DNA from: an uncultured Alphaproteobacteria bacterium
GTDB taxonomy: Bacteria; Pseudomonadota; Alphaproteobacteria; RF32; CAG-239
Direction: 5' to 3'
NCBI GenBank assembly: GCA_944391485.1
Contig: CALXTQ010000013.1
Coordinates: forward strand, 64,809-128,808
Length of the DNA: 64,000 bases
The notes beneath the pieces are model-generated. The model worked only from the letters and a program-made list of their open reading frames with translations, did no database searches and was not told the origin of the DNA. Below are positions 1 through 64,000 of the stretch, in pieces. The position numbers and the translations under genes were made by a program. Each line of letters opens with the position of its first letter. The stretch's first letter is position 1.

Positions 1-963
1 GCCGGCGACCTGTTTGCCGCTGCGGATCTGGTACGCAGGAAATTTGTCGGCGCCGATGTCCATTTGCGCGGTTTGATCGAATTTTCCAACATCTGCAAAA
101 ACAACTGCCTGTACTGCGGTTTGAGACGGGACAACAAAGCCCTTGAAAGATACCGTATTGACAAGAACACCATTCTGGCTTTGGCAAAACATGCGAAAAG
201 CATGGGACTGAAAACGGTTGTTCTGCAATCGGGAGAAGACGTTTACTTTGATATTCCCAAAATGACGGAAATCATAGCCGGAATTAAATCTTTCGGTCTG
301 GCGCTGACCCTGAGCACAGGGGAAAAAAGCTTTCGGGAATACGAGGCTTACCGCAAAGCCGGCGCCGACCGTTTTTTGATCAGAATAGAAACAACAGACA
401 AAAAACTTTATGAAGAAAACGATCCGGGCATGAGCTGGGAACGCCGCGTCCAATGCATGCGGGACCTGAAAAAGCTCGGTTATGAACTTGGTTCGGGCTG
501 CCTTGTCGGTTTGCCGGGACAAACGACGGAATCTCTGGCCGACGATATTTTATTCTTTAAGGACATGAGCTGTGATATGATCGGTATCGGCCCGTTTATC
601 CCTCATCCGCAGACACCGCTGAAAAACGCGGCTGCCGGCAGTTTGGAAACGGCGCTGAAAGTCATGGCGATTACCAGACTTTTGCTGCCAGACATCAATA
701 TTCCCGCGACAACAGCCATGGAAACACTGGCTCCCGACGGACAGATCAGGGCGCTGCAGGCCGGCGCAAACGTTATTATGCCCAATATAACGCTGACGCA
801 GTTCCGGCAATATTACCAGCTTTATCCGGGCAAGACAACGACCGGATATACTCCGGATCAGAGTCTGCAAAAAGTCCGCGACAAAATAGCCTCCATCGGC
901 CGCACGATCGGACAAGATGCCGGACAAAGCAAAAAATGGCTTAAAGAACACAATAACCAATAA
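1..963 (+). CDS. hydE: [FeFe]-hydrogenase maturase HydE, 3' part (5' end outside window)
   Basis: Radical SAM enzyme of the HydE family, which with HydF and HydG assembles the H-cluster of [FeFe]-hydrogenase in the cytoplasm. The frame is open from base 1, so the gene starts upstream; an internal TTG at 64 is not its start. The text V-H-L-R-G-x-I-E-F-S-N followed by CKNNCLYC (bases 94-117) gives the CX3CX2C motif that binds the SAM-dependent [4Fe-4S] cluster. The downstream segment with GSGCLVGLPGQT and IGIGPFIPHPQTPL matches the HydE TIM barrel. The related BioB and PylB families share the fold, but the motif context favours HydE. It implies a hydrogenase and HydF/HydG elsewhere; none lies in the window. 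Confidence 0.9.
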   Translation, partial: AGDLFAAADLVRRKFVGADVHLRGLIEFSNICKNNCLYCGLRRDNKALERYRIDKNTILALAKHAKSMGLKTVVLQSGEDVYFDIPKMTEIIAGIKSFGLALTLSTGEKSFREYEAYRKAGADRFLIRIETTDKKLYEENDPGMSWERRVQCMRDLKKLGYELGSGCLVGLPGQTTESLADDILFFKDMSCDMIGIGPFIPHPQTPLKNAAAGSLETALKVMAITRLLLPDINIPATTAMETLAPDGQIRALQAGANVIMPNITLTQFRQYYQLYPGKTTTGYTPDQSLQKVRDKIASIGRTIGQDAGQSKKWLKEHNNQ

Positions 964-1026
964 ACAGCTTGACAATCTGACATAATAGAAAGAAAGTAGC
1001 CCCGGAAAAAACAGCGGGGACAGCAG

Positions 1027-2412
1027 ATGAAACTGAACTTTTTTAATTTAAAACACGATTTTTACGAAATATCAAAACTTTCCGGACCGATTGCCACGGC
1101 TTTTATCTCCATGGGCATTATGGGAATTGTGGATACCATAATGGTCGGAAACTACAATACGACCCAGCTAGCCTATATGGGGCTAGCCAACGCCATTTTC
1201 ATGGTTTTGTTCACTATTCCCATCAGTCTGCTGCAAGGCGTCATGATTAAGGCATCGCAAAAATTCGGCGCCCGTAAATTCGCTTCCACGGGCAAAATCT
1301 ACAACGAAGGACAAAAATATCTCGTTATTCTTTCTGTTATCTTTACGGTTATCGCCTTTCTCGGCGAACCTGTTCTCCTGCTGCTCGACCAGACCCCGGA
1401 CATGGCGGAAAACGGAGGAAAGCTGCTGGATATTATGGCTCCGTCCATTCCTTTCATCCTGTTGTTTGTCAATGCCAACTTTTTCCTGCAGTCCATCAAG
1501 CGGCCGCATATTGCCATGTACGCGGCACTGACCGGAAACATTATCAATATTATTTCCAACCGGGTGCTGATATACGGAGAACTCGGTTTTCCCGAAATGG
1601 GAGCCGCCGGCGCCGCCACGACAACTCTGGTTGTCCGCATTGCTCTGGCGCTGATTATGCTTGGCTACATTTACCGTATGAAACGCAATCCGAAACTCAA
1701 TAAGCGCTTCGGTCTGAGCAGAAGCTACGACACCTGGTGGATGGACAGCAAAAATACACGCAAAATCGGTTACGGCGTCGCCATTACGACAATCGCCACC
1801 AGCGGTTCCTTCTCCGCTGTCAATATTTTCGCCGGCTGGCTCGGCGCCGAAACTCTGGCGACGTTCGTCATCTTGTTCAGCGTTAGCAATCTGGTCTTTA
1901 TGATTTGCTTTGCCGTGGCGCAGGGAACCTCCATCGTTGTGGCAAACGCTTACGGCAGAAAGGACGCAAACGGCATTATCAGCGCCACTCTGGCCGGGTA
2001 TATCCTTTATTTTCTGACCATTACCGTCATCGGTTTTTTTGTTGTGGTTTATCCGCAGCTGATTTTCGGCATTTTTACCAATGACGAGGCTCTGATGAAA
2101 ATCATCGAATTTCTTTTGTTTTATGTTATGCTCGATTTGTTTATCGACAGTCTGCCACTGAATATCGTTACCTCACTGAACGGTCAAAGCGATGTTGAAA
2201 TTCCGACGCTCAATCAGGTCATTTCCTTTTTGCTGGTCAGGGTCTCCGGCGCTTATCTTCTAGCTTTCGGGTTCGATATGGGGCTGAAGGGACTGATTCT
2301 CGGGCTGGCCTGCGGCGGTTTGTCTTCATTGCTGCTGAACGGCGCCCGCTTTGTTTATCTGACCCGAAAAAGAGAAAAGCTCTCTTATTTGAGCAAACTT
2401 AAAGCCTTATAG
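1027..2412 (+). CDS. MATE-family multidrug/metabolite exporter
   Basis: A 461-residue inner-membrane protein with about twelve hydrophobic segments arranged as two similar halves, as in MATE antiporters that export cationic drugs or metabolites using Na+ or H+ gradients. The N-terminal segment reads LSGPIATAFISMGIMGIVDT followed by MVG, the typical opening of TM1 in this family. Length is normal. The ATG at 1027 follows a weak purine-rich stretch (GCGGGGACAG). It lies 63 bp after hydE on the same strand, so it may be read from the hydE transcript. Substrate cannot be inferred. Confidence 0.85.
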   Translation: MKLNFFNLKHDFYEISKLSGPIATAFISMGIMGIVDTIMVGNYNTTQLAYMGLANAIFMVLFTIPISLLQGVMIKASQKFGARKFASTGKIYNEGQKYLVILSVIFTVIAFLGEPVLLLLDQTPDMAENGGKLLDIMAPSIPFILLFVNANFFLQSIKRPHIAMYAALTGNIINIISNRVLIYGELGFPEMGAAGAATTTLVVRIALALIMLGYIYRMKRNPKLNKRFGLSRSYDTWWMDSKNTRKIGYGVAITTIATSGSFSAVNIFAGWLGAETLATFVILFSVSNLVFMICFAVAQGTSIVVANAYGRKDANGIISATLAGYILYFLTITVIGFFVVVYPQLIFGIFTNDEALMKIIEFLLFYVMLDLFIDSLPLNIVTSLNGQSDVEIPTLNQVISFLLVRVSGAYLLAFGFDMGLKGLILGLACGGLSSLLLNGARFVYLTRKREKLSYLSKLKAL

Positions 2413-2434
2413 CTCTTTCTGAGAGCAAACATAA

Positions 2435-2464
2435 AAAACAGGCTCCGCAAAAGGAGCCTGTTTT
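2435..2464. terminator. Bidirectional terminator between MATE gene and fprA
   Basis: A 12-bp perfect stem (AAAACAGGCTCC / GGAGCCTGTTTT) with a 6-nt loop, A-rich on the left and T-rich on the right. It sits between two convergent genes and can stop transcription from both sides. Confidence 0.85.
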
Positions 2465-2475
2465 CCTTTTTCCGC

Positions 2476-3654
2476 TTACGCGATCATTTCGCGGACACGT
2501 TCCTTAATTTGAGAAACGGCATCGCATTTCGGCGTGTATTTTTCCTCAAACGGCGCTACCGTTTCCCAGCCGAGATCCGTAAAGACCTGTTGGATCTGAT
2601 TGACAACGCCCGGCTTCCAGCCATAAGAGCCAAAAGCAAAACCCTTTTTGTTCTTCGGAGCCAGACCTTTCATATAGGCTAAAAATCCGGCTACCCGCGG
2701 AAAGAGCTGATTGTTCAGCGTCGGGGTGCCGACACAGACATATTTGGCATCAAGGAAATCTACCATAACCTCGGAAACATTTTTAACCGTCAGACAATGT
2801 TTGACAACGGGAATGCCGGCATCCTGAAAAACAGACATGACGGCTTCCGCCAAAGTGGCGGTCGCTCCCCACATCGTGTCGTAAACAACGACAGCTTTGC
2901 CTTCGTTCTGTCCGGAAGCCCATTTGGCATAACTGCCGAGAATGGCATTGACTTCTTTTTCTCCGGACCAGATACAGCCGTGTGACGGCGCAATCATTTC
3001 GATATCCAGCCCAAGGCTGCCGGCCGTGCTCAGGGCCTTTTCCGCCTGAGCGCCGAACGGAAACAGAATATTGGCATAATAGCTCTTTGCGTTTTGCATG
3101 ACGACATCAAAAGGCTCGTCCTTTACAAAAATGCTGTCGCAGGCAAAATGCTGGCCGAAACCGTCATTGGAAAGGAGAAGCTTGTCTTCCTTGACATAAG
3201 TCATCATCGAATCGGGCCAGTGCAGCATCGGCGTGGTCATAAATTCAAGCGTCCTTTTGCCGATGTTTAGCGTATCGCCGGTTTTGATAATCTGGAAGTT
3301 CCAGCCTTCAGTATCAAAATGCGCTTCCAGAGCCGATTTTCCGGCCATATTTGTAACGATTTTGGCCTGCGGCGCCAGTTTCATAATGACGGGGATATTG
3401 CCGGAATGGTCCATTTCAACATGGTTGACAATCACATATTCTATTTTTGAGAAGTCGGTCAGACTCCTGACGCGGCATATCATTTCATCCGACATATAGG
3501 CCTTTACGCCGTCAACAAGCGTGATTTTGTCATCCATAATCAGATATGAGTTGTAGGTAGAGCCGTTCGGGGTCGAATAGCCATGAAATTCCTTGAGATT
3601 CCAATCCTTGACGCCTACCCAGTAAACATCTTTTTTTACTTCTATTCCGTTCAT
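2476..3654 (-). CDS. fprA: Class A flavodiiron protein (oxygen/nitric-oxide reductase)
   Basis: A 392-residue cytoplasmic enzyme that reduces O2 to water, or NO to N2O, with electrons usually supplied by rubredoxin. The N-terminal metallo-beta-lactamase-like domain (about 1-250) has the diiron ligands: H78, E80, D82 and H83 in NHVEMDHSG, H145, D164 and H225. The C-terminal flavodoxin domain begins near residue 255 with VVVYDTMWGATATLAEA, the FMN phosphate loop. There is no extra C-terminal rubredoxin or flavin-reductase domain, hence class A. The ATG is preceded by AGGAG. It is divergent from perR-rubrerythrin, a classic oxygen-defence arrangement of anaerobes. Confidence 0.95.
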   Translation of the reverse strand: MNGIEVKKDVYWVGVKDWNLKEFHGYSTPNGSTYNSYLIMDDKITLVDGVKAYMSDEMICRVRSLTDFSKIEYVIVNHVEMDHSGNIPVIMKLAPQAKIVTNMAGKSALEAHFDTEGWNFQIIKTGDTLNIGKRTLEFMTTPMLHWPDSMMTYVKEDKLLLSNDGFGQHFACDSIFVKDEPFDVVMQNAKSYYANILFPFGAQAEKALSTAGSLGLDIEMIAPSHGCIWSGEKEVNAILGSYAKWASGQNEGKAVVVYDTMWGATATLAEAVMSVFQDAGIPVVKHCLTVKNVSEVMVDFLDAKYVCVGTPTLNNQLFPRVAGFLAYMKGLAPKNKKGFAFGSYGWKPGVVNQIQQVFTDLGWETVAPFEEKYTPKCDAVSQIKERVREMIA

Positions 3655-3687
3655 CTTAATCTCCTAATATTATGAAAATTTTATATA

Positions 3688-3716
3688 TAGATAACCCTAA
3701 AAATTGTGCTTGACAA
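3688..3716 (-). promoter_or_regulatory. Predicted sigma70-type promoter of fprA
   Basis: On the minus strand a TTGTCA -35 box (3711-3716) and a TATCTA -10 box (3688-3693) are separated by exactly 17 bp. The -35 box overlaps the -35 of the divergent perR promoter. Predicted from sequence only. Confidence 0.55.
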
Positions 3717-3737
3717 TAGCCTAAATATAATTATAAA
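3710..3737 (+). promoter_or_regulatory. Predicted sigma70-type promoter of perR-rbr
   Basis: A consensus -35 TTGACA (3710-3715) and a TATAAA -10 (3732-3737) are spaced by 16 bp. The -10 box abuts the palindromic operator at 3738, so the predicted transcription start falls inside the operator. Confidence 0.6.
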
Positions 3738-3758
3738 CAATAACAATAATTGTTATTG
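3738..3758. promoter_or_regulatory. Perfect Fur/PerR-type palindromic operator
   Basis: Two perfect inverted 10-bp half-sites, CAATAACAAT and ATTGTTATTG, surround one central A. AT-rich 10-1-10 or 7-1-7 inverted repeats with ATAAT/ATTAT-like cores are typical of Fur-superfamily sites. It lies between the predicted -10 box and the perR start codon, 17 bp before the ATG, a position suited to autorepression by the PerR-like protein encoded next to it. Confidence 0.75.
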
Positions 3759-3775
3759 ATTTTAACGGAAATGAG

Positions 3776-4156
3776 ATGAATTACTCGAGACAACGCGAAC
3801 TTATCCTCAGAGTTCTGCATAACAATATTGTCCATCCGACGGCCGATTTTGTTTACGAACTGATGAAGAAAGAGATTCCGAACATCAGCCTGGCTACGGT
3901 TTACAGAAACCTCAATCAGCTGGCTGAGGCCGGAATAATCCGCCGTATCGAAAGTCTGGACGGTGCCGTTCATTTCGACCATGATACTCACAAGCATTAT
4001 CATTTCATTTGCATTAAATGCAATAAAGTTTACGATATCCCCTATGATGTTGCTCCGGATCTTGAACAACAGGTTCTGGAAAAAACAGGGTTGGAAGTTA
4101 CAGAGCATGATATTGCCTTCAAAGGCGTCTGCCCTCATTGTCAAAACCACAATTAA
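3776..4156 (+). CDS. perR: Fur-superfamily peroxide-type regulator (PerR-like)
   Basis: A 126-residue winged-helix repressor. The DNA-recognition helix reads SLATVYRNLNQL (38-49). Two Cys pairs, C79/C82 and C119/C122, form the structural zinc site found in PerR and many Fur proteins. The His/Asp-rich stretch H66-x-D68-x5-H72/H74/H76 would supply the regulatory Fe/Mn site whose oxidation releases DNA. Target context (flavodiiron protein and rubrerythrin) favours PerR over an iron-responsive Fur, but the sequence alone does not settle it. It is followed by rubrerythrin after 22 bp, with a perfect palindrome just upstream. Confidence 0.85.
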   Translation: MNYSRQRELILRVLHNNIVHPTADFVYELMKKEIPNISLATVYRNLNQLAEAGIIRRIESLDGAVHFDHDTHKHYHFICIKCNKVYDIPYDVAPDLEQQVLEKTGLEVTEHDIAFKGVCPHCQNHN

Positions 4157-4178
4157 AAAGTTTTAAGGAGACTAAATA

Positions 4179-4718
4179 ATGGAACTTAAAGGATCTAAAA
4201 CAGAAAAAAACCTTATGGATGCTTTTGCCGGCGAATCGATGGCTCGCAATAAGTATACTTACTATGCCTCAAAAGCTAAGAAAGAAGGTTACAATATCAT
4301 TGCCGACAAATTCGAGCAGACTGCCAACAATGAAAAGGAACATGCCAAACTCTGGTTCAAGCTGTTGCACGGCGGCGAAGTTGCCGATACGATTACCAAT
4401 CTGAAAGACGCCGCGGCCGGCGAAAGATACGAATGGACCGACATGTATGACCGCATGGCCAAAGAAGCCGAAGAAGAAGGCTTTACCAAAATTGCCTTTT
4501 TGTTCAGATCCGTCGGCAAAATCGAAAAAGGCCACGAAGAAAGATATGAAGCTCTTCTGAATTCTCTGGTCGAAGGCAAAATTTTTGAACGTCCGACCAA
4601 AGTTATCTGGGAATGCGCTAACTGCGGACACCGTGTCGAAAGCCCGAAAGCTCCGGAAAAATGCCCGGTATGCGATCATCCGCAGGCTTATTTCTTTGAG
4701 CTTCAGGAAGAATTCTAA
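4179..4718 (+). CDS. rbr: Rubrerythrin (peroxide reductase)
   Basis: A 179-residue cytoplasmic non-haem iron protein that reduces hydrogen peroxide in anaerobes. The ferritin-like domain (1-135) carries the diiron ligands E19, E52-x2-H55, E82-x2-E85 and E116-x2-H119. The C-terminal rubredoxin-like domain has C146-x2-C149 and C162-x2-C165 for the mononuclear iron. It is slightly shorter between helices than the Desulfovibrio protein but has all ligand positions. Co-transcribed with perR; a clear AAGGAG precedes the ATG and a strong terminator follows. Confidence 0.95.
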
Positions 4719-4736
4719 ACCCAATTTCAGTTATAA

Positions 4737-4765
4737 GACCCCGCCTCTCCAGCGGGGTTTTTTTT
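4737..4765 (+). terminator. Terminator after rubrerythrin
   Basis: A 7-bp G+C-rich stem (ACCCCGC / GCGGGGT) with a 7-nt loop, followed by a run of T. It lies 20 bp after the rubrerythrin stop. Confidence 0.9.
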
Positions 4766-4889
4766 ACTTTGTTTCGCAATATCTGTTCTGGTGTTCGGGG
4801 AAAAATCTCTGCTCACAACTTTGACTTTGCGGTTTAAATGTCTCTGTTTTGCGGTACAATGGTTTATATTTTAAATCAGAGGACCGAAA

Positions 4890-6323
4890 ATGTTATTATC
4901 AAAACTTCTTAAAGCAGCAAATATTTCAGATATTCCGGAGAGAGATACGGAAATTACGGGGCTTACCGTAGACTCCCGCAAAGCCGAACCGGGTTTTTTA
5001 TGCGCTATTCTGGCTCAGGACCGGGAAACAGCGCAGCGCTATGCCGACAATGCGGCGGAGAACGGAACCGCGGCGCTCGTCAGCGAATATAAGGATATTC
5101 AGACCGGACTGCCGGTGTATTATGCCGAAAATGTGCGCCGCGCCATAGCCCTGATGAGCAAAAGCTTTTTTACTCCCCTTCCCGCCACGCTGACTGCCGT
5201 AACCGGAACAAACGGCAAAACCTCCACAGTGTCTTTTGTCAGACAGATTTGGAAACATGCCGGAATTTCCGGAGCCAGTTTCGGCACGCTGGGCATCGAA
5301 TCCGACGTTTTTTCGGAATATACGGGATGGACAACCGCAGACTGCGTTACTCTGGACAAAGATCTGCACAAAATCGCCGGTCTGGGCGTTACCCATGCGG
5401 CGCTTGAGGCCTCAAGCCACGGACTGGTTGAAAACCGTCTGTACGGATTGAAATTCAAATCCGCCGGTTTCACGAATCTGACTCAGGATCACCTCGATTA
5501 TCACAAAACGATGGAAAATTATTTTGCCGCCAAAACCCTGCTCTTTACAGATTATATGGAAGAAAACGGCTGCGCCGTTTTGAATGCGGATATTCCGCAG
5601 TATGCAAAACTTGAAGAAATCTGCAGGTCCCGCGGGCTGAGCATTATTTCTTACGGAAAAAACGGCAAGGATCTTCAGCTGCTGGAGCAAAATCTGCATA
5701 AAGTCGGTCAGGATCTGACAATAAAAGTCTTCGGCAAGGAATATCGGGCCGCCATGAAAATTACCGGTTCGTTTCAGGCATGGAACGCTCTTTGCGCTCT
5801 CGGCACGGCCATCGGCGCCGGGTTGGATCCGCAAAAGGCCGTTGCCGCCCTGCCCGCGCTGCAAAATCCGGAAGGCCGCATGGAACTTGTCGGCGTAACG
5901 CCGCAAGGAGCCAGTATTTTTGTGGACTTTGCCCACACTCCGGATGGTATTGAAAATGCCCTGAAGTCGCTGCGGCACCATACCGAAAACAAATTGTGGA
6001 TTGTTTTCGGCTGCGGCGGCAACAGAGACAAGACCAAACGTCCGAAAATGGGAGCTTTGGCAAAAGATCTGGCCGATAAAGTGATCGTTACCGACGATAA
6101 TCCCCGCTTTGAGGATCCGGCTCAAATCCGCCAGGAAATTCTGGCTGCCGTTCCCGGGGCAGAAGAATTCGACGACCGGGCAAAAGCCATCCGTTATGCC
6201 ATGCAGAAAGCTGACGACGGCGACGTGGTTCTTGTGGCCGGCAAAGGGCATGAAGAAGGACAAATCATCAACGGTAAGGTTTTGCCATTTAATGACAAAA
6301 AAGAAATTCTGAAAAACCTGTAA
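4890..6323 (+). CDS. murE: UDP-MurNAc-L-Ala-D-Glu: meso-diaminopimelate ligase MurE
   Basis: A 477-residue Mur ligase adding the third residue of the peptidoglycan stem peptide in the cytoplasm. The three domains are visible: an N-terminal UDP-binding domain (1-95, with VDSRKAEPG), a central ATPase with the P-loop TGTNGKTS (105-112), and the C-terminal domain with GCGGNRD and D403-N-P-R406. The DNPR motif is the known signature of ligases using meso-diaminopimelate rather than lysine. Length is normal. An AGAGGA site precedes the ATG. Oddly it stands alone between terminators, not in the usual murE-murF-mraY division cluster. Confidence 0.95.
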   Translation: MLLSKLLKAANISDIPERDTEITGLTVDSRKAEPGFLCAILAQDRETAQRYADNAAENGTAALVSEYKDIQTGLPVYYAENVRRAIALMSKSFFTPLPATLTAVTGTNGKTSTVSFVRQIWKHAGISGASFGTLGIESDVFSEYTGWTTADCVTLDKDLHKIAGLGVTHAALEASSHGLVENRLYGLKFKSAGFTNLTQDHLDYHKTMENYFAAKTLLFTDYMEENGCAVLNADIPQYAKLEEICRSRGLSIISYGKNGKDLQLLEQNLHKVGQDLTIKVFGKEYRAAMKITGSFQAWNALCALGTAIGAGLDPQKAVAALPALQNPEGRMELVGVTPQGASIFVDFAHTPDGIENALKSLRHHTENKLWIVFGCGGNRDKTKRPKMGALAKDLADKVIVTDDNPRFEDPAQIRQEILAAVPGAEEFDDRAKAIRYAMQKADDGDVVLVAGKGHEEGQIINGKVLPFNDKKEILKNL

Positions 6324-6327
6324 CTTC

Positions 6328-6356
6328 AGTCCCGGCATCGGACCGGGGCTTTTTTA
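6328..6356 (+). terminator. Terminator after murE
   Basis: The stem GTCCCGG / CCGGGGC (7 bp with one G-T pair) is followed by a T run, 5 bp after the murE stop codon. Confidence 0.8.
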
Positions 6357-6489
6357 TACGTCATCACCTCCGAAACAATATAGGAATACAGTGCCAGAAT
6401 CCTTTCGCCGCCGGCATTGCCCGCACCGCCAGGTGCAAAATCCGACATGGCGCGATGTAAAATGATGCAGAACTATCTGCTTTTGGATA

Positions 6490-6522
6490 TAAAAAAAGCT
6501 CCCACACGATAATGCAGAAGCT
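6490..6522 (-). terminator. Weak terminator after the cold-shock gene
   Basis: On the minus strand a short stem (AGCTTC / GGAGCT with one G-U pair) is followed by seven T. It is 22 bp downstream of the cold-shock stop. The stem is weak, so this is a tentative call. Confidence 0.45.
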
Positions 6523-6543
6523 AATATTGTAAAATGGCAGGCG

Positions 6544-6750
6544 TTAATCAGCCAGTTTCAGACTGCCGGCAACGGTTTTGCCTCTTTCAGTCATCAGCTC
6601 GTAGCTGATTTTGGCGCCTTCATTTAATGTTCTCAGACCCGCAGCCTGAACCGCAGAAATATGCACGAAAACATCAGACCCTCCTTCATCGGGGGTAATG
6701 AAGCCGTAACCTTTTTTATTGTTAAACCATTTTACAGTTCCTGTTGCCAT
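6544..6750 (-). CDS. Cold-shock domain protein (CspA family)
   Basis: A 68-residue single OB-fold protein binding single-stranded RNA and DNA. RNP1 (KGYGFI, 13-18) and RNP2 (VFVHI, 27-31) are intact, and length is typical. AAGGA precedes the ATG. The upstream leader of about 100 bases holds two TATAAT-like boxes on the minus strand (around 6797-6802 and 6819-6824), so the 5' untranslated region may be long, as in temperature-responsive csp genes; this was not tested. It is a single-gene unit. Confidence 0.92.
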   Translation of the reverse strand: MATGTVKWFNNKKGYGFITPDEGGSDVFVHISAVQAAGLRTLNEGAKISYELMTERGKTVAGSLKLAD

Positions 6751-6952
6751 AACTTTATCCTTTTCACAAACAGGTTAATACGCTTTTACATTATAACTGG
6801 CATTTACGCCGTTATATTATAGGTGTAATCTAACTAAAGATTAATGGCAAGCGATTTTATTGTTTCCGCAGAATATTTATGCTTGTTTTTTAGCCGGAGG
6901 CACTTATATTTTTGAAGTATTACCGTTTGTTTTAATTATGAAAGGATTGGAC

Positions 6953-7624
6953 ATGAAGAAAATATTCTATGCACTCACTTTCATTCTGCCGGCCGTTGTT
7001 TTTACCGCCGCCGGCGACAGCGAAGCCAAACACCGCGGCTATATCGACAGCGATAACCAGGTCAGCGACGAAGCCCCGGCGGCCATGGCGGTAAACCCGA
7101 GCAAGGCTTACAGAACAACCGAACAGGATTCTTACAACGACGCCGTTGACAATACAAAAAACTATGTCAGCACCAAAGCCGAAAAAGCCGGCGGTTTTAT
7201 CAGCGATAAGTCTGAAGATACAAAAGATTACGTCAAGAAAAAATACCAAAATACGAAAGATTACATAGAAAGCAAAGCTTCCGACTGCAGCTGCAGTGGC
7301 CAAAACGATGCCAAAGACTGCTGCAAAGGCAAAATGAAAGACGGCAAAAAAGATCCGAGTCATTATATGGAAAAAGTCCGGAAAAAAATAGACAAGGAAT
7401 ATGAAGAAGCCGTTTATAAAATAAACAAATCGCAGTTGAGCGGCAGCCAGAAAGAGCTTTTGAAAGAACAGGCGGAAGAAAACCGCGATCTGGCTATTGA
7501 ACAGGCCGAGAAAAGAAGCGATCTTATTTCCGAACATATGAAAGAGCGCAAAAAATTCAGAGACGATATTATGAAAGACAAATCCAACAGAAAAGCCGTC
7601 AAGGCCGTTATGGATATTCTCTGA
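6953..7624 (+). CDS. Secreted LEA/apolipoprotein-like helical protein, unknown function
   Basis: A 223-residue protein starting at the ATG at 6953 (AAAGGATTGGAC upstream), which gives a clean signal peptide MKKIFYALTFILPAVVFTAA; upstream in-frame codons add an implausible tail. After the signal come amphipathic repeats of the type N-T-K-x-Y-V and S-x-D-T-K-D-Y-V (about 60-110), resembling LEA or apolipoprotein-like 11-mers. A Cys-rich patch (CSCS and DCCKGK, about 112-130) follows, then a long charged coiled-coil-like C-terminus. Probably periplasmic. No family was recognised; the repeats suggest envelope stress or desiccation-type protection, but that is inference. Confidence 0.7.
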   Translation: MKKIFYALTFILPAVVFTAAGDSEAKHRGYIDSDNQVSDEAPAAMAVNPSKAYRTTEQDSYNDAVDNTKNYVSTKAEKAGGFISDKSEDTKDYVKKKYQNTKDYIESKASDCSCSGQNDAKDCCKGKMKDGKKDPSHYMEKVRKKIDKEYEEAVYKINKSQLSGSQKELLKEQAEENRDLAIEQAEKRSDLISEHMKERKKFRDDIMKDKSNRKAVKAVMDIL

Positions 7625-7644
7625 GTTTTTGTTTCCTAACCCAA

Positions 7645-7679
7645 AAACCCTCCGCTGACCGGCAGAGGGTTTGTTTTTT
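7645..7679 (+). terminator. Terminator after the LEA-like gene
   Basis: The stem AAACCCTC / GAGGGTTT with a 12-nt loop is followed by GTTTTTT. It ends the LEA-like gene before proS. Confidence 0.8.
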
Positions 7680-7786
7680 ATGCATAAAAACTATTCACAA
7701 ATTAAATATTCTCTGCTAAATTGGGGCGTCGCCTGCGGCATTGGGGCTGCGGGCCTTTAATTACGATATTAAAAAAGGAAACTAAA

Positions 7787-9307
7787 ATGGCATTGAAAAA
7801 TACAAGAGCCGGAAATTATCCGGAATGGTACCAAAACGTCGTCTCGGAAGCAGACATGGCGGAAAACTCATCCAGCCCGGGATGCATGGTCATCAAGCCG
7901 TGGGGATACGGCATTTGGGAACGCATCCGCGACGTCTTTGACGAAAAGATCAAATCTACTGACCACGAAAACTGTTATTTTCCAATGTTTATCCCCCTTT
8001 CCTTTTTTCAGAAAGAAGCCGAACATGTTGACGGTTTTGCCAAAGAGATGGCCGTCGTAACACATTCGCGCCTGTCGATGAAAGACGGCAAGCTGGTTCC
8101 TGATTCTGAGCTTGACGAGCCGTTGATCGTCCGTCCTACTTCGGAAGCGATTATCGCCGACTCATTTTCCAAATGGGTCAAATCTTACCGCGATCTGCCG
8201 GTTCTGGTCAACCAGTGGGCCAATGTCGTTCGCTGGGAAATGCGTCCGCGCCTGTTTCTCAGAACCCGCGAATTTTTGTGGCAGGAAGGACATACCGCGC
8301 ATTCTTCCGCCAGGGAAGCCGAAGAAGAGACCACGCGCATGCTTGAGGCTTATCGCGAACTTTGCGAAGAAACCCTGGCCATGCCGGTCATCTGCGGACG
8401 CAAACCCGAGCATGAGAAATTTCCCGGCGCCATAGACACCTACTGTGTCGAAGCCATGATGCAGGACGGGAAAGCCCTTCAGGCCGGAACTTCGCATTTT
8501 CTCGGTCAGAATTTTGCAAAATCCGCCAATATTTCGTTTGTCAACAAAAACAATCAGTCGGAATATGCCTATACGACTTCCTGGGGGGTATCGACCCGTC
8601 TTATCGGCGGCGTTATCATGACCCATGCCGACGACGAAGGCATGGTTGTTCCGCCGAAAATAGCGCCGTATCAGATTGTGATCGTCCCGGTCATTAAAAA
8701 CGACACCGACGAAGAAACGGTTATGAATTATATCAAAGATCTGCAGAAAGAGCTTACGCAACAGTTTCCGTTCGGAGAAAAAATCCGTCTCAAGGTTGAT
8801 AAACGCGACCGCAAGAGCGTTGACAAATTCTGGGAATGGACCCGCAAAGGCGCTCCAGTTATTTTGGAAATCGGCCCCCGCGACGTTGCCGAAAACAACG
8901 TTATGGTTAAAGAACGCATCCGTCTTGGAACGCCGGCGGGCAAAACCGTTGTCAGCCGCGGCGCCTTTGTCAGCTCGATCGCCGCTCGGCTGGAAGGCCT
9001 GCAGGCAGAAATGTTTGCCAGAGCAAAAGCACGGCTGGATAAAAACGTTCGTACCGATATTAAGACCAAAAAGGAATTTGAAGAATATTTCGCCGGTTCC
9101 AATGTCTGGATTGAAGACGGCAAAGCCGGAAAAGTGGCTTTTGTCCGCGGAAAATGGAGCCAGGATCCAAATTCGGAAGAATTGCTGAAAGCCATGAAAA
9201 TTACAATTCGCTGTATCCCGTTTGATCAGAGCGGCGGTGAAGGAGAATGCCTGCTGACAGGGCAGAAAGGCGCAACGCTCGACGTTATTTACGCCCGCTC
9301 CTACTAG
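7787..9307 (+). CDS. proS: Prolyl-tRNA synthetase, archaeal/eukaryotic (ProS3) type
   Basis: A 506-residue class IIa aminoacyl-tRNA synthetase charging tRNA-Pro. Motif 2 is visible around VRWEMRPRLFLRTREFLWQE and motif 3 in the segment TSWGVSTRLIGGVIMTHADD. The protein lacks the large editing insertion of the usual bacterial ProS and has the C-terminal extension ending in YARSY, as in the eukaryote/archaea-like form also found in several bacterial groups. The zinc-site cysteines of that extension are only partly retained. The start chosen is the ATG at 7787 behind AAGGAAAC; in-frame codons back to 7721 precede the site. The cognate tRNA-Pro(GGG) is also in this window. Confidence 0.93.
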   Translation: MALKNTRAGNYPEWYQNVVSEADMAENSSSPGCMVIKPWGYGIWERIRDVFDEKIKSTDHENCYFPMFIPLSFFQKEAEHVDGFAKEMAVVTHSRLSMKDGKLVPDSELDEPLIVRPTSEAIIADSFSKWVKSYRDLPVLVNQWANVVRWEMRPRLFLRTREFLWQEGHTAHSSAREAEEETTRMLEAYRELCEETLAMPVICGRKPEHEKFPGAIDTYCVEAMMQDGKALQAGTSHFLGQNFAKSANISFVNKNNQSEYAYTTSWGVSTRLIGGVIMTHADDEGMVVPPKIAPYQIVIVPVIKNDTDEETVMNYIKDLQKELTQQFPFGEKIRLKVDKRDRKSVDKFWEWTRKGAPVILEIGPRDVAENNVMVKERIRLGTPAGKTVVSRGAFVSSIAARLEGLQAEMFARAKARLDKNVRTDIKTKKEFEEYFAGSNVWIEDGKAGKVAFVRGKWSQDPNSEELLKAMKITIRCIPFDQSGGEGECLLTGQKGATLDVIYARSY

Positions 9308-9313
9308 AATAAC

Positions 9314-9345
9314 AAAAAACCGGATGAAATCATCCGGTTTTTTTT
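9314..9345. terminator. Bidirectional terminator after proS
   Basis: A 12-bp near-perfect stem (AAAAACCGGATG / CATCCGGTTTTT) with a 4-nt loop. Its right arm lies inside the last codons of the convergent frameshifted gene, so one hairpin serves both. Confidence 0.9.
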
Positions 9346-9781
9346 GCAGCACTTTTACCGTTCAGATAATTAATGGTATAGTTTAGAAAACTCTTCTCTT
9401 CCTTGCTCGGTCGGGGATGGCTGCTGAGCAAAACCCAGGTCTGATACATTCCTATAATTGTTGACCGGCTTTCTAAACGCAGGCGGTAAAGATCTTCAAG
9501 AGCCAATCTGATGCTTTTTCTTACGGAATAATACCGACCGGAACAGCGGTACAACAACGCTTTTTCCGATGGAGAGAGATCTTTTTTTCTTAATCTTTTT
9601 TTCTGCAGGTTCTGATAAAATCTGAGCTTTGCAGCAGTTTCCTCAAAAGACGAAGATTGGCAGTGTCCGAAGGCGGGATTTTACATAACGTAAACACACC
9701 TTCCAGCTTTTTGACTTCCTGAGCATCAGCAAAAGAACAAAAAGCAAACAGCAGAATAATGAAAGCAACATATCCGTTCAT
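9330..9781 (-). pseudogene. Secreted protein of unknown function, split by a one-base frameshift
   Basis: Two overlapping reading frames form one gene of about 150 codons. The first half (from 9781) has a signal peptide MNGYVAFIILLFAFCSFADA and reads to T-L-C-K. The second frame then runs unbroken through SSFEETAAKLRFYQNL and ends at 9330 with N-G-K-S-A-A-K-K-T-G. Adding one base to the A4 run complementary to 9679-9682 joins them smoothly. Either the gene is broken or this is a sequencing or assembly error; the long intact downstream frame favours recent loss or an error. The product would be a small basic periplasmic protein; no family recognised. The last codons overlap the shared terminator. 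Confidence 0.65.
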
Positions 9782-9927
9782 GTTTTATGTTTTTGAATTA
9801 ATAATTTGCAGATTTTTAAATGGAATGTTTTTTCTCTAGCATATACCCGGATAATTGTCCATATTATTTTGACTTTTTCGGAAAGCGGCATTAGTTTAAA
9901 TAAACAATATCAGTGAAGGAATCTCAT

Positions 9928-10269
9928 ATGAAAAAAACTGTTTTAATTACTGCCGCCGTTTTGTTCTCTGCCTTTACCGCCGTTGCCCAGCCGGCAATGC
10001 CGGAAATTTCTCCGGAAGAAATGCAGGAAAAACTTATCAGCGCCGTAAAAGCCGAGTTTGACAATATTGACACTGACGGCGACGGCATCATCTCTCATGA
10101 TGAATTTATTGAATACCAGATTGCGGAAATCCGGAAGAAAGGAGAAGAAAATTTCCGGAATATCGATGCGGACGGCAGCAACGACATTACGGAAGAAGAA
10201 TACTTTACCGCGCTGAAAAGCGTTATGGATCAACTGGCAGAAAAAATGAGCCGGCTTGCGGCGGATTAA
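9928..10269 (+). CDS. Secreted EF-hand calcium-binding protein
   Basis: A 113-residue protein with a signal peptide (MKKTVLITAAVLFSAFTAVA, 1-20) and two canonical EF-hand loops: D48-x-D50-x-D52-G with E59, and D80-x-D82-x-S84-x-D86 with E91. It should bind calcium in the periplasm or outside. Similar small EF-hand proteins are common in alphaproteobacteria, with no general function known. The ATG at 9928 is preceded by AAGGA; a GTG 15 bases earlier lies before the signal peptide and is unlikely. It ends in a strong terminator shared with the next gene. Confidence 0.88.
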   Translation: MKKTVLITAAVLFSAFTAVAQPAMPEISPEEMQEKLISAVKAEFDNIDTDGDGIISHDEFIEYQIAEIRKKGEENFRNIDADGSNDITEEEYFTALKSVMDQLAEKMSRLAAD

Positions 10270-10270
10270 T

Positions 10271-10300
10271 AAAAAAGGACCGGTTTTCCGGTCCTTTTTT
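10271..10300. terminator. Bidirectional terminator between EF-hand and lipoprotein genes
   Basis: The stem AAAAAAGGACCGG / CCGGTCCTTTTTT is near perfect with a short T-rich loop. It overlaps the last bases of the convergent lipoprotein gene. Confidence 0.9.
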
Positions 10301-11054
10301 ATACCAGCGGTTTGTTTCCGCTTTCGCCGTCATTATCAGAACCGTCTCCGACCAATGGCGGGTTCGATGGATTCTTATTGTCTTCATCATCGACCAGCGG
10401 CGGATTTTCCTCTTCTCCGCCTGTTTTCTTTTTGGCGGCGACAACCTCATTGGGATACAGCACATAAGTGGTATAGGCTATCTCATCGCCGATTTGGAAC
10501 TGGTCGTTTTTAAACGACTTCATATAAATCAGCGATCCGTCCTCAAGTTCGATAAAAAGACATTCCAGCGGTACAAACGGAATACTGAAACGCACTGACA
10601 TTTTGAACATATCGGCAATTTTTCCCGTTTTTTCATCCGAGAAAATCAGTCCCCGCGTTTCTACCGACTTGGCCAGTTGTTTGTCGTTCTCGTCAATATC
10701 GTCCTGCTTCATGCTGCCGCGGTCGGTGGCAAGCTCATAGATTTCGGCATCCGCAAGCTTGTATGTCCAGTAATAATCCAGAACATCTCCCGCCTGCAGC
10801 TCATAGTCAATTTTTGACTTGCGGAAGTAACAGTTGTTTCCGTCGGCAAGCCGCATGACATAATGAGGAAACGGATACGGAATATCCAGACGCATAACAA
10901 TGGAATAGATTTTGTTTATGACTGTTTCGGAATGTTTGTTCAGAAGCAGTTCGTAAGCAAATTCTTCCCCTTCATCAACTCCGTTGTTGTCGTCTTTACT
11001 GCAGGAGCAGAGGCATACGACAAAAAGCCCAATTAACAGAATAATCTTTTTCAT
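10299..11054 (-). CDS. Lipoprotein of unknown function with acidic PPLV-repeat tail
   Basis: A 251-residue predicted lipoprotein: the signal MKKIILLIGLFVVCLCSC ends in a lipobox L-C-S-C, giving Cys18 as the acylation site. The globular part (30-205) contains two similar halves, each with a segment like IPYPFPHYVMRLADG or IPFVPLECLFIELEDG followed by a K-or-S-rich turn, and F-Q-I-G-D / L-Q-A-G-D motifs, so it looks like an internal duplication. The C-terminal 45 residues are low complexity, acidic, with P-L-V repeated three times. No family recognised. Probably anchored to the outer membrane. Confidence 0.75.
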   Translation of the reverse strand: MKKIILLIGLFVVCLCSCSKDDNNGVDEGEEFAYELLLNKHSETVINKIYSIVMRLDIPYPFPHYVMRLADGNNCYFRKSKIDYELQAGDVLDYYWTYKLADAEIYELATDRGSMKQDDIDENDKQLAKSVETRGLIFSDEKTGKIADMFKMSVRFSIPFVPLECLFIELEDGSLIYMKSFKNDQFQIGDEIAYTTYVLYPNEVVAAKKKTGGEEENPPLVDDEDNKNPSNPPLVGDGSDNDGESGNKPLV

Positions 11055-11188
11055 TTTTATTTATTTTTGGTTACACAATAATCATTTTTCATCCTTAGAA
11101 TAGTATATTTTTGTCTAAATTTAAATACTAAAAATCACAAATTTGAGAATTATATATTGAAAAAACATTCAAACACGGGAAAACAGAT

Positions 11189-12106
11189 ATGAAAGACAAT
11201 AAAACAAGCGGCTATCTTATGGCGTTAACCGCTATTTTCTTCTGGAGCATCAACATCATCATCGCCAGCTATTTTGCCGCAGAACTGACGCCTTTCGAAA
11301 TCGCGTTCGGAAGATGGCTTATCGCCAGTCTCATTCTGGTTCCCCTCGCCTGGAGCGGATTAAAAAAGAATTTCAGACTGCTGACAAAAAACTGGTTTCT
11401 GGTGTTGAACCTTGCCCTGACGGGAATTGTTTTTGACAATACGCTTATTTATTATGCCGGACGGACCGCTCCGGCCATTGATATGGGGCTTCTGGATGTT
11501 ACCGGCCCGATATTTCTGGTAATTTTATCACGTTTGTTTTTAAAAACGCCTATTTCTTTGCAGCAGCTTATCGGTCTGGCTGTTGCCGTCTTCGGGGTTA
11601 TGGTCGTTATTCTGCAGGGAGATCTGACGCAGATTGCGCATTTTAAATTTGTCGACGGGGATTTTATTATGCTGGCGAATACCTTTTGCTTTGCCGTTTA
11701 TTCCCTGCTGCAAGCCAAACGCCCCACGCAGATTTCGCAGTCCGTCATGCTGGCGGCAACGGCGGTTGTCGGGGTTATTATCATCTTTCCGCTACTTTTG
11801 TTGACCTCCGACGGAATGAAAATGTTTTCGCTGCAGCCGATAGATTACGGCGTTTTTCTTTACCTCGGCATTTTTAATTCCGTTATCGCCTATCTGTGCT
11901 GGAACAGCGCCCTTGCCAGCATTGGCAACATAAAAACCAGCATTATCTATTATCTGCTGCCGCTGTTCAGCGGTATCGGCGCTTATCTGGTTCTGCACGA
12001 AAAACTGTATTGGTCTCAGCTTATCGGCGGGTTTCTGGTTATCGGCGGAATCGCGCTGGTCAGCCTCAGCAGAAAGACACCGCGCGACAGGAAACAACCG
12101 GCATAA
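11189..12106 (+). CDS. EamA/DMT-family transporter
   Basis: A 305-residue inner-membrane protein with ten hydrophobic segments in two EamA repeats of five, as in drug/metabolite exporters. Helices such as GYLMALTAIFFWSINIIIAS at the start and the second repeat from about residue 150 (with CFAVYSLLQAKR) support this. Length is normal for the superfamily. Substrate unknown. It converges on anmK with 53 bp between stop codons, where I saw no clear terminator. Confidence 0.88.
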   Translation: MKDNKTSGYLMALTAIFFWSINIIIASYFAAELTPFEIAFGRWLIASLILVPLAWSGLKKNFRLLTKNWFLVLNLALTGIVFDNTLIYYAGRTAPAIDMGLLDVTGPIFLVILSRLFLKTPISLQQLIGLAVAVFGVMVVILQGDLTQIAHFKFVDGDFIMLANTFCFAVYSLLQAKRPTQISQSVMLAATAVVGVIIIFPLLLLTSDGMKMFSLQPIDYGVFLYLGIFNSVIAYLCWNSALASIGNIKTSIIYYLLPLFSGIGAYLVLHEKLYWSQLIGGFLVIGGIALVSLSRKTPRDRKQPA

Positions 12107-12159
12107 AACCGCCGCAGCATTATGTGCCGATGGTTTGCAAAGAAACAGAAAGAAAGGTG

Positions 12160-13533
12160 TCAGCGCCGTTTTTTCTGCCAGCCTTTTGCCGCCCGGCTCC
12201 AATATGCCGGCAGATCCCCGTCCATATTCAGATTCTCTGTTTTATAACGGCGCAGGAGACGCATAAATTCTCCCTCTTTTTCGCCTTTGGGCAGAAAATA
12301 TATACCGGCAACCGTTGGTGTCCGGCAGCCGCTTCCCGCAGGAAAGGTAAAAGGTTCGCCGATGATCCGGCAGCGAGCCATATCTGCAAAAATGCGAGCC
12401 TCCATATATTTTCCGCTGTAACCGCAGATGTCGGACCAGCCGATATTCGGCGCTGTTTTCATCCGCCTGCGGATTTTGGCAAAAAGTTCTTTGTGCCGCG
12501 GCAGTTCAAAGGCATTTCCCCGCAGCAGGCTGTTAAAATCTTCCATAGCCAGAGGATTTTTCCAACCGCCGCCGAACACCAGAAAACTGGCAGGCATTGC
12601 ATATTCTTCCGGCACAAAAGACAGCGTATGAGTCAAAACATAAACGCTCAGATATTCCGCCGTGCGAATGGTGTCTTCAAAAGAATATCCGCGGCAGTTC
12701 AGACAATCCGGAATACGATACCAGCTCGGATCGGAGGACTTGGGCGGCGGCAGCAGAAAAAAGTTGTTTCCCTTGTCGTCTGCGGCGGCATGATTGAAAA
12801 GCTCATCCAGAAGTTCCGGAATGACCTTTCCTTTTTTTCCGAAACTGCCGTCAAGATCGCAGTTGCAGTTTTTATGCAGGCGCGCCAGATAATCCGGATA
12901 ATGATTAAAGGGGCCGGCATCCCATCCCGCCACAATTTCCCGGCCGTTTTCATCTTCAGTGATTATGGCAATGTTTCCCGTATTTCCGGCATTGCAAAAA
13001 GCTACCGGAAAAATACCCTTCGTTTTTAAATCCTTTGATATATGCAGGTTGTGAACCGGTGCCAGTGGAGCCCCCTCGCCACCGTTCATCACGTCGTCGG
13101 AACGAAAATCGCAAATAACCGGTATTCCGGTCAGATCAGCCAGCAGACGGGCATTTCCGACCTGAAGCGTATAAGCTTTCTCTTTTCCGGCAATCGACGG
13201 CGGGCAATGGTCGCATGTCTGGCCATGAAACCCTATGGCCGCAACATCCTGTCTTGAAAATCCGGATCTGGCCAGCATCTCATTAACGGCAGACGCGACA
13301 AATCGGGTATATTCGTCAACGGCAGCTGCAAAAAAAGCATTGCCGGAGAGTTCGTCCATACTGACGCGGACCGCTCTGGCCATTTCGCGCAGTTTGAGCA
13401 TTTTCCCGGTCATCTCCCGGGAATAAGGTTTGGAAAAAGACGCCAGATCCCTGATGCCGTTTTCGTCAAACCCGGTCAGCACTACGTCCACGCCGTCCAA
13501 AGAATTTCCGGTCATTATGCCGATGATTTTCAT
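12160..13533 (-). CDS. anmK: Anhydro-N-acetylmuramic acid kinase AnmK
   Basis: A 457-residue kinase that opens and phosphorylates 1,6-anhydro-MurNAc to MurNAc-6-phosphate during peptidoglycan recycling. The N-terminal ATP-binding text G5-x-M-T-G-N-S-x-D-G-x-D16 is the family signature; further family motifs are AAIGFHGQTCDHCP, GWDAGPFNHYPDYLAR and FVFGGGWKNPL. The chain is about 85 residues longer than typical AnmK (near 370), with extra sequence mostly in the middle. The start at 13533 begins MKIIGIMTG; its GGAG lies inside a perfect hairpin described separately. A partner etherase/epimerase (MurQ) is not nearby. Confidence 0.9.
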   Translation of the reverse strand: MKIIGIMTGNSLDGVDVVLTGFDENGIRDLASFSKPYSREMTGKMLKLREMARAVRVSMDELSGNAFFAAAVDEYTRFVASAVNEMLARSGFSRQDVAAIGFHGQTCDHCPPSIAGKEKAYTLQVGNARLLADLTGIPVICDFRSDDVMNGGEGAPLAPVHNLHISKDLKTKGIFPVAFCNAGNTGNIAIITEDENGREIVAGWDAGPFNHYPDYLARLHKNCNCDLDGSFGKKGKVIPELLDELFNHAAADDKGNNFFLLPPPKSSDPSWYRIPDCLNCRGYSFEDTIRTAEYLSVYVLTHTLSFVPEEYAMPASFLVFGGGWKNPLAMEDFNSLLRGNAFELPRHKELFAKIRRRMKTAPNIGWSDICGYSGKYMEARIFADMARCRIIGEPFTFPAGSGCRTPTVAGIYFLPKGEKEGEFMRLLRRYKTENLNMDGDLPAYWSRAAKGWQKKRR

Positions 13534-13535
13534 AT

Positions 13536-13569
13536 AAAATAACTCCATTATTGCCAATGGAGTTATTTT
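13536..13569 (-). promoter_or_regulatory. Perfect 14-bp hairpin covering the anmK ribosome-binding site
   Basis: Two 14-base arms (AAAATAACTCCATT and its exact complement) surround a 6-nt loop, ending 2 bases before the anmK start codon. On the minus strand the downstream arm contains the GGAG of anmK. It can be read as a terminator of the gene ending at 13604, as an attenuator, or as a structure hiding the anmK ribosome-binding site. The T-rich end of the arm fits a terminator; the position fits translational control. Confidence 0.7.
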
Positions 13570-13603
13570 AGCCTGTTGAGAGTTAATTATTGTTTAAGCC
13601 GGT

Positions 13604-14143
13604 TCAGGACATCTCGGCGGCTTTTCCCATCATTTGCGCCAGAGGCGGCATGCTCCGGGAGCGGACAAACTCCCTGAACTCGCGTTTGAAGTCTTTCGCC
13701 GACCCGTAAGCCATCTCTTTTACATAGCGCTGCATGGCAATGTAAATATATTCCCGGGGTTCCGGTTTCAGCGAAGCGAGAACGGCTATTTTTTTCTGCA
13801 TAATGGCTTCATAGTCAAAATTACTCTTCTTCCCCAAGTTGCGCAGACTGTCCAATTGCTGCACGGAACGGTTAATGGCCGAGGCATTGCGTTTTATCTG
13901 AAGTTCCGCCAAGGCTCCGTGATAGCTGACCATTTCATCCAAATCGCTGATCCCCTCAAAGGAGAACGGCGACGGCTGCTCTTTCTTTTCCCCGGCAGAG
14001 GTTTTGTTTTCCCTGCGGCTGTTTCGGGCGGCATTTTCAACGGTTTGATACAAAAAGGCAAACAGCGTCGTTTTGTTTTTCTGAGCAAGCTCCAGCTTTT
14101 TCAGAAAGATTTCGCCTTCGGTTTCGACTAACAATGTTACCAT
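13604..14143 (-). CDS. Conserved-looking hypothetical protein, charged helical
   Basis: A 179-residue soluble, mostly helical and strongly charged protein without signal peptide, membrane segment or cysteine. A low-complexity basic linker (about 40-58) separates a short N-terminal part from a C-terminal helical region with VQQLDSLRNLGKKSNFDYEA. A perfect AGGAGG lies 6 bases before the ATG, so it is well translated. It is separated from anmK by the hairpin and may share its transcript. Function not recognised. Confidence 0.7.
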   Translation of the reverse strand: MVTLLVETEGEIFLKKLELAQKNKTTLFAFLYQTVENAARNSRRENKTSAGEKKEQPSPFSFEGISDLDEMVSYHGALAELQIKRNASAINRSVQQLDSLRNLGKKSNFDYEAIMQKKIAVLASLKPEPREYIYIAMQRYVKEMAYGSAKDFKREFREFVRSRSMPPLAQMMGKAAEMS

Positions 14144-14249
14144 TTCAGCCTCCTGCGCTCATAATTATAATCGTGATGAAGTATGTTTTATTGTAGCATA
14201 AATATCCTCCGCCTACAACAAGAAATGTAACAAAACGGTAACAATCCGC

Positions 14250-15593
14250 TCAGGCATGAAACCGGCGCCGGAAAAACTTTTTGATGTCTTTGTACCACTG
14301 GATGTACAGCGGCGTAAAATATTCGTCGGGAAGACGGCGCTCATGAAACTTGTAATAGATGCTGTCGTTATCCCGGGAAACTTCCAGCGGCGTCCGGTCA
14401 ATGTTGATTTTCGGATGACAGTCTTTGGGAAGTTCAAATAAAGTAAAATCTCGGCAGTTCAGCAAAATGAACTCCCCGTCGCAGCCTTTGCGGGCTTTAA
14501 TATACATAATCCCCGAGCGGCTTAAATCGCTCCAGCCGGTAAAATATTCCTCAAACCGAAGCACCTTAATGGCCGGACAGCCGCTGATTTTCAGCTTTCC
14601 CGTAGCTTTGGCCCCAATATCAACGCTTTCGACCGTCTGCGAACCGCCGATATCCAGTTCGCCGCCGAAATCGTCGGCAAGCTCAATATGTTTCAGTCCT
14701 TTGTCATGACTTCTTTTGCTTTTAATAAATATTTTGCCGCGGCAATCGTCGCCAACCGACAAATCTTTCAGATAAACAGAATCCGCTATCAGATTGCCAC
14801 GGAACGAGCTGCCTATTTTAATTCCCTTTTTGCCCCAGTTTTCGCTGAGCTTGATGTTGGCGTAACTGTAATATCCTATTTCAAGCATATGAAAGCATGA
14901 ATCCCTGATCTCAAGAACGCCGCTGTACACATCCCCGATTTTCAGATTAAAGCATTTTCCGCTGTAATTCATTGTCAGATTGCAGCGGCAGTTATCGCCT
15001 AGAACGATGTCGGTTACCGAACTGCGAGACAAATTCAGAGAACCGCTGAAGCTGTCGTCTACCGATACGGCATCTATAAAAGGATTGTCCCTGATGTCTA
15101 TGGCTGCCGATACTTTTTTGCAAACAATCAGTTTTTTGATTCTTGCCCGCGTCAGATTCAGGACACAATCCCGGGTATATTTCGGTACGCTAAAGCGGCT
15201 TTTTTTGATTCCGTTAATGATTATCTGCACCTTCCTCCCGCTGCGCATAAACCGACGGAGACGATGCTGAGTCAGCTCTTTTGCGGTATAATAATACTCT
15301 TCCTCATCGTCAATTTTGACAATAGACAGGCCCAGATCAAACGCGGCATCGTCAGCAAGCCGGTAATGATAGGTTCGGATAAACTTCAGAATGATGTCGG
15401 CATATTCCGTCGGATAATCTTTTTCATGAAAACCGGTAATGCGGATAATCCGGTCATGAAACAGCTCAATAACAGCAAGTCCCGTACAATACCTGTCGCG
15501 CAGAACAAGCATATTTTCACGGTCTCCCATTAAGGTAATATGATATCCGCCATCCAGCGAATGCAGGACATTATCACAAGTATCCGCAGCCAC
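14250..15593 (-). CDS. Large repeat protein with predicted beta-solenoid architecture, unknown function
   Basis: A 447-residue protein. The start is placed at GTG 15593, 9 bases after GGAGG; an in-frame TTG at 15599 is only 3 bases from that site. Residues 1-145 are a non-repetitive domain. From about 150 to 415 it consists of irregular units of 20-25 residues with a hydrophobic-x-hydrophobic strand, then D/G-x-x-x-G-x-L, then a serine step, for example IVLGDNCRCNLTMNYSGKC, LEIRDSCFHMLEIGYYSYAN and DIGAKATGKLKISGC. The pattern suggests a beta-helix or solenoid. There is no signal peptide. The basic C-terminus (KKFFRRRF) might contact membrane or nucleic acid. No family recognised. Confidence 0.72.
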   Translation of the reverse strand: MAADTCDNVLHSLDGGYHITLMGDRENMLVLRDRYCTGLAVIELFHDRIIRITGFHEKDYPTEYADIILKFIRTYHYRLADDAAFDLGLSIVKIDDEEEYYYTAKELTQHRLRRFMRSGRKVQIIINGIKKSRFSVPKYTRDCVLNLTRARIKKLIVCKKVSAAIDIRDNPFIDAVSVDDSFSGSLNLSRSSVTDIVLGDNCRCNLTMNYSGKCFNLKIGDVYSGVLEIRDSCFHMLEIGYYSYANIKLSENWGKKGIKIGSSFRGNLIADSVYLKDLSVGDDCRGKIFIKSKRSHDKGLKHIELADDFGGELDIGGSQTVESVDIGAKATGKLKISGCPAIKVLRFEEYFTGWSDLSRSGIMYIKARKGCDGEFILLNCRDFTLFELPKDCHPKINIDRTPLEVSRDNDSIYYKFHERRLPDEYFTPLYIQWYKDIKKFFRRRFHA

Positions 15594-15764
15594 GTCCAAA
15601 TTCCTCCATCATACAATTTAAAGCTCTATTTTATCTAATCGCTGCCGACGGATTATCAACGGCGGACAATCAAATTTAGGCCGGAAAAAATATGGGACTT
15701 CCGGGTCTTTTTGTTTGCTTATTTTTGCAAACTAATGTAACAACTATATGTGCAGGAGAAAAAT

Positions 15765-16463
15765 ATGGGCAATATTTGCTATTCGTCAGAAATTTATCAT
15801 CTAGATCCAAAAGACATTATATCACTTAAAGACAGTGATATAAAAAACAATATTAAAGCAAAAGATGAAGTTATTATCCTCATCGGAAGCAATAAGACCT
15901 ATTGGAATGCGCAGAATGACGGAACCCCCGATACCCTGCTCCGGGGCCGCCGCATTGTGGAAGAAGCCGTTAAAAACGGAACAGAATATATTCCGGTGCG
16001 CATTGCCTTTGTATCGCATATCGCAAAATATGATTTCATTTCTCCTCTTATTCGGGTTTTAAGGTACCGCCATAAGTTCTATTCTTCCAACATTTACCAT
16101 ATTGATCCTTTTGAAATCAGGGAAAAAAGGATTGAGCGAAATTTCAGAAACGCCGAAAATGCTTACCGTTTTTCCAATCCAAAGTATAAAATGACAAAGG
16201 AAACCCGTCAAAAAATGTATCAGGATCTGGTAGACAGCATGAGACAAAACGGGTATGACGACCGATTTCCTCTTGACATTATGCTGTGCCGCAATATGGG
16301 GATTCAGGATACGCTCAATCAGGGACACCACAGGATGAGCGTTGCCATTGATTGTAAAATGCACCGCGTGTCCGTCATTTTTTCCGCCGCCGGCCAGGCG
16401 CCGAAATTTCTGCATCCCTTCTTCAGAATTATCGCCAAACTTAACCTTTTGTTTAAGCAATGA
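15765..16463 (+). CDS. Hypothetical protein with ParB-like G-H-H-R motif and internal duplication
   Basis: A 232-residue soluble protein. Residues 187-190 (G-H-H-R in NQGHHRMSVAIDC) resemble the GxHR box of the ParB/sulfiredoxin nucleotide-binding fold, and residues 168-206 read like its core. The segment YSSEIYHLDPKDI (6-18) recurs as YSSNIYHIDPFEI (106-118), exactly 100 residues later. It heads an operon: its stop overlaps the next gene's start (ATGA), and that gene is a glycosyltransferase, so it may act on a sugar or phosphate in surface polysaccharide synthesis rather than on DNA. The ATG at 15765 follows AGGAG; an upstream in-frame GTG does not. Confidence 0.7.
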   Translation: MGNICYSSEIYHLDPKDIISLKDSDIKNNIKAKDEVIILIGSNKTYWNAQNDGTPDTLLRGRRIVEEAVKNGTEYIPVRIAFVSHIAKYDFISPLIRVLRYRHKFYSSNIYHIDPFEIREKRIERNFRNAENAYRFSNPKYKMTKETRQKMYQDLVDSMRQNGYDDRFPLDIMLCRNMGIQDTLNQGHHRMSVAIDCKMHRVSVIFSAAGQAPKFLHPFFRIIAKLNLLFKQ

Positions 16464-17530
16464 GAACAGCCATGAAAAATATTGTCCATATATCAAACTT
16501 TAACTTGATGCGCCTAAAAGGCTGTTTTCAAAACGGTTTTCCGATTAAAATCTCCAACGGCCTTATCCGCAACGGTTATGCTGTTCTCAACTATCCGGAC
16601 CGCGATTTGTGCCGCATGTTCGGGTTCGGGCATATGAACTTCTGGGGAAAAAGAAAGCTGAACAGCCATTTGGCGGAATACTGCCGCATTGTCAGGCCGG
16701 ATGCCCTTCTTATCGGGCACGCCGATCTGATTGAAAAGGAAACACTGCTGAAAATCAAAGAGATGTTTCCGCATCTTCGCATCATGCAATGGAGCTGCGA
16801 CTGGATTGTTCCCGGTTATGCGGAGCGGAATATCAAAGCATTGAACAAATATCTGGATGTCGTTGATGTTCTGATGATTTCTACCGGAGACAAACAGCTT
16901 CTACAACAGTTCAAGCGCCCCGGAAACAAGGTCGCCTATCTGCCGAATATGGCTGATGCCTCGATTGAGACGGGAAAGGCTTTTGAAGCGTCCGAGCTTC
17001 CCGCAGACATCATGCTTTGCGCCAATACGGGAATGCGGCAGTTTTGCGGAAAAGACAGAGAAGTGGAAAAAATCGTTGATGAAAGTCTCGAGAGGATTCC
17101 GGGCCTGAAATGGCTTCTGGCCGGCATAAAAGGATGCAAATCGTTAAACGGCTACGAATATATCGATCATCTCAAAAATGCCGCCATGGGGCTTAATCTG
17201 AGCCGGCTGAATAATATATATCTGTACAGTTCCGACCGGCTGGCGCATATTATGGCCTCGGGACAACTGGCCTTTATCGACCGCAGAAACGGTTTTACCG
17301 ATTTATTTCAGGAAGATGAAGCCGCTTTTTATTCCGAAGAAGACGAATTTTATGACAAGCTCCGGTATTTCAAGGAAAATCCGTCTCAGCGCATGCGGAC
17401 GGCGCAAAAAGGCTGGCACAAAATACATTCCGAATTCAGCGAGCGCATCGTTACGAAATTTATGGCGGACCTGATGTTTGACAAATTTGAAAACGAGGGC
17501 AAACCCTGGCAGATTCTGCTTGACGACTGA
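16460..17530 (+). CDS. GT-B-type glycosyltransferase (CgeB/glyco_trans_1_2-like)
   Basis: About 356 residues, cytoplasmic. The N-terminal half contains M-Q-W-S-C-D-W and Y-L-P-N-M-A-D, the inter-domain pattern of CgeB-like glycosyltransferases. The C-terminal part (about 250-345), with GLNLSRLNNIYLYSSDRLAH, MASGQLAFIDRRNGF and a closing helix, matches the glyco_trans_1_2 domain that binds the nucleotide sugar. It starts by ATGA overlap with the preceding gene (16460) or at the ATG at 16472, which begins MKNIVHIS; both are in frame. Probably decorates a surface glycan or protein; donor and acceptor unknown. Confidence 0.8.
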   Translation: MRTAMKNIVHISNFNLMRLKGCFQNGFPIKISNGLIRNGYAVLNYPDRDLCRMFGFGHMNFWGKRKLNSHLAEYCRIVRPDALLIGHADLIEKETLLKIKEMFPHLRIMQWSCDWIVPGYAERNIKALNKYLDVVDVLMISTGDKQLLQQFKRPGNKVAYLPNMADASIETGKAFEASELPADIMLCANTGMRQFCGKDREVEKIVDESLERIPGLKWLLAGIKGCKSLNGYEYIDHLKNAAMGLNLSRLNNIYLYSSDRLAHIMASGQLAFIDRRNGFTDLFQEDEAAFYSEEDEFYDKLRYFKENPSQRMRTAQKGWHKIHSEFSERIVTKFMADLMFDKFENEGKPWQILLDD

Positions 17531-17545
17531 GACGGAGAGAAGAGC

Positions 17546-18172
17546 ATGAAATATGATCATCACTGGGCGTTGGAACTGTTTGAAGAGTTTTTGCAAAAAT
17601 ATCAGAAAGACCTGAGCGCATCGATGATCCGTTCCGCGGAATTTGCCATGGAAGCTCACCGGGGACAAACCAGAAAAAGCTCCAATATCCCCTATGTATC
17701 GCATTTGTTTGAAGTCGCAGGTATCCTTATTGAAAACCAAGCTTCCGAAAATCTTGTCATTGCCGGTTTGCTGCATGATGTTCTGGAAGACACTGCCAAA
17801 AGCGCGGTTGACATTGAGGCGCTTTTTCCTCCCGTCAAAGGCCGCGAAATCATAAAAATCATTCTGGCGGATACCGAACAGGACAAATCCCTGCCCTGGA
17901 AAAGCAGGAAACAGGAAACAATTGACTATCTGAAAAGAACGCGCAGCAAAAACGGTATGCTGCTGATTGCCGCCGACAAACTTTCAAACCTGCGTTCCTT
18001 TTACAGAACTCTGGCGGAATGCGGCGAAAGCATGTGGAATGATTACAGTTGCGGACGAATCGAACAACGCTGGTATTTTGAAACAATCGGCGAACTTTTA
18101 TCAAATAAACTTCGAAATTATAAAAAGATAAACAAAGAATATAAAGAATTGCTTAAATATTTGTTTGACTAA
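17546..18172 (+). CDS. HD-domain phosphohydrolase, SpoT/MESH1-like
   Basis: A 208-residue cytoplasmic protein. The metal ligands of a RelA/SpoT-type HD hydrolase are in order: H53 in PYVSHLFEVA, H77-D78 in AGLLHDVLED and D144 in AADKLSNL. The basic stretch around EAHRGQTRK (36-44) also matches. It lacks the synthetase, TGS and ACT domains, so it resembles a small alarmone hydrolase or another nucleotide pyrophosphohydrolase. It lies 15 bp after the glycosyltransferase and 17 bp before the ankyrin gene in the same operon. The (p)ppGpp substrate is an inference from fold. Confidence 0.83.
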   Translation: MKYDHHWALELFEEFLQKYQKDLSASMIRSAEFAMEAHRGQTRKSSNIPYVSHLFEVAGILIENQASENLVIAGLLHDVLEDTAKSAVDIEALFPPVKGREIIKIILADTEQDKSLPWKSRKQETIDYLKRTRSKNGMLLIAADKLSNLRSFYRTLAECGESMWNDYSCGRIEQRWYFETIGELLSNKLRNYKKINKEYKELLKYLFD

Positions 18173-18189
18173 CACAAGGAGACTTTCCG

Positions 18190-19173
18190 ATGAGAAAAGC
18201 AAGGGTTGCGGCAGTTTTTTTCTTAATTCTTGTCCGGATATTTTCCGCCAGTCCGGTTCAGGGAACCGAAGCCGATACGGCACCGCTTCCGCAAAACAGA
18301 AACGCCGCGCAAAATACAAAACAGGACATGAGCGCGGAACAATATGAAAAACTGGCTGAAGCGCTTAACAACGGAACTTCCGACGACTTACGCAAATTTC
18401 TGAAAAGCGATTTTAACGTCAACAGTGTTTACAACTGCCATACCCCGCTACAAATGTCCATCAGGTCTCTCGCTTTTGCGCTGGGAGCCCCTACGTCAAA
18501 AGTATCTCCCGACGAAGCCTTCGAAAAAATAAAAATCATTATTGAGGCCGGCGCGGACGTCAATGATGAAACCTGCAGCACCCTGCCCGTTCTGCCCCTG
18601 ATGGCGGCGATGTATATCCCCTTTGAAATTGATATTCTCGAAAAAACCTTTTTTACTTCCATCGTCGGAATGGTGCGCTCAGGTTCCGTTCCGCAAAGCT
18701 GTCTGCCTCTGTTCGGAAAATCGTGCTCTGACGTTACGCAGGACGATCTGGACCTCTTAAAATACAAAATAGGAAAAAGCTATAAAGAAATATACGCACA
18801 GGCAATGCCTTATGTGATGAAAACGTTGTCGCTGCTGGTTGAAAACGGAGCAAATGTCAATGCCAGAACCTCTGACGGCAAAACGATAATCGCCACGTCT
18901 TTGCTGGGTTTCAAAATAAAAAATCTGGAACCGTTAAAATACCTGATTTCCATGGGCGCAGATGTCAATATACGCGACAAGGACGGCAACACGCCGCTGT
19001 TTTTTGCCTCCGGCAACGGCGACAAAGAGGCTGTTAAAATTCTGCTTGAGGCCGGTGCCGATGAAAGACTGTGGAATAACAGCGGCTTACGATACAACGA
19101 AGTAATCAGCAAATCCAAACGGACCTATCTGGATCCGAATGAAGGCATTAAAACGGAATATGAGGAAGACTGA
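18190..19173 (+). CDS. Secreted ankyrin-repeat protein
   Basis: A 327-residue protein with a signal peptide (about 1-25, basic start then FFLILVRIFSASPV). Ankyrin repeats are clear at NLEPLKYLISMGADVNIRD, DKEAVKILLEAGAD and SLLVENGANVNAR, and degenerate ones lie at about 55-125 with E-A-G-A-D-V-N. An insertion with two Cys (about 150-185) interrupts the array. Probably periplasmic or exported; such proteins often mediate protein contacts, including with hosts. Last gene of the four-gene operon. It ends only 3 bp from the stop of the convergent Hsp70-like gene, with no terminator visible between them. Confidence 0.85.
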   Translation: MRKARVAAVFFLILVRIFSASPVQGTEADTAPLPQNRNAAQNTKQDMSAEQYEKLAEALNNGTSDDLRKFLKSDFNVNSVYNCHTPLQMSIRSLAFALGAPTSKVSPDEAFEKIKIIIEAGADVNDETCSTLPVLPLMAAMYIPFEIDILEKTFFTSIVGMVRSGSVPQSCLPLFGKSCSDVTQDDLDLLKYKIGKSYKEIYAQAMPYVMKTLSLLVENGANVNARTSDGKTIIATSLLGFKIKNLEPLKYLISMGADVNIRDKDGNTPLFFASGNGDKEAVKILLEAGADERLWNNSGLRYNEVISKSKRTYLDPNEGIKTEYEED

Positions 19174-19176
19174 TTC

Positions 19177-20445
19177 TTATCCCCTGTCAGCAAACCGGCG
19201 GCGGCTGTCATACGCCAGACCAAGCCCGACGCTTGAAAATTTATTGCCGGAAGAAAACGCCGCCTGCGGAAAAAAGTTTCTGACCGTCTGAAAAATCAGA
19301 GGTATTTCCGTTGAGCCGCCGGTTAAAATTACCAGACCTATCTCCTCTTTTTCGACGCAGGCTTCTGTCAGACATTGCGCCAATGACGATGCTATTTTTT
19401 CGGCATCTGCGGCAATACTTTCCTCAAATTCCTGACGGGAAGCCCGTATTTTTGGCGCATCCGCAATATAGTCCAGAACGGTTTCTGTCTGCGGGCAACC
19501 GGTCAGAGCGATTTTTGTCCGTTCGACATCATTAAGGATCCTGTGCCCGCTTTCCCTGAGAAGAATATCTTTCAGACGGGCATACAGTTCCGGCCGATGA
19601 GCTCCGGCCAAAACCTCGCTGACCGTTTTCAGATTTTTATGATTATAAACGGCATTGACCTTGCTCCATTCTGACAGTTCAAAATACTGGGAAGACGGAA
19701 CAAACAGGTTTTGTGAACCATAGGTTGTCTTATAACCGAATTCCGGCATAAAACACCGCAGACTCAGGCTTTTGTCAAAATCATTACCACCGACGCGCAC
19801 GCCGGCAGAGGCTAAAATATCATCTTTGCGGTCTGTTTTCCCGGCCAAACGGGGACCGACGCGGACAATTGTAAAATCCGAGGTTCCGCCGCCGACATCG
19901 ACCACACAGGCCAAGGCTTCGCGTTCTAAAACCGCCTCATGAGCAAAAGCGGCGGCAATCGGCTCAAACTGAAAGAGAACATCAGAAAAGCCAATGCTTC
20001 CGGCTATTTTTTTTAGTTCGTTTTCGGCCTGTATGTCGCCCTGAGGATCATTATCCCGAAAATGGACGGGACGTCCCATCACCACCCGACGCAAAGGCTT
20101 CCCGATTTGTTCTTCGGCCTGTTTTTTGAGATGGTTTATATACTGAGCCAGAATATTTTCAAATTTGCGGGTCTTGCCATTTATTTGCGTGCCTGCCGCC
20201 ATAATTTCCGTTCCGAGAACACGTTTCAGACTGCGCATGAAGCGCCCTTCCCGGCCATCTATATAGGCAGCAACGGCTTTTTCTCCAAATAACGGCAATG
20301 CGGATCCCTCTTCATAAAAAACAGTGCTTGGCTGCGTACAGGAGCCATTTTCAAGTTTTATCAGAAAAGGTTCAGCTTCCGGCCCTGCAACGGCAATCGC
20401 AGAATTGCTGGTGCCAAAATCTATTCCGCAGGTATATTCAGTCAT
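19177..20445 (-). CDS. Hsp70-family ATPase, YegD-like
   Basis: A 422-residue protein made of an actin-like ATPase only. Phosphate-1 is CGIDFGTSNSAIAV (6-19), phosphate-2 is VVDVGGGTSDFTIV and the adenosine motif is LTGGSTEIPLI. It lacks the substrate-binding and lid domains of DnaK, as does E. coli YegD. No signal peptide. Stand-alone, without a J-protein or nucleotide-exchange factor nearby. Role unknown in this family; probably a specialised chaperone or regulator. Confidence 0.88.
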   Translation of the reverse strand: MTEYTCGIDFGTSNSAIAVAGPEAEPFLIKLENGSCTQPSTVFYEEGSALPLFGEKAVAAYIDGREGRFMRSLKRVLGTEIMAAGTQINGKTRKFENILAQYINHLKKQAEEQIGKPLRRVVMGRPVHFRDNDPQGDIQAENELKKIAGSIGFSDVLFQFEPIAAAFAHEAVLEREALACVVDVGGGTSDFTIVRVGPRLAGKTDRKDDILASAGVRVGGNDFDKSLSLRCFMPEFGYKTTYGSQNLFVPSSQYFELSEWSKVNAVYNHKNLKTVSEVLAGAHRPELYARLKDILLRESGHRILNDVERTKIALTGCPQTETVLDYIADAPKIRASRQEFEESIAADAEKIASSLAQCLTEACVEKEEIGLVILTGGSTEIPLIFQTVRNFFPQAAFSSGNKFSSVGLGLAYDSRRRFADRG

Positions 20446-20512
20446 GTAAAAACTCCGGGATTATATGAGGTGAAATCCGGGCTTTGTAACACCAGACAGC
20501 AGAAGAGTCAAC

Positions 20513-21586
20513 TTATTTGACAAGCTCTTTCAAAATATCGTCATGCTCGATCAGTCCGACGGCGCGCTCAAAACTGTCCGGTTCGGACAAAATCGTATAG
20601 TAGCCGGGTTTAACCGACGGAGCCAGCCTGACAGCCTCAATAAACTCATTTTTATCGAAAGGATTTTGTCTGACAAAGTCGAAAAAGCCGGTGCGCGACA
20701 ATATTTCCCCGACGCTTTCCGCGCTGTTGTTGTTTTGCAGGCGCGCGCAGAGGTAAGTTGCTGTTCCAACCTGAAGACCGTGCATTTTGGGAGCTTTCGA
20801 GACTTCATCCAGCGCATGGGAAATCAGATGCTCCGAACCGCTGGCTGGCCGGGACGTTCCCGCCACCTCCATGGCAATGCCGCTCATCAGCAGCGACGTG
20901 GTCAGACTGCGCTGAAACTCCGGAGACGAAATATCATAACTGTGTTTGATAAACAGCAGATCCAGAGAGTTATACGCCAGCATGGAGGCAAAATCGTTAT
21001 AGCGTTCCAGCCCGCGGTTGAAGGCCTCTTTCCAATCCCGCAGGGCGGTTATTTTGGATACCATGTCGCCCAGTCCGGAATAGAAAAAGACATGTGGGCA
21101 GCCGCTGATGACATCCAGATCAATAACCACGCCGAAAGGAATACCGGACTTGACCGTTTTGCGTTTGCCTTCAACCGTCAGAGAAGACGTCGGGCTACAG
21201 AAACCATCGTTGGAGGTTGAGGTCGGCACACTGATAAACGGCAGGCGCAGCAGATTGGCCGCATATTTGGCAAAATCGAGAGCCTTTCCGCCGCCGATAC
21301 CGACGATGACAGAGGTTTCCGCCGGAAGATGAAACGCCGTACGGGTTATGGCCTCAATGCTTATATCGGCAATAACTTCCTTATGCAAAACCTCTATTCT
21401 CTGGGCCGTCAGACCGGCGAATAGTTCGGAACCAACAAGTTCTTCCGTTCCTTCTCCCAGAAAAAGAGCCGCTTTGAGCAGATTTTTATCAAAAAGATAT
21501 TTACCGATTTTTCTGATTTTTCCATTGCCTATTTTCAGCAAGTACGGAATATTTATCTGTTTGTTGGTATAGGGCAAATTATACAT
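20513..21586 (-). CDS. sn-glycerol-1-phosphate dehydrogenase (EgsA/AraM family)
   Basis: A 357-residue NAD(P)-dependent enzyme of the iron-type alcohol dehydrogenase superfamily, close to archaeal EgsA and bacterial AraM, which reduce dihydroxyacetone phosphate to glycerol-1-phosphate. The NAD loop is VGIGGGKALDFAKYAA (95-110); PTSTSNDGFCSPTSSL (121-136) is the G1PDH signature; predicted metal ligands are D174, H253 and H269. The start chosen is ATG 21586, 9 bases after GGAGG; ATG 21592 is too close to that site. It overlaps the stop of the upstream HAD phosphatase by 8 bases, so the two are translationally coupled. Glycerol dehydrogenase is the main alternative. Confidence 0.85.
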   Translation of the reverse strand: MYNLPYTNKQINIPYLLKIGNGKIRKIGKYLFDKNLLKAALFLGEGTEELVGSELFAGLTAQRIEVLHKEVIADISIEAITRTAFHLPAETSVIVGIGGGKALDFAKYAANLLRLPFISVPTSTSNDGFCSPTSSLTVEGKRKTVKSGIPFGVVIDLDVISGCPHVFFYSGLGDMVSKITALRDWKEAFNRGLERYNDFASMLAYNSLDLLFIKHSYDISSPEFQRSLTTSLLMSGIAMEVAGTSRPASGSEHLISHALDEVSKAPKMHGLQVGTATYLCARLQNNNSAESVGEILSRTGFFDFVRQNPFDKNEFIEAVRLAPSVKPGYYTILSEPDSFERAVGLIEHDDILKELVK

Positions 21587-22241
21587 CGGCATGTTCCTCC
21601 AAATAAGCGCGGATTTCTGAAAAATTCTCAAACGCAAACACATTTATTTTCTTTTCCCAGCACAGGCCGAGCAGCATTTTTTTGGCAAAAACGATATCGG
21701 CGGCTTCTGCCGGCGGCAGATCTGGCGGACCGTCCCCCGCATATACGACTTCATATCCTTCCCGCTTCAGTCCGCGGACTATCGCGGCTTTGGATATTCC
21801 CACGCTTTTGTCGTAATACGGGCTTGAAGCCGGCGGCGGCGTCATGGACAACCCCGTTTGGGGCGAATATTCCCCATAATTGGTTATCAGCTTCAGCCCG
21901 TATTCTTCTATCAAATTCCCTATCAGGATATTGATATAGTAATCACAGCCGGCACTTGTTATATAGACGGGAATGTTTTTTGACCGGCAAAAGGAAACCG
22001 TCTTTTCAAAACAGGGATCAACGGGAATACGCCGGATAAAACCGCGCAGTTCCTCCTCCGGAACGCGCAGCTGCCGGAACATTGCATTGAGCGCGTCAAA
22101 ATGGGTTCTTTGTCCGGCAAGATATTCCCGCCATGGTTTCAGAGCCTCATTGTCAAACCATCGGCGCGTTATATATGAGAAAAAGTCGTCACCGGTAATC
22201 GTGCCGTCAAAATCTGTTACAAAAGCCGTTTTTTTTAGCAT
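21579..22241 (-). CDS. HAD-superfamily phosphatase, MtnX-like
   Basis: A 220-residue HAD-IB-type phosphatase. Motif I is D10-F-D12-G-T (nucleophile and acid/base), motif II lies in VYITSAGCDYY, and motif IV is the segment AGDGPPDLPPAEAADIVFAK. The protein resembles MtnX (hydroxy-ketomethylthiopentenyl phosphate phosphatase) and related PSP-like enzymes, but no other methionine-salvage gene is present. A GGAGG lies 4 bases before the ATG. Coupled to the G1P dehydrogenase gene, so a phosphate ester of a small polyol is a reasonable substrate guess. Confidence 0.82.
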   Translation of the reverse strand: MLKKTAFVTDFDGTITGDDFFSYITRRWFDNEALKPWREYLAGQRTHFDALNAMFRQLRVPEEELRGFIRRIPVDPCFEKTVSFCRSKNIPVYITSAGCDYYINILIGNLIEEYGLKLITNYGEYSPQTGLSMTPPPASSPYYDKSVGISKAAIVRGLKREGYEVVYAGDGPPDLPPAEAADIVFAKKMLLGLCWEKKINVFAFENFSEIRAYLEEHADV

Positions 22242-22358
22242 ACTGCCTCCTTTTTCCGCAATTTATCAGCAGTTTAACATATTATTCTTTATTTTCTATA
22301 AAGATTTGTGATATAGTAAAAACTGTAGGATTAACAACAGAAGGTTTTTGATAACAAT

Positions 22359-23405
22359 ATGTTCCTTTTAATATTCTTTGCAACCATGGCCATTGCCGTT
22401 TCTTTCCTTTGTTCGGTCATGGAAGCCGCCCTCCTGTCCATTACGCCGAGCTTTATCGCCCAGCTGGAAGAAAAAAGCCCCAAATGGTATAAACAGGTTA
22501 ACGCGCTGAAACAGGATATCGACACGCCTCTGGCCGCTATTCTGACGCTCAACACCATCGCGCACACCGTCGGCGCGGCAGGCGTCGGCGCCCAGGTCGC
22601 CGCGATGTACGGGCAGGCTTATCTGGGTATCGCCTCGGGTGTCATGACGCTGGCTATTCTGGTGCTTTCCGAAATTCTGCCAAAAACCATCGGCGCGAAA
22701 TACTGGAGAAAACTGGTACCGTCGATGTGCGTTACCCTGAGGATTATGATTATTATCCTTAAGCCTTTTCTGTATATTTCCGGCTTTATTATGGGAATAT
22801 TCGGCGAAGACAACAATGCAACCGACATCAAGGACGAAATCAAGGCTCTGGCCAAAATGGGCAAAGACGAAAAGGTCATTGACGAAAACAAATACCGGGT
22901 CATCAGCAATATCATCAATCTGCAGGAAGTCCGCGTAAAAGACGTTATGACCCCGAGAACGGTGGTCCATGTGGTGCGGCCGGAAATGTCCATCAAGGAG
23001 TTTGACAAGTTTCTGGAAAATTCGCCTTTTTCGCGTTTTCCCATTATCGACGAACAGGAACAGAAGTACCTCGGCTATATTCATAAATCCAGTTCATACA
23101 AAGCCAATGACAATAACATTGTCGACGACTTTGCCCGGCCGATGCGCAGTTTTTCGACCGATGCCAAACTCGAAGACGTGCTGTCCAGCATGATTGACGA
23201 TCATAACCATATGGCGCTGGTTATTGACCAGTTTGAAAACTGGGCCGGCATTATTACGCTGGAAGACATTATCGAAACCATCCTCGGCAAAGAGATTGTC
23301 GATGAAACTGACCAGGTCGCTGATATGAGGCTGTATGCCAAGCTGAAATGGAAAAAGAAAAAAGAACAGAAAGGCATCGGTATCGCCGCCATGCCAGGCG
23401 AATAG
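22359..23405 (+). CDS. CNNM (DUF21) membrane protein with paired CBS domains
   Basis: A 348-residue protein of the CNNM/CorB-like family linked to magnesium export or efflux control. The DUF21 domain (1-165) has three to four hydrophobic helices and the motif LVLSEILPKTIGAKY. Two CBS domains follow (about 200-320), with DVMTPRTVV and GIITLEDIIETILGKEIVDE. It lacks the C-terminal CorC_HlyC domain of hemolysin C relatives, so it is the short form. It ends just before a strong terminator. Confidence 0.9.
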   Translation: MFLLIFFATMAIAVSFLCSVMEAALLSITPSFIAQLEEKSPKWYKQVNALKQDIDTPLAAILTLNTIAHTVGAAGVGAQVAAMYGQAYLGIASGVMTLAILVLSEILPKTIGAKYWRKLVPSMCVTLRIMIIILKPFLYISGFIMGIFGEDNNATDIKDEIKALAKMGKDEKVIDENKYRVISNIINLQEVRVKDVMTPRTVVHVVRPEMSIKEFDKFLENSPFSRFPIIDEQEQKYLGYIHKSSSYKANDNNIVDDFARPMRSFSTDAKLEDVLSSMIDDHNHMALVIDQFENWAGIITLEDIIETILGKEIVDETDQVADMRLYAKLKWKKKKEQKGIGIAAMPGE

Positions 23406-23436
23406 CAAAAGTCCCGGATTTCCGGGACTTTTTTTG
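23406..23436 (+). terminator. Terminator after CNNM gene
   Basis: A perfect 12-bp stem (AAAAGTCCCGGA / TCCGGGACTTTT) with a 2-nt loop, then more T, directly after the stop codon. Confidence 0.92.
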
Positions 23437-23520
23437 CGCTTCGGATAACAGAAAGAAATACCGGAAAAGTATTCCGGCAGTCACAGAAAAAAGACAGCTA
23501 AAAAGGTTTCGGCAGCCGCG

Positions 23521-23630
23521 GCAGCAATTTTCCAAACGGGACCGGAAATATTATTCAGAGCAATTTCCCGAACGAGATCAGGAATTTTATTCAGCGGCTA
23601 TTCCCCATACGCGACCGGGAATTTTATTCA
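23521..23630. repeat. Three-unit 36-37 bp degenerate tandem repeat in a gene-free stretch
   Basis: Units lie at 23521-23557, 23558-23593 and 23594-23630, each ending in ATTATTCA or TTTTATTCA and starting GCAGCAATT, GAGCAATTT or GCGGCTATT. Read on the plus strand the units encode a 12-residue pattern Q-F-x-x-R-D-x-x-Y/F-Y-S; the third unit fits after removing one C and then reaches TAA at 23631. The 318-bp gap from 23406 to 23723 otherwise holds only a terminator. It may be the decayed end of a repeat protein or an intergenic repeat. Confidence 0.6.
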
Positions 23631-23723
23631 TAAGTTTTAAGTCTTCTGGCAATAAGGCTAGCTTTAAATATCAGCCGGCAGGCATATCTCTTTTTGGCAA
23701 GTGAAACCACAGGGAAAACAGCC

Positions 23724-23999
23724 ATGAGCGAAACGCAGAACGATCCTTGCCGGAGCGAAAAAGTCAGGAGCGAATATCATCCGCCGACAGGCACATTTAC
23801 CCATCAGGCCGGCGACGTGGTTAAAATTCTGATGAAAGACGCCGGCAACGACGCCGTATTGGCCCTGCGCAGGCTGGTTTTCTATATGAACAGAGCCGGC
23901 AAACGCCTTTCCAACCGGGAAGAGCTCAAAAAGGCCAAGACCAGGCTCGAAGAACTGGAAAAATCTCGCGAAAGCTTAACTGATAATTTTCAGCATTAA
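23724..23999 (+). CDS. Small DUF3175-like protein
   Basis: A 91-residue basic protein. The C-terminal part LRRLVFYMNRAGKRLSNRE followed by a K/E-rich helix resembles the conserved end of DUF3175 proteins (memory-based match, moderate confidence). No signal peptide. The ATG at 23724 follows GGGAAAACAGCC. It is first in a run of three genes ending with Hsp20, spaced 28 and 14 bp, suggesting a stress-related unit. Function unknown. Confidence 0.65.
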   Translation: MSETQNDPCRSEKVRSEYHPPTGTFTHQAGDVVKILMKDAGNDAVLALRRLVFYMNRAGKRLSNREELKKAKTRLEELEKSRESLTDNFQH

Positions 24000-24027
24000 T
24001 AATTAATATATGATAAGGAGAAAAAAC

Positions 24028-24354
24028 ATGGATAACAAAGAACAGATGAATATGTCAGGTTTCAGCAGCGACACCTCTTTTACCCCTGACAACTCGGATA
24101 AGAAAAACAGCAATATCAAGTCAGATACGTCCCTGAATCAGGATAACGAGCATTCTTCCATGAAAAGTAGCTATAACTCCTCTCCCGCATCCAACTCGGA
24201 CAGCGGCTACAAAATGTCTTCGGAAAGCGATGAAAAAAGCTACGGCATGCCGTCGGCTTCTTCTAAATCCGGCAGCCGCTGCGGTTCTGATATGGAATAT
24301 GAAGAAGATGATCTTGAGGTTGATATTGAAGAACCTGATCAAAACAACTTTTAA
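24028..24354 (+). CDS. Small Ser/Asp/Asn-rich intrinsically disordered protein
   Basis: A 108-residue low-complexity protein, about one quarter serine, with an acidic C-terminus (EYEEDDLEVDIEEPD) and a single Cys. No signal peptide and no predicted fold. AAGGAG lies 7 bases before the ATG, so it is well translated. Located between the DUF3175-like and Hsp20 genes. It might be a stress-protective or client-like disordered protein; that is inference from context only. Confidence 0.7.
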   Translation: MDNKEQMNMSGFSSDTSFTPDNSDKKNSNIKSDTSLNQDNEHSSMKSSYNSSPASNSDSGYKMSSESDEKSYGMPSASSKSGSRCGSDMEYEEDDLEVDIEEPDQNNF

Positions 24355-24368
24355 CCTGGGAGAAGACC

Positions 24369-24890
24369 ATGCGCAACGCGTTAACAAACAACTCTCCGCA
24401 CCATGGCCGGGACTTGAGCCAGAATAATGCCCATGCCGGCGACCTGCGGAGTTTCATAAATCAGGTCTGGAATCTTTTTGATACGCAAAACAATCCTGAT
24501 TTGAGCGAACTCGAACCGAAAATCGAGGTAACGGAAAATAAAAATTCGGTTACGGTTGCCGCGGAACTTCCGGGAATTGACGAAAAAGACATTGACGTTC
24601 AGATTTCTTCCGACGGCTATCTGTCCATTTCGGGCGAAAAACGTCAGGAAACACAAAACGCTGACAAAAACAATTATTTTTCCGAAATTTCATACGGAAT
24701 GTTTCGCAGAACTATTCCCCTGCCCTGGGATCTGAATTTTGACGAAGCCGGGGCGGATTATGCTGACGGCGTTCTGACTGTATCCATTCCCAAAACGCCG
24801 GACGAACAGCAAAAGTTCAAAAAAATCGACGTCAGGCGCGGGAAAAAGCAAACTGCAAAAAACAAGCAGGAAGAAAACGCCGAAGAATAA
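24369..24890 (+). CDS. Small heat-shock protein, Hsp20/alpha-crystallin family
   Basis: A 173-residue ATP-independent holdase chaperone. The alpha-crystallin domain (about 50-155) includes VTVAAELPGIDEKDIDVQIS, LSISGEKRQE, the FRRTIPLPWDL strand and ADGVLTVSIPK, the A-x-x-x-x-G-x-L-x-x-x-x-P signature. The N-terminal 45 residues and the basic/acidic tail are variable. Last gene of the small stress cluster, followed by a strong terminator. Confidence 0.93.
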   Translation: MRNALTNNSPHHGRDLSQNNAHAGDLRSFINQVWNLFDTQNNPDLSELEPKIEVTENKNSVTVAAELPGIDEKDIDVQISSDGYLSISGEKRQETQNADKNNYFSEISYGMFRRTIPLPWDLNFDEAGADYADGVLTVSIPKTPDEQQKFKKIDVRRGKKQTAKNKQEENAEE

Positions 24891-24892
24891 AC

Positions 24893-24924
24893 AAAATCCC
24901 TGAACTCCGGTTCAGGGATTTTTT
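24893..24924 (+). terminator. Terminator after hsp20
   Basis: The stem AAAATCCCTGAA / TTCAGGGATTTT is perfect over 12 bp, with more T following, 2 bp after the stop codon. Confidence 0.92.
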
Positions 24925-24977
24925 AGATACCAAAAAAGCCGTCCTTTGAACGCAGGCGTAAAAATTCTGATGAAAAG

Positions 24978-25388
24978 TCATATTTTCCCGGCGGCCCATT
25001 CGCTCCAGATTTTGTCGTCAATCAGCATTTGGCGGAGAATAGGAGCCGCCTTTTCGGGAAAAGCGAATTCCAGCTTTATGTCCGGGGAACGGGAATTAAT
25101 CATTTTTTCCAGTTTCGCCGCTGATTTTTCTTCTACATAAAAACGATAGACGCGCTCAAAACGGTCCTGCGGACAGACAGCCTGCGGAAACTGTCTGCAA
25201 TCCGTTTTGTTCCACAAAAGCTTTAAGTTCAGGTAATGACCCGAGAGCAGATCCCGCGGATCATATCCCGCTGCCGCCACATAAACTTTCGGCGAAGAAA
25301 CAACGTCATAATGCAGCGATGCCAGCCATATTCCCAAAACCAAAACCGGAAAAGCCAGACTCATTGCCAGAAGTTTGCATTTTTGCAT
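24978..25388 (-). CDS. GDYXXLXY-family membrane-anchored protein
   Basis: A 136-residue protein with one N-terminal membrane helix (about 6-25) and a periplasmic domain. The text GYDPRDLLSGHYLNLKL matches the family core D-P-R-D-x-L-x-G-D/H-Y-x-x-L, with His replacing Asp. These proteins are usually encoded next to a DUF2157 membrane protein, as here (2-bp gap). Function unknown. Sequence context gives high confidence for the family. Confidence 0.85.
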   Translation of the reverse strand: MQKCKLLAMSLAFPVLVLGIWLASLHYDVVSSPKVYVAAAGYDPRDLLSGHYLNLKLLWNKTDCRQFPQAVCPQDRFERVYRFYVEEKSAAKLEKMINSRSPDIKLEFAFPEKAAPILRQMLIDDKIWSEWAAGKI

Positions 25389-25390
25389 TT

Positions 25391-26545
25391 TCAGACCTCC
25401 TCTAATTTGCCGATAAGACGCCGGCGCGCCTTCTGCCAGACAACCGCGACCGCCAGCAGAACAAAACCAGATATTATCAGTCCGACGCCCGTGCTCAGCA
25501 ACGAACCGAAAACCTGAAGATAAACGGCAAAAAAGCGGAAAGCCGACAAGGCCGTTGCCAGATTCAGCAGTCGGATGCTGCCGGTCTTATAAGCATAAAC
25601 CGCTACTAGCCCCAGCATGGCAAGACTGAGGACTGCTCCCCACAGTTCATAAGCTTTGCCGTCGTCCGGCAGTATTTTCGCAATCAGGGAAAAATTTAAC
25701 AGAATGAACATGGCCGCCGGCCAGAAAAAAGCCTTTTTCCTCCCGCACAGCCGGCAAAGCAGAACCGTCAACAGGCCAAGCGCCAGCCACACTGCCAGAT
25801 TAGAGAAATCATATCCCCAAGCCCCGCTGCCGTAAGGATGAAAAATATCTTCGGAAAACATATCGAGAATCAGCACATAAACAACCAACGCAACGGTCAG
25901 CCACAGGCGGTATGCGTAAAAAAGCGGCTCTCCGCTTCTTTTTCCCGAAGACCACAAAGCATAAACAAACGCGCCGGACAGCAATGCCAGAAACGGGGCA
26001 ACTCCGGGATAAAGACGCGCAATAGTTTTCATATATTCGCGCAATGCTTCAGACTGCATCAGACAATCCCAGCCGGACAGCAGAAAAGCCGGCAGCCAGA
26101 ACAGGGAAAAAACCTTTTTGCAGCTGAAAAAGACCAGCGGAAACATAATGACTGACCAAAAAAACACGGCCTGAAGCCCTTTGGAGGGAAGATTGTAAAT
26201 CTGGGCAAATAACCCTATGCTTGCCAGCACAAGCAGACCAAAGAGAATAAGCAACGCTTCGCTCCATGCGCTTTTTTCCTTCAGGCGCGTCTGCAAAACA
26301 CCGGCAGCCGTTATTCCGAGAAGGATAAAATCAGCGGTCAGTTTGACCGGTACGGGAATCTCTCGCCAGTTGGAGGCAATGACGGCAATGAGGCCGATAC
26401 CAATACAGAAGCAGCTCAAAAACAACAGAGAAAACAAAAACAGAGGCCGCCCCGCCTTCCGTTCATAATCCAAAATGTCCTTTTTCTGGTTTTCGGAAAT
26501 AAGGCCCTGTTTTTTCCATATTTCCAGCTTTTGCGTCATATTCAT
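25391..26545 (-). CDS. DUF2157 polytopic membrane protein
   Basis: A 384-residue inner-membrane protein. The N-terminal soluble part (1-40, KLEIWKKQGLISENQKKDIL) followed by about ten hydrophobic helices is typical of DUF2157 proteins. The start at 26545 (MNMTQKLEIW) is placed behind AAAGGTAAAAAGC; upstream in-frame codons to 26602 lack a good site. It forms an operon with the GDYXXLXY gene. The pair is widespread in proteobacteria with no known role. Confidence 0.85.
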   Translation of the reverse strand: MNMTQKLEIWKKQGLISENQKKDILDYERKAGRPLFLFSLLFLSCFCIGIGLIAVIASNWREIPVPVKLTADFILLGITAAGVLQTRLKEKSAWSEALLILFGLLVLASIGLFAQIYNLPSKGLQAVFFWSVIMFPLVFFSCKKVFSLFWLPAFLLSGWDCLMQSEALREYMKTIARLYPGVAPFLALLSGAFVYALWSSGKRSGEPLFYAYRLWLTVALVVYVLILDMFSEDIFHPYGSGAWGYDFSNLAVWLALGLLTVLLCRLCGRKKAFFWPAAMFILLNFSLIAKILPDDGKAYELWGAVLSLAMLGLVAVYAYKTGSIRLLNLATALSAFRFFAVYLQVFGSLLSTGVGLIISGFVLLAVAVVWQKARRRLIGKLEEV

Positions 26546-26753
26546 GCTTTTTACCTTTATTTCATCAGTAACGTTACCGAGAAATATAATACGCGTTTTC
26601 ATTGGTTTACAACCTTTACTTTTTAAATCTTAACAAATCATTAAAAAAGCATTGCATAACCCGCTCCCCTTTGTTGACGAATAATATTTGCTCAGCTAAA
26701 AAGATTGTGAGTAGAAGTCTTTTTCAACAATTATTCCGGTAGATTGAAAAAAC

Positions 26754-29700
26754 ATGAGTATAAAATTTGGAATCAGAAAAACCATCTCCATATTGACGGC
26801 TGCCGCTTTTTGCATAGCGTCTTCGCCGGCTTACACCGCGCCTCTTCCGCCGCTCAGTCTGGCGGAAATGTACCGCTATGCTTCTCAGGGCAATGTCCGC
26901 GCTCTCCGTGCCGCAACCCAGCGCGGTTTAAACATCGATTCAACGGACAGATACGGCAATACGGGTCTCTGCCACGCCATTAAACAGAACAATTATACAG
27001 CCTACAATGCTTTTCGCGCTGCCGGAGCCAATCCGAGACACCCCTGTATTCAGAACATTTCTCCCCGTCAATATCAGTATTTCATGACTTCAAGCCGTGC
27101 TGCTCCGGAAACGGTTACGTCGCGCGAAGCCTACAAGAAATTTGACGAAGGCGAGTTTATTATTTCCAAAACGACATGGGTTGTCGGCGGCCTTCTGCTG
27201 GCCGGCGGCATTACCGCCCTTGCCCTGAGCGGCGGTGGCGGCGGTGGCGGCGGCGGGGTTTATATCCCGGGCGGCAGCACGACGGAACCTGAAGACAGTC
27301 TGGCCGAAGAGGTCGGCACTTCCTCTCCTTACGAGCCTGAAAACAAACCTTACCAGCCGGTAAAGTATTCCGCCAACAACGGCGCCGAAACAACCAACAA
27401 GGATAATTTCGAGCTGAGCAACAACTCCAAAATCATTGTCAACCAGGACGGCGTCGACACGCCTACTCCGCTTGTCGATATCATCAATTTCAATGACAAT
27501 ATTCTGGAATACGCCAAATATCTTCAGGTGGGCATGAAAGCCGACGACAAATCTTCGGTTTTCAACGGTTCGGCATCCGGCGGCGCCATTAATCCGAAAA
27601 TTACTCTCGGCGACGCGACCATCGGTCTGGCGGCTTTTAACGAAAGCAAGGCGACAAACTACGGAACGGTTAAGATTACGGCGCAAAACGGCACCATCGG
27701 CATGGTTGCCGGCGGATCATCCACAGCCAACAACGTCGGCGAAATCAATATGACGTTCAAAGGCGCCAAAGACAGCGACTCTGTCATCGGAATGTATGCG
27801 GATACTTATTCGCAGCTGATCAACAGCGGAACAATTCTCGGCAACACTGTTGCCGATTCAGGCGCGACCGAGGGTCCGAAAGGTTCTATGATCGGCATGG
27901 AGACCCGGCTTCTCGGCGAGCGAACCTCTGCGGATAAAAGTACGACAACCGCTACCAACAGAGGCAATATTACACTCAGCGCCACGGCTAACAACGTCGC
28001 GTCTTCGGCCAATCTGGTCGGTATGGGCAGCTATATCGACAAATCGTTCCTTGACGGTTCCAATCTGCTGAGCCGCGCAGGCTATATGGAACTAAACAAT
28101 GAAAGCGGTATCAATCTGACCTATAACATTACCGGCTCCGGAACTTATACGCCGACCAATACGCTGAAGGACGGCACCGGCGGCATTATCGGCATGAGAG
28201 CCGACGCCAACACTACCGCAACCAATAACGGAACTATCGGCATTAAGGTTTCGGACGGCGTCAATGATGCTGCCGCAGGCATGCAGTCCGTCCACGGCGG
28301 AAAACTCGTCAACAACAGCAGCATTAACGTTTCGGGAGGCAGCGGCAATTACGGTATGCTCAGCGTCCGCGGAAACGGCAACAATGCCGAACTAGACAAT
28401 ATGTCGCCCGTTCTGACCAACAACGGCACAATAACGGTAGACAGTACGGACGGCTATGGCATGGCTTCTTACAATGGCGGTTCCCTGACCAATGCGGGAC
28501 AGATTACCCTTGTCCAAAAAGGCACGGGTATGCAGGTAAACAACGGTACGATAACCAACAGCGCGGAAAAAGAAATTCTGCTGCAGAACAGCGGTATCGG
28601 CATGGCGGTTAAATCCAATGCTTCCGAAGAAGGAGACGAAGAAGGCGCCGCTTCGACAATTGAAGATCTGAGTAAAGCGGTGGCAAACAACCATGGCACG
28701 ATTACAATTCAAAATGCGGACGGCGCGCAGGGCATATATCTGGAAAACGGCACGGCCAACAACTACGGCGCCATCGATATTTCCAACGACAGCGGCGTTC
28801 CGGCAGGAAACGCGGCGTATGGTATCAAAGCCCTGAAAGGAACTGTTAACAACAACGGTTCAATAACCGTCGATGTTTTGGCTTCGCAATCTGCCGAAAG
28901 CGAAGGCGGTTCTCCGACTCCTATTGATTCATACGGCATTGACGCCGCCGAAGCAAACGTCAACAACAACACCGGCGCCACTGTTACGCTCAAAAACCAC
29001 GGCTACGGCATTGTTACAACCTCGGGACAGGTCATCAATAACGGAACGGTTCTGCTCGAAAACGGCGGTACGGCCATTTCGACGGCAAACGGCAATATTA
29101 CAAACAAAAATACCGTCAAAATTACGGACAACAACACCTCCTCCAGCATCGGCCTGACTTCGGAAACCGGCGTTGTTTCCAATGACGGCGGCACGATTGA
29201 CATTACGGGAGGCGTCGGCTCCGTCGGCATCAAAGCCGGACTGAAAGCAACCAACAGCGGTTCGATTGCAATGACCGGCCGCGACCACACCGGCATTGAA
29301 ATGACCGGCACCGGGATTTCCCTTACCAATTTGTCGGAAATCACGATTACAAGCGATAAACTCAATACTCAGCAGGGAACAATCTACGGTATTAAGGCTT
29401 TGAACGCCGACGCGACCGGAAATATCTTCAACAGCGGAACGATAACCCTGAACGGCTTTACAAATCTTAACCCGCAGGATTCCGGCTACGGCATATCCAT
29501 CGGCGCGGGTTCGGCCGTCAATCAATACCTTGGCGAAATCCTGCTTAACAATCTTTACGGTTACGGCATGGCTACGGAAGGCGGTTCCGTCGAAAACTTC
29601 GGCAAGATTACTCTCGGCTACGGTGGTTACGGATTATACGCCAGCGGCGCCGGCGCCAATGCCATCAATAATTCATCTACGATTAGCGGCACAGGCGAAT

Positions 29701-32700
29701 ACAAGCCCGGAACCATTGACATTACCGTTCCTTCCGGTAAAACCGACATGAATTCTTATGGTATTTACGCGACCGGCGGCGCCGGCGCGCAAAATGCGGG
29801 AACAATCAATATTCACGGCGGCATGACCAATATGCTCTCCGATGCCTACGGCATATATGTTGATTCTGGAAACGGTCTGAACTCCGGCACAATCAACATC
29901 AACGGAACCAAAATTACGGGTATGTATCTGACCGGAACCGGTTCTACCGGAAATATGCAGCTAACGAACCGCGGCGTTGTTAATATGACCGGAGAAGGCT
30001 TGGTCGGCATGCAGGCCACCGCCGGAGAAATCGTCAATGACACCACAGGCATCATCAATATCGGTACAAAAGACGACAGCGGAGTCATTACGACTGCCAA
30101 TAATTCCAAAGGCATGTATATTACGGGAAACGGTTCGCTGTCCAACAAAGGCACTATCAATATCTATTCGCAGAATTCTTACGGTATTTATGACGAAACG
30201 ACCAATGGCGCAACAATTACCAATGACGGCACGATCAGGCTCGACGGCGCCGCAACGGGTTCGGTGGCCATTTATACTGACAAGGGAACCATTAACAATG
30301 ATGCCAACGGCAATATTGTTTCCGGTCTGACCAATACCGTCATTCTGGAAACCAAAGACGGAACTATCAATAACCACGGCACGATTTCTCTTGAAGACAC
30401 TGCTCAGAATTCCGTTGCCCTGAAGCTGACCGGCAGCGGCAGTATTAACAATAAAAACGGCGGCATCATCAATGTCGGCACCAAAACGGCTGATCCATCC
30501 GCCGCAAACGCCAATAATGTCGGCGTTCTGATTCAGAAACCGGTCAAGGGAGCCGGCGACGCGGACGAACCGACGCCGGGAACTTTTGTCAATGAAGGCA
30601 CTATTAATGTTTACACACAGGATTCAATCGGAATCAAAAGCGAAATTGACGATACGAATTATGTTCTGACCAACAACGGCATTATTAATATCAAAGCCGG
30701 AGCTACAGGCTCTAAAGCCATGGAATCCGCCAGCGGAAAAATTACCAACGGCGCCAACGGGCAAATCATTTACGATATTGAGGGTAACGCCATGGAAGCC
30801 GCGGACGGTGTTGCTACCAACGAAGGAACCATTACTGTCAACGGCAGCAATGCCAACGGTATGGCCCTGACCGGAGCCGGTTCTGTCGTCAATACCGGAA
30901 CCATTGACGTTAACGGCGACGGTTCGTCCGGTCTTTACTTTGCTTCCACCGTAACATCGGGAAGCTCCAATTCGGGAACCATCAACCTGAACGGCGCCAA
31001 CACGACGGCCTACAAGTTCGGACAATCTTCCGGTTCGGCGACGATTACCGGCATTATCAACCTGAACGCGGCCGGCACAAGCGTTATCAAGGACGGTTAC
31101 ACTGTTACGAATAATGCGACGGTCAACGTCAATAAAGACACATCGGCATTCAGCACAACCAATTCCACCATTACAAACTCAACCGGCGGCGTCATAAACA
31201 TCAACTCGGATCTCGCCATCGGCATGGAAGCGACCCAAAAAGGCACGATCAGAAATGTCGGCGGAACCGTTAATGTTTACAAAGGCTTCGGCCTCTACGG
31301 ACAAGGTGACGCTTCAAACGCCGTAACCCTCGCCAACGGAAACAAGAGCACGGAAAGCATTATAAACGTTTACGGCACGGGTACGGGTATGATTCTTGAA
31401 AACAACGGCACCGCGACCAACAGTTCCGTTATTAATCTGGCAAGTTCGGATGACGATATTTCGGAAAGCGACGGTATCGCCTCCGGTCCGATCGGAATAT
31501 CCGTATCCGGAAGCCTTGCCCAGGGCATCAACGATACGGGAAGCATTAATGTCAGTACGGATAACGCCGCTGCGATGAAAGCGTCCAACGGCGCAACAAT
31601 TATCAACAAGGCAAACTCGTTTATTACCAATGCGGACAACGCAACCGCCGACAGCATTGTCGGCATGTATGTAGACGGTACGGGCAGCGCCGAAAATCTG
31701 GGAACGATCAAACTGACTGGCTCTTCGGTATACGGTATGTATGTCAACGGCGCGGGAACGGCTACAAACAAAGGTACGATTACGATTACCGAAACTTCTG
31801 CTGACGCTTCGTCTTACGGCATGTACGCCGAAAACGGCGGCCAGCTGGTTAACGAGGGCTCTATTGAAGTCGCTGCCGCCTCCGGTGTCGACAATTCGGA
31901 ACTTTACGGTATGTACGCAACAGGCGCAGGTAGCAAGATTACCAATGCGGCTGGCGCAACTATCAAAGTCAACGGCGAAAGCATGGATGGTTCGTCCTGC
32001 GTTGACGGCGAAGGCTGCGGCAATTTCATCCGTGTCGAAAACGGCGCAACCTTTGAAAACAACGGAACGGTTACTTCCGCCGTTGCGCTCAATTATGATG
32101 AAATGACCGACGGACAAAGCTCCGTATTGGCCGGCAGAGCTTCCTCTTTCATCGGTCCCGAACATTCCGGCACCATTTTGGCTTCGGCCAGCATTGTCGA
32201 AGAAGGCAACCAGAAAGTCTACAAAAACGAGGATACTTTTGTCGGAGAAGACAAAGGCATTGAGGTTAATTCCAATTCTTATATGTTCAACGCTTCCAAA
32301 GAAAAGAATGAAAAAGGAAATGTCGACATTGTCATGACCATGAAATCTTTCAATGAGACCGTCAAAAATAATGAAATTGCAGACTTTTTCACACAGAACT
32401 ATGATGAAGGAAACAATCTTGACCTGTTCTCTTCTCTGAAAACGGCAGCGACAAAAGCCGCTTTTGACAAGGCGGTCGCCGAAGAACTCGGGTTATCTAT
32501 GGTTCCCAGTTTTGCCAAACAGAATCTGGATATAATTAAGGGACTCGACCGTCATCTGAATTCGACGATCCTCGGTAATACCGACACCAAGGAAATCCGG
32601 GCCATGTTCAATTATGTTTACGATTACCGCAAACAGGACGGCAAGGATATGCTGTCCGGCTACGAGGACGAAGCTCAGTCCGCCTATGCCATTGTTGACA

Positions 32701-33389
32701 GAAAGCTGAACAACAACTTCCGTTACGGTCTCGGCATCAGCCTGACAAAATATGAAAGCGATTATGACAACGGTTCTTCCCGGGACGAAGTCATTGCTCA
32801 GATTCTGGCTCCGTTAGTTTATGAAGAAGAAGGCTTAAAAGTTTTGTCCATGCCCCGGTTCGGTATGGGTTGGGGCGAATACAAACGCAGAACGGCCGGC
32901 GCCGAATACAAGGCTGACACCAAGAACTATTACTACGGCATCTCCAATGAAGTCCGCAAAGATATAGATCTCGGCATTGTTACCCTTGAACCGACGGCTG
33001 AGTTCAATGTTCTGGGTCTGTATCAGGACAGCACCAAGGAGAAAAACGGCCTTACCGTCAATTCCAGCAACAATTTGTCGGTTGAAGGCGGTATCGGCCT
33101 CTATGTCAAGAAGTCATTCTCTCTGACCGATGAAAATGATCTGAAACTGCGGTTGGGCGGTACGTATTATCACGAATTCAACAATCCGTATCAGGCCGCC
33201 AAAGCCCGTATTGACGGCATGGCCGGCAGTTACCATATGGACAGTTATGAAACTCAGCGCGACCGCGGCGTCATTACTTTCAGGATGGACTATAAACACG
33301 AAGAATTTGATTTCTTTGTCGAAGCCAACAAGTTCCTGGAAGAAGACGACGGATACTCAATGAACGCCGGTATCGGCTACCGCTTCTGA
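26754..33389 (+). CDS. Giant autotransporter with N-terminal ankyrin repeats and glycine-rich linker
   Basis: A 2211-residue type Va secreted surface protein. Order: signal peptide (1-29, to SSPAYTA); about two ankyrin repeats (35-100, with NVRALRAATQRGLNIDS and G-N-T-G-L-C-H-A); a hydrophobic helix (TWVVGGLLLAGGITALALS, 141-159) running into nine glycines; a long passenger (about 170-1870) of degenerate N-x-G-T-I-T/N-I and Y-G-I/M strands suggesting a beta-helix; then a 12-strand autotransporter barrel (about 1940-2211) ending G-I-G-Y-R-F with terminal aromatic. Ankyrins before the passenger and a possible membrane helix are unusual. Probable adhesin. Its own strong terminator follows. Confidence 0.92.
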   Translation: MSIKFGIRKTISILTAAAFCIASSPAYTAPLPPLSLAEMYRYASQGNVRALRAATQRGLNIDSTDRYGNTGLCHAIKQNNYTAYNAFRAAGANPRHPCIQNISPRQYQYFMTSSRAAPETVTSREAYKKFDEGEFIISKTTWVVGGLLLAGGITALALSGGGGGGGGGVYIPGGSTTEPEDSLAEEVGTSSPYEPENKPYQPVKYSANNGAETTNKDNFELSNNSKIIVNQDGVDTPTPLVDIINFNDNILEYAKYLQVGMKADDKSSVFNGSASGGAINPKITLGDATIGLAAFNESKATNYGTVKITAQNGTIGMVAGGSSTANNVGEINMTFKGAKDSDSVIGMYADTYSQLINSGTILGNTVADSGATEGPKGSMIGMETRLLGERTSADKSTTTATNRGNITLSATANNVASSANLVGMGSYIDKSFLDGSNLLSRAGYMELNNESGINLTYNITGSGTYTPTNTLKDGTGGIIGMRADANTTATNNGTIGIKVSDGVNDAAAGMQSVHGGKLVNNSSINVSGGSGNYGMLSVRGNGNNAELDNMSPVLTNNGTITVDSTDGYGMASYNGGSLTNAGQITLVQKGTGMQVNNGTITNSAEKEILLQNSGIGMAVKSNASEEGDEEGAASTIEDLSKAVANNHGTITIQNADGAQGIYLENGTANNYGAIDISNDSGVPAGNAAYGIKALKGTVNNNGSITVDVLASQSAESEGGSPTPIDSYGIDAAEANVNNNTGATVTLKNHGYGIVTTSGQVINNGTVLLENGGTAISTANGNITNKNTVKITDNNTSSSIGLTSETGVVSNDGGTIDITGGVGSVGIKAGLKATNSGSIAMTGRDHTGIEMTGTGISLTNLSEITITSDKLNTQQGTIYGIKALNADATGNIFNSGTITLNGFTNLNPQDSGYGISIGAGSAVNQYLGEILLNNLYGYGMATEGGSVENFGKITLGYGGYGLYASGAGANAINNSSTISGTGEYKPGTIDITVPSGKTDMNSYGIYATGGAGAQNAGTINIHGGMTNMLSDAYGIYVDSGNGLNSGTININGTKITGMYLTGTGSTGNMQLTNRGVVNMTGEGLVGMQATAGEIVNDTTGIINIGTKDDSGVITTANNSKGMYITGNGSLSNKGTINIYSQNSYGIYDETTNGATITNDGTIRLDGAATGSVAIYTDKGTINNDANGNIVSGLTNTVILETKDGTINNHGTISLEDTAQNSVALKLTGSGSINNKNGGIINVGTKTADPSAANANNVGVLIQKPVKGAGDADEPTPGTFVNEGTINVYTQDSIGIKSEIDDTNYVLTNNGIINIKAGATGSKAMESASGKITNGANGQIIYDIEGNAMEAADGVATNEGTITVNGSNANGMALTGAGSVVNTGTIDVNGDGSSGLYFASTVTSGSSNSGTINLNGANTTAYKFGQSSGSATITGIINLNAAGTSVIKDGYTVTNNATVNVNKDTSAFSTTNSTITNSTGGVININSDLAIGMEATQKGTIRNVGGTVNVYKGFGLYGQGDASNAVTLANGNKSTESIINVYGTGTGMILENNGTATNSSVINLASSDDDISESDGIASGPIGISVSGSLAQGINDTGSINVSTDNAAAMKASNGATIINKANSFITNADNATADSIVGMYVDGTGSAENLGTIKLTGSSVYGMYVNGAGTATNKGTITITETSADASSYGMYAENGGQLVNEGSIEVAAASGVDNSELYGMYATGAGSKITNAAGATIKVNGESMDGSSCVDGEGCGNFIRVENGATFENNGTVTSAVALNYDEMTDGQSSVLAGRASSFIGPEHSGTILASASIVEEGNQKVYKNEDTFVGEDKGIEVNSNSYMFNASKEKNEKGNVDIVMTMKSFNETVKNNEIADFFTQNYDEGNNLDLFSSLKTAATKAAFDKAVAEELGLSMVPSFAKQNLDIIKGLDRHLNSTILGNTDTKEIRAMFNYVYDYRKQDGKDMLSGYEDEAQSAYAIVDRKLNNNFRYGLGISLTKYESDYDNGSSRDEVIAQILAPLVYEEEGLKVLSMPRFGMGWGEYKRRTAGAEYKADTKNYYYGISNEVRKDIDLGIVTLEPTAEFNVLGLYQDSTKEKNGLTVNSSNNLSVEGGIGLYVKKSFSLTDENDLKLRLGGTYYHEFNNPYQAAKARIDGMAGSYHMDSYETQRDRGVITFRMDYKHEEFDFFVEANKFLEEDDGYSMNAGIGYRF

Positions 33390-33399
33390 GTTTTTTCTT

Positions 33400-33443
33400 C
33401 CCATACAAAAAGCCCGCTATACCAAGCGGGCTTTTTGTATGGG
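33400..33443. terminator. Long perfect bidirectional terminator after the autotransporter
   Basis: A perfect 19-bp stem (left arm starting CCCATACAAAAAGCCCGCT) with a 6-nt loop. T-rich on both exits, it can end the autotransporter and the convergent histidine phosphatase. Confidence 0.93.
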
Positions 33444-33519
33444 AAATATAAATCAATACCTTAGATTTTGTTTATTATTTCGTGATAAATATATAAATTT
33501 TTAACGTCTTCGGGCTGTT

Positions 33520-34068
33520 TTAGACATCCAGAATAAAATACTCGCAGTTTTCAAACCGGTGTTCTTCGCCGAAATAATGTTTATACAGGTTAAACATCAG
33601 GGCTCCGTGGCTGGCGACGCCGGCTTTGTCAAAGCGGCAGTTATCTCTGATATGTTCCAAGGCCTTAATTCCCCTTTCCGTCGACTGACGGACCGTTTCG
33701 CTGCCCGGAATACCGATATCGTTGCGCAACGGATTGTCGGGGTCATGAATAATGGCAAAAATATCGGCATATTTTACATGAGCATCGGCGGAAAGCATTC
33801 CTTCCGCTTCGCCGAAATGCACTTCCTCAAGCCCGTCAATCGGGATAACAGCCGCGCCGTTTGAGGAGGCGACGATCTGCGCCGTATTTTGCGCTCGCTG
33901 CATTTTGCTGCAGTATATGACCGGCAGATTTTCTTTTGCCAGAGAGGCTTTCAGATTTTCCGCCTGCGCTTTTCCCGTTTCATTCAACGGCAGGTCTATT
34001 CCCGCTCCCTGAACGATGTTGCGGACATTTCCGTCTGTCTGCCCGTGTCTGAAAATATATAGTTTCAT
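33520..34068 (-). CDS. Histidine phosphatase (phosphoglycerate-mutase-like)
   Basis: A 182-residue protein of the branch 1 histidine phosphatase superfamily. The catalytic R-H-G (7-9) in YIFRHGQTDGN is phosphorylated on His8; a second His occurs in G-V-A-S-H-G-A-L, and E in L-E-E-V-H-F-G-E-A-E-G. Members act on phosphosugars, nucleotides or proteins; the short length argues against glycolytic mutase. Single-gene unit between the autotransporter and adhE. Confidence 0.88.
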   Translation of the reverse strand: MKLYIFRHGQTDGNVRNIVQGAGIDLPLNETGKAQAENLKASLAKENLPVIYCSKMQRAQNTAQIVASSNGAAVIPIDGLEEVHFGEAEGMLSADAHVKYADIFAIIHDPDNPLRNDIGIPGSETVRQSTERGIKALEHIRDNCRFDKAGVASHGALMFNLYKHYFGEEHRFENCEYFILDV

Positions 34069-34282
34069 CTGAGTTCCTTACCTGTTTTCGCACTTATGAT
34101 TAACATATCCGTTCTAAAAAGCAACCTCGAAAAATCTCCCTCTGGATGACCGGCGGATTTAAACGGCGGAATGACGAACCCGTCATGAAAATTTTGAATA
34201 AACCTTAATGGAAGAAATAAATCTTTAATATTTTCTCTTTATAATAATTGGGAATTTGGTCTTTTATCTATGGAGAAAAAGA

Positions 34283-36913
34283 ATGGCTTTAAAGAAAAAA
34301 ACTGATGAAACCAATATTCTCGACGAAGAGAAATTTATTGACGATTTGGTTAACAAAGTCAGTGCCGCGCAAAAGGAATTTGCCACCTTCAGCCAGGAAA
34401 AAGTAGACGAGATTTTCAAACGCGTCGCGCTTAAAATGAGCTCTCTGCGTATTCCTCTGGCGAAGATGGCCGCGGAAGAAAGCGGCATGGGCGTTATGGA
34501 AGACAAGGTGATTAAAAATCATTTTGCCGCGGAATACATTTACAACAAATATAAAAATACCAAAACCTGTGGCGTTTTGGAAGAAGACCCACTGAACGGC
34601 ATTATGAAAGTCGGAGATCCTATCGGCGTTATTGCAGGCATTATTCCGACCACGAATCCGACGTCCACGACAATATTCAAGACCCTGCTTGCCCTGAAAA
34701 CGCGCAACGGTATTATTTTCTCGCCGCATCCCCGCGCCAAGAAATGCACGGTCGAAACCGCCCGCATTATGCTGGAAGAAGCGGTTAAGGCCGGCGCGCC
34801 GGAAGATATCATCGGCTGGATTGAGCATCCAAGCGTTACGCTTTCGCAGTATCTGATGCAGCATCCGAAAGTCGATACCATTCTGGCAACCGGCGGTCCG
34901 GGTATGGTCAAGGCCGCCTACACTTCCGGAAAACCGGCTCTTGGCGTAGGTCCCGGTAACGTTCCTGCCGTTATTGACGAAACGGCCGAGGTCAAACCGG
35001 CAGTATCTTCCGTGCTGATTTCCAAAACTTTTGACAACGGCATGATCTGTGCCTCCGAACAGTCGGTTATTGTGGTTAAAGACCTGTATGAAGCGGTTAA
35101 ATCCGAATTTGTAACCCGCGGCGCTTATTTTCTGAACGAAAAAGAGAAAAAAAACCTCGGCAAAATACTCCTCATGGAAGACGGGCATGTTAATCCGGCC
35201 ATTGTCGGCCAAAGGGCAACAAAAATTGCCGAAATGGCGGGCATAAAGGTTCCCGCTTATACAAAAGTACTGATCGCGGAAGTCAGCGAAGTCGGAGCCA
35301 AAGAACCCTTCTCCGCCGAAAAACTTTCTCCGGTTCTGGCTATGTATAAGGCTGAAAATTTTGAAGAAGCGGCACAAAAAGCCCAGTCGCTGGTTTTATT
35401 CGGCGGCGCGGGTCATACCGCTGTTCTGTACACCAATCCCAACAACCACGACCGCATTACGCATTACGGCGAACTGATTCCGACGGCCCGTATCATTGTC
35501 AACAGCCCGTCTTCACAAGGCGCGCTCGGCGACCTGTACAACTTTATTCTGGAACCCTCCTTAACACTCGGCTGCGGTTCCTGGGGCGGCAACTCGGTCA
35601 GCGGAAACTTGGGAGTTAAACATTTGATGAATATAAAAACAATTGCAATGCGTCAGGAAAACATGCTGTGGTTCAAGGTTCCGCCGAAAGTCTATTTCAA
35701 GGCCGGCTGCCTGCCGCATGCCCTGCGCGAACTAAAAGGACGCAAAAAAGCATTTATTATTACGGATAAACCTTTGTTCGATCTGGGATATACACGCCCG
35801 ATTACCGACGTTTTGGAAGAAGTCGGCATCAGTTTTCAGATTTTCTCTGATGTTCATCCGGACCCCGATCTGTCTACCATTCATCAGGCGCTGAATCTGG
35901 TCGACGCCTTCCAGCCTGACGTAATTATTGCGCTCGGCGGCGGTTCGCCGATTGACGCGGCTAAAATCGTCTGGCTGATGTATGAGCATCCGGAACTGAA
36001 ATTTGAAGATATGGCCATGCGCTTTATGGACATCCGCAAACGTATTTTCGAGTTTCCCGAAATGGGCAAAAAGGCTTATATGGTCGCGGTTCCGACCACA
36101 TCAGGCACCGGTTCCGAAGTTACGTCCTTTGCCGTTATTACCGATGACGCGACCGGCGTCAAATATCCGATTGCCGATTATGCGCTGACGCCGAACATGG
36201 CGATTGTCGATGCCAATCTAGTATTGTCCATGCCGAAAGGTCTGTGCGCCGCCGGCGGCATTGACGCTTTGGTCCACTCGCTGGAAGCCATTGCCTCGAC
36301 CATGGCAACTGAATATACCAACGGTCTGGCTTTTGAGGCCATTCGTCTGATTTTCAAATATCTGCCGGCTTCCTACAACGAAGGCTCGCAGAATGCGGTC
36401 GCCCGCGAGAAAATCCACCATGCGGCAACCATGGCCGGCATGGCTTTTGCCAACGCGTTTCTCGGACTGTGCCACTCGATGGCGCATAAGCTCGGCGCAA
36501 AATACCATATTGCGCACGGTATTGCCAACGCGCTGCTGCTTTCTCAGGTTATGCGCTTTAACGCTTCGGATCATCCGTTTAGACAGGCGGCATTCTCGCA
36601 GTATAAATATCCGAGCGCCAAATCGCGCTATGCCCGCGTGGCCGAATATCTGAATCTCGGCGGCAGCAACAAGGATGAAAAACTTGACCAGCTGATCGAT
36701 AAGATTGAGGAGTTGAAAAAGGTTTTGAACATTCCCTCTTCCATCAAAGATATGGGAATTGACGAAAAAACTTTTGAGGAAAATCTGGACGAGCTGTCCG
36801 AACTGGCCTTTGATGACCAGTGCACGGGCGCCAACCCGCGTTATCCGCTGGTTGATGAGATCAAACAGCTGTACCGTTATGCGTATAAAGGCGTTACGAA
36901 GTTTGATATCTAA
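34283..36913 (+). CDS. adhE: Bifunctional acetaldehyde-CoA/alcohol dehydrogenase AdhE
   Basis: An 876-residue fermentative enzyme converting acetyl-CoA to ethanol in two NADH-dependent steps. The N-terminal aldehyde dehydrogenase domain (1-440) has catalytic C256 in NGMICASEQS; the C-terminal iron alcohol dehydrogenase domain (450-876) has GGGSPIDAAKI, D-A-L-V-H-S-L-E and the ligand-rich GLCHSMAHKLGAKYHIAHG. Both halves are intact, so it should form filaments (spirosomes) as in other AdhE. The ATG at 34283 is preceded by GGAG; the frame extends 27 bases upstream without a good site. Single gene with terminator. Confidence 0.96.
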   Translation: MALKKKTDETNILDEEKFIDDLVNKVSAAQKEFATFSQEKVDEIFKRVALKMSSLRIPLAKMAAEESGMGVMEDKVIKNHFAAEYIYNKYKNTKTCGVLEEDPLNGIMKVGDPIGVIAGIIPTTNPTSTTIFKTLLALKTRNGIIFSPHPRAKKCTVETARIMLEEAVKAGAPEDIIGWIEHPSVTLSQYLMQHPKVDTILATGGPGMVKAAYTSGKPALGVGPGNVPAVIDETAEVKPAVSSVLISKTFDNGMICASEQSVIVVKDLYEAVKSEFVTRGAYFLNEKEKKNLGKILLMEDGHVNPAIVGQRATKIAEMAGIKVPAYTKVLIAEVSEVGAKEPFSAEKLSPVLAMYKAENFEEAAQKAQSLVLFGGAGHTAVLYTNPNNHDRITHYGELIPTARIIVNSPSSQGALGDLYNFILEPSLTLGCGSWGGNSVSGNLGVKHLMNIKTIAMRQENMLWFKVPPKVYFKAGCLPHALRELKGRKKAFIITDKPLFDLGYTRPITDVLEEVGISFQIFSDVHPDPDLSTIHQALNLVDAFQPDVIIALGGGSPIDAAKIVWLMYEHPELKFEDMAMRFMDIRKRIFEFPEMGKKAYMVAVPTTSGTGSEVTSFAVITDDATGVKYPIADYALTPNMAIVDANLVLSMPKGLCAAGGIDALVHSLEAIASTMATEYTNGLAFEAIRLIFKYLPASYNEGSQNAVAREKIHHAATMAGMAFANAFLGLCHSMAHKLGAKYHIAHGIANALLLSQVMRFNASDHPFRQAAFSQYKYPSAKSRYARVAEYLNLGGSNKDEKLDQLIDKIEELKKVLNIPSSIKDMGIDEKTFEENLDELSELAFDDQCTGANPRYPLVDEIKQLYRYAYKGVTKFDI

Positions 36914-36934
36914 ATCATAATGCACAGGTTTAAG

Positions 36935-36970
36935 CTCTCCGCGATTTTAAGGTTGCGGAGAGTTTTTTTT
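36935..36970 (+). terminator. Terminator after adhE
   Basis: The stem CTCTCCGC / GCGGAGAG with a 12-nt loop is followed by eight T. Confidence 0.9.
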
Positions 36971-37008
36971 ATGCTTAAATGAACAAAAACGACAAAGGAA
37001 CTCTTGAG

Positions 37009-37488
37009 ATGAAAAACAAACTTGCACGGATAACAGCTTCATATTTCGGCATTGGGTTTGCTCCCAAAGCGCCTGGGACGATGGGGTCTCTCGCCACGCT
37101 GCCTCTGGCCTTTGTTTTGGCCTATTTCTGGGGATGCGCAGGTATTCTGGCCGGCGCGGCAGTCGCTTTTTTTGCCGGCGTCTGGGCCACAAACGAAATT
37201 ATAAGCAAACAGGATGAAAAAGATCCCTCTTTTGTTGTTATTGACGAAACAGCCGGACAACTGACCGCGTTTCTTATTGTCGCGCCGCAGCTGCAAACAA
37301 ATTCCGATGCCTGGGCCGTTTATCTGACCGGCTTTGCATTGTTCCGCTTTTTCGACATTCTGAAAGCAGGCCCGGTCAAATGGGCGGACAGCAAGCTCAA
37401 AAATGCCTGGGGCGTTATGCTGGACGATATTTTCGCCGGAATGTTCGCCGCAGTTATTCTGGCGGCGTTAACCAGAATCGGATTGTAA
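37009..37488 (+). CDS. pgpA: Phosphatidylglycerophosphatase A
   Basis: A 159-residue inner-membrane enzyme that dephosphorylates phosphatidylglycerol phosphate to phosphatidylglycerol. Signature segments: G-F-A-P-K-A-P-G-T-M-G-S-L (acidic/glycine core), I-D-E-T-A-G-Q-L and F-R-F-F-D-I-L-K followed by MLDDIFAGMFA. The start is ATG 37009 behind AAGGA; the in-frame ATG at 36979 lacks a site. Converges on a glycan gene with 2 bp between stops. Confidence 0.93.
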   Translation: MKNKLARITASYFGIGFAPKAPGTMGSLATLPLAFVLAYFWGCAGILAGAAVAFFAGVWATNEIISKQDEKDPSFVVIDETAGQLTAFLIVAPQLQTNSDAWAVYLTGFALFRFFDILKAGPVKWADSKLKNAWGVMLDDIFAGMFAAVILAALTRIGL

Positions 37489-37490
37489 TT

Positions 37491-38339
37491 TTAAGATTTC
37501 AGCTTTCCCGAATATACGGGGATTTTGCAGATTTTGACGACCATTTTGTTTTTGCCGTTTATTTTGACTCTGACCAAAAACAAAGCCAGCCGCCGCAGGA
37601 GATGCCCCAAACGGATAAGATGCGTTTTGGGCGCGTAAGAAGCAATGTCATACCCCTGCGCGGTTATCACATAACCGAACAGGCGCTCGTAAACATGCGC
37701 CAGACTTCCCCCGGGAACATCTTTGTTATAAAGCTCAAAATCTTCCGTCGCGCAGGGATATTCCCGCAAAGGCTTCAACAACCGCGCCCGCGCAATAAAC
37801 ATCGTACCGGCAACAAACCTGCGGCTGCCCGGCACCAGACACATCGCAGTCATAATCTCTTCCGCGCGGCGGTTTGCTTCCCTGTCCTCAGCGGCCGCGG
37901 CGATAATCAGGTTATAATGGGAAATCATGCCGACTTTGGGATGCGCCGCGAAAATTCCAAGCACTTTCCTTACCTTATCCGGACTGTCCATAAACGACAG
38001 CAGCAGCCGGCGCCACTCATCCCCGACAAAACTGCAGTCCGGCAGCCATGCTCGGCTTTTCAGGTTTTGTTTGGTATGGATTTTTATGACATAATCATAC
38101 TCATCCAGATTAACCGCCTTCAATACCTTCACAAAAGGCGCGACATCATATCCGCGGTTTTCAACCTCCATAATCCGGACGCCGGGGTTAAATCTCTTCA
38201 GCCTGTCTGCCGCCGCCGGCTCTAACCCGGCCGCCGTTACGACAAGGTCGTAATCGCATCCGGACAAATTGGCAACATATGCCAGCATTTCATCAAGCAT
38301 TTCCTGATAATACAGATGAAGATGAACCAAAATTTTCAT
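37491..38339 (-). CDS. Rhamnan-synthesis-F/RgpF-like glycan protein
   Basis: A 282-residue cytoplasmic protein of the rhamnan synthesis protein F family (RgpF), which takes part in O-antigen, capsule or rhamnose-glucose polymer synthesis. The conserved core is N-R-G-Y-D-V-A-P-F-V-K-V-L followed by Y-D-Y-V-I-K-I-H-T-K-Q. The C-terminus is basic (LGHLLRRLALFLVRV). A single gene, facing the GT-D gene's operon; likely part of the same polysaccharide island. Confidence 0.85.
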   Translation of the reverse strand: MKILVHLHLYYQEMLDEMLAYVANLSGCDYDLVVTAAGLEPAAADRLKRFNPGVRIMEVENRGYDVAPFVKVLKAVNLDEYDYVIKIHTKQNLKSRAWLPDCSFVGDEWRRLLLSFMDSPDKVRKVLGIFAAHPKVGMISHYNLIIAAAAEDREANRRAEEIMTAMCLVPGSRRFVAGTMFIARARLLKPLREYPCATEDFELYNKDVPGGSLAHVYERLFGYVITAQGYDIASYAPKTHLIRLGHLLRRLALFLVRVKINGKNKMVVKICKIPVYSGKLKS

Positions 38340-38430
38340 AATATCCCCGAACCGATTTAGTTATTGAAATCTGTAATGGAGTGTAATAAACTTTGTCAAA
38401 TAGTCAATAATAAAACCGAAAAGAGGCATT

Positions 38431-39306
38431 ATGGGACTGAGACTTTGGGCAAAAAACGCCATCCGTTTGTTCAGCATCGATTTAAAACAACACAAAAAAG
38501 CTATCCGCAAGCACGAAACTTTCGAGACTATGTTTGACAATCTCAAATATGAAATTTTGGAAGAGTTGAAATCCGCTCAGATTCCTAAAATGGTCAAAGC
38601 CCGCGAAACAATCCGGACCCTGTGTTCATCCCGCAAAAGTCTGGTGCGTTTCGGCGACGGAGAATTTAACCTTATCGAAGGAAGAGACATTGGATTTCAA
38701 AAGGCTTCGCCCTTATTGTCAAAACGCCTTGCCGAAGTTCTGACCAACCGCGATGACGATATCCTGGTCGGCATCCCCGACGTTTTCGGCTCGCTGGAGG
38801 CCTATTGTCAGCATGTTCGTTCCTACTGGCGCGAATGGCTGCCGAAAAACCGCGGCAGAATATACGCCATGATTGATATGGAGAAAACCTATTATGACGC
38901 CTGTTTTACAGGCTTTGCCATTCAGGCGGCGGACACTTCCGACGAGGCGCTTGAAGCATATTATGGCGAAATCCGCAAGATCTGGGACAGCAGAGACATT
39001 ACGTTCATCAAAGGCGCCGGCAGCGAAGATTTTGAGTTTGATATTTATGACAATGCCAAATCCGTAAACTATATTTACGCCCCAAAAGCGCAGGCTTTTG
39101 AGAAATATGACGAAATTCTGGCCGAAGCCCTTAAACAACCCAAAGACAGACTGATGATCGTTGTTCTGGGTCCGACAGCTACCGTACTGGCATATGATCT
39201 GGCCAAAGCCGGCTATCAGGCTCTTGACATGGGACATATGGGAAAAGATTACGACTGGTTCAAACGCAAACTTGACAAGAATGTCGGAAAGTTTTTTTCC
39301 TGCTGA
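38431..39306 (+). CDS. GT-D fold glycosyltransferase (SP_1767/DUF1792 family)
   Basis: A 291-residue enzyme. The metal-binding D-x-E motif is in V-R-F-G-D76-G-E78-F, and the end L-D-M-G-H-M-G-K-D-Y-D-W is the family's C-terminal signature. Members transfer sugars in capsular polysaccharide or glycoprotein glycan synthesis. No signal peptide. It is transcribed alone on the plus strand within the otherwise minus-strand island. Donor and acceptor are unknown. Confidence 0.87.
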   Translation: MGLRLWAKNAIRLFSIDLKQHKKAIRKHETFETMFDNLKYEILEELKSAQIPKMVKARETIRTLCSSRKSLVRFGDGEFNLIEGRDIGFQKASPLLSKRLAEVLTNRDDDILVGIPDVFGSLEAYCQHVRSYWREWLPKNRGRIYAMIDMEKTYYDACFTGFAIQAADTSDEALEAYYGEIRKIWDSRDITFIKGAGSEDFEFDIYDNAKSVNYIYAPKAQAFEKYDEILAEALKQPKDRLMIVVLGPTATVLAYDLAKAGYQALDMGHMGKDYDWFKRKLDKNVGKFFSC

Positions 39307-39359
39307 GTGTTTTTGCGCTAAAAGACTTTTTCTTTCTGACGATATTTTAATACCAGAAT

Positions 39360-39970
39360 CTAAAGAGGCTGGTTTGAGCGATATGTTTCAAGCTGTCTGA
39401 GACATTCTTCAATATTGTCAAAAGGCAGTTCCGCTATTTTGTCGTCAGGAAGCTCCCACCATTTCAGGCGCAGAAGCTTATCAATAATTTCCGGACTAAA
39501 GCGATAACGGATGATTTTGGCCGGAACGCCGCCGACAATCGCGTAAGGAGGAACATCTTTGGTAACGACGGCATTGGCGCCGATAACGGCTCCGTCGCCA
39601 ATGGTCAGCCCATCCATAATCACGACATTGGTACCAATCCAGACATCGTTGCCGACGATGACCGGCGCCGCCGGCGAAAACACCGCTTTGCGAACAGGTC
39701 TGATCTCATGGCGGTCGGTATACTGAAACGGATGCGTTGACAAAAATTTCAGAGGATGCTGGCTGGGACCGATGGAAATGTTTCCGGCAAGCGAACAAAA
39801 CGCTCCTATGAACGTGTTGCGGTTTGAAATATAAACGGTCGAGCCCAGATACGCCGCCCCAAGTTTCGGACCGGCGCTTTCCGGGTACAGGCAAAACAGT
39901 TTTTAAATTTATTGCGCAAATTTTTTACAGGGATAAAGAAACATAACAATTTTATTAAAAACTTTGACAT
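39360..39970 (-). pseudogene. Hexapeptide-repeat (CatB/LpxA-like) acetyltransferase, frameshifted near its N-terminus
   Basis: The first frame starts at ATG 39970 (AAGGATAAGAAA upstream) and reads MSKFLIKLLCFFIPVKNLRN. After about 25 codons, one base missing in the A4 run at 39893-39896 moves it out of frame; the correct continuation is [14 protein letters not shown], then [22 protein letters not shown], the hexapeptide coils [18 protein letters not shown] and [19 protein letters not shown]. Joined, it is a full-length acetyltransferase of about 203 residues. The gene is broken, phase variable, or a sequencing error. It belongs to the glycan island. Confidence 0.75.
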
Positions 39971-39996
39971 TTTCTTATCCTTAAAAAATTAAATGA

Positions 39997-40836
39997 TTAT
40001 TTTGAACGCAGCAGGCTGAGTTTGAAACGGAACCAGATCGGCAGTCTGCAGCCTTTTCCCGGCTTTAACGACGGAGAAAACTTATAAGCCTTTGCGTAAA
40101 AATCGGGAGTTTTTTCCGCGATGATTGGGAACATGGCCTCTATCTCGGGCGTCTTGTCAACCGCCCACACAACGTCATGATTGACGATCCGAGCCGGATA
40201 CCCCGCGGCCACGGCGTGCGGCGGAATTTCCTTACTGACGACGCTTCCAGCGGCCAAAACGCATCCCTCTCCCAGAACGGCGCCTTTCAGAATAAAACAT
40301 TTCCGGCCGATCCAGACATGGTCGCCGATAATGACATCTTTGTTCGGATTCAGCAGATTTCCTTCAAAATCGTACAGAGGGTGAAAATCGCTGTTATAAA
40401 TAATGGAATCGGCGGTGCCGCTGTCTCCGAATATGATGCTGCCGTTGTTGGCGGCAATCAGCGGCGGCCAGGTGCACCACAGCCGTTTGGCCGTGATCAC
40501 GCCTTTGTTTCTCATGTCAAATTCACCGGTCAATGCAGAACGGGGACCGATTTCCATCCGAGAATTTTCTACGGCGGTAATCGTCGTATTCAGCGCCTCG
40601 CTGTTGCTGCCGATTGTTACTTCAGAATCGCGGATGACGATGTTGCAGCCGCTGAGACAGATGTTGTCTCCCAATTTCAGGGAAGCGTTGCCATAAACCT
40701 TAATTTTGCAGTTTTCGATGCTAACATTGCGTCCGAATTCCACGGTATTGTTTTTTCCGGCCAGGTGAAAGCCCGAAGATCTGAAACAGCACGGAAGCCC
40801 GATAATACGATTGTTTTTCTTTTTGCATTCCATCAT
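39997..40836 (-). CDS. Hexapeptide-repeat O-acetyltransferase (WbbJ/LacA-like)
   Basis: A 279-residue left-handed beta-helix transferase. The C-terminal core V-I-I-G-D-H-V-W-I-G-R-K-C-F-I-L-K-G followed by A-A-G-S-V-V-S-K-E-I-P-P and G-Y-P-A-R-I-V is typical of acetyltransferases that modify surface sugars; earlier coils (40-130) extend the helix. H-x-P in the D-F-H-P-L-Y segment may be near the active site. It starts by ATGA overlap with the upstream glycosyltransferase stop (40833-40836), with AAGGAG 6 bases before, so the genes are coupled. Confidence 0.87.
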   Translation of the reverse strand: MMECKKKNNRIIGLPCCFRSSGFHLAGKNNTVEFGRNVSIENCKIKVYGNASLKLGDNICLSGCNIVIRDSEVTIGSNSEALNTTITAVENSRMEIGPRSALTGEFDMRNKGVITAKRLWCTWPPLIAANNGSIIFGDSGTADSIIYNSDFHPLYDFEGNLLNPNKDVIIGDHVWIGRKCFILKGAVLGEGCVLAAGSVVSKEIPPHAVAAGYPARIVNHDVVWAVDKTPEIEAMFPIIAEKTPDFYAKAYKFSPSLKPGKGCRLPIWFRFKLSLLRSK

Positions 40837-41807
40837 TTCTTTTCTCCTTTTTCCGGAAAATCAAAATCAAATTCCTGTTTCATGAGACTGATAATCTCGT
40901 CCTTATTATATTGGGCAACGCCCTGCCCCTGATCAACCCAGACCGAATGCCCGGAATGCCCCTGCCAGGCGTGCCAATAGTACGACTCCCGTTCCGGGCA
41001 TCGGGAAGTCTGCGTTTCCAGACATTCCGAAGGCAGCGGATCGCAGAAATCATACCCGGCTTTCACGGCTTCGCAGAACCAGAAAGCGCCAATATCCGAG
41101 TAGCGGTAATAATTGCCGAAAAAACAGCCGTATTTTTTTGTAACTGCCTTGCATTTTTCGACGTCCAGCAGACAGCACCATTCATTAATCCGGCAATCAC
41201 GGCTGTACCCGCGGCGAGGGTCAAAATCGCCGTCCGTTCTCGGCGTCAGTGGCCAAAAAGGCGATGGCCTTTGGCCGGACATAAGCATTTTTGGACTGCA
41301 TTTTCCGGCAAATTTGCAGCGCCAGCACTGCCCAAGATCGCCAACAATCGCAAGATTGGGATTTTTTTCCATCTGCGCCGCATACAGTTCTATTATATTT
41401 TTGAAAAATTTTACATCATCATGAATGACAAACAGATATTTTTTATCCGTATGATCGATTGCATACTGATAACGAATATCTTCCCGGTTGTGCGTTGTCT
41501 TTTTATCAATAAATCTTTTGAATTTTGTCAGCACAAACCACCAGTTCATATAATCGGGACGCGTGTCCGGAACATAGACCTGACTGACATGGACATTCCG
41601 GCTGTTGACACGGACATCCAGCTTCCAGGGCTTAAAATACTCGATTACCGCCGGATGTTTATATAACTCGGCCGTTCCGTCGTTTGAGCAGTCGTCGTTG
41701 ATATACACCGTATCAACCCAATCTTCGGCAACGGCTTTCAGGGTCATCAGCGTATATAACAGAGACTCAGGCTTCCTGAATGACTGAACGGCGACATCGA
41801 CTTTCAT
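40833..41807 (-). CDS. GT-A-type glycosyltransferase, cysteine-rich variant
   Basis: A 324-residue protein with the GT-A N-terminal pattern A-V-Q-S-F-R-K-P-E-S and Y-I-N-D-D-C-S-N-D-G, and a later H-D-D in LFVIHDDVKFF that may bind the metal. It is unusually rich in cysteine: C-W-R-C-K-F-A-G-K-C and W-C-C-L-L-D form two clusters that could bind zinc or form disulfides. Starts by ATGA overlap with the GT2 stop (41804-41807). Probably builds the same glycan as its neighbours; specificity unknown. Confidence 0.75.
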   Translation of the reverse strand: MKVDVAVQSFRKPESLLYTLMTLKAVAEDWVDTVYINDDCSNDGTAELYKHPAVIEYFKPWKLDVRVNSRNVHVSQVYVPDTRPDYMNWWFVLTKFKRFIDKKTTHNREDIRYQYAIDHTDKKYLFVIHDDVKFFKNIIELYAAQMEKNPNLAIVGDLGQCWRCKFAGKCSPKMLMSGQRPSPFWPLTPRTDGDFDPRRGYSRDCRINEWCCLLDVEKCKAVTKKYGCFFGNYYRYSDIGAFWFCEAVKAGYDFCDPLPSECLETQTSRCPERESYYWHAWQGHSGHSVWVDQGQGVAQYNKDEIISLMKQEFDFDFPEKGEKK

Positions 41808-42787
41808 ACTAATATCCTTGCTAATCCGAAATGATGGTTCAAAAAGAGTTTTGAGGCCAGCTTTTTGCGCCAGCCCAGCAATCCCGGCAAACAGATCCTC
41901 TCTCTAAAAAGAGGCGCGGCCAACGAATGAGCCAAGGACAGAAGCTGTGGCCGCTCACTGCCCTTAATCAGGCGCAGCGGCTGCGATATCAGAGATTTGA
42001 AAACAAAACGGGTTATGTATTTTTCCAGAAGCCGTTTTCTGTCGCCTTCCAGTACATCACTTTTGATAAAATATTCATGCATGACGCGGGCGGCGCCGGC
42101 GTGCGCCTTGATATATTTGGCTGTTTTCCCCTGATTCATGACCGAGGTCGAACTGTCGCGGTAAAACAAAAGCTCGGTATCCGTATAAACGATGCTTTTG
42201 GCCAGAAACATTGCTTTAAGCGTATAAACCGTATCTTCGGCAGGCTGGATACCAACCGGAAACTCGGCTCCGTCGACCGCCGAACGGCGATACAGACGGT
42301 TCCAGACCAATACGGATCCGCCTTTGGGATTTCTGAAAAAGAAACCCAGAGGATCCGCGCTGTATTCCGCGGGAAGCTTTTCGGGTTCATATGTTTTGAC
42401 CGTTCCCATTACAAAATTATCGGGAACCGTTATATGCTTAAAGGCGGCAATATCCGCACCATGTTTGTTGATCAGAAAATAAAGGACCTCAAAAGCCTGA
42501 GGATGAAGGGCGTCATCCTGGTCAAGAAGAGCCACAAACGGCGCCGACGCCGCCTTCAGGCCGTTGTTGCGCGCGGCAGAACAACCGGCGTTTTCCTGAG
42601 AAATCAGCTTAAAGCGTCCGTCCGCCGCACAATATTCCCGCACAATTCCGGCCGTGGCATCTTTGCTGCCGTCATCCACGCAAAGAACCTCAAAATCCTT
42701 AAACGTCTGTGCAGCGACAGAATCCAGACACGGACGCAGATACTTTTCGGCATTGTACAACGGAATTATTAAAGATATTTGCGGCAT
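41804..42787 (-). CDS. Family 2 glycosyltransferase
   Basis: A 327-residue cytoplasmic GT-A enzyme. ISLIIPLYNAEKYL starts the nucleotide-binding fold; V-D38-D39-G and L-D-Q-D-D (88-92) are the conserved metal/nucleotide acidic motifs; NAGCSAARNNGLK is also typical. The C-terminal half is variable and has a basic, partly hydrophobic tail. First gene of a four-gene minus-strand operon of two glycosyltransferases and two acetyltransferases. Confidence 0.92.
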   Translation of the reverse strand: MPQISLIIPLYNAEKYLRPCLDSVAAQTFKDFEVLCVDDGSKDATAGIVREYCAADGRFKLISQENAGCSAARNNGLKAASAPFVALLDQDDALHPQAFEVLYFLINKHGADIAAFKHITVPDNFVMGTVKTYEPEKLPAEYSADPLGFFFRNPKGGSVLVWNRLYRRSAVDGAEFPVGIQPAEDTVYTLKAMFLAKSIVYTDTELLFYRDSSTSVMNQGKTAKYIKAHAGAARVMHEYFIKSDVLEGDRKRLLEKYITRFVFKSLISQPLRLIKGSERPQLLSLAHSLAAPLFRERICLPGLLGWRKKLASKLFLNHHFGLARILV

Positions 42788-42862
42788 TCATCAGTCCCGG
42801 TTATTGGTATTTTTTTTAATTTATCACAGATTTTCCGCAATGCAACCATTAACAACGGAATA

Positions 42863-43414
42863 TTAACCCTCGTAACCGGTCAGATGCTCTTTATTCTGCT
42901 GATAAAGCTCCATTGCCCCTTCTATGGTTTGGACGGCTTCGTCCGGACCGAGAAACGTTTCGATGATAACCTGCTTGTTTTCCAAGACCTTATAATCCTC
43001 AAAAAAACGGCGGAGCGTTTTGAGACAATGCGGCGGCAGTTCATCAATCGAAGTATAATGAGAATATTCCGGATCATCCATATGGACGGCGATAATTTTA
43101 TCATCCATTTCGCCCTGATCAAACATCTTCATAACGCCAATCGGCTTGGCGCGGAGAATAGAAAGCGGCAGAACAGGTTCCTGCCCCAGGACCAGAATAT
43201 CGAGCGGGTCGTTGTCATCGCAGTAACTCTGCGGAATAAAACCGTAATTGGCCGGATAATGAACGGCGCTGTACAGAATACGGTCCACTTTGAGCAGACC
43301 GCTGCTTTTGTCCAGTTCATATTTTATATTTGATCCGCGGGGAACTTCAATAATCGCGGTAACAACTTTCGGGGCGTTTTCGCCAATGCTTACGCCGTGC
43401 CATGGATGCAGCAT
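42863..43414 (-). CDS. ppa: Inorganic pyrophosphatase, family I
   Basis: A 183-residue cytoplasmic enzyme hydrolysing pyrophosphate to phosphate, pulling biosynthetic reactions forward. The signature C-D-D-N-D69-P-L-D72-I-L holds the metal-binding aspartates; E23, K31 and Y57 (in YPANYGFIP) match the active site. Length and N-terminus (HPWHGVSIG) are typical of proteobacterial Ppa. Not obviously in an operon. Active site intact. Confidence 0.95.
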
Positions 43415-43488
43415 TTTTTCAACCTCTTTATTTATATATTTCGATATCGCATCAAAATATTATAAATAAAAATATTGTCAAAGAATTT

Positions 43489-44136
43489 TTATCGGCGGCG
43501 CACGAAAACGTTTAACAGTATATAGGCAGCCAGACAGAAGACCAGCATGGCAATGACCAGTTCCCGGGTTTGAACCGGCGTCCAGGCCCGGGTAATGGAA
43601 TTGACATTTACGGCGCTGCCGACAATCTTGAAATCATCGCTGTCTTTCTCATGCAGCAGAAGGACCGTTATCTGATTATCCGGATTTAAATAATCAAAAT
43701 CTATAATAAGCGAATCCTGATAGGGAACCAGTTTTACCGTTACGGATTTGGACGTGTCTTTATTGTCAACCAAATACGATACCAGACGCGCATCCGGAGG
43801 AATAACAATCCTGATGGGATCATGGCCTATTTTTGAAACGTTATCGCCGTCCAGAGCCTGAGAACCTGTGTTCAGCAGCGTCATCGACGTCAGATAAAGA
43901 TCTTTGTATTCCTTTTCCTTAACCGTTACCTTCAAATCATTGATGTTGCGCGACGAAACAATATTGGTATGTTCCGCCTCATATTTAAGGATCGGCTTGT
44001 TTATGTAAAACTGATAGGTTCCGACCAAAATTGCCGAAACACCGATAATAAACGCACCGGTTTTGCTGGTTAGAAAATCCCACATCACCCGCAAGAAACG
44101 GTGCCAGTCTTTTTGCCCCTGCGTTAGCTTTTTCAC
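43489..44136 (-). CDS. Two-helix membrane protein, unknown function
   Basis: A 215-residue protein with a hydrophobic helix near the N-terminus (28-44, GAFIIGVSAILVGTYQF) and another at the C-terminus (194-211, LVIAMLVFCLAAYILLNVF), leaving about 145 residues between them. With a basic N-terminus in and both helices crossing, the middle part would be in the periplasm. It is rich in beta-type text (e.g. VTVKLVPYQDSLIIDFDY). No family recognised. Single gene with AAGGAG-like upstream sequence. Confidence 0.7.
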   Translation of the reverse strand: MKKLTQGQKDWHRFLRVMWDFLTSKTGAFIIGVSAILVGTYQFYINKPILKYEAEHTNIVSSRNINDLKVTVKEKEYKDLYLTSMTLLNTGSQALDGDNVSKIGHDPIRIVIPPDARLVSYLVDNKDTSKSVTVKLVPYQDSLIIDFDYLNPDNQITVLLLHEKDSDDFKIVGSAVNVNSITRAWTPVQTRELVIAMLVFCLAAYILLNVFVRRR

Positions 44137-44284
44137 GTTATTCTCCTTTCTGCTTTTTCTGGGATAAGATAATCGTTTTATGACAATTTCACACCCCGGA
44201 CATAAAAAAAATCCGTCCGAATGTTTATTCTGTGATTTTTAAAATTAAATATATCATGACAACAGAAACAACACGGAGAGAAGT

Positions 44285-44641
44285 ATGGAGCTTTCCTACA
44301 AACGTATTTACGAACCACCGGAGGAAAACGACGGTTTCAGAATTCTGGTCGACCGCCTGTGGCCGCGAGGCATAAGTAAAGAAAAAGCCCGCATTGACTT
44401 ATGGTGCAAAAATATTTCTCCTTCCGATACCCCGCGTAAAAAATTCGGACATAATCCTGAAAAATGGGAAATGTTTCGTGAAACTTACATACGGCAACTT
44501 GAAAAGAACAAAAACTGCCTCAATGAATTTGCGACAGAACTGAAAAAACATGAGACAGTTACCCTCCTTTTTGCGACAAAAAATACCGAACATAACAATG
44601 CCGTTGTCCTTAAAGAGGTTTTAGACAGAAAACTGCAGTAA
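44285..44641 (+). CDS. DUF488 (YeaO-like) protein
   Basis: A 118-residue soluble protein. The family signature is I-L-V-D-R-L-W-P-R-G-I-S and later F-G-H-N-P-E-K-W-E-M-F. Distantly related to helix-turn-helix or uracil-glycosylase-like folds; function unknown. AGAGAAGT precedes the ATG. It ends 4 bp before the first copy of the 82-bp direct repeat. Confidence 0.9.
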   Translation: MELSYKRIYEPPEENDGFRILVDRLWPRGISKEKARIDLWCKNISPSDTPRKKFGHNPEKWEMFRETYIRQLEKNKNCLNEFATELKKHETVTLLFATKNTEHNNAVVLKEVLDRKLQ

Positions 44642-44645
44642 AAAT

Positions 44646-44727
44646 GCCTTTTGCTGGTAGTCAAACCTCCTCCCGGAGGTTCAAATCCTGCGCCCCAATA
44701 TCCATAAAAAAAGAGACCCGAAAGTCT
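44646..44727. repeat. Direct repeat R1 (82 bp), tRNA-3'-like plus terminator-like hairpin
   Basis: Identical at 80 of 82 positions to 45824-45905, 1178 bp away. It carries tRNA-like text (GGTTCAAATCCTGC and a CCTCC/GGAGG hairpin) and then GAGAC...GTCTC-T6. It is followed by TATGGTCGG, which resembles the tRNA-Pro 3' end. No complete tRNA can be folded from it. Confidence 0.85.
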
Positions 44728-44773
44728 CCTTTTTTATGGTCGGAGATATCTTGTAATCTACAGACTGTAAAAA

Positions 44774-45505
44774 TTATATCTCTCTTTTCTGAGATATGCA
44801 TTGATTAATAAGATTTATACTTTCATTCTTTCTAAAATCTATTTTGTATTTCTCAATAAAACTATCAAAACTATGAACCTTATTTTTATTCAATCCGTAT
44901 TTATTTACAAGATTAGAGATATAAGCAAGATTTTCGGTTGTTGAGACAATAGAATAAACTCGATCAGGATTTTTATTAAAATCAACGGTTTCTATACTTT
45001 GTTCAGAATCAAATTTCCGTGTCTGCTGAACTTCGTCAGCATCTTTTGGAAGCAAAACAAAAATACATCCAGCTGGTAAATAGTTTGACGACAATCCTGT
45101 AAATCCCTCTATTGTTGTATCAATTGAATATTTTGAGGTAACATCCACAGTTCCGGGAGAAGTTTGAGATCTACTCTCTTCATCTTCCAAATAACCAAGA
45201 TGACCACTGGCTAAAATTTTTTCTAGAGAAGCAAGATCTTTAACCCCATGAAACCACAGAGGATGCTCATCTGTGACAGTATTTCGAATAGTATTGGCAT
45301 AAGTTTTTAAAATCCGCCTTCTTTCTTCTGTATCAACAGCTGTTTCCGGCCGGGCAAATTGTAATTCTTCATTCAGATGTTTTATCTGACGTAAATATCC
45401 TTCTTTAAACGTAGGATTTTTACAACATTCATATTTAACAGTAATTAACGCTATAAGTTTTTTTCTTTTTTCTATAAAATATTCAAAATTCATATTGAAC
45501 AACAT
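44774..45505 (-). CDS. AT-rich hypothetical protein, possible horizontally acquired cargo
   Basis: A 243-residue soluble protein with no signal or membrane segment. It starts with a helical, lysine-rich region (1-75) and continues with a mixed alpha/beta domain containing W-F-H-G-V-K-D-L, T-I-E-G-F-T-G-L-S-S-N-Y, A-G-C-I-F-V-L-L-P and V-Y-S-I-V-S-T-T-E-N-L. Its base composition is visibly more AT-rich than neighbouring genes. It lies between the tRNA-Pro-derived repeats. The start is at 45505 or 45493 (both ATG, no strong ribosome site). Family not recognised; an ADP-ribosyltransferase-like or effector role crossed my mind but key motifs are not clear. Confidence 0.65.
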   Translation of the reverse strand: MLFNMNFEYFIEKRKKLIALITVKYECCKNPTFKEGYLRQIKHLNEELQFARPETAVDTEERRRILKTYANTIRNTVTDEHPLWFHGVKDLASLEKILASGHLGYLEDEESRSQTSPGTVDVTSKYSIDTTIEGFTGLSSNYLPAGCIFVLLPKDADEVQQTRKFDSEQSIETVDFNKNPDRVYSIVSTTENLAYISNLVNKYGLNKNKVHSFDSFIEKYKIDFRKNESINLINQCISQKREI

Positions 45506-45705
45506 CCACTAGAATTCAAACTATTTAAAGTATAATACAAAATAATAATATTATCAAAAAAATTTTGTTTTTCTCCAAAAGAGGTATTTTTACTTAACTT
45601 ATTGAAAAAATGAATAAAATTTAAAATAATGATCCGTGTAACTACCAGAAAGACCTGTTTTTAAAACCAGTCACATGGGCTATGTTAGGCCATTGATTTA
45701 TAAAG

Positions 45706-45733
45706 AAAAAGTCGTCATTTCTGACGACTTTTT
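45706..45733 (+). terminator. Perfect hairpin terminator inside the insert
   Basis: A 12-bp perfect stem (AAAAAGTCGTCA / TGACGACTTTTT) with a 4-nt loop. No convincing gene precedes it on the plus strand, and it could equally serve the minus strand, so the transcript it ends is unknown. Confidence 0.8.
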
Positions 45734-45736
45734 AGT

Positions 45737-45757
45737 ATTGGTCGGGACGAGAGGATT
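45737..45757. repeat. 21-bp copy of the tRNA-Pro 3' end
   Basis: Identical to 45913-45933, which spans the CCA end, discriminator and acceptor of the tRNA-Pro gene. Such partial 3'-end copies often mark integration sites. Confidence 0.85.
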
Positions 45758-45823
45758 ACTCTGCGCTTTGCTTGAGTTGCACAGGCGCTCATACGCCTCT
45801 GGCGTACCGGCGTTCTTCCGCCC

Positions 45824-45905
45824 GCCTTTCGCTGGTAGTCAAACCTCCTCCCGGAGGTTCAAATCCTGCGCCCCAATATCCATAAAAAAAGAGACCCGAA
45901 GGTCT
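45824..45905. repeat. Direct repeat R2 (82 bp)
   Basis: Second copy of R1, differing at 45830 and 45901. Its last part forms the AGACC-CGAA-GGTCT hairpin with T tract, which probably terminates the tRNA-Pro transcript on the minus strand. Confidence 0.85.
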
Positions 45906-45914
45906 TTTTTTTAT

Positions 45915-45991
45915 TGGTCGGGACGAGAGGATTCGAACCTCCGACCACTTGCACCCCATGCAAATGCGCTACCAGGCTGCGCTACGTCCCG
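45915..45991 (-). tRNA. tRNA-Pro (anticodon GGG)
   Basis: A 77-nt cloverleaf with acceptor CGGGACG/CGTCCCG, D-arm with CCTGGTAGCGC, anticodon stem TTTGC/GCAAG around loop ATGGGGT (anticodon GGG), T-arm GGAGG-TTCGAAT-CCTCT and encoded CCA. Same scaffold as E. coli tRNA-Pro. Its 3' end is copied to the left, at 45737-45757. Confidence 0.96.
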
Positions 45992-46073
45992 AATAATAAA
46001 ACAGCCACATTGAACTGCGATATATATTTATCACTTTACCTGATAATTGCAAGCAGTTTTTCTGCTTTTATGA

Positions 46074-46484
46074 TTATTTTGACGCATTATTGAGCGCCGT
46101 CTTCAGCTCGGCCTTGATTTCCCTTAGTTGTCCCATCAATGCCGTAATAAGACCACGGCTCTTTTCATCCAATTCGGCCGTCAGAAGATTTTCTTCAAAA
46201 AAATCTTTTTGAATTTCCTCTCCCAAAAGATTTTTTACGCCTTTTTCCTTGAAAACCTTCTGAACACCCTCAATCGTATATCTTTTTTCATACAAAAAAT
46301 CTTTTATCAGGCTTACCAGTCTGACGTCATCCGGACGATAATAACGGCGGCCGCCATTGCGCTTCATCGGTTTTATCTGCGGAAATTTTGTTTCCCAGAA
46401 GCGCAGAACATGCGTGGCAACACCAAGTTCCTCGGCTACCTCGGCAATCGTTCTGAATGCGGATTTTGACTTGTTGACAACCAT
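46074..46484 (-). CDS. MerR-family transcriptional regulator
   Basis: A 136-residue regulator with an N-terminal MerR winged helix: [20 protein letters not shown] and [10 protein letters not shown], plus R-R-Y-Y-R-P-D-D-V. The C-terminal helix (95-136) is dimerising. This short type is found next to ihfA in alphaproteobacteria. Target unknown. Lies 22 bp after ihfA and probably in the same transcript. Confidence 0.9.
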
Positions 46485-46506
46485 TATTTCTTTCCGTCCG
46501 TCCCGC

Positions 46507-46791
46507 TTATGCGTTGATAATCTTTCTCATGGTCTGGGAAGGTTTAAATGAAATAACGCGGCGCGGCGAGATTTCCGCTTCGACGCCGGTTTTGGGGTTG
46601 CGGCCGGCGCGGGCTTTCTTATTCCGGAGGGCAAATGTTCCGAATGAAGACAATTTGACATCGTTGCCGAGAGCCAGTTCCTGGACAATCTCATCCAGAA
46701 TCATATCCAGAATATCATTAGAATCTTTGCGGGATAAACCGATTTCTTCATAAATAGTTTCCGCTACGTCTGCACGAGTTATCGTTTTCAT
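46507..46791 (-). CDS. ihfA: Integration host factor alpha subunit
   Basis: A 94-residue histone-like DNA-bending protein, one subunit of IHF. N-terminal helices then ...[18 protein letters not shown], whose R-N-P-x-T-G motif forms the tip of the DNA-contacting arm with the intercalating proline. The start is ATG 46791, 8 bases behind AAGGA; a GTG at 46797 is too close to it. Conserved alphaproteobacterial neighbourhood with fabH and plsX. Confidence 0.93.
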
Positions 46792-46899
46792 TTTCACATT
46801 CCTTAATTTTCTATAATTTTTAATCCTACACAGAATTATATCATATAAAAAGCTATGACAAGTTTCTTATTGAAATTATCAAACAGTAATTTCCGGTTC

Positions 46900-47880
46900 T
46901 TAAATTCTGACCAGAGCGCCACCCCAGGTGAAACCGGCTCCCATGGAGTTGAGAATAACCAGATCCCCTTTCCTTATCCTGCCGCTTTCAAGGCATTCGG
47001 ACAAAGCAAGCGGAATGGACGCCGCAGACGTATTGGCCTGGTGATCTATCGTAACAATAACTTTTTCTTCGGGAAGTTCCAATTTCTTGCCGACACCTTC
47101 AATAATGCGGATGTTTGCCTGATGCGGCAACAGCCAGTCGATATCGGAAACCCTGATGCCTGCCTGTTCGGCAACGACTTCCGCCGCCTGCGTCAGGCAG
47201 CCGATCGCCGATTTGAACACCTCTTTGCCGTTCATGAAGACATATCCAGCTGTCTGAGTGGTGGAAACACCGCCGGTAGCCATTAAATTTTCATACTGCG
47301 TGCCGTCGGCAAAAAGTTTGGTGCTGAGGACGCCCGTGTCCGAAGAATCTCCTTTGCCCTCTTTTGCCTGGATAACCACAGCGCCCGCACCGTCGCCAAA
47401 CAGAACGCAGGTATTGCGATCCGTCCAGTCCGTTACTCTCGACAAAGTTTCGGCGCCGATAACCAGAGCCGTTTTTATCTGTCCGAGCCGGATCATGTTG
47501 TCAGCAATTGTCAGGGAATAAACGAATCCCGAACAAGCCGCTGAAATATCAAGCGCCGGCGTGCCGTGTCTGACGCCAAGACGCGCAGCCAGTTTGGCAG
47601 CAACGGAGGGAAACGTGTTATCGGGCGTGATTGTTCCGATAATGATCAGATCTAAATCTTCGGCAGAAATACCCGCGTTTTTCATGGCCATTTCAGCAGC
47701 ATGAAAAGCCAAATCAGAAGTATATTCCCCTTCCGCGGCAACATGACGGGATTTGATTCCGGTTCTTTCGGTAATCCATTCGTCACTGGTTTCAACCATT
47801 TTGGCCATGTCGTCGTTGGTTAGGGTTTTAGCCGGCAGGTAATGTCCATGCCCGATAATTTCAGATCTAATACACGTCAT
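46900..47880 (-). CDS. fabH: Beta-ketoacyl-ACP synthase III
   Basis: A 326-residue enzyme that starts fatty-acid synthesis by condensing acetyl-CoA with malonyl-ACP. The catalytic triad is C116 in DISAACSGFVYSL, H253 in LLPHQANIRI and N283 in HQANTSAASIPLAL. The start at 47880 (MTCIRSEIIGHGHYLP) follows AGGAAG; a longer frame upstream lacks support. Its first 14 bases overlap the plsX stop region, so translation is coupled. Confidence 0.95.
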   Translation of the reverse strand: MTCIRSEIIGHGHYLPAKTLTNDDMAKMVETSDEWITERTGIKSRHVAAEGEYTSDLAFHAAEMAMKNAGISAEDLDLIIIGTITPDNTFPSVAAKLAARLGVRHGTPALDISAACSGFVYSLTIADNMIRLGQIKTALVIGAETLSRVTDWTDRNTCVLFGDGAGAVVIQAKEGKGDSSDTGVLSTKLFADGTQYENLMATGGVSTTQTAGYVFMNGKEVFKSAIGCLTQAAEVVAEQAGIRVSDIDWLLPHQANIRIIEGVGKKLELPEEKVIVTIDHQANTSAASIPLALSECLESGRIRKGDLVILNSMGAGFTWGGALVRI

Positions 47881-48919
47881 ATATCGCTTCCTGTGATAAT
47901 TCATCCAAATCTACTTTTTCAATCTCGCTGCGAATGGTCGCAACAAAATTCTGCCGCACCAAATTGGCGGCGTTGCTGACGGCAACGGAGAATCCCAAAG
48001 CATCCGTTCCGCCGTGGCTTTTGACTGAAAGGCCGTTCAGCCCGACGAACATCGCTCCGTTGTACAAACGGGGATCCATGTTCTTTTTGACTTTTAAAAT
48101 GACGCCCAGCATAAAGGGAATTCCCAGTTTGGCCAGAAAAGACTCCTTAACGGCCTTTTTAATCAGGCGGATTACCAGTCTTGCCGTTCCCTCAATCGAT
48201 TTGAGGGCAATATTTCCGGTAAAACCGTCGGCAACAATAACGTCAGCCTTATCATTCGGAATTTCATGCGGTTCTATATAACCGGTAAAATCGATATCCA
48301 TATGGGAATTGCGAATCATCTGAGCTGCCCGGTGTATTTCCTCCTTGCCCTTCATTTCCTCGGCGCCGATATTAAGCAGGGCAACGCGCGGACGCGCAAT
48401 ACCCAGGGCATTTTTCGCCAGTATATTGCCCATCATGGCAAATTCAGCCAGATTGACGGCGCTGCATTCCGTATTGGCGCCAAGATCCAGCATAACATAT
48501 TTGCCGTTTTTATGGGGCATGATGCTGACAATGGCCGGACGATGGATTTTTTGTATCGTCTTGAGAACCAGTTTGGAAATAGCCATCAGAGCTCCCGTAT
48601 TTCCGGCGGAAACAATGGCCTGAGCCTCGCCTTTGCGCACAGCATCAATCGCCATGTACATGCTGGTGTTTTTATTGCGGATAACCTGCGAAGGCTTATC
48701 TTCGTTCCTGACCATCTCGTCAGAATGGCGAATGTCGCAAACTTTCATCAATTGCGGGTAATTGTTGAGGGAAGCCATGATTTTCGGCCTGTCCCCGAAC
48801 AACAGGAATCTGACGTCCGGGTTCTTTTTGGCGGCAATTGCCAACCCCTCTATTACGACTCGGGGGGAATTATCTCCCCCCATTGCGTCGATTGAAATAA
48901 CCAGATTATTAGCAGACAA
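47867..48919 (-). CDS. plsX: Phosphate acyltransferase PlsX
   Basis: A 350-residue enzyme making acyl phosphate from acyl-ACP for phospholipid synthesis. Family signatures: ISIDAMGGDNSP at the start and GEAQAIVSAGNTGALM (active region). The start is TTG 48919 (M-S-A-N-N-L-V), 6 bases after GGAG; a longer frame to 48931 begins at another TTG. It lies 27 bp after rpmF and overlaps fabH, as in most proteobacteria. Confidence 0.95.
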   Translation of the reverse strand: MSANNLVISIDAMGGDNSPRVVIEGLAIAAKKNPDVRFLLFGDRPKIMASLNNYPQLMKVCDIRHSDEMVRNEDKPSQVIRNKNTSMYMAIDAVRKGEAQAIVSAGNTGALMAISKLVLKTIQKIHRPAIVSIMPHKNGKYVMLDLGANTECSAVNLAEFAMMGNILAKNALGIARPRVALLNIGAEEMKGKEEIHRAAQMIRNSHMDIDFTGYIEPHEIPNDKADVIVADGFTGNIALKSIEGTARLVIRLIKKAVKESFLAKLGIPFMLGVILKVKKNMDPRLYNGAMFVGLNGLSVKSHGGTDALGFSVAVSNAANLVRQNFVATIRSEIEKVDLDELSQEAIYDVY

Positions 48920-48946
48920 AACCGGCTCCAATCATAATAGTTTTAA

Positions 48947-49135
48947 TTAGTCATTCGTTGTTTTTTGGGCAACAACTTCGCGATTATCATACTGTCCACA
49001 TTTCGGGCAAACGTTATGAGGTCTCTTCAACTCGCCGCAGTTCGGGCACTCCATATAGGAATTGCCTTCCAAAGCGTGATGAGAACGACGCATATCGCGG
49101 CGTGATTTCGATGTTTTCTTCTTTGGTGTAGCCAT
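48947..49135 (-). CDS. rpmF: 50S ribosomal protein L32
   Basis: A 62-residue protein with zinc-binding C30-P-N-C33 and C43-P-K-C46 and the usual basic N-terminus [20 protein letters not shown]. Zinc-coordinating form. In the rpmF-plsX-fabH operon typical for proteobacteria. Confidence 0.96.
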
Positions 49136-49279
49136 TTTCTTATACTCTAGGTTAACAGTTATTCTTATTTCCAGACGCCATTAATAACCTAATTAGTTTT
49201 TAAAATCAACTAATAAAATGAGGTCTGAAAGCTTTAGTGCCCTTTTAGCCAATATTTTCTTATTTTGCAAGCATAATTT

Positions 49280-49798
49280 TTATTTTTTGAGTTTGGCTAA
49301 TATACTGAACGGGTTGGCCTTTTCCGTCGTTTCTTCGTCAAACTCCGAAACAAACTGAAAAACCTCCCCCTCCTGACGCGGATAATCTTCCATTACCAGA
49401 GCCACCTGCTCTATGGCTATCTGCCCGAGGTCTATCCTGCCGTTTTCTATAATATCGGGAATATCGTCCTCAATATCAGCCTCCAGCTCGCGGTACTGAT
49501 TGTAGGTCATCCTCGTATCGAACTTTATTTCAAATTCCGGTTCATAGACTTTTGCAAAATTCTCCAGCGTTACAACGCTTTGCAGCACCATTTCCGCGCG
49601 AACTTTTCCCCAAACCGTCAGCAAATGCTCGCGGTTATTCAGCTTCAGCCTGATGTCGGCCGAAAAGCTTTCCACCGAAGGCACATTGAAAACTTCCGTC
49701 AGATACCTTAAATCTTCAGCGCCAGCGCGCAGATTGTATTTTTGCTCGTTCTGTCCGAGTTCGTCAACGACTATCGGATATGAAAAAAAATTTTGCAT
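49280..49798 (-). CDS. DUF177/YceD-family protein
   Basis: A 172-residue soluble protein of the YceD/DUF177 family, linked to 23S rRNA accumulation in plants and bacteria and usually found upstream of rpmF. Recognisable text: L-R-A-G-A-E-D-L, V-T-L-E-N-F and E-x-x-E-I-K-F. The two-Cys box C-x-R-C of many members is missing (V-V-T-L-E-N-F instead), which is common in alphaproteobacteria. Divergent from the bamE-like gene. Confidence 0.8.
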   Translation of the reverse strand: MQNFFSYPIVVDELGQNEQKYNLRAGAEDLRYLTEVFNVPSVESFSADIRLKLNNREHLLTVWGKVRAEMVLQSVVTLENFAKVYEPEFEIKFDTRMTYNQYRELEADIEDDIPDIIENGRIDLGQIAIEQVALVMEDYPRQEGEVFQFVSEFDEETTEKANPFSILAKLKK

Positions 49799-49862
49799 AA
49801 ATATTTTCCTTATGCTATACAGGTTTTAAGTATGAATAGTATATAACTTTAAGGATTTCAAT

Positions 49863-50324
49863 ATGTCAATAAACAAAGCACTTTTTTTAAGCCTTGCGGC
49901 GCTCAGCCTGTCAACCGCCTGCAGCAGCGACTTGTTTATTACGCATAACGGCAATATGCCGACAAACGAAAGAATCGAACAGGTCAAAGTCGGACAGTCA
50001 AAATATCAGGTGAAGTCTATTTTAGGCGCGCCGTCTTCGGTCGTCTCTCTTGACAGAAACACATGGATATACATGTCCTCAGACATCAAGCGCGTGGCGT
50101 TTATGGAACCTGAGGAAGTCGACCGCGATGTTCTGACCATTAAATTTGACAATAAGGACACTGTTGCCGAAATTACAAGAATGACCAAAAAAGACGGTAA
50201 GGAAATCCAGGTCAGCGAAGAAAAAACGGAAGCCATGGGCAGCGATCAGGGATTTTTCGAGAAATTCTTTGGCGGCGTCGGCCAGTATATGCCTTTCCCC
50301 AGCGGAAACACAAACCGTTTATAA
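49863..50324 (+). CDS. BamE/SmpA/OmlA-family outer-membrane lipoprotein
   Basis: A 153-residue lipoprotein. The signal ends in S-T-A-C, so Cys20 would be acylated. The SmpA/OmlA domain (about 32-112) has I-E-Q-V-K-V-G-Q-S-K-Y-Q-V-K-S-I-L-G-A-P-S-S. In other bacteria BamE is an accessory of the BAM complex inserting barrel proteins, relevant to the autotransporter. Head to head with DUF177, a conserved alphaproteobacterial arrangement. Confidence 0.88.
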   Translation: MSINKALFLSLAALSLSTACSSDLFITHNGNMPTNERIEQVKVGQSKYQVKSILGAPSSVVSLDRNTWIYMSSDIKRVAFMEPEEVDRDVLTIKFDNKDTVAEITRMTKKDGKEIQVSEEKTEAMGSDQGFFEKFFGGVGQYMPFPSGNTNRL

Positions 50325-50449
50325 AAAATAATATCCGAAGATAAATTTCGAAGCTTTTCTGCGGCAGGTTCCACAGAATGATGATGTTTGCCGATGGCAG
50401 CGGATTGTTTCAACAGCTTGTTATTTACCGCCGCTAAACCATAAAGCAT

Positions 50450-50477
50450 AAAAAAGGCTCTGAGACCAGAGCCTTTT
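50450..50477 (-). terminator. Terminator after DUF502 gene
   Basis: The stem AAAAAAGGCTCTG / CAGAGCCTTTTT with loop AGAC is near perfect. It ends the recJ-DUF502 transcript and may also stop the bamE-like gene from the other side. Confidence 0.85.
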
Positions 50478-50479
50478 TA

Positions 50480-51208
50480 CTAATCTTTTTTTCCGTGTTT
50501 TCGTCGCAGCCTGTCCGCCTCGTCCGGAGAGACAATGCCGCCGGAAATTACGAACTTGATGCCGGCCTCGACACTCATCTCCAAAGGAATTGTATCGCTT
50601 TTGGGAACAAAAATCAGAAATCCGGAAGTCGGGTTCGGCGTTGTCGGAATAAAAACGTTTATCATTTCCTCCTTGAGGAGGCTTTTTACCTCGCCATCGG
50701 TATCGGTGCTGACAAATCCCAAAATCCAAATTCCTTTCCGGGGATATTCCAGAAGCACTACCCGCTTGAACGCATTGCTCTTGTTGGACAGGAACGTCTC
50801 GAAAATTTGTTTCAAAACCGAATAGATGCTGGAAATAAACGGCATTTTGTAGAGAATCCATTCTCCCAGCCGCAGAAAAAACTTGCCCAGGAAACCGGCA
50901 GCAAACATGCCGATCAAAATCAAAACGGCAACCAGAATGATGATGCCTAGCCCCGGGATCGTGAACGGCAGGAAATTATCCGGCTTAAACTGCGGCGGCA
51001 AAAGCCGGTTGACCGACATATCCGTAAACATGATAACTTTGTAAGCGACATAAAAAGTTATCATAACCGGCGCGGTTACCAGTATTCCGGTAAAGAAATA
51101 GGCGCGCAGTTTGGCGCCGAGCTTCATAAAAACAGCCCGCTCGCGCTCCAGCCGAATACGCTTGATGTTCAACGCCCGCGTTTTTATTTTTTCCTGATTG
51201 TCCATCAT
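50480..51208 (-). CDS. DUF502 membrane protein
   Basis: A 242-residue protein with two hydrophobic helices (about 37-62 with FFTGILVTAPVMITFYVAYK and 85-112 with PGLGIIILVAVLILIGMFAAG) followed by the conserved text SIYSVLKQIFETF, then FVPTTPNPTSGFLIFVP-like segment and a charged end. Typical DUF502, function unknown. Its start overlaps the recJ stop (ATGA, 51205-51208), so it is translationally coupled to recJ. Confidence 0.87.
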   Translation of the reverse strand: MMDNQEKIKTRALNIKRIRLERERAVFMKLGAKLRAYFFTGILVTAPVMITFYVAYKVIMFTDMSVNRLLPPQFKPDNFLPFTIPGLGIIILVAVLILIGMFAAGFLGKFFLRLGEWILYKMPFISSIYSVLKQIFETFLSNKSNAFKRVVLLEYPRKGIWILGFVSTDTDGEVKSLLKEEMINVFIPTTPNPTSGFLIFVPKSDTIPLEMSVEAGIKFVISGGIVSPDEADRLRRKHGKKD

Positions 51209-52974
51209 ACCCTCATCGCATCGTCAATTATAAACTGTACGGAATTGCGTCCCTGCCAATTGTCGCGGCGCAGGACACCGACAACGTTAAAAACATCGCC
51301 TTTGCTACCAAGCAGCGTTTTGCCCAGCTCGGTGTCAACTATTTTAAAAGCAACAGCTTTCAGGCTGCCGCCGTTATGCGAACTCAAAATACAGCGCACA
51401 TGCCCCGAACCGATAATCGACGCTTTTGAAACCCTGACATGCTCTAAAACAATTTTGGGTTCGGAATTGCCCGAGCCATAGGGTTCCAGCAGCTCCAGCC
51501 TGTCGGCAAGTTCCGTGCCGGCACCGGACAAATCCATGCAGCCGTCAACCTCTATTACCGGCAGAATTTCTTCTTCTCCGAGTTTTTCTCTGACATATTC
51601 CCCGACAAAGCGGCGAAACTCTTCTATTTTTCCTTCTTCCAGAGAGAAACCGGCCGCCATGGTATGACCGCCGCCCTTAGTCAGCAGCCCTTTTTCTTTG
51701 GCGGCAATAATCAATGCTCCCAAATCCACGCCGGGGATTGACCTTGCCGAGCCTTTGACCTCGTCTTCTTCAACCGACATTACAAAAGACGGCACATTAT
51801 AGCGTTCCTTAAGTTTGCCGGCCACTATTCCTATCACGCCCTGATGCCAGTCGTGCCCCGCCACAAAAGCAACCGGATATTCCTGCGGGCTTCCTTCCAG
51901 CATTTCGATCGCATTCGACAGGACATAAGCCTCAATCTCCTTACGCTGCGCATTAAATTCATTTAGCTTGTCGGCCAGAAGAGAAGCCTGAAAGCCGTCT
52001 TTGGTACACAGAAGTTTGTTGCCAAGCGACGCTTCGCCTACTCGTCCGCAGGCATTTATCCTCGGCCCGAGGACATAACCGAGATGAAACGCCGACGGCG
52101 CCTCGTTTATGCCGGATTTGTCGATCAGAGCCTTCAGACCGGGATTTTGCCGCCGCGCCATTATTTTCAGCCCCTGGCGGACAAACGCGCGATTAAGTCC
52201 CAGCAGCGGCACCACATCGCAAACCGTTCCCAGAGCGACAAGATCAAGCCACTGCAGCAGATCGGGCTCGGCACACGAACCAAAATATCCCCGTCGACGC
52301 AATTCGCGGTTGACGGCCACGACCGTCATGAAAACAACGCCGACCGCCGCCATATATTTTAAATAGGGATAATCGTTGCTTTCATCAAGACGCTTGGGGT
52401 TTACCAGAGCATAAACCTCCGGCAACCTGACTTCGGCTTCATGATGATCCAAGACGATTACCTCGACATTTTTGGATTTGGCATAGTCAAAAACCTCAAA
52501 AGCCGTGGTGCCGCAGTCGACGGTAATCACCAATTCGGCTCCCTGCGCAAGAAATTCGTCAAAAGCCTGCGTGCTCGGTCCGTATCCCTCATCGCGCTCC
52601 GGAATATGAATCATCGGCTCCATACCCAAACTCTCCAAAAACAGCCGCAGAACAGATGAGGATGTCGCTCCGTCCACATCATAATCGCCGATGACGGCTA
52701 TTTTCTGCTTTTTCATGACGGCTTCGGCAATACGGACGGCCGCTTTTTCCATATCCTTCAGACAGTAAGGATCGGGCAGCAGCTTCTGCAGTTTGGGATT
52801 GATAAAATTTTCAACATCCTGTGGATCGGTCAGACCGCGCGAAGCAATTATGCGCGCAACCACCAGGGGTAGCGACATCCCCTGCGCTATCTGTTCGGCT
52901 TCGCGCTCGTTGACCGGAACGGCTTTCCAGATATTGCCGCCCAGAGATTTCTTATTTTCAAAATCAAAAGCCAC
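51205..52974 (-). CDS. recJ: Single-strand-specific exonuclease RecJ
   Basis: A 589-residue 5'-3' exonuclease of recombination and repair. The DHH domain has G-D-Y-D-V-D-G-A-T-S-S (motif I) and V-L-D-H-H-E-A (motif III); the DHHA1 domain contains FVAGHDWHQGVIGIVAGKL, G-S-A-R-S-I-P and G-G-H-T-M-A-A-G; an OB-like C-terminal domain follows. All metal ligands appear present. First gene of a two-gene unit with DUF502. Confidence 0.95.
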   Translation of the reverse strand: MAFDFENKKSLGGNIWKAVPVNEREAEQIAQGMSLPLVVARIIASRGLTDPQDVENFINPKLQKLLPDPYCLKDMEKAAVRIAEAVMKKQKIAVIGDYDVDGATSSSVLRLFLESLGMEPMIHIPERDEGYGPSTQAFDEFLAQGAELVITVDCGTTAFEVFDYAKSKNVEVIVLDHHEAEVRLPEVYALVNPKRLDESNDYPYLKYMAAVGVVFMTVVAVNRELRRRGYFGSCAEPDLLQWLDLVALGTVCDVVPLLGLNRAFVRQGLKIMARRQNPGLKALIDKSGINEAPSAFHLGYVLGPRINACGRVGEASLGNKLLCTKDGFQASLLADKLNEFNAQRKEIEAYVLSNAIEMLEGSPQEYPVAFVAGHDWHQGVIGIVAGKLKERYNVPSFVMSVEEDEVKGSARSIPGVDLGALIIAAKEKGLLTKGGGHTMAAGFSLEEGKIEEFRRFVGEYVREKLGEEEILPVIEVDGCMDLSGAGTELADRLELLEPYGSGNSEPKIVLEHVRVSKASIIGSGHVRCILSSHNGGSLKAVAFKIVDTELGKTLLGSKGDVFNVVGVLRRDNWQGRNSVQFIIDDAMRV

Positions 52975-52990
52975 TCGTCTTCCCTGAAAA

Positions 52991-53791
52991 CTAATAGCTT
53001 ATGTAGACTTCCGCCCGGCGGTTCAGACGCTCGCCCTCCGGCATAACCTCCAGATAAGCGGGATTGGAATCCGACAACGCCTCCACTTTTATGCTTTTGG
53101 CCGGGAGCCCCGCACGTCTCAAAGCGGCGGCAACATTTTCGGCCCGCGCCATGGAAACATTGAAATTCGCAAGCTTATGGCTGACAATATCCGTGTTGCG
53201 CGTCCGGCTGGAGGCATAGCCGTAAACCGTAATCACAGCTTTTTTGGCTTTGGCCTGACGGACAATGTCGCGGATACGGGCATTGTAGCCGCCGTCAAGA
53301 ACGGAACTTCCGTTTGCAAAATAAAAAGTGTCGAGCCGGTATGTTACGCTGGGCTGCGCGATTTCGGCCTCTTCCTTTTCTTTCCGGCCTTCATCGCTTT
53401 TGAACATGTTTTTGAACTCTTTGTCGTTTATTTTGTCAATGCCGCTTTTTTTCTTTTCCTTTGCGGCCGGAGCCTTCTTTTCGGAAGCGGCAGACTTCAG
53501 ATCCTTCTTGATGACGGGTTTGGTCTTTGCGGCGGCGACTTTTTCTCCGGCCGGTTTTTCAGGCGCTTTTTTGACCTGCTGTCCGTCATAGGCTGCGTTT
53601 TGCTCATCGGCTCCCAAACTGGAGCTTTCTTTGAGGACTTTTCTTTCCGACGGCAGATTGAAGTTTCTTTCCTGGCTGCTGACGGGTTCGTCTTCCACTA
53701 TTTCAGGAAAAGTTGCAGAAGTACAGGATGTCAGTACAAAAGCCAGACCGACAAAACCCAACAAAGTTTTAATATCATTACGAAAATACAT
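52991..53791 (-). CDS. OmpA-family peptidoglycan-binding lipoprotein
   Basis: A 266-residue protein: lipoprotein signal ending in V-L-T-S-C (Cys23), a long low-complexity K/A/E-rich linker (60-150) suited to crossing the periplasm, and a C-terminal OmpA-like domain (about 165-266, with ITVYGYASSRTRNTDIVSHK and G-E-R-L-N-R-R-A-E-V), which binds peptidoglycan. The start is ATG 53791 (MYFRNDIK), 9 bases after AAGG. Similar to Pal-like proteins but with a longer linker. Sits 16 bp downstream of no other gene; follows upstream noncoding DNA. Confidence 0.87.
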   Translation of the reverse strand: MYFRNDIKTLLGFVGLAFVLTSCTSATFPEIVEDEPVSSQERNFNLPSERKVLKESSSLGADEQNAAYDGQQVKKAPEKPAGEKVAAAKTKPVIKKDLKSAASEKKAPAAKEKKKSGIDKINDKEFKNMFKSDEGRKEKEEAEIAQPSVTYRLDTFYFANGSSVLDGGYNARIRDIVRQAKAKKAVITVYGYASSRTRNTDIVSHKLANFNVSMARAENVAAALRRAGLPAKSIKVEALSDSNPAYLEVMPEGERLNRRAEVYISY

Positions 53792-54006
53792 CAGCGCCAA
53801 CCTTATTCAAAAATTTTCTTATTCAGTGTTTCTGCTTTGCAAAAACAGGTTTATATATTGATATAATATTAAACAATATAACACAAGAACAAAAATAATT
53901 ATCGACCATATTTTCACGGCAAACCGCCTTGACGGACAATAAAATATTTGTGTTAATTAAAATATTGTTTTATACTGATTGATATTTTGTTCAGAAGGGA
54001 ATAAAC

Positions 54007-54567
54007 ATGAGCATTCCTGCTACGAATTCGGCAATTGACGTTGCCTACTGGTTCATAAACCGCGCCGACAAAGACGGCGTTGCCGTGGAGGACGAAAAAC
54101 TTCAGCATCTGCTTTTTCTGTCACAGCTGCATTATGCTTCCGCCTATAATATGGAATTTCTGATGCCCAGTTTTTTTGTCTGCGACGAAAACGGCTTTTC
54201 CGAACCTAATCTGGCGGTTATCTTTGCTCAGGGACGCCCTTTTATGCCGCCAAAAAAACTGCCGGAAAAAGCATCCCTCTTTCTGGAGGAAATATGGGAA
54301 AAATATAAAAAATCCCCGGTTAAGGAACTGGCAAAAATCGTAAAATCCAATCCTGAATACGGAACCTGCCTCAAAGCCGGACACGGGAATCTGGCTGATA
54401 TGGGCAGACTGGTCGACGGTTTTAACGTCATGACCGGGGCCGTTGGACGCAATAACGCCTATTCAGACAACCAGAAAAAAATTCTGTTTTCCCAGAACGG
54501 ACCCGTTATCGTTTCAAAATGGAAACCAAGAAAAGTTTCCGATACCACTCACAAAGGAGAAAAATAA
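54007..54567 (+). CDS. Panacea-domain (DUF4065/SocA-like) protein
   Basis: A 186-residue soluble protein. The opening A-Y-W-F-I-N-R then E-D-E-K-L-Q-H-L-L-F-L-S-Q-L-H-Y is the core of the Panacea/DUF4065 domain, found in antitoxins such as SocA and in phage proteins. No toxin gene is adjacent; the next gene (0 bp gap) is a DUF192 lipoprotein, so a non-toxin role is possible. A well-placed AGAAGGGA precedes the ATG. Confidence 0.75.
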   Translation: MSIPATNSAIDVAYWFINRADKDGVAVEDEKLQHLLFLSQLHYASAYNMEFLMPSFFVCDENGFSEPNLAVIFAQGRPFMPPKKLPEKASLFLEEIWEKYKKSPVKELAKIVKSNPEYGTCLKAGHGNLADMGRLVDGFNVMTGAVGRNNAYSDNQKKILFSQNGPVIVSKWKPRKVSDTTHKGEK

Positions 54568-55158
54568 ATGTCTAAATTTATAAAAATGTGTCTTGCCGTT
54601 ATGCTTATTGCCAGCTGCTCAAAGCAGGACGAAAATAATCCGAATCTGACCATTACAACTGACAACGGCGAAGTTTTGTATACCGTTGAGGAAGCACAGA
54701 CTCCCGCCGAACTCGAAAAAGGGCTTATGTTCAGGGAAACTCTGGCGGCTGACAGCGGCATGATCTTTGATTTGTCCGGCGTTACAAACGCGGCAATGTG
54801 GATGAAAAACACCAAAATCCCTCTTGATATGGTCTTTATTGATCAAGACGGCGTCATCTCCTGGATTTATGAGAATGCCGAACCGGAATCCACCAACTTC
54901 ATTATTCCGCCTTTCCCGGTTACCACCGTTCTGGAAATTAATGCCGGCGATGTTCAGAAACACGGCATAAAGGTCGGCGATACCGTTAAGCACAAATTCA
55001 TCAAAACCACTGAAGACGGCACGGCTTCAGACGAGACCGCAGCTCCGACGGAAGACGAAGGTTCCGAAGAAACTTCTGATGCCGAAGATACTGCTCAGGC
55101 TGAAGATACCCCTGAAAAGGCCAGCGAAGAGAGCAAAACGGAAGCTATGGTTGAATAA
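54568..55158 (+). CDS. DUF192 lipoprotein with acidic tail
   Basis: A 196-residue lipoprotein: signal ending L-I-A-S-C (Cys17). The DUF192 domain (about 30-148) has T-P-A-E-L-E-K-G-L-M-F-R, M-W-M-K-N-T-K-I-P-L-D-M-V-F-I and A-G-D-V-x-K-H-G-I. A low-complexity acidic tail of about 45 residues (E/D/T/A) follows. Function of DUF192 is unknown. Its ATG directly follows the stop of the Panacea gene. Confidence 0.88.
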   Translation: MSKFIKMCLAVMLIASCSKQDENNPNLTITTDNGEVLYTVEEAQTPAELEKGLMFRETLAADSGMIFDLSGVTNAAMWMKNTKIPLDMVFIDQDGVISWIYENAEPESTNFIIPPFPVTTVLEINAGDVQKHGIKVGDTVKHKFIKTTEDGTASDETAAPTEDEGSEETSDAEDTAQAEDTPEKASEESKTEAMVE

Positions 55159-55195
55159 CAAGATTTTCCAGACTATTTCCGGTATGGAAACCAAG

Positions 55196-55227
55196 TAAAA
55201 AAACGCCCCGTAAGAGGCGTTTTTTTC
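55196..55227 (+). terminator. Terminator after DUF192 gene
   Basis: The stem AAAAAAACGCC / GGCGTTTTTTT with a 9-nt loop, 38 bp after the stop. Confidence 0.85.
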
Positions 55228-55304
55228 ATACAAACACACATAAAGAACCGAAGCCTTATTATTTCAGTATAAAGCAAAAAACACAGAAAAACAAGCATGA
55301 ACGA

Positions 55305-56411
55305 TCAGAAGCGGTAATTAATACCCATAAGCCAGGCAACGGAATCCTTGTCTTTCTGATAATAACGGAAATCGCCGTATATCCCGAATCCGTTCGGAAA
55401 CGTATATTTGGCAACGGCTTTCCAGGTTATGTAATCCCGTTCGTCGCGGCGAGCTTTGAAATATACGGCATTATCGTCATAATATCCTATACCGTAGAAA
55501 GCGTCATACGGATCCGAATGGATAAAAGTCAACGCCGGACCGACCTTGAAATCGTATTTTCCGGAGAAAGAATCCGTTCCTTTTACACCCGCATAGAGTG
55601 TCCATATGCTCTCTATCAGAGTCTGCTGATTTTCGGGAATTTGTATGCCCCGGCCGGCAATTTCGGGCTCAGTGATTTTTCCGCGCCGGAGGCCCAGAAT
55701 GTTCAGTTCCGCCTGAGGCTGAACATAATAAACGCCTTTTTGAAAAGTACGGCTCAGGGCGTTTTCCCAGCCATAAAAATAATTGTGAAAATCATCCTTA
55801 AAACTTTTTTCAATATTCTGCGAGCCCGCGCGACGCCGGACGCCTGAACTGCCAAAACCGGCGCTGGCCCGGCTCCGCCAGCGTATCTGCCTTGCCGCAT
55901 CGTTATAAATAAGGTATAAAACGGCATAAAAATTTTCGTCATCCTGATACATGTCTCCGTCATAAGAACTGTCATAACGCGTTAAGACGGCACCGCCTCC
56001 CAGTCTGACGTAATTGCCGGACAAAGCCCTGTCAGCAAGAATAAAAAGGCTTCCCGAACGGTCCTTATAGCCGTAGGCGCTTTTGGAAGCCTTGTTCCGT
56101 TTATAATCATACTCAAAACCGCCGATTACGCGATACGGCTTGTCCCAATCGCCGTAAGCTATACTTTCATTAATGGTTCGCGACGTATTTTTCAGATAAG
56201 AAAACAAATGCTTGGCGGCGGAAGGATAGAACTTTGCGGCACAGACAGGACTTTCGTCAAGACTATGGCCGTAAGTTTCGGTATCCAGCTTATGGCCGAA
56301 ATAGCGGTTCTGGACAAACAGATAATATCCGGTGTCCGCCATCGCGGAACAAGATATGCTCCCCGCAACCAGCAAAGCGAAACAGAAAAGCGCTTTTTTA
56401 AATTTCGACAT
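55305..56411 (-). CDS. Orphan autotransporter-like outer-membrane beta-barrel protein
   Basis: A 368-residue protein: signal peptide (MSKFKKALFCFALLVAGSIS to SAMA), a short N-terminal part, then alternating hydrophobic strands to a terminal G-I-N-Y-R-F. The text YVQPQAELNILGLRRGKITE resembles LEPTAEFNVLGLYQDS of the 2211-residue autotransporter's barrel, so it is a homologous barrel without a passenger. Starts at 56426, 56417 or 56411 are all in frame; the last gives the cleanest signal peptide. It overlaps the stop of the upstream gene, suggesting coupling. Possibly an outer-membrane export or receptor protein. Confidence 0.78.
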   Translation of the reverse strand: MSKFKKALFCFALLVAGSISCSAMADTGYYLFVQNRYFGHKLDTETYGHSLDESPVCAAKFYPSAAKHLFSYLKNTSRTINESIAYGDWDKPYRVIGGFEYDYKRNKASKSAYGYKDRSGSLFILADRALSGNYVRLGGGAVLTRYDSSYDGDMYQDDENFYAVLYLIYNDAARQIRWRSRASAGFGSSGVRRRAGSQNIEKSFKDDFHNYFYGWENALSRTFQKGVYYVQPQAELNILGLRRGKITEPEIAGRGIQIPENQQTLIESIWTLYAGVKGTDSFSGKYDFKVGPALTFIHSDPYDAFYGIGYYDDNAVYFKARRDERDYITWKAVAKYTFPNGFGIYGDFRYYQKDKDSVAWLMGINYRF

Positions 56412-57087
56412 CAACATCCAGTCCATACTCTCTGAGCGCTTGTAAAAGTTCTGCCAGATAAATCCGCTCGTTATAGTGAACCGCCCCGTCGGAAGCGCTG
56501 ATCTTTACTGCCTCCCTGAAAATATTTTCGGCCTGCTCGGGCGTTTTGGCCTGCAGATTTTCAATCGCCTGATAAAAACTGTCTTCATCAGGATTCAGAT
56601 CGCGAAGATACGAGCTGACATACTGACTGCTGAGAACGGCCGTTTCCGGTTTGCTGGCATTGATGTAATCGCAAATTGTTTTGGTTTTGATTTCCGTAAA
56701 ATTCATGTTGCATTTAGCCATAAAGGTCAGTATCACGAGATCGTCACGTATTTCGTCCAGATATCTGACACCGGAACCGGACCGTTCCGCAGCCGTGGTG
56801 GAAACATTCTCCTCCAGACGGCGGATACTCCAAAAATCACTGATAAACTCTTCTGCCGATCCGTAATATTTTTCCGTTGTCAGATCCAAAAGATCATGAA
56901 TGAAAGCTCCGTCAATAACCTGAGACTTCTTGGTGCGATAAAAATACAAATCCAAAAACACGGTATTATTCTTTTCCCAGATATTCTTCACCGCCACATT
57001 TTCTTCCGCCATACGGTTTTTATAAACGATATGGGCAAGCATATTATAAAATGACAGCCTACCGTATTCTCCGTTATTTTTGGCCAT
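56398..57087 (-). CDS. Hypothetical protein with TerB-like C-terminal segment
   Basis: A 229-residue soluble protein. The C-terminal text A-V-K-I-S-A-S-D-G-A-V-H-Y-N-E-R-I-Y-L resembles TerB/DUF533-type domains (D-G-x(6)-E-R), while the N-terminal 130 residues are unrecognised. It overlaps the mfd stop by 14 bases and the barrel gene start by 14 bases, so all three are likely one transcript. Function unknown. Confidence 0.65.
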   Translation of the reverse strand: MAKNNGEYGRLSFYNMLAHIVYKNRMAEENVAVKNIWEKNNTVFLDLYFYRTKKSQVIDGAFIHDLLDLTTEKYYGSAEEFISDFWSIRRLEENVSTTAAERSGSGVRYLDEIRDDLVILTFMAKCNMNFTEIKTKTICDYINASKPETAVLSSQYVSSYLRDLNPDEDSFYQAIENLQAKTPEQAENIFREAVKISASDGAVHYNERIYLAELLQALREYGLDVDVEI

Positions 57088-60000
57088 TTAGTCCCTGTTC
57101 AGCATCGGAGCGCCCGTCATCGAGCATTGATGCAAATTTGTTAACGTATTGCCTGATCGTTTCGACCCGAACTTTATAATTTTCCAGATTTTTTTCGATA
57201 AAAATCTTCTGGTCCGGTCTTATTTTAACAGTTCCAAACTGTTTGGCAATAAAATCAAGCAATTTTTCCGGCGCAGCAAAACGATTACCCCTGAAAGCGA
57301 TAAGAATCCCTTTGGCTCCGGCATCGATTTTTTCCACATTGGCCCGACGGCAGAGCTGTTTGATTTCGACGGTTTTTAGAAGATTTTCGACTTCCGCGGG
57401 AAGCTGTCCGAAACGGTCTATCAGCTCTTCTTTCATATCCAGCAGAGCCGCCTCGTCCCGGATTTCGCCTATGCGTTTGTACAAACCGAGACGAACACCC
57501 AGATCGCGGACATAGTTTTCGGGAATCATAATCGGAATGCCGGTCGTTATCTGCGGGGCCCAATCCGTATTTTCCGGCTTGGCGGCGATCTCTCCGGCCT
57601 TCTGCCGCATAATCTCTTCCTCCAACATATGCTGATACAAGGCAACACCTACTTCCTTGATATGACCGGACTGTTCTTCGCCGAGAATATTGCCGGAACC
57701 GCGGATATCCATGTCATGACTGGCCAACGAAAAACCGGCGCCCAACGTATCCAGCGCCTGCAGAATATTTAGCCGTCGTTCGGCAATCGGTTTCAGATTC
57801 TTTTGTTTGGGAATCGTAAAATAACAATAGCCGCGGACTTTCGAACGCCCTACTCGCCCCTTAAGCTGATACAGCTGCGCCAGACCGAACATATCTGACC
57901 GGTGGACAATCATGGTATTGACCGTCGGCATATCAATGCCGGATTCAATAATAGTGGTCGACAGCAGCAGATCTGCCTTACCGTCGGCAAAATCATTCAT
58001 GACATCTTCCAGTTGTTTGACGGGCATCTGTCCATGAGCCACCAGAATCCTGATATCCGGCACCAAAGCGCGCAGCTCTTTTTCCACGCCGAAGATATCC
58101 GAAACGCGCGGACAAACAAAAAAGACCTGACCGTTTCTGAATTTTTCGCGGTAAATGGCTTCCTTGATCAGAACCTTGTCAAAAGGCATGACAAACGTGC
58201 GCGCGGCCAGGCGGTCCACCGGCGGCGTGGCGATTATGCTGAGCTGTTTGACGCCGGTCAGAGACATTTGCAGCGTCCGGGGGATCGGCGTTGCCGTCAG
58301 CGTCAGAACATGCACATTTGATTTCAGAGCCTTGAGCTTTTCCTTATGAGCCACGCCGAAATGCTGCTCTTCGTCAATAATCAGCAGGCCGAGATTGCAA
58401 AATTTCAGATCCTTTGACAGCAGGGCATGCGTCCCGATAACAATTTCGACGGAACCGTCTTCAAGACCTTTTTTGACTTCGGCAGCCTCTTTCGGCGTTA
58501 CCAGACGGGAAAGCATTCTTACCCGGACGGGGAAGCCTTCCATCCGTTTTTTGAAATTATAATAATGCTGACGGGCCAACAGAGTTGTCGGCACAATCAA
58601 CGCCACCTGTGCACCGGACATGGCCACGGTAAAGGCCGCGCGGAGCGCAACTTCCGTTTTGCCGAAGCCCACGTCACCGCAGATCAGGCGATCCATCGGA
58701 CTCCCCTGATTAAGATCTTTCAGAACATCCGTAATGGCATTGAGCTGGTCATCCGTTTCATTATAAGGAAATTTTGAACAAAATTCATCATACGCGCCTT
58801 CGGGAGGCACAAAACTGTCGGCAATTTTCAGATGACGTTCTGCCGCTATCTTAATCAGTTTTTCGGCAATATCCTTAATCCGTTCCCGGACTTTGGCCTT
58901 TTTGGCCTGCCAGGCCAGTCCGCCCAGCGTGTCCAGCTGAATATTCTCGTCCTCCAGGCCATAACGGGAAATAACCTCAATATTTTCGACGGGAACAAAA
59001 AGCTTTGCGTCATTGGCATACAAAATTTTCAGACAGTCATGCGGCGCGCCGCCGGCCGTTATGTTTTCCAGTCCGAGAAAACGGCCGATGCCGTGTTCGA
59101 CATGGACAACAAGCTCGCCCACAGAGAGGGACGAAACATCAGCGATAAAATCTTTGGCCGTTATCTTTTTGGCGCTTTTCCGGTTCTGCCGCTCGCCCAA
59201 AATATCCTGTTCCGAGACCAGGCAATAGCCGCCGCCGCGAAAACCGTGCGCCAGATTCAAAACAACCAGAACAATTTTATGGTGCTCTGCTTTCTTTTCT
59301 GCTTCTTCCCAGTTTTCGGCAAAAGACAGATCAGTGATGCCGTATTCGCTCATCAGGCTGAACAGGCGGTCGCGGGAGCCTTCCGAATAGCAGCAGACAA
59401 TTCTCTTCAGTTTTCTGTTTTCCGCCAGATAGTCTTTCAGTTCATGGTAAACTTCCGCGGCATTGACATTTTTGGCGTGGGAAAAATTGCGGCCGGGAAT
59501 AATTTTGGCACTGATGTTGTCTTCACTGTCCGGCAGGCTCATAGACGTCAGGGTTACGGGGCTGCGCCGGGAAACGATCCTGTCGAACTCCGCGGCAGTC
59601 AGAAACATCAGCTCCGGACTGACGGGACGATAAGTATCCGCCTCGCCGGTCGATTTTATGGACAGCGCCTCCAGACGCGCCTGATAATAGTCGACAATGC
59701 TGTCTTCTTTCGACTTCAGGGCTTCATGAATGTTTTTTCCGATGACAAGTCCGGCGGACGGAAGATAATCAAACAGGCTCGGCAGCGCCTCCTCATAAAA
59801 AAACGGCAGCCAATTTTCCATGCCCATGTATTTTTTGGAGGCAGAAACCGCCTCATACAGTTCATCGCCCTGCGCGGCGGCGCCGAAAGCCTCACGATAG
59901 CGGGCGCGGAAATTTTTGACGGTATTGGCGTCCAGCACGACTTCCCCCATTACCTGAAAGCAATATTCGTGCAGTTCGCCGGTCGTGCGCTGGGTAAACG

Positions 60001-60586
60001 CATCGAAAGTCCTTATTTTTTCAACTTCATCATCAAACAAGTCTATGCGCAGGGGCTCCGGCGTCCCGACAGGAAAAATATCCAGAATATCTCCGCGGAC
60101 GGCATATTCTCCCGGTTCCATCACCTGTTCGACGCGGTTGTAGCCATTGACAACGGCATAATGGACAAAGTCGTTGAAATCCAGTCTGCCACCGACGCGG
60201 ACCTCGCGCATAGAGTTGCGGAATATTTTGGCGGGAGGAAGTTTCTGTATGACAGCGCCGATGCTGGCAATCACCAGCCGCGGCTTTTTGGCCCGTGGCG
60301 CCATAACCAGAGAGGCCAGCGCCCCTACCCGGCGCGCGATGATGTTCGCGTTCGGCGAAACGCGGTCATAAGGAACCGTATCCCATGCCGGAAAAGTGAT
60401 GACTTCGGTCTCCGGCAAAATCTGACGCAATATTTCGGCGGTGTTCTCCATGGAGACCCCGTCGCTCACAATATATAAAATATCGTTTTCGGCCGAGCGC
60501 AGCAAATCGCGCAGCAGAAAAGCCTCATACCCTTCCGCTACCGAAGAAACCGTTTTGCCGCTTAAATTACCTATATCCGTCTGCAT
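57074..60586 (-). CDS. mfd: Transcription-repair coupling factor Mfd
   Basis: A 1170-residue ATP-dependent translocase that removes stalled RNA polymerase and recruits UvrA. Order: UvrB-like N-terminal domains (with F-P-A-W-D-T-V-P-Y-D-R-V-S-P), the polymerase-interacting CarD-like domain (VHVEHGIGRFLGL), helicase motifs with Walker A GDVGFGKTEVAL and D-E-E-Q-H-F-G, and the C-terminal TRCF domain. The start at 60586 (MQTDIG) is my choice; 60625 is also possible. Divergent from recG. Confidence 0.95.
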   Translation of the reverse strand: MQTDIGNLSGKTVSSVAEGYEAFLLRDLLRSAENDILYIVSDGVSMENTAEILRQILPETEVITFPAWDTVPYDRVSPNANIIARRVGALASLVMAPRAKKPRLVIASIGAVIQKLPPAKIFRNSMREVRVGGRLDFNDFVHYAVVNGYNRVEQVMEPGEYAVRGDILDIFPVGTPEPLRIDLFDDEVEKIRTFDAFTQRTTGELHEYCFQVMGEVVLDANTVKNFRARYREAFGAAAQGDELYEAVSASKKYMGMENWLPFFYEEALPSLFDYLPSAGLVIGKNIHEALKSKEDSIVDYYQARLEALSIKSTGEADTYRPVSPELMFLTAAEFDRIVSRRSPVTLTSMSLPDSEDNISAKIIPGRNFSHAKNVNAAEVYHELKDYLAENRKLKRIVCCYSEGSRDRLFSLMSEYGITDLSFAENWEEAEKKAEHHKIVLVVLNLAHGFRGGGYCLVSEQDILGERQNRKSAKKITAKDFIADVSSLSVGELVVHVEHGIGRFLGLENITAGGAPHDCLKILYANDAKLFVPVENIEVISRYGLEDENIQLDTLGGLAWQAKKAKVRERIKDIAEKLIKIAAERHLKIADSFVPPEGAYDEFCSKFPYNETDDQLNAITDVLKDLNQGSPMDRLICGDVGFGKTEVALRAAFTVAMSGAQVALIVPTTLLARQHYYNFKKRMEGFPVRVRMLSRLVTPKEAAEVKKGLEDGSVEIVIGTHALLSKDLKFCNLGLLIIDEEQHFGVAHKEKLKALKSNVHVLTLTATPIPRTLQMSLTGVKQLSIIATPPVDRLAARTFVMPFDKVLIKEAIYREKFRNGQVFFVCPRVSDIFGVEKELRALVPDIRILVAHGQMPVKQLEDVMNDFADGKADLLLSTTIIESGIDMPTVNTMIVHRSDMFGLAQLYQLKGRVGRSKVRGYCYFTIPKQKNLKPIAERRLNILQALDTLGAGFSLASHDMDIRGSGNILGEEQSGHIKEVGVALYQHMLEEEIMRQKAGEIAAKPENTDWAPQITTGIPIMIPENYVRDLGVRLGLYKRIGEIRDEAALLDMKEELIDRFGQLPAEVENLLKTVEIKQLCRRANVEKIDAGAKGILIAFRGNRFAAPEKLLDFIAKQFGTVKIRPDQKIFIEKNLENYKVRVETIRQYVNKFASMLDDGRSDAEQGLNGQK

Positions 60587-60712
60587 TGAATCAACCGCAT
60601 TTATTACAGCACAGATATATAACATTTCTTATATTTTGCAAATATGTTTTTACTTTTACGCCAAGATTGATTAAACTTTCTGCAGATTACTGATTATCTT
60701 GAAAGGATTAAC

Positions 60713-62791
60713 ATGCGCCCGGAGATTTTATTTCCGTTATTTGCCGGCATCAACACCCTAAGCGGCATCGGTTCCAAAACCGAGAAGCTATTGACCGGTC
60801 TGTGCGGAAACAGAATCATCGACCTGATCTGGCATCTGCCTTCCGGCCTTACGGACCGCCGCTATTCGCCGCAGCTGTTTAATGCCCGCCCCGGTTCCGT
60901 CTGTACCGTGAAAGTCAGGATTCTGGAGCACCAGGAACCAAAAACCCGCAAGCAGCCGTACAAAGTCCTGTGTTCCGACGGAACAGACCAACTTACGCTG
61001 AGTTTTTTCAAGGCTTATCCGGACTCCCTCAAAAAAAATCTTCCCGTCGGCGAAGAACGTGTCGTCAGCGGCAAGCTGGAAAGTTTTAACGGCATTCTCC
61101 AGATGAGTCATCCCGATTATATCGTCCGCCCGGAAGACATTGACAAAGTCCGCGGCGTTGAGGCCGTTTATCCCCTGACCGCCGGCATAACCAATAAGAT
61201 GCTGAACAAAGCCATTAAACAGGCATTACAAAAAGTTCCGCCCCTTCCAGAATGGCTGGACGAACATTTTATGCGCTCGGAAAAATTTCCGGGCTTTAAC
61301 CAGGCTCTCAACGCGGCTCACCACCCGCAAAGCGAACCCGACCTCCTGCCGGAAAACATCAACCGCACGCGGCTGGCTTACGACGAGATGCTTGCCAACC
61401 AACTGGCTCTCGCCATTGTCCGGGAAAGAGTGAAAAAGCAACAGGGTCGGGAAATCAAAGGAAACGGACTGCTGCGCAAAAAAATTCTCGAAAGACTGCC
61501 CTTTGATCTGACTGACGCTCAAAAACGGGTTCTGGAGGAAATATACGCTGATCAGGCCTCCCGTTTCCGGATGCTGCGCCTTTTGCAGGGAGACGTCGGA
61601 AGCGGTAAAACGATCGTTGCCCTGCTGACCATGCTTAACGCCGTGGAATGCGGCACACAGGCAGCCATTATGGCGCCGACCGAAATTCTGGCCAAACAGC
61701 ATCTGGAAACCATCCGCCCGCTGTGCGAGGAAATCGGTATCCGTGCGGAACTGCTGACCGGCAGAGTAAAAGGAAAAAGCAGAACCGCTCTGCTGCAGGA
61801 TCTGGCCGAGGGAAAAACAGACATTCTTATCGGCACCCATGCCCTGTTTGTGGAAGACGTTACTTTCAGGGATCTGTCCTGCATTATTGTCGATGAACAG
61901 CACCGGTTCGGCGTCCATCAGCGCCTTGCCCTGTCCAACAAAGGAAATAAGGCGGATATTCTGGTTATGACGGCCACGCCTATTCCGCGGACTCTTGTTC
62001 TGACGGCCTACGGCGATATGGAATATTCCAAAATCGATCAGGTTCCGGCCGGACGCAAACCCATAGACACCCGGGTTATTCCGATTTCAAAGCTTGCTGA
62101 AGTCGTCGGCGGGCTGATCAGAAAAGTCGAAGCTGGCTGCCGCTGCTACTGGGTCTGTCCGCTGGTTGAAGAATCCGAAAAAGTCGATTTGGCGGCGGCG
62201 GAGGAACGATTTGAAAGCCTAAAAAAAGTTTTTGGAAACGAAGTCGGTCTGGTACACGGCAAGATGAAGGAAAAAGAGAAAGACGCCGTCATGGAACAAT
62301 TTAAAACCGGAAAAATAAAAGTTCTGGTCGCGACAACGGTTATTGAGGTCGGCGTCAATGTCCCCGAGGCCACGGTAATGGTTATCGAGCATGCCGAGCG
62401 TTTCGGTCTGGCTCAGCTGCATCAGCTCCGGGGACGCATTAAAAGAGGCTTTCAGGCTTCAACCTGTCTGCTGCTCTATTCCTACCCGCTGAGCGAAACC
62501 TCCCGGCAGCGCCTCAATACGATGAAAGAAACGGAAGACGGCTTTGAAATCGCCGAAAAAGATCTTGAGCTGCGCGGCGGCGGAGAAATTCTCGGCACCC
62601 GGCAGTCCGGTTTTTGCGAGTTCCGGCTGGCGGATATGACTGTTCATAAACAGCTGCTACTGACGGCCAACAAAGATGCGAAAATGATTTTGGCACAGGA
62701 TCCGAACTTGCAGTCTCCGCGCGGAAAGGCTCTGCGCATTCTGCTCTATTTGTTTGAACGGGACGAAGCCGTTAAAACTTACCAGCAGTAA
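60713..62791 (+). CDS. recG: ATP-dependent DNA helicase RecG
   Basis: A 692-residue fork-remodelling helicase. The N-terminal wedge/OB domain (1-250), then Walker A LLQGDVGSGKT and D-E-Q-H-R-F-G-V, motif III M-T-A-T-P-I-P-R-T, and GRIKRG. All motifs are intact and length is normal. Transcribed away from mfd with 126 bp between the start codons, holding both promoters. Confidence 0.96.
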   Translation: MRPEILFPLFAGINTLSGIGSKTEKLLTGLCGNRIIDLIWHLPSGLTDRRYSPQLFNARPGSVCTVKVRILEHQEPKTRKQPYKVLCSDGTDQLTLSFFKAYPDSLKKNLPVGEERVVSGKLESFNGILQMSHPDYIVRPEDIDKVRGVEAVYPLTAGITNKMLNKAIKQALQKVPPLPEWLDEHFMRSEKFPGFNQALNAAHHPQSEPDLLPENINRTRLAYDEMLANQLALAIVRERVKKQQGREIKGNGLLRKKILERLPFDLTDAQKRVLEEIYADQASRFRMLRLLQGDVGSGKTIVALLTMLNAVECGTQAAIMAPTEILAKQHLETIRPLCEEIGIRAELLTGRVKGKSRTALLQDLAEGKTDILIGTHALFVEDVTFRDLSCIIVDEQHRFGVHQRLALSNKGNKADILVMTATPIPRTLVLTAYGDMEYSKIDQVPAGRKPIDTRVIPISKLAEVVGGLIRKVEAGCRCYWVCPLVEESEKVDLAAAEERFESLKKVFGNEVGLVHGKMKEKEKDAVMEQFKTGKIKVLVATTVIEVGVNVPEATVMVIEHAERFGLAQLHQLRGRIKRGFQASTCLLLYSYPLSETSRQRLNTMKETEDGFEIAEKDLELRGGGEILGTRQSGFCEFRLADMTVHKQLLLTANKDAKMILAQDPNLQSPRGKALRILLYLFERDEAVKTYQQ

Positions 62792-62874
62792 TTTTCCGAA
62801 ACGCGACAGACAGCCCCTGGCCTTAAAATGGGCGCCAGTCTGTCCAAAAAACGCTGGAGAAACCGAATAAGGAA

Positions 62875-62902
62875 AAAGGCCGCATAAAAATATGCGGCCT
62901 TT
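62875..62902. terminator. Bidirectional terminator after recG
   Basis: A perfect 12-bp stem (AAAGGCCGCATA / TATGCGGCCTTT) with a 4-nt loop, between the convergent recG and the next gene. Confidence 0.85.
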
Positions 62903-62906
62903 GCTT

Positions 62907-63551
62907 TTATACTTCCTGCTTTTTTTTCTTTCTTTTCGGAAAGTAAGTTTCCGAAACATTTTTCCGAGGCGGTTCCAAATAATAAAAATGGACCTCATGA
63001 ACAGCGTCTTCCTTGCGGAAAATCCTGCCGTCCTGCGCCCGGATGAACAAAATGTCCCGGCGGCCGTTGCCCGAAGCTTTGACTGCGATCATAAACCCTT
63101 CGTCCCCTTCAAAGAAGGAACGGACAAAAGGTTTGCAGATACATCCCTTAAACAGCGGCTCAAAGTCTTCTCTGACCTCATTCCAGTACGGGACGGCGTC
63201 GGCGGCTGTTTTTATCAGCGGCTGTCTGCGCATTTCTATTCCATACTGGCCGCCGGCATTGACGATTTTGTAAATCATTTTGCTGTCTTCTGTTTTGACA
63301 CCGAGCTCCATAATTTTTGATTTTATTTCCGCGGCATTCACAATGACGGCGCGGGAAAAAACGTCATAAATTACCTTCTCTCTGAGCCCTTTCAGAAGAA
63401 ACAGCACACAAAACCTGCGGCTGAAAGTCTTTTCACCGATTTTATACTCCGTATCGGAAAACGGAATGACGGAGTTTTGGACAACTTCGCCGGGGAACAA
63501 TTGACTGATCTCCGCGGCAACCTGCTCCATCGTCAGAATTTCTTTTTTCAT
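62907..63551 (-). CDS. Hypothetical soluble protein
   Basis: A 214-residue protein with mixed alpha/beta text (V-I-Y-D-V-F-S-R-A-V-I-V-N-A-A-E-I) and a very basic end (PKRKKKKQEV). No signal peptide, membrane helix or recognised motif. Its gene is next to a second unknown gene of the same strand (59-bp gap), so the two may be related in function. Confidence 0.6.
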   Translation of the reverse strand: MKKEILTMEQVAAEISQLFPGEVVQNSVIPFSDTEYKIGEKTFSRRFCVLFLLKGLREKVIYDVFSRAVIVNAAEIKSKIMELGVKTEDSKMIYKIVNAGGQYGIEMRRQPLIKTAADAVPYWNEVREDFEPLFKGCICKPFVRSFFEGDEGFMIAVKASGNGRRDILFIRAQDGRIFRKEDAVHEVHFYYLEPPRKNVSETYFPKRKKKKQEV

Positions 63552-63610
63552 AAAAATTAAGTTTTATGAAACGGTTCCGGCATTTTGCGGATACCGTTTC
63601 GGTTTATTTT

Positions 63611-64000
63611 CTAATGAATTCCATATCCTCCGCTTCTGGCGGCGGAAGATATTCTGAAAAATTCGTCTCCAGGCAGCGCCAGTGTAATCTGGTGTTCAAA
63701 CAGAATATCCTGCTCTCTGACAAGATCTCCGCTTTCGACCCCAATATAAAGCACATTGCTTATACCGCGGCGGCTCAACTTTCGCACCCCGACCAGCCAA
63801 ACCGGTTTTTTATCCAGATAAACCGGCAGAAAACGCTCGTAAAGATGATTTCTGAATTCCTTCAGATACGCTTCTTTACCGTCATTGAAAATGGTTTGCA
63901 GCATTTCTTCACTGGTTACCCTGATTTTGTCGGATATCCGCAGACACAGCTTTCCGTTTTGTTCAACAACTTCGTAACTTTTGGTCCGGGTTTCAAAGCG
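63611..64000 (-). CDS. Hypothetical protein, 3' part (5' end outside window)
   Basis: The frame is open to the window edge, so the start lies beyond 64000; at least 129 residues. An internal ATG at 63904 is not convincing as the start because the frame continues upstream through K-L-C-L-R-I-S-D-K-I-R-V. Text such as LPVYLDKKPVWLVGVRK and VLYIGVES suggests a soluble alpha/beta domain. No family recognised. Confidence 0.6.
   Translation of the reverse strand, partial: RFETRTKSYEVVEQNGKLCLRISDKIRVTSEEMLQTIFNDGKEAYLKEFRNHLYERFLPVYLDKKPVWLVGVRKLSRRGISNVLYIGVESGDLVREQDILFEHQITLALPGDEFFRISSAARSGGYGIH

What the first reader, a model, noticed from the sequence alone, without database searches (positions are those of the whole stretch)
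26754..33389. Autotransporter with N-terminal ankyrin repeats and a glycine-rich membrane-like segment
Ankyrin repeats and a hydrophobic helix before a poly-Gly run precede the passenger. The helix may delay export or anchor the N-terminus after secretion; ankyrins would face the periplasm or the outside. This is an unusual layout for type Va secretion, and the passenger is a long degenerate beta-helix.
Basis: partly seen in the sequence, partly recalled or inferred. Interest (0 to 1): 0.6.

Follow-up and report, generated by a model that had tools for sequence, protein, structure and literature searches.

The report
Autotransporter with periplasmic-type ankyrin prefix
A surface protein of gut Alphaproteobacteria carries a conserved N-terminal ankyrin, membrane-helix and poly-glycine module that relatives join to quite different surface domains, which suggests an undescribed way of holding the front end of an autotransporter inside the cell envelope.

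Summary
ORF 26754-33389 (+), 2211 aa, has a signal peptide, an ankyrin domain of two to three repeats with C73 and C98, a Gly/Ala-rich hydrophobic helix (139-158), nine glycines (160-168), a beta-helix-like passenger and a 12-strand autotransporter barrel (PF03797 3.7e-24). It is not an artefact and not an ESPR. The prefix occurs in 106 of 152 genomes of the family (gut 'Azospirillum CAG:239' relatives), in a few other small-genome alphaproteobacterial families, and in no other genome of a 398-genome phylum sample. It precedes unrelated passengers (beta-helix, EGF-rich, subtilase). It also exists as stand-alone signal peptide-ankyrin-helix proteins, and once on a small OMP_b-brl outer-membrane barrel, where barrel topology would put the ankyrins in the periplasm. 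The two cysteines are present in every member counted. I infer a biogenesis or topology module whose ankyrins work in the periplasm. The best, unproven reading is N-terminal retention: the ankyrin domain stays in the periplasm while helix and poly-Gly cross or plug the outer membrane. Surface display after export, or a transient export brake, is not excluded.

The parts
26754..33389 (+). autotransporter gene, 2211 aa
   Evidence: single open frame; 5 PF03797 matches in this genome, this one at G000:C13:97418-98125
26754..26840 (+). signal peptide, about residues 1-29 (cleavage after SPA26 or AYTA29, read by eye)
   Evidence: n-region with K4, R8, K9; hydrophobic core 10-24; no ESPR model match
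26853..27098 (+). ankyrin domain, residues 34-115 (two repeats plus a capping helix pair)
26970..26972 (+). invariant Cys73, at the His position of the ankyrin TPLH motif (motif position from general knowledge)
   Evidence: invariant in alignments A1 and A3; count
27045..27047 (+). invariant Cys98, 25 residues after Cys73
27168..27227 (+). Gly/Ala-rich hydrophobic helix, residues 139-158
   Evidence: AlphaFold2 helix; conserved W..GG..L.GG..AL pattern; marginal hydrophobicity
27231..27257 (+). poly-glycine, residues 160-168 (9 Gly)
   Evidence: sequence
27291..32123 (+). degenerate beta-helix-like passenger, about residues 180-1790
   Evidence: repeat motif 27 against 1.9 in shuffles
32208..32342 (+). 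BigA_beta sandwich domain between passenger and barrel
   Evidence: PF25783 6.2e-06, 3e-07
32502..32576 (+). long helix before the barrel, residues 1917-1941, expected pore helix
32595..33386 (+). 12-strand autotransporter barrel, residues 1948-2211, ending in Phe

Best explanation
The gene is a type Va autotransporter with an added N-terminal envelope-anchoring module. Shown: the module's parts, their conservation and their portability. Inferred: Sec exports the whole precursor; the helix is only marginally hydrophobic, has basic residues on its N side and a neutral glycine run on its C side, so it is not held in the inner membrane as a stop-transfer segment. The two-cysteine ankyrin domain folds in the periplasm and binds an envelope partner. 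When BAM assembles the barrel and the passenger leaves C-terminus first, the folded ankyrin domain stays behind, and the helix plus poly-Gly end up in the outer membrane or the barrel pore. The passenger is then held at both ends, its N-terminus by the ankyrin domain and its C-terminus by the barrel.
For: (1) The module precedes unrelated passengers: beta-helix (window), EGF-like (L154), subtilase (L156; L161; L162, L070, L173). So it most likely serves a shared step, not one ligand. (2) It is better conserved than the barrel: identity is higher in 547 of 561 pairs, mean 0.55 against 0.35, which argues against a freely exposed tip. (3) Stand-alone proteins made of signal peptide plus this domain: 8 read, 6 of which end in a hydrophobic helix. 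(4) L164: signal peptide, the Cys-pair ankyrin domain, then OMP_b-brl 1.8e-11, with no helix and no poly-Gly; small OM barrels have both ends in the periplasm (general knowledge). (5) L163: a subtilase protein with the same helix and poly-Gly, where a 75-residue Pro/Lys-rich stretch (10 K, 13 P) takes the place of the ankyrins, the type of sequence that spans the periplasm in TonB (recalled). (6) Flanks: mean 2.3 K+R in the 15 residues before the helix against 0.74 in the 15 after it, 47 proteins. (7) Periplasmic retention modules are established for LapA-type adhesins, and a type Vb adhesin is described the same way (PMC13090378, passages read).
Against: No topology was measured. A retained N-terminus would leave two chain segments crossing one barrel or its seam, which I know of in no type Va protein. 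L164 and L163 are single cases. Helix hydrophobicity does not separate autotransporter forms (median 0.84 on a recalled scale) from the stand-alone ones that have a helix (-3.76 to 1.37), and it overlaps membrane helices of a neighbouring membrane protein. Some members carry basic residues after the helix (L102, L117, L122). A run of four or more Gly is missing in 3 of 48 (one of the three, L126, is a stand-alone form or lacks the passenger). A disulfide is unproven: DsbB is found in 0 of 28 family genomes and VKOR in 0 of 17, though DsbA-like Thioredoxin_4 is in 17 of 17. Of the four other autotransporters of this genome three have a plain signal peptide and no module; the N-terminus of the fourth (L149) was not covered.
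Confidence: 0.45

Rival explanations
1. Transient export brake. The helix and ankyrin domain slow release from the Sec translocon or inner membrane, or hold the precursor near BAM, keep the long passenger unfolded, and are later cleaved or secreted.
For: Independent of passenger type; hydrophobic helix close to the insertion threshold; extended signal peptides are T5SS-specific and studied at the inner-membrane step (passages of PMC8151025).
Against: An ordinary signal peptide followed by a true stop-transfer helix would leave the passenger in the cytoplasm. Stand-alone forms and the L164 fusion have no long passenger to delay. No conserved processing site was sought or noted.
Confidence: 0.25
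2. Surface tip. The module is exported last and displayed at the far end of the passenger, where the ankyrins bind a ligand or the helix enters another membrane.
For: It is the default fate of an autotransporter N-terminus; ankyrins are binding domains; poly-Gly could be a stalk linker (all general knowledge).
Against: The module is more conserved than the barrel in 547 of 561 pairs, is shared by unrelated passengers, and its domain occurs without any export barrel in stand-alone proteins. A 24-residue loop between invariant cysteines in a folded domain is larger than the closely spaced pairs usual in T5SS (passage in PMC8151025).
Confidence: 0.2
3. Ordinary fusion relic. A stand-alone signal peptide-ankyrin gene was fused upstream of an autotransporter whose own signal sequence became the internal helix, and the prefix has no special role.
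For: The helix with its basic N-flank resembles a signal sequence; free-standing modules exist.
Against: Conserved in 106 of 152 family genomes and 15 of 16 genera with fixed cysteines, at 43-79% identity where passengers are at 30-48%.
Confidence: 0.1

Closest known systems
Type Va (classical) autotransporters
   Same: Signal peptide, long beta-helix-like passenger, C-terminal 12-strand barrel with a helix before it, terminal Phe.
   Different: An ankyrin domain, a hydrophobic helix and a glycine run lie between signal peptide and passenger.
LapA-type RTX adhesin retention modules and the type Vb adhesin regulated likewise
   Same: Works like (if the inference holds): an N-terminal folded domain that stays in the periplasm, followed by a conduit-crossing segment (PMC13090378 passages).
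   Different: Ankyrin fold, type Va barrel in the same chain, and no LapG protease: PF06035 in 0 of 28 family genomes.
Intimin/invasin (type Ve)
   Same: A small N-terminal helical periplasmic domain ahead of the membrane barrel (PMC3467248 passages).
   Different: In type Ve the barrel is N-terminal and the passenger C-terminal; here the order is reversed, so a periplasmic N-terminus needs a second crossing of the outer membrane.
Two-partner adhesins with a periplasmic disulfide-bonded end
   Same: A disulfide-bonded domain said to remain periplasmic and anchor the protein (PMC8151025 passage).
   Different: There it is at the C-terminus, with a separate TpsB pore.

Membership tests
Type Va autotransporter | N-terminal Sec signal peptide | tested here: met
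   Read by eye from the sequence; no predictor was available
Type Va autotransporter | C-terminal 12-strand autotransporter barrel with preceding helix | tested here: met
   PF03797 3.7e-24, TIGR01414 3.2e-10, model pLDDT 92
Type Va autotransporter | Passenger reaches the cell surface | not testable with these tools
   Needs an experiment
Extended signal peptide region (ESPR, PF13018) | Conserved 25-residue extension before the signal peptide | tested here: not met
   No Pfam match at E<=1; nine residues before the hydrophobic core; the open frame starts two codons upstream of the ATG
Ankyrin repeat | Match to ankyrin profiles | tested here: met
   Profile against PDB 1.1e-9; the window alone is below the Pfam gathering score (20.7 against 22.7)
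Ankyrin repeat | Ankyrin fold | tested here: met
   The 50 VIA rows shown are nearly all ankyrin or DARPin chains, Z 6.8-7.6; Foldseek gave no E<=0.001
LapA-type retention module | LapG protease in the same organism | tested here: not met
   PF06035 in 0 of 28 genomes of the family, 5 of 48 searched
Disulfide-bonded periplasmic domain | Conserved cysteine pair | tested here: met
   Pair present in 48 of 48, 37 of 37 and 12 of 12 sequences counted
Disulfide-bonded periplasmic domain | Oxidising machinery | tested here: inconclusive
   DsbA-like in 17 of 17 family genomes, DsbB 0 of 28, VKOR 0 of 17

The most novel reading that the evidence does not exclude
A type Va autotransporter whose N-terminus stays in the periplasm: the Gly/Ala helix leaves the closing barrel sideways and spans the outer membrane as an alpha-helix, or the poly-Gly threads the pore beside the pore helix. 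The passenger is then a surface loop anchored at both ends, and the periplasmic ankyrin domain, possibly redox-gated by its cysteine pair, ties it to the envelope.
Probability: 0.25. Interest if true: 0.8.

Novelty: new variant of a known kind. Interest (0 to 1): 0.55.

Why it matters
Classical autotransporters are thought to put their N-terminus outside last. A conserved prefix with a domain that relatives use in the periplasm would give a new way to retain a passenger, in poorly studied gut bacteria. It would also make the open question of how many chain segments can cross the barrel or its BAM seam directly testable.

Tried and rejected
Single-protein search of named genomes found nothing confirmed; a narrower alignment (A2) gave 47 loci. 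Rejected: annotation artefact, ESPR, Lap-type release, phage family (no PHROG at E<=1), NCBIfam family for the module (none). The idea that the autotransporter helices are clearly weaker than the stand-alone ones failed. Weak class-level matches (for example L083, L084, L086, L087) are short or generic ankyrin stretches and were not counted as the module. Paper searches for ankyrin with autotransporter or type V terms, for polyglycine with autotransporter, and for CAG-239 with autotransporter found no description of the module (listings only, plus term look-ups in PMC5895577, PMC3419190, PMC4943182, PMC10414592 and PMC9289746); the library is open-access only.

Rows left out: of 41 loci given to, 4 were not caught by its pattern (L056, L068, L069, L070; L070 was counted later), leaving 37; 29 rows were used in A1. 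A4 uses 33 of 47 loci, those with a complete frame over 1000 aa. The 47 loci were fetched with a pattern that contains Cys73, so that residue is favoured there; Cys98 is not in those patterns. The counting pattern again requires Cys73, not Cys98; the script required both at this spacing and caught 47 of 47 loci.

Full report
What is there. The ORF at 26754-33389 encodes 2211 residues. From the N-terminus it has a short signal peptide, an ankyrin domain, a hydrophobic helix at residues 139-158, nine glycines at 160-168, a long repetitive passenger, a BigA_beta domain and an autotransporter barrel. The barrel model is confident (mean pLDDT 92, 12 strands). The N-terminal model is confident for the ankyrin part only (blocks of 75-95 between residues 31 and 120) and poor after residue 160. 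The ankyrin assignment rests on profiles and fold: solved ankyrins at 1.1e-9, VIA Z 7.6; Foldseek alone gave no E<=0.001.

Where it occurs. The first 220 residues match 45 of 90 relatives; 43 of those are among the 50 genomes of the same family and 2 are outside it (one of the two, G075, is a weak generic ankyrin hit). With a 29-row profile, 106 of 152 family genomes and 15 of 16 genera match at 1e-8. In a class sample 43 of 385 match at 1e-4, but many of these are short generic ankyrin hits; matches over most of the model lie in families f1, f91, f116, f74, f40, f69 and f158. In a phylum sample only the window's own genome matches, 1 of 398 at 1e-9. Named relatives are mostly gut metagenome genomes, the nearest 'Azospirillum sp. 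CAG:239'; its contig has the length of a same-genus contig, 37918 bases. The gene sits beside a divergent DUF2157/GDYXXLXY pair in 11 of the 47 named loci, L091-L101.

What is conserved. In 48 sequences Y40, A43, R57, G58, G68, T70, G71, L72, C73, F87, G91, C98, Y107 and F110 are invariant. The cysteines are 25 apart in 48 of 48 and in 37 of 37, and 24 or 25 apart in 12 of 12 sequences from outside the family. In one far member, L157, they are the only two cysteines of the protein. Module identity exceeds barrel identity in 547 of 561 pairs. Between the window and 14 relatives the module is 43-79% identical and the passenger 30-48%; in that comparison the C-terminal 411 residues exceed the module in one of the 14 (L120).

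What it is joined to. Beta-helix passengers in the window and its closest relatives, EGF-like repeats in L154, subtilases in L156, L161, L162, L070 and L173. Pfam found no PF03797 barrel at 1e-3 in the ten far or unusual proteins, so for those the export barrel is assumed from layout and C-terminal sequence only. Eight stand-alone proteins of about 150-180 aa were read (L059-L062, L064, L065, L169, L170); six end in a hydrophobic helix, and L059 and L170 do not have it clearly. L164 joins the same domain to an OMP_b-brl barrel without helix or poly-Gly. L163 has the helix and poly-Gly before a subtilase, with a Pro/Lys-rich stretch and no ankyrin. L112 and L114 share 84% of the module but 22% of the C-terminus, and L114 has no PF03797 match at 1e-3.

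How it probably works. Because the module goes with unrelated passengers, its role should lie in export or anchoring. The L164 fusion and the stand-alone proteins put the ankyrin domain in the periplasm by topology. For the autotransporter itself this is an inference. The helix cannot be a normal stop-transfer anchor, since the barrel downstream must reach the periplasm; its marginal hydrophobicity and charge pattern fit passage through Sec, but the hydrophobicity scale was recalled and values overlap those of membrane helices of a neighbouring protein. I favour retention of the ankyrin domain in the periplasm with the helix or poly-Gly in the outer membrane (0.45), over a transient brake (0.25), surface display (0.2) and a relic (0.1).

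The cysteine pair. A disulfide is the natural guess, but in the family DsbB was not found (0 of 28) nor VKOR (0 of 17), while DsbA-like proteins are kept (17 of 17). The pair may be oxidised another way, or be a redox or metal site. Lap-type proteolytic release is unlikely, as LapG was not found (0 of 28).

Novelty. No model in Pfam, NCBIfam or PHROGs covers the module as such, and the open-access searches listed under Tried and rejected found no description. It is a new variant of a known kind, type Va secretion.

Noticed in passing
window 24369-24890 and L102, L105, L106, L108, L109, L117: An HSP20 gene lies near the autotransporter in the window and directly upstream on the same strand in six loci of relatives; possibly a functional link.
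   Followed up: partly
family f1 genomes: DsbB was not found in any of 28 family genomes searched, although DsbA-like proteins and very cysteine-rich surface proteins are present.
   Followed up: partly
L151 (G009:C47): A 3235-residue open frame with 248 cysteines and an ankyrin-like prefix.
   Followed up: no
L165 and L166: After the poly-Gly run the frame continues as short tandem repeats (GGGDV; GDDGT) up to the contig end.
   Followed up: no
L163 (G193:C7:26500-32000): Subtilase protein with the same helix and poly-Gly but a Pro/Lys-rich TonB-like stretch in place of the ankyrins.
   Followed up: partly
L100 (JAISVX010000003.1): Record titled Lactobacillaceae although the locus belongs with this alphaproteobacterial family by sequence; probably a mislabelled bin.
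   Followed up: no
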